A stretch of 21,750 nucleotides of DNA from a virus, in IMG/VR virus record IMGVR_UViG_3300025598_000203, positions 1 through 21,750 of that record, one strand, 5' to 3'. Position numbers and translations under genes: made by a program. Position 1 is the first letter of the stretch; the number at the start of each line of letters is the position of its first letter. Under the pieces are notes generated by a model. It was not told the origin of the DNA and ran no database searches. It saw only the letters and a program-made list of their open reading frames with translations. Of the stretch, positions 1 to 21,750 are shown piece after piece.

Positions 1-56
1 GGAAGAGGATCGGTGGGGCTTGCCATCAAAACATCCCAGTGTGTGTAGGTAGTCAT
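1..56 (-). CDS. Partial hypothetical protein, N-terminus only
   Basis: Only the first 18 codons are inside the window; the gene runs off the left edge. Its ATG (54-56) overlaps the TGA of the gene before it as ATGA, which suggests translational coupling and membership of the same leftward transcript. The visible residues begin MTTYTHWDVLMASP and are not enough to assign a family. Confidence 0.6.
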   Translation of the reverse strand, partial: MTTYTHWDVLMASPTDPL

Positions 57-220
57 GCCGCCTCCAGCATGGAATCGCGGAAGTCCTCATAGGACTCAAA
101 ATTCTCCGCAAGGTACTGCAGGCGTTTTGCGTTGCAGTCGTAGTGATCGCAGAGCCATTGGCTGTACTGCGCTTCGTATTTGCCTTGGTCGAAGGCATCA
201 TCGAACTGATCTTGTGTCAT
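53..220 (-). CDS. Small acidic hypothetical protein (55 aa)
   Basis: A 55-residue protein starting MTQDQFDDAFDQGKYEAQYS. It is acidic and rich in aromatic residues, with two cysteines (C24, C29) and no membrane segment. I do not recognise a family. The ATG is preceded by a GGAG Shine-Dalgarno at good spacing, and the gene sits about 40 bp downstream of the leftward promoter at 257-287, so it is the first gene of that transcript. It is coupled by ATGA to the partial gene at the edge. Its position behind an operator shared with the early rightward promoter suggests an early regulatory or host-takeover role; this is inference only. Confidence 0.75.
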   Translation of the reverse strand: MTQDQFDDAFDQGKYEAQYSQWLCDHYDCNAKRLQYLAENFESYEDFRDSMLEAA

Positions 221-256
221 GACTTACTCCGGTTAACCCACTCATTGTGGTGGATA

Positions 257-287
257 AACTATAACACAGAATTAAAAGTGTGAGCAA
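257..287 (-). promoter_or_regulatory. Leftward early promoter, second copy of the early promoter sequence
   Basis: On the minus strand there is a -35-like TTGCTC (282-287), an 18-bp spacer and an extended -10 TGT-TATAGT (hexamer at 258-263). The 26 bp at 257-282 are an exact inverted copy of 6128-6153, the rightward early promoter. The promoter points to the genes at 53-220 and 1-56 and starts just after the stop codon of the HNH gene. The -35 is weak; the extended -10 and the exact conservation carry the call. Confidence 0.6.
265..282. promoter_or_regulatory. Putative repressor operator, left copy
   Basis: An 18-bp imperfect dyad CACAGAATTAAAAGTGTG with symmetry CACA-N3-TTAA-N3-TGTG. It lies in the spacer of the leftward promoter, so a bound HTH protein would block RNA polymerase. 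It is identical to the dyad at 6128-6145 next to the Cro-like gene. The binding protein is inferred from this position. Confidence 0.5.
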
Positions 288-292
288 AAAAA

Positions 293-859
293 TTATCGCC
301 AGTCAGTTTGATCCCAATTGCCTTTGCCGTGGTTACATTCGCCACACAAAATTTGCAAGTTGTTGATGTCCAAAGCAAGTTCTGGAAATAACTTTCTTGG
401 CTTAATGTGATCTACATTCATGACGGCGCCATTCATGGGAGTTGCTCCGCAACAACCACACCGACGACCGTATTTGATCAAGGCTTCCATGCGTAATCTG
501 CGCCAAGCGTAAGTGCTTAAGAAATCATCAGAATCAACATTGGTTTTGGTTCGTGGCGTGCTGTCAGATTTCTTTTGCCATTTGGCAACTTTTTTGACTT
601 CAATTTCTTTTTGCCGAGATTTTTTGTTCTCGGTTATTTTTTTGGAATTCAGAGTGCAATATGCATCTATTTGCTCAAGATGCTGTTTGATGAAAGTTTT
701 TGGGTGTCCAGAGTAATTTGTGGCGCCAATTGCTTTCATGGCTTCGTTGATGGCTAAGGCATAAATGCCAATTCCAAGATCAAATTTCTGACCAGAAAGA
801 TAAACCAGCTTTCGGGCTATTTGCGCTAGTCGCTTATTGTCTCGGAATTTTTTGCTCAT
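293..859 (-). CDS. HNH endonuclease
   Basis: A 188-aa protein. The C-terminal ~70 residues form an HNH nuclease: a CGCC zinc pair near residue 135, the VDHIKPRK segment holding the catalytic His, the INNLQILC segment, then CGECNHGKGN with the second zinc pair. The N-terminal ~100 residues, containing LSGQKFDLGIGIYALAINEA and then a Lys-rich linker, match no domain I know and may be a DNA-binding or docking region. ATG at 859 is preferred over GTG at 862 because AAGGAGG sits 5 nt upstream of the ATG and too close to the GTG. The gene is A/T-rich and lies after a structured noncoding island. It may be a free-standing homing or nicking enzyme; phage HNH proteins can also assist terminase, but no terminase is near. 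Confidence 0.9.
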   Translation of the reverse strand: MSKKFRDNKRLAQIARKLVYLSGQKFDLGIGIYALAINEAMKAIGATNYSGHPKTFIKQHLEQIDAYCTLNSKKITENKKSRQKEIEVKKVAKWQKKSDSTPRTKTNVDSDDFLSTYAWRRLRMEALIKYGRRCGCCGATPMNGAVMNVDHIKPRKLFPELALDINNLQILCGECNHGKGNWDQTDWR

Positions 860-925
860 CACCCCCTCCTTATGAATTACTTACTGATACCACCCCGAAA
901 GAAAGACAAGGAAAAAAACCTCAAA

Positions 926-941
926 CCCCCCCTACCCCCCC
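926..941 (-). other. Two G7 tracts, possible G-quadruplex
   Basis: The minus strand reads G7-TA-G7, enough for a four-tract quadruplex with loops of 1, 2 and 1 nt. It lies in the leader of the HNH gene, about 65 nt upstream of its start codon. It could also be a length-variable homopolymer tract. Confidence 0.35.
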
Positions 942-997
942 ACAGCGTGAGAGGACACCCTGTCAATTCAGGAAAGCCCAAAAAAAGGAAAGAAAGA

Positions 998-1030
998 AAG
1001 CCTGAATGCTCAACTCGAAAACTCAGGCTT
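998..1030 (-). terminator. Possible intrinsic terminator upstream of the HNH gene
   Basis: In the minus direction AAGCCTGAGT (1021-1030) pairs with ATTCAGGCTT (998-1007), 10 bp including one G.U pair. It is followed by a pyrimidine run, TTTCTTTCC and then T7. The loop is 13 nt. It would catch transcripts that read through the small-RNA terminator. The T-tract is interrupted by C, so the call is tentative. Confidence 0.4.
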
Positions 1031-1059
1031 CCCCTCTCGCCTTGGTAGGGCTACAAAGC

Positions 1060-1205
1060 AAAAAACCCATTGGTGAACGAGCTTTAGGCTTGGTTGCCGC
1101 ATAAGAGCCTGCGTTATCAGAATCATGTAGCTTTGACGAAGCCCGCTCACCAATGGGTTTGCGAGTGCGTTTCCTAGAACTACACCGGGTTACCAATCCG
1201 GTGAT
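1060..1205 (-). ncRNA. Putative small structured RNA with own promoter and terminator
   Basis: No ORF covers this stretch. A start point near 1205 follows the promoter at 1212-1241. The RNA would begin with a 5' hairpin (1183-1203; CACCGG pairs with CCGGTG), then a ~22-nt linker. A long stem follows, in which 1139-1160 pairs with 1063-1084 over 22 contiguous positions with two G.U pairs, and it ends in T6 (1060-1065). On the plus strand those two positions are A-C mismatches, so the fold belongs to a leftward RNA. The 54-nt apical region can form a smaller AGGCT/AGCCT hairpin. Total length is about 145 nt. No Rfam family is recognised and function is unknown. A cis-acting leader or terminator of the primase transcript is the main alternative. 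Confidence 0.55.
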
Positions 1206-1211
1206 GGAAGG

Positions 1212-1241
1212 ATTGTATCAACACGTCTCAAGATATGTCAA
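1212..1241 (-). promoter_or_regulatory. Near-consensus sigma70 promoter for the small RNA
   Basis: On the minus strand there is a perfect -35 TTGACA (1236-1241), an 18-bp spacer and a -10 TACAAT (1212-1217, 5 of 6 to consensus). An A at 1205 lies 7 nt past the -10. No start codon with a Shine-Dalgarno follows at once; a strong hairpin does, which fits a noncoding transcript. GTGTTG repeats overlap the -35 and abut the -10. Confidence 0.6.
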
Positions 1242-1254
1242 CACATACCAACAC
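1219..1254. repeat. Three phased CAACAC direct repeats
   Basis: CAACAC occurs at 1219-1224, 1239-1244 and 1249-1254, offset by 20 and 10 bp, so all three face the same side of the helix. A fourth, inverted copy (GTGTTG) is at 1363-1368. They lie on and just upstream of the promoter at 1212-1241. They may be operator or activator sites, or iteron-like sites beside the primase gene. Confidence 0.4.
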
Positions 1255-1369
1255 GGCTGGGGACTGGCTATCTAACCCGTCTCATTCGCAGTTGCCTAGG
1301 ACTGACGACTCTCTTTTGGCGGGTCTACCAAGTCTTGCGGACTCAGGCTCCAGTCCCCATGCGTGTTGG
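1248..1369. other. Long inverted repeat, structured noncoding segment
   Basis: The arms 1248-1267 and 1350-1369 are 20 bp each with only two adjacent mismatches, and enclose 82 nt. The arms share CCAACACG and TGGGGACTGG. The interior has further small complementarities, for example ACCCG with CGGGT, so a branched fold is likely. It is in the 3' region of the TOPRIM gene and upstream of the small-RNA promoter. It resembles no tRNA or riboswitch I know. Strand is undecided because the mismatches favour neither. Confidence 0.45.
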
Positions 1370-1370
1370 C

Positions 1371-1393
1371 GCTGATGTTTACAGTCCATCAGC
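1371..1393. other. Hairpin after the TOPRIM gene
   Basis: GCTGATG (1371-1377) and CATCAGC (1387-1393) form a perfect 7-bp stem with a 9-nt loop, 16 bp past the TOPRIM stop codon. There is no T-tract on either side, so it is more likely an mRNA 3' stabiliser than a terminator. Confidence 0.35.
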
Positions 1394-1408
1394 ACGACTT
1401 TTCGAAGG

Positions 1409-2278
1409 TCACAAATATACCATCTCTCGCTTCCTGAGTTCCATTATTTTCGCAACAACAGCCCACAGACTCTCTTTGAGGTGAAGGTCATTGGCATCAT
1501 ATCCAACCGTATCTGCCATCGTCCAGGGTAGTCCAGTCTTGATCGCTGAGTTCTCACCGGTTTTGCTCTCATCATTGTCCACAAAGACAAAACGGCGCCC
1601 TTTTATTTGATCCGCCACCTGAATGAGGTTGCTGGCGCTAAAGCACACCACCACCGCGGCAGGGATTCCCACGCTCCTTAAGGCGTGCCTCACGGACAGC
1701 CCAGTAGCAAAACCCTCCACGAGCCACACCTCCTGAGAATCACGATCGCCCAAAAACAAGACAGCATTCTTGGCCCTCATGCCGTGCAGCATCTTCTTCT
1801 CGTACTTGCGCTCCTCCATGTCCCAGCGGATCGACTGGTAGCCCTGCAACTTGTTGGTGGTCACGTTGCGCATGGGGATCAGCAACTTGTCGTCCAGCAC
1901 CAGCCCACGGGTCTCCTTGAAGCCCTTGATCTCAAGGTAGCCATGGTGATCCATCTTGGCCGACCGCAGGACAATGTCAGCCTGCAAAGCCGCCTGATCG
2001 TACTTGCGCTCCTGATCCGTGGCCGCAGAGGCCCGTTTTGAGGCCCACGCACGCTTTTCTTCGTCAGTCCAAGGCTTGGCATGCGGGTCTTCATACCAAA
2101 CGACTCTAGCCTCTCCTGACCAATCCATGACCCATCCGCGCTGACCATCCCAGAAGTACGCGCCATTGTCTGACTTGGGCTTGCTGACCGTACCGGTGCG
2201 CTTGATGCGCTCAGATGGGTACAGCTTGTTGTAGTCAATCTCCACCCCATGGGCTCGTGCAAAATCAATGAAACTCAT
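1409..2278 (-). CDS. TOPRIM-domain primase-type protein
   Basis: A 289-aa protein starting MSFIDFARAHGVEIDYNKLY. The C-terminal half is a TOPRIM fold: a LLIPMRN strand, the glutamate motif VWLVEGFATGLSVRHAL near residue 190, then FVFVDNDES with the Asp-x-Asp metal pair near residue 235. The N-terminal ~100 residues resemble the region before TOPRIM in phage and plasmid primases, but the cysteine zinc finger and any C-terminal helicase motor are absent. It probably makes or helps make replication primers together with the helicase of the same operon. ATG at 2278 is chosen over the longer frame because it overlaps the upstream TGA as ATGA; the Shine-Dalgarno itself is weak, consistent with coupled translation. 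A plasmid-type TOPRIM nuclease role cannot be excluded. Confidence 0.85.
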   Translation of the reverse strand: MSFIDFARAHGVEIDYNKLYPSERIKRTGTVSKPKSDNGAYFWDGQRGWVMDWSGEARVVWYEDPHAKPWTDEEKRAWASKRASAATDQERKYDQAALQADIVLRSAKMDHHGYLEIKGFKETRGLVLDDKLLIPMRNVTTNKLQGYQSIRWDMEERKYEKKMLHGMRAKNAVLFLGDRDSQEVWLVEGFATGLSVRHALRSVGIPAAVVVCFSASNLIQVADQIKGRRFVFVDNDESKTGENSAIKTGLPWTMADTVGYDANDLHLKESLWAVVAKIMELRKREMVYL

Positions 2279-2472
2279 GATTGACTTACAGGGTAAAAGG
2301 TCACAACACCACTGGGCCAATGAATAGTGACACTGCAACCCAACTTTTTGGATGTGCTTGAAATCCAGTGCTTGATTGCAGGCTCATACATCAATTTTTC
2401 AAGCAAACGCAAACTGATAGTCGCATCTTCGCCGCGATTCACCTTATCGGCAATCCATGCTTCGATATTCAT
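2275..2472 (-). CDS. Small hypothetical protein (65 aa)
   Basis: A 65-residue protein beginning MNIEAWIADKVNRGEDATIS, soluble and of mixed charge. The middle contains LLEKLMYEPAIKHWISSTSK and the end is a beta-prone VTIHWPSGVVTFYPV segment. I do not recognise it. A purine-rich GGAAGGG sequence precedes the ATG, and both ends overlap neighbours by ATGA, so it is translated with the paralogous genes upstream and the TOPRIM gene downstream. Confidence 0.75.
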   Translation of the reverse strand: MNIEAWIADKVNRGEDATISLRLLEKLMYEPAIKHWISSTSKKLGCSVTIHWPSGVVTFYPVSQS

Positions 2473-2678
2473 AGATCACCCTTCCTTATGGCCCTCAAGA
2501 CTCGATCTGCGGTATCTTTCAAAGTGCCAAGAAGTGCAACACTTGCTCTGATCGAGCATGCATCACGCTCATGCTGTGCTACCAGTTTGGCAAAGCGTTT
2601 AAGTGCTTTTGGATGAGTTGCTAAACAACTTGGTAAATTTGCCTCTCTAGCCATCTCAATAATTTGTTCGTCAGTCAT
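2469..2678 (-). CDS. Small protein, paralogue family member 1 (69 aa)
   Basis: The layout is shared with the next two genes upstream: an N-terminal MTDEQIIEMAREANL helix, a central RFAKLVAQHERDACSI helix and a C-terminal LRAIRKG segment. Such short proteins with an AKEREACAK-like core recur in phage early regions, but I know of no assigned function. This copy is the shortest and its core has drifted, with HERDAC in place of KEREAC. The Shine-Dalgarno GAGGTG is 5 nt from the ATG, and ATGA overlaps occur at both ends. Confidence 0.8.
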   Translation of the reverse strand: MTDEQIIEMAREANLPSCLATHPKALKRFAKLVAQHERDACSIRASVALLGTLKDTADRVLRAIRKGDL

Positions 2679-2929
2679 GCTTCACCTCTTGCACGGATGG
2701 CATCGGCTAACTGAGAAGCGGCCATTTCTTTACCAAGAAGGTAATCTTGATGTGCGCCTCGTACTTGCGCTGGCACTTCAAAATAATCACACACTTTTGC
2801 ACACGCCTCACGCTCTTTTGCTGCTACCAGCTCTGTATAACGCTCTAGCCACAGCAAGTCTTTCTCCTGAGCAATTTCAATTAACGCACCAGCTTTTCGT
2901 CCTATCTGTAAGATTTCTTCTCGTGTCAT
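2675..2929 (-). CDS. Small protein, paralogue family member 2 (84 aa)
   Basis: Starts MTREEILQIGRKAGALIEIA and carries the family core LVAAKEREACAKVCDYFE at about residues 34-51, then a variable stretch and the terminal LADAIRARGEA. It is predicted to be mostly helical and charged, without a membrane segment. AAGGGG precedes the ATG, and both ends overlap neighbours by ATGA. The core LVAAKEREACAK is identical to that of the gene directly upstream, pointing to tandem duplication. Function unknown. Confidence 0.82.
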   Translation of the reverse strand: MTREEILQIGRKAGALIEIAQEKDLLWLERYTELVAAKEREACAKVCDYFEVPAQVRGAHQDYLLGKEMAASQLADAIRARGEA

Positions 2930-3306
2930 GCTTGTCCCCTTGCTCGTATGATTTCAGCGGGTTCGTGAGGTTCGTAATAACCTATGCCGTTATCGCGGTC
3001 TTCAAACAACTTTGCACACGCCTCACGCTCTTTAGCTGCTACCAGTTTGGCAAATGCAACAATTTTAGCCTTGCATGCTTTACGTTCTTCTTCAGCACCA
3101 AGCTGTTTCAATCTGTCGCAAAGGGCGTAGAAGCCAACAACGTTGAAGTCGCCGTCATGTCCAGCCACTTTGCAAACTCGCAAGATGTCCATTTGGATTT
3201 CGCGTTCTGTCATTTGCGTGCTCCCATGCCGCGCTTGTACGCGATGTTCAGTTGCCACATGAAGTCCAGCTCGTTTAGCCATCTCAATGATTTCTTCATC
3301 AGTCAT
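2926..3306 (-). CDS. Small protein, paralogue family member 3 (126 aa)
   Basis: The longest member. It has the family N-terminus MTDEEIIEMAKRAGLHVATE, an extra ~60-residue insert containing CKVAGHDGDFNVVGFYALCD, then FAKLVAAKEREACAKLFED at about residues 85-103 and the terminal EIIRARGQA. It looks like a family member whose middle has been expanded, perhaps by fusion of two copies, since a second MTEREIQMDILRVCKVAG segment resembles another N-terminal helix. GGGGTGAAGC precedes the ATG. It overlaps both neighbours by ATGA. Function unknown. Confidence 0.8.
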   Translation of the reverse strand: MTDEEIIEMAKRAGLHVATEHRVQARHGSTQMTEREIQMDILRVCKVAGHDGDFNVVGFYALCDRLKQLGAEEERKACKAKIVAFAKLVAAKEREACAKLFEDRDNGIGYYEPHEPAEIIRARGQA

Positions 3307-3530
3307 GCTTCACCCCACATTTGCTTGTGGTTTTCTTTGATCATGTCAGGCACGCTGTCTGGCAATTTAGGACGTGCAATATCAAGAAACCATTTCTGAA
3401 AAACATCGGAGGGTTGCAATGCCAACAACAAACCGTTTTTGTCTCTCATGGTTGCCAAGGCAATAATCAATTTTTCAAGGTCGTCGTGATTGACACCGTC
3501 GGCCTTTGCGTAAAAAGTTGGATAAGTCAT
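3303..3530 (-). CDS. Small hypothetical protein (75 aa)
   Basis: Starts MTYPTFYAKADGVNHDDLEK. ATG at 3530 is preferred to a longer frame reaching 3632, because AGGAG lies at good spacing and the ATG forms an ATGA overlap with the helicase stop codon; the longer form would overlap the helicase gene by about 100 bp. It is a soluble, helical protein with no motif I recognise. It is sandwiched between the helicase and the paralogue family in the coupled early operon, so a replication-accessory role is possible but unsupported. Confidence 0.72.
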   Translation of the reverse strand: MTYPTFYAKADGVNHDDLEKLIIALATMRDKNGLLLALQPSDVFQKWFLDIARPKLPDSVPDMIKENHKQMWGEA

Positions 3531-5053
3531 TTCCGTGCTCCTAAACTGCGTTGGTATTGGATATTCATTTGTTGGATTTTGTTGTAGACGTTCTTTGTGA
3601 TCTCCACAGGGGGAGCTTTTGAGAACTGCCACTGCGTCTCTTGGCCGGTGATTTGTTTAAACAGATGACAAGCACGGGCTGATTGCTTTTCAGGCTTACT
3701 GTGGTGACGGGCGTACTCACAGACCTGATGCCATAAATGTTCAGCGTTGTCTGCCAGCTTTTTCTTTTTCGCCCCCTCACCGATGAAGATTTCCTGCATG
3801 TGACCGGGCAGCGCCTCAGCACGTGCTGGGGAAATCTTTTCGTGACCACAAGCCATACAACGCTTGTGAAACGGTTTGTACCCACACTTCGGGCAACCAT
3901 TGGGCTGCATGTCATCATCACCACGAATTTTCTTGTCCAGCTTGTCACCCGAGTCCAGTGAGTTAAGTCCGTTGAAAAATATTTCAGTGAAGTCTTCTGC
4001 AAAACGAATGATGTTGCCGCTGAAGTCCAGCAGATAGGAGTCTTTTTTCCCAGTGTCTGGCGATGAACGCAGTCCACGCCCCCACATTTGAATCGCCGTA
4101 CTTAAAGATTTACGCAGGGGACGGGCATCACAAATACATCCTACGTCAGGCACGTCAAAACCCTTTGCAAGGGCCTCAACGCTGATCAAGACCTTCAGGT
4201 GCCCACTGGGCTTTCTGTACTCGTCCAAGAGGTTCTGACGCTCTTTGGCGGTGGTCTCCGACGTGAACACAGCGGCCATGATGCCCTGGTTGATGAACTG
4301 CTTTGCAATTTCCTCACAATGCTTGATGGTGGCTCCAAAAACAATAGTCTTGCGGTTGTCGCCAAACTTGAGCCATTCATTGACCACGTCACCAATGATC
4401 TCAAGGCCACGCTCTTCAGCCGCCTTGTCAGTCCACTCATCGCCCGCGGTAGCCGCACCCTTCATATCGGGCTTTGTGCAAGAAAATATCCGCATTGGCA
4501 CCAGAACCCCTGACTGAGTCAGATCGTGCATGGTGGTGGCGTTAATGAGGTTTGTGAATATCTTTCCAAGCCCCACGCTGAACGGGGTTGCAGACAGACC
4601 GATCACAGCCGCCCCACTGCTCATGGCATAGTCAGTCCAGACCTTCATCTGGGCGTGGCACTCATCGACCACCAAAACGTCCAAGGCTGGCCAAAAACCT
4701 CGCTTGGCAATTGTTTGAGCCGATGCGATCTGCAACAACTCGTCTGGTCTGCGGCGCTGATGATTAGCCTGAATGACGCCATGGTCGTTTAAGCCGTAGC
4801 CGTCTGCGGCATCCGAGGTCTGGTTGATCAGTGTGGTGCGATCGCATAGAAAGACTGCACGCTTGCCCTTTTGCATTGCCTCACGGCAGATACGCAAGCC
4901 AAGGTAAGTCTTTCCCGCCCCCGTAGGAGCCATGATGATTTGGTTTTTATGCCCCTCGCGGAAACCTTGGCGTAGGGATTGATGGGCAGAGAGTTGGAAT
5001 GGGCGGGGTGTAGGAAATCCATCATCACGCTCAATTGGCGCTAGGTTGTTCAT
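3527..5053 (-). CDS. SF2 DEAD/DEAH-type helicase
   Basis: 508 aa with the superfamily 2 motifs in order: Walker A APTGAGKT at residues 42-49, Walker B DECH at 130-133, motif III SATP at 154-157, a helicase C lobe with KVLISVEALAKGFDVPDV near 287-304, and motif VI QMWGRGLRS at 322-330. After the motor a four-cysteine zinc knuckle (CPKC at 387-390, CMAC at 399-402) and a ~100-residue tail may bind DNA or a partner. It should use ATP to open or remodel DNA during phage replication or recombination, like UvsW/RecG-type phage helicases. The ATG is coupled by ATGA to the ParB-like gene. All catalytic residues are present, so it should be active. Confidence 0.93.
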   Translation of the reverse strand: MNNLAPIERDDGFPTPRPFQLSAHQSLRQGFREGHKNQIIMAPTGAGKTYLGLRICREAMQKGKRAVFLCDRTTLINQTSDAADGYGLNDHGVIQANHQRRRPDELLQIASAQTIAKRGFWPALDVLVVDECHAQMKVWTDYAMSSGAAVIGLSATPFSVGLGKIFTNLINATTMHDLTQSGVLVPMRIFSCTKPDMKGAATAGDEWTDKAAEERGLEIIGDVVNEWLKFGDNRKTIVFGATIKHCEEIAKQFINQGIMAAVFTSETTAKERQNLLDEYRKPSGHLKVLISVEALAKGFDVPDVGCICDARPLRKSLSTAIQMWGRGLRSSPDTGKKDSYLLDFSGNIIRFAEDFTEIFFNGLNSLDSGDKLDKKIRGDDDMQPNGCPKCGYKPFHKRCMACGHEKISPARAEALPGHMQEIFIGEGAKKKKLADNAEHLWHQVCEYARHHSKPEKQSARACHLFKQITGQETQWQFSKAPPVEITKNVYNKIQQMNIQYQRSLGARK

Positions 5054-5871
5054 TTTTTGGCTTTCCGAATTTTGTCGAGTTGTGCTTGAGCACGCTTGGC
5101 ATCTTTGATGGCTTCGTTCTTTTCCGTCATCAGGGAACTAAGGCGTGTTTCCAGTTGCGCAACACGCAAGTTCAAACGCTTGATCTCTTCGTGCGCAGTA
5201 GCCAGGGCATCATCAGACTCCAAGAGCTTGTACATAGCCTCTTGATCCGCTTGCATGGCTAATTCGTTAGCCTTCAACTCGTCTTCATCGGGTGTGGCAC
5301 CAGAATCTAAGTTAGGACTTTCCCTACCTGTTGTATTTTCACTACTAATCTGATTAGTAATCTTTTGGTTCTCAATTTCAGATTTGAGTTCCTCAGCCTT
5401 CTTGATGATGCTCTTTTCTTTGTCTTGTTTTTGCTTTTGCTTCTTAGACGGGTCTTTGACGCCGGCAACAAAAGGTTGGGACACCCGGCAGATTTTGGCG
5501 ATCTCGTACAGAGTTGCATCTTTGAGGTCTGGGTGCGCCAGGGCCATCTGCACGGCGTTGCGCTTGTCCTCGATGGTGCGTGGCTTGCCATGCTTACCGT
5601 TGACGCCAAACGAAATGATCTGAGCCTCAGATTGTGTGCCGGGCTTGTAGTTCACGTCGGCCTGCTTCATGCCCATCAGCTTGTAGGCGTGGTAGCGGTG
5701 GAAGCCATCAACCAGCCAGTGCGTTGCGCCATCAAAGACCGTGTCCATTGGCGGGAACTCGTCCCCTTCTTTCATGCACTCGATGTACTGGTACACCAAG
5801 GCTTGATCGATCACTGTGCGGCTTTGGGTGCCGCCGTCGATCCGGATGTCGTTCAAATTCACTTTTTTCAT
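5050..5871 (-). CDS. ParB/Srx-fold DNA-binding protein
   Basis: 273 aa starting MKKVNLNDIRIDGGTQSRTV. An N-terminal ParB-like nuclease/CTPase fold is seen in HWLVDGFHRYHAYKLMG (about residues 49-65, the GxHR-type box). A helix-turn-helix follows in LYEIAKICRVSQPFVAGV (about 125-142), then a Lys/Gln-rich linker and a C-terminal coiled coil of roughly 80 residues. Free-standing phage ParB-like proteins act as regulators, nickases or segregation factors; which applies here cannot be told. ATG at 5871 has GGAG 5 nt upstream and is preferred to the upstream TTG at 5910, which would overlap the repressor gene. It is coupled by ATGA to the helicase. Confidence 0.85.
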   Translation of the reverse strand: MKKVNLNDIRIDGGTQSRTVIDQALVYQYIECMKEGDEFPPMDTVFDGATHWLVDGFHRYHAYKLMGMKQADVNYKPGTQSEAQIISFGVNGKHGKPRTIEDKRNAVQMALAHPDLKDATLYEIAKICRVSQPFVAGVKDPSKKQKQKQDKEKSIIKKAEELKSEIENQKITNQISSENTTGRESPNLDSGATPDEDELKANELAMQADQEAMYKLLESDDALATAHEEIKRLNLRVAQLETRLSSLMTEKNEAIKDAKRAQAQLDKIRKAKK

Positions 5872-5888
5872 TTCATCTCCAGTTAAAT

Positions 5889-5902
5889 ACACAACATTGT
5901 GT
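5889..5902. promoter_or_regulatory. Short palindrome between repressor and ParB-like genes
   Basis: ACACAA-CA-TTGTGT is a perfect 6-bp inverted repeat with a 2-nt centre, lying between the repressor stop and the ParB-like start. It shares the CACA/TGTG half-site edges of the main operator but with a shorter spacing, so it may be a different binding site or an mRNA hairpin. Confidence 0.3.
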
Positions 5903-6103
5903 TCAGTCAAAAAGGTCGGGGCGCAGTTCTTTTGCAGTCACTAATTTGTTTGTTTCCCTCTCAATTCGTTTAGCAAGCTCGGCTGATGGACGCCGCTTTT
6001 TTGAGATCAAAAGCGATACCCAAGTCGGTGTGATGCCAAAGTGTTTAGCGAAATCCATCTTCGCTCCGTAAGGCTCGTCAGCAAAATATTCTTTCAGATT
6101 CAT
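5903..6103 (-). CDS. Cro/YdaS-like helix-turn-helix repressor
   Basis: A 66-aa protein starting MNLKEYFADEPYGAKMDFAK. The helix-turn-helix spans roughly residues 15-40, with the recognition helix in PTWVSLLISKKRRPS, followed by AELAKRIERETNKLVTAKEL and the ending RPDLF that is typical of YdaS/Cro-type phage repressors. ATG at 6103 has GAGGA 6 nt upstream and is preferred to TTG at 6121, which overlaps the -10 of its own promoter. It is the first gene of the leftward operon and lies beside the divergent promoters with the 18-bp dyad, which suits a repressor controlling its own and the rightward promoter. No larger CI-type repressor is visible, so this does not prove a lysogenic life cycle. Confidence 0.85.
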   Translation of the reverse strand: MNLKEYFADEPYGAKMDFAKHFGITPTWVSLLISKKRRPSAELAKRIERETNKLVTAKELRPDLFD

Positions 6104-6120
6104 GGTTTGTCCTCGATTCA

Positions 6121-6153
6121 ATCATAGCACACTTTTAATTCTGTGTTATAGTT
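6121..6153. promoter_or_regulatory. Overlapping divergent early promoters with central operator
   Basis: Leftward promoter: -35 ATAACA (6144-6149), 17-bp spacer and extended -10 TGC-TATGAT (hexamer 6121-6126). Rightward promoter: extended -10 TGT-TATAGT (hexamer 6147-6152) with no clear -35. The 18-bp dyad CACACTTTTAATTCTGTG (6128-6145) fills the space between the two -10 elements, so one bound protein would affect both. The 26 bp at 6128-6153 recur exactly at 257-282 in the opposite direction. The leftward -10 is not conserved in that copy. Confidence 0.65.
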
Positions 6154-6208
6154 CTATCACGGTCGGGTTGACCGGATGTGTCCAATTGGACGGTTACGGA
6201 GTATAACT

Positions 6209-6862
6209 ATGAGTTTTATTGTTGAAGACAACGGCGGCAATTTTGAGCGCTGTCCACAAGGGATGCACCTTGCACGGTGCTACCGCATCATTGACCTTGG
6301 GACGCAAAAGTCCGAGTACATGGGTCAAGTCAAGTACCTTCACAAGCTGATGGTGGGCTGGGAAATCCACGGCATGCACGACGATGGAACCCCCATCAAG
6401 ATGAAGGATGGGCGACCATTTGCCATCTTCAAGAACTACACACTGTCCTGGTCTGAAAAAGCCAACCTGCGACTTGACCTTCAGTCTTGGCGTGGTCGTG
6501 CATTCACCCAAGAGGAGATGCGCCGCTTTGACCTAAAGAACGTTTTGGGAGCGTGGTGCATGTTGAATGTGATCGAGCGCTCAGGACAGAACGGGAACAC
6601 CTACTCCAACGTGGATGGCGTCACCCCAGTGCCTGCGATGATCAAACAAAACGGCTTACCCAATGCCGTGAACAAGAATGAAATCTTCAACCTGACTGAT
6701 CCCGACATGGCGATGTTTGAGGGCTTCAGCGACAACCTGAAGAAGAAGATCATGGCATCCCCTGAGTGGGAGAAGCTCCAAGGCAAGACACCTGCGCCAG
6801 CACCTCAGGCCGCGCCAACAAAGCCTGCGTTTGACGACATGGATGATGATATACCATTCTAG
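6209..6862 (+). CDS. Putative single-stranded DNA-binding protein
   Basis: 217 aa starting MSFIVEDNGGNFERCPQGMH. The N-terminal part (MHLARCYRIIDLGTQKSE, then VKYLHKLMVGWEIHG) is a beta-strand pattern often seen in phage OB-fold-like proteins placed beside recombination exonucleases. A Pro/Ala linker leads to the acidic C-terminus FDDMDDDIPF, which matches the partner-binding tip of bacterial SSB. It likely coats ssDNA and recruits SSB-interacting enzymes. ATG at 6209 has GGAG 9 nt upstream; the longer frame from 6176 would begin close to the likely transcription start. It is the first gene of the rightward operon. The assignment rests on tail and context more than on a recognised core motif. 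Confidence 0.7.
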   Translation: MSFIVEDNGGNFERCPQGMHLARCYRIIDLGTQKSEYMGQVKYLHKLMVGWEIHGMHDDGTPIKMKDGRPFAIFKNYTLSWSEKANLRLDLQSWRGRAFTQEEMRRFDLKNVLGAWCMLNVIERSGQNGNTYSNVDGVTPVPAMIKQNGLPNAVNKNEIFNLTDPDMAMFEGFSDNLKKKIMASPEWEKLQGKTPAPAPQAAPTKPAFDDMDDDIPF

Positions 6863-6900
6863 GGTATACAATGAAGTCTTGTTCAACGAAAGGGAAAGCT

Positions 6901-7377
6901 ATGACGCAACAAGACTTCATCGACAGGTTTGAGTACATCGACGGCAAATTGTTTTACAAAAAATCAGAGGGGTGCATGAAGCAAGGAACGGAAGTTGGGA
7001 CGGTGTGCAAAGGTGGATATTTGAAAACACTGATTAACCGCAAACCATATCGTTTGCACAGAATCATTTTCATGATGCATCACGGCTATCTTCCTGAATT
7101 TATTGATCACATTGATGGCGACCCAGCCAACAATCGAATTGAAAACTTACGTCCTGCCACAGCCTCTCAAAACAATTTAAACCGTGGAAAACACAAACGA
7201 AACACCTCTGGTTACAAGGGTGTCACATGGGTAGCAACAGTAGGTCGTTACTCGGCACGAATTGCAATTGGTGAAAAACGACTTTTTCTTGGTTATTTTG
7301 ATGACCCAAAAGAAGCGCATCAAGCCTATTGCGAATCAGCAAAACAACATCAACCTCAATACGTGAGAACACAATGA
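6901..7377 (+). CDS. HNH homing-type endonuclease with AP2 domain
   Basis: A 158-aa protein starting MTQQDFIDRFEYIDGKLFYK. The HNH_3-type nuclease spans about residues 45-95: RLHRIIFMMHHGYLPEF, IDHIDGDPANNRIENLR with the catalytic His-Asn pattern, then ATASQNNLNR. An AP2-type DNA-binding domain follows (SGYKGVTW, YSARIAIGEKRLFLGYFDD, EAHQAY). This is the layout of mobile free-standing HNH enzymes. ATG at 6901 has GGGAAAG just upstream and fits the usual family start better than ATG at 6871. It sits between two recombination genes, is A/T-richer than both, and is joined to the next gene by ATGA. It is probably an inserted selfish gene carried in the operon. Confidence 0.92.
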   Translation: MTQQDFIDRFEYIDGKLFYKKSEGCMKQGTEVGTVCKGGYLKTLINRKPYRLHRIIFMMHHGYLPEFIDHIDGDPANNRIENLRPATASQNNLNRGKHKRNTSGYKGVTWVATVGRYSARIAIGEKRLFLGYFDDPKEAHQAYCESAKQHQPQYVRTQ

Positions 7378-8162
7378 CAACAATTATTGCTAGGTCTGGG
7401 GAAAATACCCACTGGTATCGACAAGACGGGGGTCCGCAATACACCGTAAAAGCAAAAGATGGAAGTGATCGACCAACTACTTTGCGAGATGGTCGAAAGC
7501 TCAATTTGGTACCCTCGGTCACCACGATCCTGAAAGTCGCCGCAAAACCCGGTTTAGAGCAGTGGAAGCTGGAGCAAATGCTCTTAGCCGCCATGACCTT
7601 ACCTAAGCGCCCTGACGAGCCAGAGAAGGCGTACATCGCCCGTATCGTTGCCGACTCTAAGGAGACTGGAAAGCAAGCCGCAGAAAAGGGCACACGCATC
7701 CACGAATCCATCGAGGCATGGTTCGACGGTGTTCGCCCCGTGGAGCACGAAGACATCGCCCGTGCATTTGAGGAGTCCATCTTCATGCACTTTAAGACTC
7801 ACCCTCTACAGCCATGGCTTACTGAGAGATCGTTCTGCGATCCTTCGGGCTTTGGGGGTAAGGTTGACTTGTACTGCTTGGCTGATGAGTACGCACCCGT
7901 TGGGATCGTCTTGGACGCCAAATCAAAGGACTTTGGTCCCGACGATAAGGTGGACGCTTATGACGAAAACCTCTTACAGCTATCAGCGTACCGCAACGGT
8001 CTGGGAATACCTCACGCACGCTGTGCAAACGTGTTTGTCTCTCGCACCCATCCAGGTCTCGTGAAGATCGTGGAGTGGTCTGAGGCTGACCTCGTTAAGG
8101 GCTGGGAAATGTTCCAGTGCTTACTTCGTTTTTGGAAACTGAAAAATAACTTTGGAGTTTGA
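7374..8162 (+). CDS. PD-(D/E)XK recombination exonuclease
   Basis: A 262-aa protein starting MTTIIARSGENTHWYRQDGG. It has the order of RecB/Cas4-like phage nucleases: GTRIHESIEAWF near residues 108-119, GGKVDLYC (catalytic Asp) near 160-167, GIVLDAKSKDF (the D-x-K pair) near 176-186, and QLSAYRNGL, the trailing Q-x-x-x-Y motif, near 203-211. It should degrade or resect DNA ends for recombination and replication together with the ssDNA-binding-like protein two genes upstream. The ATG overlaps the preceding TGA as ATGA. The catalytic residues look intact and the length is normal for the family. Confidence 0.85.
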   Translation: MTTIIARSGENTHWYRQDGGPQYTVKAKDGSDRPTTLRDGRKLNLVPSVTTILKVAAKPGLEQWKLEQMLLAAMTLPKRPDEPEKAYIARIVADSKETGKQAAEKGTRIHESIEAWFDGVRPVEHEDIARAFEESIFMHFKTHPLQPWLTERSFCDPSGFGGKVDLYCLADEYAPVGIVLDAKSKDFGPDDKVDAYDENLLQLSAYRNGLGIPHARCANVFVSRTHPGLVKIVEWSEADLVKGWEMFQCLLRFWKLKNNFGV

Positions 8163-8163
8163 A

Positions 8164-8385
8164 ATGGAACTAAAAAAAGATGACGTGTTTCAAGCCTTCT
8201 TTGCCGCAGGGCTTGAGGAGGACTACAACTTCCTTGAAGAGGACTTAATGAAGCTGGCAAACGCATTCGTTGCCATGGCGACCCCAGAGATTGCTAAAGA
8301 GGAGCGCAATGAGTGCATTAAGGTTGCACGAAGCGTTAATCACTTAGTAGCCGACAAGATCGCAGAAGTCAGGGGACAGGCGTGA
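8164..8385 (+). CDS. Small helical protein, diverged paralogue (73 aa)
   Basis: A 73-residue acidic protein starting MELKKDDVFQAFFAAGLEED. Its C-terminal half (KEERNECIKVARSVN, then ADKIAEVRGQA) follows the pattern of the three small proteins at 2469-3306 (KEREACAKLFED, then EIIRARGQA), and the N-terminal half has a similar helix, suggesting a fourth, diverged member on the opposite strand. GGAG precedes the ATG, which lies 1 nt after the exonuclease stop codon. Function unknown; it is expressed with the recombination genes. Confidence 0.75.
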   Translation: MELKKDDVFQAFFAAGLEEDYNFLEEDLMKLANAFVAMATPEIAKEERNECIKVARSVNHLVADKIAEVRGQA

Positions 8386-8441
8386 AATTCCTGCTCTACA
8401 TGTTTGTTGCGTTCTTTTTAATGATGATGTTCTTGCATTAA
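8382..8441 (+). CDS. 19-residue membrane microprotein
   Basis: GTG AAA TTC begins a 19-residue, almost wholly hydrophobic peptide (VKFLLYMFVAFFLMMMFLH) that would form one membrane helix. The GTG overlaps the upstream TGA as GTGA and is preceded by AGGGGA, so initiation is well supported for so small an ORF. It is the last gene of the rightward operon and ends just before the terminator stem. It could be a small membrane effector or a chance ORF. Confidence 0.5.
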   Translation: MKFLLYMFVAFFLMMMFLH

Positions 8442-8442
8442 C

Positions 8443-8473
8443 AAAAAGACCCCCACCGCAATGGTGGGGGTTC
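8443..8473. terminator. Terminator between converging operons
   Basis: ACCCCCACC (8449-8457) pairs with GGTGGGGGT (8463-8471), a 9-bp G/C-rich stem with a 5-nt loop. In the leftward direction it is followed at once by C-TTTTT, a good intrinsic terminator. In the rightward direction only TTC follows, so it is weaker there. It separates the end of the recombination operon from the end of the late operon. Confidence 0.75.
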
Positions 8474-8494
8474 AAAAGGGCAACTGCGATGCCC
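8474..8494 (-). terminator. Second terminator of the leftward late operon
   Basis: In the minus direction GGGCA (8490-8494) pairs with TGCCC (8478-8482) around a 7-nt loop, followed by TTTT (8474-8477). It lies just before the stronger stem at 8449-8471, so leftward transcripts meet two terminators in tandem. An imperfect hairpin at 8495-8520, with a 2-nt bulge, directly follows the last late gene. Confidence 0.5.
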
Positions 8495-8520
8495 TCACGG
8501 CGGGGAGACAGCCGACGTGA

Positions 8521-9564
8521 TCAAGGTGTTCCAAATAATGGGTATGGAGATGGCTCAAGTTTTTTCTTGAACTCTTCTGGATTCTGTCTTATGTGTCTAG
8601 CAAGCTCGGCAGCAGGAATTGCCAACTCAGGAGAGCCAAGAGCCGATCCAGCAAGTTGACCGGCAGTAATTAAACCGCCAACAGGGTCTTTGTTGTAGAT
8701 ATCTGTTGCGGCTTGAACTCCGGTTCCCAGTATGTTGGCTGCATGCAAACCACCTTTTACAACGGGATTTGAAAGAACCATATTTGCATACTCAGGAAAT
8801 GCCTTCAACATAACGCTCAACCTACTTTCAGGCGAAATTGCTGAAGCCGCATTTGATACTGCAGATGCATTAGTAATTGGCTGACCATGGGGCATCATTA
8901 ACTGAAATGGTTTTGGAGCCTTTTGTGGAAGACCTTCTCCAGTCAACTCGTAATGAGAACCGCCCATAGCATTTATCTTTGCTAAATTTGCCGCATCTTT
9001 TTCCGCAACATCGTAAGCACCTTTTCCGCGAGGGTTGCCCTTTGTCATGTCTTCAACTGTTTCCAAAACAGCTTCTGGAATTTGTTGCCCAGGCATCACA
9101 TTCGCATAATTTCTAGTGCCAGATGCTCCCGGTAACTTCATCCTCATCTCATATTGAGCCTGAGTCTCATTGGGAAGCAACTCCCTCCATCTGCGAGCAC
9201 GATCTGCTTGTTGCTCTTTAAAAACCAAAGGATCAAAGGCATGGGCGATTCTAGGACCATATTTCATCCCTGCCGCAGCACCTGGAACATAAGCAATCTG
9301 TCGTGGATCAAGATTGCCAAGTTCCATGTTTGCAATTGAATCTGCCGCTTGATGAATCATCTCTTTTGCGGCGGCTTGATTCTGAGCATGAGTTGGCGCC
9401 TTGACAGAAACGCCATGATCTATGGCTTGATTAGTCCGACCCTTCCATGCATTTGGAAAATTATGGCGAGCATCAAGCTCTTCAGATTCATCAGAAGATT
9501 TCACACCAAACAATTTAAGCAAATTATCGATGTGGGTTTCATCATTTTGATTTTCTTGATCCAT
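8521..9564 (-). CDS. Putative virion or late protein, unknown (347 aa)
   Basis: Starts MDQENQNDETHIDNLLKLFG. The first third is acidic and Gln/Ala-rich. The middle carries MPGQQIPEAVLETVEDM and NPRGKGAYD. The C-terminal third is Ala/Gly-rich with VGGLITAGQLAGSALG, weakly hydrophobic. No catalytic motif is seen. It is the last gene of the late operon, after the transglycosylase-bearing protein, with AAGGA 6 nt before the ATG. By position it may be an internal or ejected virion protein, as in other short-tailed phages, but no homologue is recognised. It is A/T-richer than the tail genes upstream. Confidence 0.75.
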   Translation of the reverse strand: MDQENQNDETHIDNLLKLFGVKSSDESEELDARHNFPNAWKGRTNQAIDHGVSVKAPTHAQNQAAAKEMIHQAADSIANMELGNLDPRQIAYVPGAAAGMKYGPRIAHAFDPLVFKEQQADRARRWRELLPNETQAQYEMRMKLPGASGTRNYANVMPGQQIPEAVLETVEDMTKGNPRGKGAYDVAEKDAANLAKINAMGGSHYELTGEGLPQKAPKPFQLMMPHGQPITNASAVSNAASAISPESRLSVMLKAFPEYANMVLSNPVVKGGLHAANILGTGVQAATDIYNKDPVGGLITAGQLAGSALGSPELAIPAAELARHIRQNPEEFKKKLEPSPYPLFGTP

Positions 9565-9573
9565 GATTTTTCC

Positions 9574-11364
9574 TTAGTCTGCAACAGATTGAGCTTTGCG
9601 ATAACTTTTGCCGTATTCCTTAATTGCATCCTTATATTCTTTGCTTTTAAAGAACTCCGAATAAGGTTTCCTTGCAAAGTCTGGCTGAGAAGAATAATTC
9701 AACCAATGCTCATGAAGTCTTTCATTCAATGCATTATCAACTGCACGTTTAGCAAAATACTGATTCATCAATTTATGAGGCTCAGTTGTATGAGCCATGC
9801 GACTCATAAGACCCTGATATTCAGTCGTGCTTGCATGACCGCCTCCAAGGGCTTTAGCACCCTCACGCAAGTCTTCCATTGCGTCATCCATGGCAATACG
9901 GTTAAGTTCAATCAACTTTGCGCGAGTAGCAGGTGGCACATTGTATGCCTCCAAAACATCATCAATTGGAGCGGCTACACCAGCACTGTAAGCGCCTCCG
10001 GGTGAATTTAATGCAAGATTGAAACCTTTTTTTAAAGCCGTCTGGAATGCAGCCTCAAAACCTTGTTGTTTAAATGTTTGACCCATTGCGGTTTGAACAT
10101 CGGGTTGACTCAATAAAGTGCCTGCACGGTGAAAATCACTGGCACGTTTTTCAGTTACATCAAGTGAATTTGAGATGATCTTATCCACCTTGGGTTGCCA
10201 CATCTTGTCGTTTTCGCTTAACTGACCTTTTGAAAGTTCTTGTTCAGCAGTACCAGTTGCGCCAGCAGATTCAAACGTAACCGAGGGAGTTCCTAATGGT
10301 TCAGCCACGCCTTTTGCCGCATGCAAATGCGATTTAGCAATGTAATCACGCACTTGTTGCGGTAATTTATCTGGGTCAGCGCCTTGCTTTATCCACTTAT
10401 CGGTATTACCAACTCCCCAGTTATACGCGGTGGCGGCATATGTGTCATTCTTGTACTTGTCCCTCAACTTTTCAAACAATTCATTGCCAACACGAACTCT
10501 TTCTTGTTCATCTTGTTCTTTGTTGCCTGTAATCTTTGCGGGCTCAATATTAAATCCAGGTTGAGCCGCTGTTGCATCCATTACTTGCATTGCGCTTTTT
10601 GCAGAACCTTGTCCAGGAACATTGGGCCCGACAGCGTATGGCGTGTTATGAGATTCAACAGCACCAATATTTTCTTTAGAGATTTTGCTTCCAGAAAATG
10701 GAGCGCCCATACCTTTTGTTGGCTCCATATCTAAAGTTAATTCAGGCGATTTGCTTGAACCAGCAGGCTCTCCAAAAGAAGGTTGTTGGCGCTGAAGTTG
10801 CAACAATCCTTCGTCATATTGTTTTTTCGTTATAAGTCTTGAGTCATAACGATCTTTTAATAAAGCACGATTTTCTGCAATTTGTTTTTGACCAACATCT
10901 TGTTGATTTAACAATGCTTTTACGACAGGCAAATCTGAAGCCTTTCCAGCCCAATGACTCAATTTTCCCGCTGGAGGCATTTCATTTGGGTGGTCTTTTT
11001 TCCACTGTTTTATTTCATCTGCCACTTCTACGTTTTGACCTAGTATTGCTTGACCTTGAGCTAATTTGGCGCGCACTTCTGCAATAGGCAGTGCCATAGC
11101 ACGCTGTTGCTCAATGTTCTCTCCAAGCGCTTCAGCCGCCGACCCCAAGGAAGCACCAAAACCACCCAATTGAGGTTTCAAAAACCCAGCGGCAACCTTG
11201 AATAAGTTTGGCTGAGCATATCTTGCCTCAAGAGCTTTAAGTATGTCTTGTCCAGCTTGTTCGTAAGTTGGAGTGCCGCCTTCTGGGCGATCATAAATAG
11301 GATAATTTTTTGGATCAAAAATTGATCCTAATCCGCTTGTGATTTCTTTGGTTTCATTCGCCAT
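9574..11364 (-). CDS. Internal virion protein with lytic transglycosylase domain
   Basis: A 596-aa protein starting MANETKEITSGLGSIFDPKN. Residues ~230-345 form a soluble lytic transglycosylase (SLT/lysozyme-like) domain: AVESHN with probable catalytic Glu237, GSAKSAMQVMDATA at 253-266, and AATAYNWGVGN at 310-320, the usual order ES, GxxQV, AYN-G. The flanking regions are helical and Gln/Ala-rich without motifs. Such proteins are packed in or attached to the virion and open the host peptidoglycan so that DNA and ejection proteins pass through, as with T7 gp16. AAGGAG precedes the next gene downstream in the map and a comparable site precedes this ATG. It neighbours other putative ejection proteins. 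A purely structural tail role is less likely. Confidence 0.82.
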   Translation of the reverse strand: MANETKEITSGLGSIFDPKNYPIYDRPEGGTPTYEQAGQDILKALEARYAQPNLFKVAAGFLKPQLGGFGASLGSAAEALGENIEQQRAMALPIAEVRAKLAQGQAILGQNVEVADEIKQWKKDHPNEMPPAGKLSHWAGKASDLPVVKALLNQQDVGQKQIAENRALLKDRYDSRLITKKQYDEGLLQLQRQQPSFGEPAGSSKSPELTLDMEPTKGMGAPFSGSKISKENIGAVESHNTPYAVGPNVPGQGSAKSAMQVMDATAAQPGFNIEPAKITGNKEQDEQERVRVGNELFEKLRDKYKNDTYAATAYNWGVGNTDKWIKQGADPDKLPQQVRDYIAKSHLHAAKGVAEPLGTPSVTFESAGATGTAEQELSKGQLSENDKMWQPKVDKIISNSLDVTEKRASDFHRAGTLLSQPDVQTAMGQTFKQQGFEAAFQTALKKGFNLALNSPGGAYSAGVAAPIDDVLEAYNVPPATRAKLIELNRIAMDDAMEDLREGAKALGGGHASTTEYQGLMSRMAHTTEPHKLMNQYFAKRAVDNALNERLHEHWLNYSSQPDFARKPYSEFFKSKEYKDAIKEYGKSYRKAQSVAD

Positions 11365-11373
11365 GATTGCTCC

Positions 11374-12588
11374 TTAGATGACTGGAGTTCCAGAGGAATC
11401 CACGCTTGTTCCAGCAAGAGACCCGGTATTTGAATCTATTGGGACTCCACTGTATGCACTGGGATCATATGTACCAGTTCCAGCACCACCAGTCAAATAT
11501 GGGTTTGCGGCATTAACGGCATCGTTACTTGATGGAGCGGTGGAGCTTGATCCGCCCGTTAGATTGCCCCATGCGGTTTTCAAATTATCAAATGGCGTGG
11601 TTCCGTTAGCGCCCGGAGTAAACAATCCAAGAGTACCCGTACCAAGACCAGCCAATACTGACAACGGAGAAGAATTCGCAGTCGTGGTCGTAGTCGTGGG
11701 CATGCTGTAGCCTTTGAGGAGACCTGACAGCGTAGACAGGTTCTGTAAGGGAAACAGTTGCTTGTTTTGTGCAATGGTCTGCTGTTGCCCACCCAAGGTA
11801 GACAAGGCATTGATGTCTGCAAGGCTCATGTTCTGACCGGCAGTGCCTAGTGCACCCAGGTTCTGAGCCGCAGTGTTTTCCAACTGACCTTGATTCGATG
11901 CCGCGGTTGCCGCAGTTGATCCCAACTGACCTAGCAAGTTCGCCTGCTGTTGTCCCAGATTTCCTGCGGTGCTTCCAAGTTGACCTAACAAATTGTTTTG
12001 CTGTCCAGCGGCAGTCAATGCTTGACCGTACCCAGAAGACAAAAGATTAGCGATTTGACTGTTTAAGTCTTGCTCGGCATTCGCTACCACTTGACCCTGC
12101 ACTTGAGCGCCACGCTGTGAGCCGAACTGTCCGGAGCCTACAGCCGCCGCAGTAGCCTGGGGAGCCAAGTTTTGCTGAATGTTGCGCTGGGCAATGTCCG
12201 ACATGTTCTGCACAGCAGAATTGATGAACGGGTTCATGTACTGCTGGGCAAGCTCTGCAGGGCTCTGTGTGGCTTGATTCAGATAGGGCACAGCGGCATT
12301 TAATCCACCGCTCCTAGATGCGCCGGCAAGGTAAGGCTGTGCCGCACCCATTACGTTGGTATTAGCGGCGTTGGTGGCGATGTCCTCAGCGGAAGTTATT
12401 GGAGCCTGAAACTGACCGGCATTCTGACCGACCATGTTGAAGGCTTGCTCTTGAAGCGGCTGTGCGCCAACGTACTGAGCATTTGTTGCCGCATTCGTAC
12501 CGGACGAGGCTAAGTTGCTCAGGTAGTCCGTAAAGTATTGTGGAGCCGAGGTGGCTTGTGTTTGTGAACTTTGTAAGAGGTTCGCCAT
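11374..12588 (-). CDS. Ala/Gln/Asn-rich virion protein
   Basis: A 404-aa low-complexity protein starting MANLLQSSQTQATSAPQYFT. It is very rich in Ala, Gln, Asn, Ser and Gly, with a direct repeat NLLGQLGSTAGNLGQQQA then NLLGQLGSTAATAASNQG at about residues 198-233 and a TTTTTT tract near 297. The centre contains SAVQNMSDIAQRNIQQNLAP and SGQFGSQRGAQVQGQV, a layout seen in structural or ejection proteins of short-tailed phages from aquatic metagenomes. The C-terminal ~90 residues are Gly/Ser/Pro-rich and probably disordered. An AAAGG Shine-Dalgarno precedes the ATG, 2 nt after the upstream gene. The role in ejection is inferred from context. Confidence 0.75.
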   Translation of the reverse strand: MANLLQSSQTQATSAPQYFTDYLSNLASSGTNAATNAQYVGAQPLQEQAFNMVGQNAGQFQAPITSAEDIATNAANTNVMGAAQPYLAGASRSGGLNAAVPYLNQATQSPAELAQQYMNPFINSAVQNMSDIAQRNIQQNLAPQATAAAVGSGQFGSQRGAQVQGQVVANAEQDLNSQIANLLSSGYGQALTAAGQQNNLLGQLGSTAGNLGQQQANLLGQLGSTAATAASNQGQLENTAAQNLGALGTAGQNMSLADINALSTLGGQQQTIAQNKQLFPLQNLSTLSGLLKGYSMPTTTTTTANSSPLSVLAGLGTGTLGLFTPGANGTTPFDNLKTAWGNLTGGSSSTAPSSNDAVNAANPYLTGGAGTGTYDPSAYSGVPIDSNTGSLAGTSVDSSGTPVI

Positions 12589-12590
12589 TT

Positions 12591-15500
12591 TTAACCTTTC
12601 GCCATTTTCAGATAGTCCAGAGGACTTTTAGCCTTCGGGGGAATTTTTGATGTGGGCGCTGAACGCTTATGTGCCCTGATTTTCTCACGCATTTCATTTA
12701 AACGCTCAGCCCCCACCTTGTTGGAGCCTCCACCGATCGCCGTCACGAAACTAGCAGGGAAGACGTACTCCCCGTCAGCGATCTTTGCGGGGACAGCAGA
12801 GCCCTCTGCACGGTCGTGGTGGGGTATTTGCTTGCGCATCTTCTCCAGCACCTCGGCGCCTGCTTTGCTTGATCCGTCTCCCAAAGCCGCCACCGTATCG
12901 GCGTCCATCACGTAGTCCCCGTCGTGAAGCATGGCAGGAATGTCGTCAGACTGACCCGTGCCGCCTCCTTGAGCGTAGTAGCCAGTCAGTCCAGTGATGA
13001 ACTCGGGATTATGACCCTCTGGAGCCGCCTCAGCGTATTTATGAGGCAACCCCCCATGGGACATCCGATTGGACAGCGTAGACCCCTTTAAAACGCCTTG
13101 AGGAATGTGCCTGAGAGCCCCAAGGCGGGATTCCTGCTGTTGGGGCATTGAAGACGTCAAATGAGTGGGGGCGGAAATGAATTTAGGGTTCAGACTGTCT
13201 AGAACTTTCTGAGTTTCATCGCTGATCAGCCCTCCAGTTGCGGCTTGAGTTTCTGGCATAGGCTCCTCTGCAGGCGGTGTTATTCCCTTTTCCGACAGTA
13301 CAGACTTCATCTCTGGGGTCAAGGAATTAAAGAGTTGGTGTAACTGAGCCAGCTTGAAGCCCTTGCTCCCTGTATCTGTGGAGGTTAGGAGTTGGGCAGA
13401 AGAGTCCAAAGGCTTTTGGTTTGCAAGGTTCTGCGCCGCTTGCATGTTTGAAAGCTGGTTGGATAGGCTCTTGTTTTGAGCGGCGGTAGATGCGGCTAAG
13501 GCGGCAGTAGCGGCGGCGGCATTAGCGGCGGTGTCAGAGATTGCTTTCTGTAAGTCGCCAGTGTTTTGCGCCTCTTGTGCGGCCTCTGCCTTTTGCGCAT
13601 CCGTCAAAGAGTTGTATTCCTCTTGAGTCTTGGTGTCAAGATTTGATACCGCTGTATTGACGTCAGCAATGCTTTGATTGGTTGAGGCTTGATTTGCCGC
13701 AACGTCCTTACCCAGGACATCAAGCCCACTCTGAACGCCTGCAATTTGCCCAGACGTTTGATTTTGATAATCGGCAAAATTCTTGTTTTGCTGGTCTATA
13801 GCCGTATTCAGTGCGGTGTTGTAGTCTTCGCCCTGCGCAGTCAGCGCATCCATCAGGCTCTTACCCTGCGCATTCAATTGGGATTCAAGGTTGGACTGCA
13901 CGTCATTGATTTGCTGAGAATTTGCACTCAAGCCCGATGTTAGGTTTTTGCTCAGATCACTAATTTGACCCTCGACAGCCGCATTCTGAGTCGAAGACTG
14001 TTCAGACACCTTATTGATGGCATCCTGCAAAGAAACGCCTTGTTGCGTCAGATTTGCAACGTCAGACTGCTCTTGGGCTGACATACCAGCCAATTGAGAC
14101 TGCGTCTGCGCTTGATCAGATGCAACATTCTTTCCGAGAACATCTAGCCCACTTTGGACATTTGAAATCTGTTGTTGGGATGCCTGCTGACCGGATGACA
14201 ACTCGGATATAGCCTGATTCGTCGCATCCTGAGCGTTCATCCCGCTAGTCACCAATTGGTCAATCCGCTGATTCAACGAACTGGTGGCGTCCCCAAGTTG
14301 AGACTGAAGGCTTGATTGAACACCACTAATTTGATTGCCAAGATTGGTGGATACGTCTGATATGGACTTAGATGCGGCATCAATTGCGGACTGATTAGCC
14401 GCTTGATTAGATGCCACGGTTGAAGACAAAGTGTCCAGGGCGCTATTTGTAGCAAGACCAGATGTGCCTTGGCTAATAAGATTTTGAATGTCAGAGGTAG
14501 TTGGTGACGCAGGCAACTTGTCAATCATGGATTGAACTTGATCAACCGTTAGGCTTGGGTTACTTGCCAGTGCGGTGTTGACGATTGAGCTTACGTCGTC
14601 CTTTGTAAGTCCCGCTGGAATCTTGATGTTGTCTATTGCATTCTGAACATCTTGAGTGGTTGCAAGACCTGACGTCCCCTGCTTTATCGAATCATTAACG
14701 TCTGAGGTCGTCAAGCCAGATGTGGTATTTTCCGAGCCACTTGAGTCCGTACTATTTTGTTCAGAATTTAAATTTGTGTTGACATTTGAATTAGACAACT
14801 GATTTTGAAGATTCTTCACGTCATTGTTTGGCATGAACCAAGCATTCTGCGTGGTGTCGTAATACGCCCCATCAGGACGCAGTGATTTGTCATTTAATGC
14901 CATTGGCATTAGATCGTAGCCAAAGGGGGGCTTTACCGTATTTGCATTTTTGCTATCTGCAAAAATTGGGAAGCCTGATATTGACACCGGTCCAATTCCA
15001 GAACCTGTGTCAGACACTGTTCCAGTGTTGTTTGCCGCCAAATTTAATCCAGATGGAACGTTAGATGACGCTTGTGTTGATGAGGCATCAGCAGGCAACC
15101 CCCCAGTTCCTGGAACCGGTACATCAGTAGACAGCCCCGTATTCAGTGTTGGCGAAGCATTTTGATCAATTGGTGCGGCATTTAATGGGGACGAGCCTGA
15201 ACTCGCCAATTTTGTGGCAGAAGAAAGAGCCCCGCCAATATTTCCGGTGTTGACGGCATTGATTAAATTTGCCGCATTGAGTGCATTATTGACGCTTACT
15301 CCAGTGTCACCAATTTGAGTGTTTCCAGTGCCGGCTAAGTTTGATACCCCTGTGGCGGCGCCAAGAAGATTTCCACTTTCTAAATTTTTGGCTACGTTTG
15401 CGGCTGTATTAACTTGACCAACAGTGACTCCGGTATCGCCAATTTGAGCGCCGCCAGCGCCACCCAAACCGCCCATCAATGCACCAGTGAGTGTATTCCC

Positions 15501-15992
15501 GCCAGTCAATGCCGCAGTTCCGGCGCCCAGTGCCGCACCGCCAACAATAGGGGCGGCTGCTCCGGTTGCTCCCAAAGCCGATCCAATACCAGCGGCACCG
15601 CCTAAGCCTGCAGATAAAGCAATAGGAGCTACTTGTTTAATGAAGTCGCCAATACCGCCGCTCTTATTTCCTATGCCAATCAAGTTTCCATTGAAGTCAT
15701 AGACATACTGTTTGTTGCCTACATCGCGTTCATAACCCGTTTGAACTCCATAACCCTCTCCGGTTGTAGGATCAGTATCCCCAGCAGAGTAATAGGGCAT
15801 CCATTCATTAGTTTGGTTGGTTACACCCTGGTTTATATAATTGCCATAGTCGTCTGTTTGTTGGTAGCTTGGGTCTTTAAACTGAGCAAGCATCTCAGCC
15901 GACAAATTTTGGTTGGGGTCTATTTTGTCCAGTTGAGCACGAGCGGCGGCTTGCGCTGCTTGAATAGAATTTAAGTAATCTGCGAGTCCCAT
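12591..15992 (-). CDS. Giant glycine-zipper and coiled-coil virion protein (1133 aa)
   Basis: Regions in order: a helical N-terminus; residues ~112-185 nearly all Gly/Ala/Ile/Leu with zipper-like spacing (for example LSAGLGGAAGIGSALGATGA), able to enter a membrane; a duplicated QIGDTGV unit at 183-189 and 226-232; a Ser/Asn/Thr-rich linker; ~450 residues of Gln/Asn/Ser-rich coiled-coil repeats, including VQSGLDVLGK twice; and a C-terminal duplicated module, IPAMLHDGDYVMDADTVAAL then VPAKIADGEYVFPASFVTAI. The D-G-[DE]-Y-V module recurs in phage structural proteins. By size, position and composition it is probably an internal/ejection or tail-associated protein. A tail-fibre or tape-like role is an alternative. 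GAGGA precedes the ATG. Confidence 0.78.
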   Translation of the reverse strand: MGLADYLNSIQAAQAAARAQLDKIDPNQNLSAEMLAQFKDPSYQQTDDYGNYINQGVTNQTNEWMPYYSAGDTDPTTGEGYGVQTGYERDVGNKQYVYDFNGNLIGIGNKSGGIGDFIKQVAPIALSAGLGGAAGIGSALGATGAAAPIVGGAALGAGTAALTGGNTLTGALMGGLGGAGGAQIGDTGVTVGQVNTAANVAKNLESGNLLGAATGVSNLAGTGNTQIGDTGVSVNNALNAANLINAVNTGNIGGALSSATKLASSGSSPLNAAPIDQNASPTLNTGLSTDVPVPGTGGLPADASSTQASSNVPSGLNLAANNTGTVSDTGSGIGPVSISGFPIFADSKNANTVKPPFGYDLMPMALNDKSLRPDGAYYDTTQNAWFMPNNDVKNLQNQLSNSNVNTNLNSEQNSTDSSGSENTTSGLTTSDVNDSIKQGTSGLATTQDVQNAIDNIKIPAGLTKDDVSSIVNTALASNPSLTVDQVQSMIDKLPASPTTSDIQNLISQGTSGLATNSALDTLSSTVASNQAANQSAIDAASKSISDVSTNLGNQISGVQSSLQSQLGDATSSLNQRIDQLVTSGMNAQDATNQAISELSSGQQASQQQISNVQSGLDVLGKNVASDQAQTQSQLAGMSAQEQSDVANLTQQGVSLQDAINKVSEQSSTQNAAVEGQISDLSKNLTSGLSANSQQINDVQSNLESQLNAQGKSLMDALTAQGEDYNTALNTAIDQQNKNFADYQNQTSGQIAGVQSGLDVLGKDVAANQASTNQSIADVNTAVSNLDTKTQEEYNSLTDAQKAEAAQEAQNTGDLQKAISDTAANAAAATAALAASTAAQNKSLSNQLSNMQAAQNLANQKPLDSSAQLLTSTDTGSKGFKLAQLHQLFNSLTPEMKSVLSEKGITPPAEEPMPETQAATGGLISDETQKVLDSLNPKFISAPTHLTSSMPQQQESRLGALRHIPQGVLKGSTLSNRMSHGGLPHKYAEAAPEGHNPEFITGLTGYYAQGGGTGQSDDIPAMLHDGDYVMDADTVAALGDGSSKAGAEVLEKMRKQIPHHDRAEGSAVPAKIADGEYVFPASFVTAIGGGSNKVGAERLNEMREKIRAHKRSAPTSKIPPKAKSPLDYLKMAKG

Positions 15993-16001
15993 TTTTATTC
16001 C

Positions 16002-16235
16002 TCAAGCACCAATGGACATGATGCCCAACATTTGGAATGCCCAATCTTGCCACGTTTCAAAGCCACGAGCATCAGGAACACCTGACTGAGTGAAATATCC
16101 AATTCCTGTGATGGCATCTACCCAAGTGCGCCACTGATCTTCTGGGACATGACCTAGTTGTTGGGGGGCAAAAAGCTCCTCCATCAGCTTGCAGTACTGA
16201 GGCCAATCCATTCCTCTCGGGTCATACGTGACCAT
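16002..16235 (-). CDS. Small late protein (77 aa)
   Basis: Starts [20 protein letters not shown] and is unusually rich in Trp (five) and other aromatics, ending WQDWAFQMLGIMSIGA. It has no signal peptide and no motif I can name. The ATG overlaps the nozzle-like gene's stop as TAATG, so it is translated with it. In related short-tailed phages a small protein often follows the nozzle gene; this one may be a tail-assembly component, but that is inference. Confidence 0.75.
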   Translation of the reverse strand: MVTYDPRGMDWPQYCKLMEELFAPQQLGHVPEDQWRTWVDAITGIGYFTQSGVPDARGFETWQDWAFQMLGIMSIGA

Positions 16236-18229
16236 TATGGATTCCCCGTCCCACGCACATCGCCCACGTCGAGGCTCAGAACGATCTTACCCATTTGGTA
16301 GTCGCCATTAAACGTGTTCGATTCAAACCGCAATCTCATCTCACGGCGTTGCTCACGCATGTCAATTTTGAGCGTTGTGGGGTCAAACGCATAAGGATCG
16401 GACGGCTCATCTGTGTCGTCTGCGTATCCCTTACCTGTTACGATGACGTCCATTGTGCCGTTTTGAACAAAGTCAGGTTCGATGCGCTCACAGCGTGTCC
16501 AGTTGTTGTCCCCAGGCTGCTGAGTAGACCCGACAAGACCCGCAAGGCTTCCTAAAATAGGCGTCTCAATTGCAGAGTAGATTGCATCCACATTCGTCAA
16601 ATACACCGAGTTCATCCCTGTCTCGTGTTGCCAGATAGTGGTTCCTGTTGCGGAAAGGATGGTTGCTCCAACGGCTACACCAGTTGGGTTGTACACCGTA
16701 TATGTTCCAGTTCCGCCAAGAGCCCCTCCGGGAGCCGTAGAGGTTAACTGAGCGGTGATCACCATTTGATCGGGAACACCAAGACCTTGCAGAATCTGAC
16801 CGACTAAGATCGTCCCAAATTCCATGGTAGTGACCGTTAAGGTCGTACCGCTTACGGAGCCTTGGAACTCTACGATCGTGTTTGTCTCGTTACTGCTCCA
16901 AATAGGTTTGGGGAACACTTCAGTGAATATGCCTGCAGAGCGATTAGCACCAGGAGCCGATCCTGCGTCGTACCAAGTCTTCTCACGCACGTTGTATATC
17001 ACTGCATCCGTGCACTCCGTGGCATCTCCGCGGGGATAGAACCACCAGATTTCACCCCAGCGAGGGACTTTCGTGCACCAGACCTTTTGACGTTGTGAGT
17101 AGTTCAGGTTGTCAAAGAACCAGTTCAGGTTTTGAGTATTGGCAATCTCTTGAATGGCTCCGTTATACATCAAGAAGCGGTCAACGCCAGCCCAGTAGAA
17201 AATGCCATCGTACTCAATAACGGAACTGGACGACAAGATCGAGCTTTGCTGTGTCAAAAGGTCATAACGCCAGTACAAAGTCGATGTGCCTACGTTTTGA
17301 GGCGCATAGGACACCCTAATCACTGAATCTAGCGACCAAAACAGACCAGATGGTGAGGTAGTACCACCACGCACTGGAAGCCCCTTCACGATCTTTGTAG
17401 AGGCTACGTTGTTGGCGTTGGAGTCGGCAGACGTCCAATTGTTGAAGTCACCTGCGGCGCAGTTCTGAATCAGACCGTTATTCCCATACACAAACAAATA
17501 CGGAAATAACATCACAACACCGCCAGATACGCTGATGTTGTTGTCGAATGTTAGGGTGACTGTACCGGATGCCGTGGCGGGATTGCTCAATACTGCAGTC
17601 CACACGCCAGAAACTAAGTTGGCAGACACCACTGTGGTGTTGGCGGGAATGCCCGTTCCAGTGACAGATAATCCAGGTCCAATCGCCGCAATGGTGGTTG
17701 CGAACGTTACGCTTGTTGACGTGTTTGTGGTTGTTCCGACAGCCGTAAAGACCCCTACAGGGGCTAAGGTTGTGCTTCCAAACGTCCCAAATAAAGGTCG
17801 AGTGTTGATCGTATTTGAGATGAAGTTCAGGTTCTGACCTGGGTGAGCGATTAACTTAAGAACCCCCCCGCCGGTAGAGTCCCATCCAATGTCAAACTGC
17901 CATAAGTTGTTGGCATTTGGAGTGAACGACGAGCCCAGTGAGTAAGTGGTTGGTCCTGTACCGATGGCAGTAACGTTGTTGGTCACCCACTGCTGAATGC
18001 CTGCGCTGTAGCCTGAGATGATGTAGTTCAGACCATTTGTGGCGCTCATGGTTATGCCTCTGGAAACGCCAGAAGCATTCAGAAACGCCCCAGTATAGCC
18101 GCCAATCTTTCTTGGCAACCCTCGCTGAAACCTCACCCACTGACCATCCACATAAGATGGAGCGGCGAATAAAGTCCCATCCCGCTGTATGCCAGGGGGC
18201 ACCGTTAGGGATATGACCTTGGCTGTCAA
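16235..18229 (-). CDS. Tail nozzle/DNA-stabilisation-like beta protein (P22 gp10 type)
   Basis: 664 aa, beginning [20 protein letters not shown] after an initiator TTG at 18229 that overlaps the upstream TGA. Trp/Tyr-rich beta segments ([78 protein letters not shown]) at about residues 296-423 repeat in the way of a beta-propeller, as in phage stabilisation and nozzle proteins. Two inserts (residues ~161-229 and ~457-528) interrupt the core with Ser/Thr/Gly-rich beta modules. It should sit at the tail tip and retain packaged DNA. No in-frame ATG lies near the start, so TTG is accepted. T7 gp12-like nozzle identity is an alternative naming of the same role. Confidence 0.75.
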
Positions 18230-19659
18230 AATGCGCCCCCGCCAATACCGCCAATCACGGTCAAGCCAGCCGCACTAAAGTAAGCCTCTTCAACACCGTT
18301 AATTGCAATACCCACTTGGTTGGAGTTGGGAAGATATAAACCCGTGTTTAGGTTGCCCACAAAGTTCAGTGATGGGTTTGTTGATGATCCAACACTCAAG
18401 GTCAAGGATGTGACGTTGTTTGAGACCGTAGACACGGCAAACACGTTCGTTCCGTCGCACACCATTGCAACAGTCGCCCCGGTGGGTATCGTTACCGTTG
18501 CTCCCCCAGAAATTCCGGTGGAAAACTTCAATGTGTACGATCCAGATGTGCTGTTCGTAACAACGTAGAACTGCACCGTTGGGGGCAATATAACCGTTGT
18601 GTTGACGCTTAAAACACCCGTGTACTGCTGTAGAACGTATGAAGCCTGAGAAGAGGTAAGCGTAATCGTGCTTCCTGCCCCAGTGACCGATATTTGAGCT
18701 TGAGTAAACGAGAAGATGGCGCTTTGACCGTATCCCCAAGAACTGTATCCAGATGAGCCATTGGATACCAGAGTAAAAGACTCGCCAAGCTGAAGCTGGA
18801 CAGATGTGTTGACTCCATCAATGTAGTCTGTTCCCTGAGTCTGAACCGTCAACACTCCAGTGCCGTTGTTCTTGATGATGGTGAACCAATTCATCCCAAC
18901 AATAGTTGAAACCGGAAGAGTGATTGACCCTGCTCCGCCCTGCCAAACCGACAACTGAGATTGAGCCGTAGAGCTTAAAGTTGCATTGGTGTAATAGTTG
19001 ACTAAAGGCGTGATGGTGTTCAGGGTGGAACCAATTGCCTCTAAGCCATATCCAGCCAGCGTGGATGCGTTTGCTGAGGATGTTCCTGCGCCCAATTGAA
19101 CTTCTGTCCACACACCATTAACGGTCGTGTTGTCAGTCAGCCAAATGTAGTAAGCAATCCCAGCCGCAACAGATGCGATCGTATTTCCTGAATTGTCGGC
19201 AACCGTGAAGGCGTACGTTCCGATGTTGCGAACAATAATCGCTTGACCCGTAGACACTTGAGTGGCTGGAGGCAACTCAAGCAACAAAGCCGTTGCAACA
19301 ATCGTCTCGGAACTGATCGTCTGGGAGATGTTCACCCTGTAAGTTCCGGTAGAACCCGAGCCAGAGATGAGGGCAGTGATCGTTGTCCCTGAAGCAATGT
19401 TGGTTCCGGTGATCGTCTGACCGACCGCCAAGGTTCCAGACGATACCGCAGTGACCGTTAACACGGTGCCTGAGATCGATCCAGTGCAAGAGACGCTACC
19501 AATCGTTGCGGTGACGTCAATGATGTTGGCTGAAACGACTGTGTTGTTACCGTTGATCGGCCAAGACAGTTGCGTGTTTGAGCTAATCGTCAAAGCCTCA
19601 TACGAGACTTGACTAGGTGAAATGGTTTGCCCCGTAAAAGGCGAGGTATATGTGGTCAT
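18226..19659 (-). CDS. Tail-fibre-like beta-rich structural protein
   Basis: 477 aa starting [20 protein letters not shown]. It is nearly all Ser/Thr/Gly/Val with little charge, typical of phage fibre and appendage proteins. Residues ~58-122 are an inserted module ([20 protein letters not shown], then GTGTYRV-like) related to those in the nozzle-like protein. After it come [19 protein letters not shown] and [15 protein letters not shown]. Near the C-terminus, [18 protein letters not shown] followed by [17 protein letters not shown] resembles the knob-type repeat at the ends of many tail fibres. It may mediate attachment or cap the tail. AAGG lies upstream of the ATG. The exact place in the virion is unknown. 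Confidence 0.72.
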
Positions 19660-19667
19660 GGTTTGCC

Positions 19668-20312
19668 TTAGCTATCAACGGCAACCGCAGAGCGATCACC
19701 CACGCGGGATACGTCTTCCGATTTAAGGGCTGTAAGCGCCTCAGTAAACATCTGACTCCACAAAGCCAATCGAGCATCGTTTTTCAAGAACGGCGCTGTC
19801 TGTTTCAGTGTTCCAAAGAGCATCGCATTGGGAGCATTCTGAGTGAGCCAGTTGGTCTGATTGTTCGAGTCCAGCGGCTGAAGGCGTGTATAGCACAGCG
19901 CCTCAAACGAATACGATTGATCTGGGGTTGGAGCGATAAACCAGTGATCGTAGTCGTAGTCAGCGTAGTACAGGGGTGTACTCGTTGTGTTGACTTCCGG
20001 CCAGTAGTTATTTAAATATTCCAGCTTGCGAAGGAGAAGAGGCTGTTTGTTCCCAAGAGAGTCAACGATCGTCATGGAGACAGTCTTCCTCCAGCGTGCA
20101 GGCTTTTGGATGACGGGACTGTTGGCGGGGATGATGGAGTCAACGACCTCTAATTGCCCAAGTGTTTTGATTTCTTGGGCAATTTCAAACTCAGCCAAAC
20201 TGATGGCGGTGGGTATGAATGCAACGACAGCAGGGTCTTTCCGCTCCAGGTACTGAAGTACTGTGGAATTCAAGCTATCGTAGGTCATGACCCATGAGGG
20301 TGTGGTCGCCAT
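19668..20312 (-). CDS. Head-tail adaptor-like protein
   Basis: 214 aa starting [20 protein letters not shown]. It has the layout of phage adaptor proteins: an N-terminal helix with [29 protein letters not shown] near residues 30-49, [20 protein letters not shown], then [20 protein letters not shown] near 115-134, and [16 protein letters not shown]. Such proteins form a ring between the portal and the tail nozzle, fitting its place just before the fibre and nozzle genes. GAAGGA precedes the ATG. I am confident of the protein class from the aromatic YADYDYDHW and NWL segments, less so of the exact family name. Confidence 0.78.
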
Positions 20313-20355
20313 ATCAGTCCTTCACTTTCTCGTTATTTTCCCATCTGGAAAGCAA

Positions 20356-20784
20356 TCAGGCAAATGGTCGTGTTCCAGCTTTATCAATGATCAGTGCTTG
20401 GCGGCGAGGCTTGGCTTCGGGTGTATTGGGCACGCTGATGTGTGTCCAGCGGTCAAACTCCCGAATGACTTGGTCAAAGGGCAGATCGGACGCAATCACA
20501 GCCCGAACCACCTCGTCTGGAGTCATAGCGGGTATACGAAGGTCAGCAGCACAGCCGATGCGATGCTGACTAGAATCTTTAGACCCCACAGCATCATTGA
20601 CTTGTTTGCATCGGAAAGCGGAATTGACCATGACGGGCTTTCCACCGAGGACTTTTTTAACGTCTTCCAGGAATGCCGCCAAACGTTTAAGGTTTTCAAG
20701 TTCTTGCTCATTAGGTGTGTTGTCAAACTCACGGTGGTCTGTGTGAGTCAGCTCTTCGTAGGTGAAATGTTCAGACAAGTTCAT
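20356..20784 (-). CDS. M15-type peptidase endolysin
   Basis: 142 aa starting MNLSEHFTYEELTHTDHREF, the usual N-terminus of phage M15_3/VanY-like peptidases. Zinc and catalytic positions are visible: SAFRCKQVNDAVG at 55-67, SQHRIGCAADLRI with His74 and Asp81, and WTHISV with His115. It cleaves peptide bonds of peptidoglycan, so it is the probable lysis enzyme. It has no signal peptide or membrane anchor, hence it needs a holin. It overlaps the Rz-type gene by ATGA, and length and residues match active members. Confidence 0.93.
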   Translation of the reverse strand: MNLSEHFTYEELTHTDHREFDNTPNEQELENLKRLAAFLEDVKKVLGGKPVMVNSAFRCKQVNDAVGSKDSSQHRIGCAADLRIPAMTPDEVVRAVIASDLPFDQVIREFDRWTHISVPNTPEAKPRRQALIIDKAGTRPFA

Positions 20785-21248
20785 TGTTCAACCTTCATGG
20801 TTTGGATTGTGTTGTAGGCGTCAATACAGGCGTTGAGTTGCCGGATGGCATTGTCTCCGTCATCTGTGATGGCGACAAGAGCTTGAGCAAACGCTGGCTC
20901 AAGTTCGGCTCTTGCTTCTGTATCCCCGCCGGCAGGGGTGGCGCCTGGGGAGGCACAAACGGGGCTTTTGGTGGGGATTGACAAGCGCAGAGTACCGTCA
21001 GCAATGGCAAGGTCACGCTTAGTAATTTCAATCTTTGCATCATTGTTTGCTTTCTGGAGTTTTGTAGATATGTCGTTGACCTTTACAGTCATCGCACGCT
21101 CAACCTCACGAGCCTCTGCATTGAGTCTTGCAATCTCAGCCTGCTGAGCCATCTCTGCCTCGGCATATCCTCTGTGGTGCCCAGTAAAGAATGCGCCCAA
21201 GAGCGCCAAAAGGACGCCTAACAGGACATACGGGTTGAAGATGGACAT
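20781..21248 (-). CDS. Rz: Rz-type inner-membrane spanin
   Basis: 155 aa starting MSIFNPYVLLGVLLALLGAF. One N-terminal membrane helix (residues ~5-23) is followed by a long charged coiled coil rich in Ala, Glu, Lys and Arg (about 28-85), then a Pro/Gly stretch and a short C-terminal helix. This is the form of Rz i-spanins, which bridge the periplasm and fuse inner and outer membranes at lysis. The Rz1 partner is encoded inside it in another frame. The ATG overlaps the stop of the small membrane gene upstream as TAATG. Confidence 0.85.
   Translation of the reverse strand: MSIFNPYVLLGVLLALLGAFFTGHHRGYAEAEMAQQAEIARLNAEAREVERAMTVKVNDISTKLQKANNDAKIEITKRDLAIADGTLRLSIPTKSPVCASPGATPAGGDTEARAELEPAFAQALVAITDDGDNAIRQLNACIDAYNTIQTMKVEQ
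20795..21043 (-). CDS. Rz1: Rz1-type outer-membrane lipoprotein spanin, nested in Rz
   Basis: 82 aa wholly inside the Rz-type gene in a different frame. It starts MMQRLKLLSVTLPLLTVLCA, a short basic then hydrophobic signal peptide ending in the lipobox L-C-A-C with Cys21 as the lipidated residue. The mature part is Pro-rich (PPKAPFVPPQAPPLPAG), as is usual for Rz1. This nested arrangement is classical for spanin genes and argues that the frame is real. The Shine-Dalgarno is weak, so translation may depend on the Rz reading. Confidence 0.82.
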   Translation of the reverse strand: MMQRLKLLSVTLPLLTVLCACQSPPKAPFVPPQAPPLPAGIQKQEPNLSQRLLKLLSPSQMTETMPSGNSTPVLTPTTQSKP

Positions 21249-21460
21249 TATTCGTCTTTCTGGTCACCGATATGTATGCCGGTAATCAATCCAATAAATC
21301 CACCAACAATGGTCTGAAATGCGGGTCCGATGATGTCGAACACCAACTTATCGTCCACAGTAGGGTCATAGATAGCCAGCAAGAACATATAAATCATGCA
21401 CCCAACCACTCCCATCAGGGATACGGCGGCGATCACAGTGACAGTACCTTTTAGATTCAT
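21248..21460 (-). CDS. Two-helix membrane protein, holin candidate
   Basis: 70 aa starting MNLKGTVTVIAAVSLMGVVG. There are two hydrophobic segments (residues ~6-34 and ~47-64), a short acidic loop with YDPTVDDK between them, and a charged tail HIGDQKDE. Size, topology and position directly before the spanin and endolysin genes fit a class II-type holin. ATG at 21460 has GAGG 6 nt upstream and is preferred to the TTG at 21472, which would overlap the previous gene. Its stop overlaps the Rz-type start. I cannot tell which of the three membrane proteins here is the holin. Confidence 0.72.
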   Translation of the reverse strand: MNLKGTVTVIAAVSLMGVVGCMIYMFLLAIYDPTVDDKLVFDIIGPAFQTIVGGFIGLITGIHIGDQKDE

Positions 21461-21468
21461 ATAACACC

Positions 21469-21618
21469 TCAAAACGGTAATTTAGACAATGCCGCATCCA
21501 TGACCCGTGCGGCTAAGGGTTCCGGCAATGACTTCACAAAGTCCAGAAACCACCATGCAAAGGCAACATAGCAGGCTACTTTGAACCATTTCTTGAAGCC
21601 TTCGACAACTTCTTTCAT
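21469..21618 (-). CDS. Small membrane protein of the lysis region (49 aa)
   Basis: Starts MKEVVEGFKKWFKVACYVAF. An amphipathic basic N-terminus runs into one membrane helix (about residues 12-30, rich in Trp and Phe), followed by a short soluble tail with PEPLAARVMDAAL. ATG at 21618 overlaps the preceding TGA as TGATG, which favours it over a longer frame from 21669 that would overlap the upstream gene by 51 bp. No family is recognised. It may be a holin, antiholin or accessory lysis protein. Confidence 0.6.
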   Translation of the reverse strand: MKEVVEGFKKWFKVACYVAFAWWFLDFVKSLPEPLAARVMDAALSKLPF

Positions 21619-21750
21619 CAGTGGCATCCGTATTTGTTGCAGTGCAGATAAAAGTAGATTCCACCCCAAACCACTAAGCCAAAGATAATCAAAGACAAGA
21701 TGCTGATGACAGCAAAGTCAATCGCCTCGCGTAACTCTTTCTTGCGTTTA
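21618..21750 (-). CDS. Partial membrane protein, C-terminus only
   Basis: The last 43 codons of a gene entering from the right edge. A basic stretch KRKKELREA is followed by one strongly hydrophobic helix (FAVISILSLIIFGLVVWGG) and a short tail with two cysteines, CNKYGCH. It is the most upstream of three small membrane genes before the spanins and the endolysin. The basic N-terminal side suggests a cytoplasmic N-terminus. The start is outside the window, so length and topology are unknown. Confidence 0.65.
   Translation of the reverse strand, partial: KRKKELREAIDFAVISILSLIIFGLVVWGGIYFYLHCNKYGCH

Follow-up and report, generated by a model that had tools for sequence, protein, structure and literature searches.

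Gene context and layout of the locus

The window, by which we mean the whole stretch of DNA analysed here, is a 21.75-kb virus record. On its minus strand lies a small-RNA unit, which we call RNA1; upstream of it are a Toprim/primase-like gene (1409–2278), a DEAD/ResIII helicase gene, a ParB-like gene and the gene of a YdaS-like regulator, and downstream is an HNH gene (293–862). Beside the ParB-like gene, positions 5903–6121 (minus strand) encode a small protein that matches YdaS_toxin (PF15943) and a PHROG transcriptional repressor; judged by these matches, the product is probably a phage regulator.

A preliminary description of RNA1 had placed a minus-strand promoter, with perfect TTGACA and TACAAT hexamers and an 18-bp spacer, straight before a hairpin, which is followed by a 22-bp stem that closes a 54-nt apical region and ends in T6. 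The coordinates bear out every one of these details (Table 1). The −10 hexamer is preceded by TG, and this promoter is the sole 11/12 match detected in positions 1–6300 of the window.

Table 1. Features of RNA1 and its surroundings; positions refer to the window unless a contig is named
Feature	Position	Strand	Description and basis
Sigma-70 promoter	1212–1241	minus	−35 TTGACA 1241–1236, 18-nt spacer, −10 TACAAT 1217–1212
RNA1, predicted transcript of ~146 nt	1060–1205	minus	+1 near A1205, end in U-run; fold z, covariance model
P1, 5′ hairpin CACCGG/CCGGTG	1183–1203	minus	1203–1198 pairs with 1188–1183
P1 loop UUGGU, half of kissing contact PK1	1192–1196	minus	partner ACCAA 1094–1090
Linker half of PK2, CUAGGA	1172–1177	minus	6-bp hypervariable helix in nearly all relatives; broken in the window
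P2, 5′ arm of 22-bp stem	1139–1160	minus	inverted repeat and fold
P2, 3′ arm 1084–1063 and T6 1065–1060, intrinsic-terminator-like	1060–1084	minus	inverted repeat
P3 hairpin	1099–1131	minus	loop AUAACG 1117–1112, expected other half of PK2; covariation in relatives
P4 hairpin GGC-AACCAA-GCC	1087–1098	minus	loop is the other half of PK1; alignment of relatives
H2, second long hairpin	1248–1369	minus	arms CCAACACG..GGGGACTGG / CCAGTCCCC..CGTGTTGG; inverted repeat I2; just upstream of the RNA1 promoter
Second hairpin with pyrimidine-rich tail, at the usual place of RNA2	985–1043	minus	inverted repeat I3
Betaproteobacteria-1 in phages	L054 6005–6122; L002 6050–6167; L025 6664–6780		RF02932, 120 positions
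tRNA genes near RNA1	L006 6133–6207; L020 6616–6770; L025 6221–6480; L089 3478–3549

The minus strand of 1060–1205 folds with −56 kcal/mol (z = −5.1), a value reached by none of 200 shuffles. The arms of the long stem P2 (1160–1139 and 1084–1063) are 22 nt each, 91% complementary and 54 nt apart. Leftward transcription, claimed earlier from the letters of the stem, agrees with a covariance model of the relatives, R1, which was built without the window and scores 153.7 bits on the minus strand versus 24.8 bits on the plus strand; a plus-strand RNA is rejected on these scores. Two tertiary contacts (PK1 and PK2) and a further RNA that usually lies downstream (RNA2) were absent from the preliminary description.

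Relatives of RNA1 and covariation of its helices

The primase of the window led to 54 IMG/VR contigs, most of which carry, immediately downstream of the primase gene, a promoter followed by one small hairpin and one long hairpin that has a T-run. The type found in the window, type B, is present in 82 IMG/VR contigs that contain the exact 20-nt pattern GCGGCAACCAAGCCTAAAGC and, with the primase-derived loci included, comprises 64 distinct sequences. A sister type with the same layout, type A, was retrieved with TTAAGYCWRRYYCCGACCCC from 89 contigs, about 87 of them genuine; L163 and L195 were rejected as accidental matches of the pattern in other sequence. Since exact patterns served as search seeds, the invariance of the GCGGCAACCAAGCCTAAAGC and TTAAGYCWRRYYCCGACCCC stretches is partly a matter of ascertainment. 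The pairing test, applied also to further hairpin types at the locus of the primase, reached significance in L027 and L034 alone, and for the remaining ones the RNA1 layout is therefore not claimed.

RNAalifold predicts 38 pairs from the 64 type-B sequences, 22 of them with changes on both sides. In 45 relatives, the window being left out, 94.8% of the cells of the named structure, including the two tertiary contacts, are paired, and 30 of its 52 pairs have both-sided changes. Such changes occupy 318 cells versus 104 in shuffles, none of 500 shuffles reaching the observed value, and slid versions of the structure are only 27–50% paired in the same relatives. The model R1 matches the window along its whole length (positions 1–148 of 148, at 1207–1060 on the minus strand) with 153.7 bits and an E-value of 7.5e-33. 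Homologues without covariation had been named earlier as grounds for abandoning the unit; covariation was found. These patterns of change show that RNA1 is a structured RNA under selection, of a family found repeatedly in many uncultured phages.

The helices differ in how they vary. All six pairs of P1 covary in the relatives, where 100% of its cells are paired; covariation is seen in 10 of the 22 pairs of P2 and in five of the seven pairs of P3. The P4 hairpin is fixed by the search pattern, so that its invariance is partly ascertainment. In PK1, the kissing contact between the loops of P1 and P4, four of the five pairs are invariant in type B, one side again being fixed by the search pattern. 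The equivalent contact in type A takes the forms GTGGAAG/CTTCCAC, GTGAGAG/CTCTCAC, GTAGAAG/CTTCTAC and TTGGAAC/GTTCCAA, with covariation above all 1000 shuffles. A pairing of the type-A P1 loop with sequence past the U-run, noticed by eye in a few members, is not general and was rejected. PK2 joins the linker to the P3 loop by a 6-bp helix in which all six pairs covary through many different sequences in type B; it pairs in nearly all distinct members other than the window, L069 having a one-base bulge. The sequence of PK2 is nearly free to change provided that both sides match.

The promoter keeps its place as well. Its best match ends 4–5 nt ahead of P1 in 57 of the 64 distinct type-B members, and the score is at least 11/12 in 37 of the 64, versus 2 of 1280 shuffles. 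This conserved position likely fixes the 5′ end of RNA1 and suggests that the host sigma-70 polymerase could make it.

Conservation of a protein does not account for the unit. A 57-aa ORF with a TTG start (1023–1196, minus strand) does overlap RNA1, and the earlier statement that no ORF is present is literally wrong; it stands in substance, because the frame is not conserved in relatives. These keep the helices, not the frame, differ in linker and stem lengths, and show one cluster of accidental frames in only 17 type-B contexts. A hidden ORF as the cause of conservation is rejected accordingly.

Distribution and genomic contexts

RNA1 is a family not listed in Rfam, as the preliminary description had supposed when it recognised no Rfam class. 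No family of Rfam 15 reaches its curated threshold in the window; with E-values up to 5, positions 860–1450 give two microRNA models only, far below threshold and outside 1060–1205, and the stretches tested in relatives contain no Rfam match to RNA1.

The unit occurs once in every one of the 23 whole phage records, out of 28, that have a type-B match, the remaining five having been chosen from type-A or other contigs. It stands after primase, terminase, VRR-NUC or RuvC-like genes, or opposite metallophosphoesterase genes, these family names being readings of protein clusters, only some of which were searched in a library. Among 84,980 bacterial and archaeal species (257 Gb), the exact pattern has 31 matches versus about 30 expected by chance, and type B was found neither in plasmids nor in INPHARED phages; for type A, INPHARED yields a single match, MW202545.1. 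Searching 399 Burkholderiales genomes with the covariance model likewise gave nothing, which is weak evidence given the strict filters of this search. The chance-level bacterial matches and the lack of type B in plasmids lead us to reject a prophage or bacterial RNA.

A second RNA downstream of RNA1

A longer noncoding region, RNA2, begins within about 25 nt downstream of RNA1 in about 154 of 163 copies (~94%). The unit had earlier been called self-contained, which holds for the window but fails for these relatives. RNA2, about 300–400 nt long, comprises several classes and shows conservation from phage to phage. One of the classes is the Rfam family Betaproteobacteria-1 (RF02932), listed by Rfam as an sRNA gene, which L002, L025 and L054 carry on the strand of RNA1 (Table 1). 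The possibility that RF02932 is RNA1 itself was rejected, since it corresponds to the adjacent RNA2; RNA1 has no match to it in the stretches tested, even at E-values up to 5. This family was reportedly described in a 2017 paper; the literature searched contained no paper on it or on the RNA1 family. The conserved noncoding stretch at the Betaproteobacteria-1 loci extends to about 250–300 nt, where a terminator-like hairpin closes it. Being longer than the 120 positions of RF02932, it suggests that the Rfam model may be truncated.

A further class, which starts with GGTCTATCGGG (L067, L165, L190 and L060), has no Rfam match; 25 of its 55 predicted pairs have compensatory changes in eight sequences, and it is probably a second undescribed RNA family. 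Two more classes of conserved noncoding RNA2, GACTTTTGGTGATCACG.. and AGTCTATCGGG.., lie downstream of RNA1 in L187, L201 and L203, and in L082, L089 and L092, respectively.

RNA1 types A and B each co-occur with the three largest RNA2 classes tested, and some Burkholderiales genomes carry a Betaproteobacteria-1 upstream of which inspection revealed no structure resembling RNA1. This pattern indicates that RNA1 and RNA2 are separable modules. RNA2 starts 10–25 nt beyond the U-run, which leaves no room for a promoter of its own; polymerase must therefore leak past the U-run, and a cis-acting role for RNA1 is possible. In some phages, L002 and L158 among them, RNA2 has a terminator-like hairpin of its own that separates it from the next gene.

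The copy in the window

The copy in the window retains P1, PK1, P2, P4, the promoter and the terminator, and has lost PK2, the distal part of P3 and RNA2. Its PK2 halves, CUAGGA and AUAACG, make it a clear exception among type-B members, and it is the only one of the 64 type-B sequences with C.U and A.C at two P3 pairs. The 5′ half of P3 resembles that of L070 and the 3′ half that of L046. No RNA2 is present between 1060 and the HNH gene, and 801–1062 has no relative in any fetched locus. The mixed P3, the broken PK2 and the missing RNA2 make it probable that the solitary copy in the window is recombinant or decaying. A chimera or error of short-read assembly is a less likely source of the broken P3: the sequence shared with relatives in which the switch falls is very short, shorter than the usual k-mer join needs. 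Functional conclusions should be drawn from the relatives rather than from this copy. The hairpin with a pyrimidine-rich tail at the usual place of RNA2 (Table 1) is a possible back-up terminator.

Possible functions of RNA1

As possible functions, the preliminary description had offered a regulatory RNA acting on host or phage mRNAs, an anti-repressor, and an RNA of replication or packaging. We tentatively favour, at somewhat short of even confidence, the reading that RNA1 is a structured phage RNA, probably acting in trans by binding a protein, the ribosome or a polymerase, and carried as an ‘RNA moron’ of which the window probably holds a decaying or recombinant copy. The host sigma-70 polymerase would start at A1205, with no need for a phage transcription factor. 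The transcript would fold into the 5′ hairpin kissing P4 and the 22-bp stem, with the linker–P3 loop contact added in intact members, and transcription would end in the U-run to give a separate RNA1 of about 146 nt, partial read-through yielding the downstream RNA2. The compact fold might then act on a host or phage protein, on the ribosome or on the polymerase, in host takeover or counter-defence, while the unit recombines between phages. Two observations sit uneasily with action in trans: the leaky U-run leaves room for a role in cis, and the genes downstream of RNA1 run in its direction in 121 of 131 cases, a hint of some connection with downstream transcription, although the phage lineages are not independent and such orientation counts do not decide between trans and cis.

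The main rival, less probable than action in trans but the nearest to it, is a cis-acting conditional terminator or processing leader of an RNA1–RNA2 transcript, in which the pseudoknots would set the choice between stopping at the U-run and entering RNA2, or RNase III would cleave the 22-bp stem and free RNA2. The close spacing of RNA2 without promoter room, and the almost constant direction of the downstream genes, speak for it; Betaproteobacteria-1 without an apparent RNA1 in Burkholderiales, the partnership of RNA1 with unrelated RNA2 classes, and the window itself, with RNA1 and no RNA2, speak against. Processive antitermination, in which RNA1 would bind its own polymerase and make it ignore later terminators, is improbable. 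The model here is HK022 put, a structured RNA that lies directly downstream of a phage promoter but is shorter than RNA1, is present in two copies and has no terminator of its own. RNA1 likewise begins at +1 of a strong promoter, and a divergent gene lies upstream in 32 contexts versus an apparently convergent gene downstream in nine, several of the latter being doubtful ORFs; yet a terminator-like stem closes RNA1 itself, there is one copy rather than two, and RNA2 of L002 and L158 has its own terminator-like hairpin. We give slightly less credence still to a base-pairing regulatory sRNA of the Hfq/ProQ type directed at host or phage mRNAs: size, promoter and U-tail are compatible with it, but the variable linker and P3 loop pair mutually in almost every relative, leaving little free seed, and the invariant parts are structural. 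Least probable is a replication or packaging RNA. A primase or large terminase gene often adjoins the single-copy RNA1, and its complementary loops recall phi29 pRNA, a small phage RNA whose loops stay complementary while their sequence varies; the neighbouring gene varies, however, and the large terminase is of ordinary type in some contexts. Moreover, phi29 pRNA serves a single packaging motor, whereas many different phage contexts harbour RNA1, whose 3′ stem resembles a terminator.

GOLLD and ROOL, structured phage RNAs that often lie near tRNAs and have no assigned function (PMC12286853), are a standing puzzle to which RNA1 adds a small and well-defined case, with promoter, 5′ end, 3′ end and fold all predicted and backed by covariation. 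Like them, RNA1 has tRNA genes close by in some contigs (Table 1), so that the locus is a tRNA/ncRNA island in some phages. GOLLD and ROOL are, in contrast, several times longer and form cages, and their Rfam models have no match in the window or in the RNA1 loci tested. Betaproteobacteria-1 gains a context, since in phages it is one of several RNAs that can alternatively occupy the place behind RNA1. More speculatively, and with rather low confidence, RNA1 and its interchangeable RNA2 might form a modular two-RNA, RNA-only system for counter-defence or takeover; such a system would have spread by recombination across unrelated phages, and in it RNA1, small and pseudoknotted and with a hypervariable contact complementary to itself, would join an ornate RNA against a host function.

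Other features of the locus

The second long hairpin, H2, has a conserved base, CCAACACGCATGGGGAYTG / CAGTCCCCAGCCGTGTTGG, and apical parts that are unrelated and of different lengths. Its 15-nt 3′ arm is exact in 32 fetched loci, including that of the window, and occurs twice in L055, L145 and L187; the seven full copies differ in their apical parts. H2 is a recurrent intergenic hairpin. The helicase-family ORF of L198 (contig 3300032223_001056) exceeds the usual length by about 270 aa and includes an intein-like stretch, CFPGDTLVSTAQGLVEIRNV..
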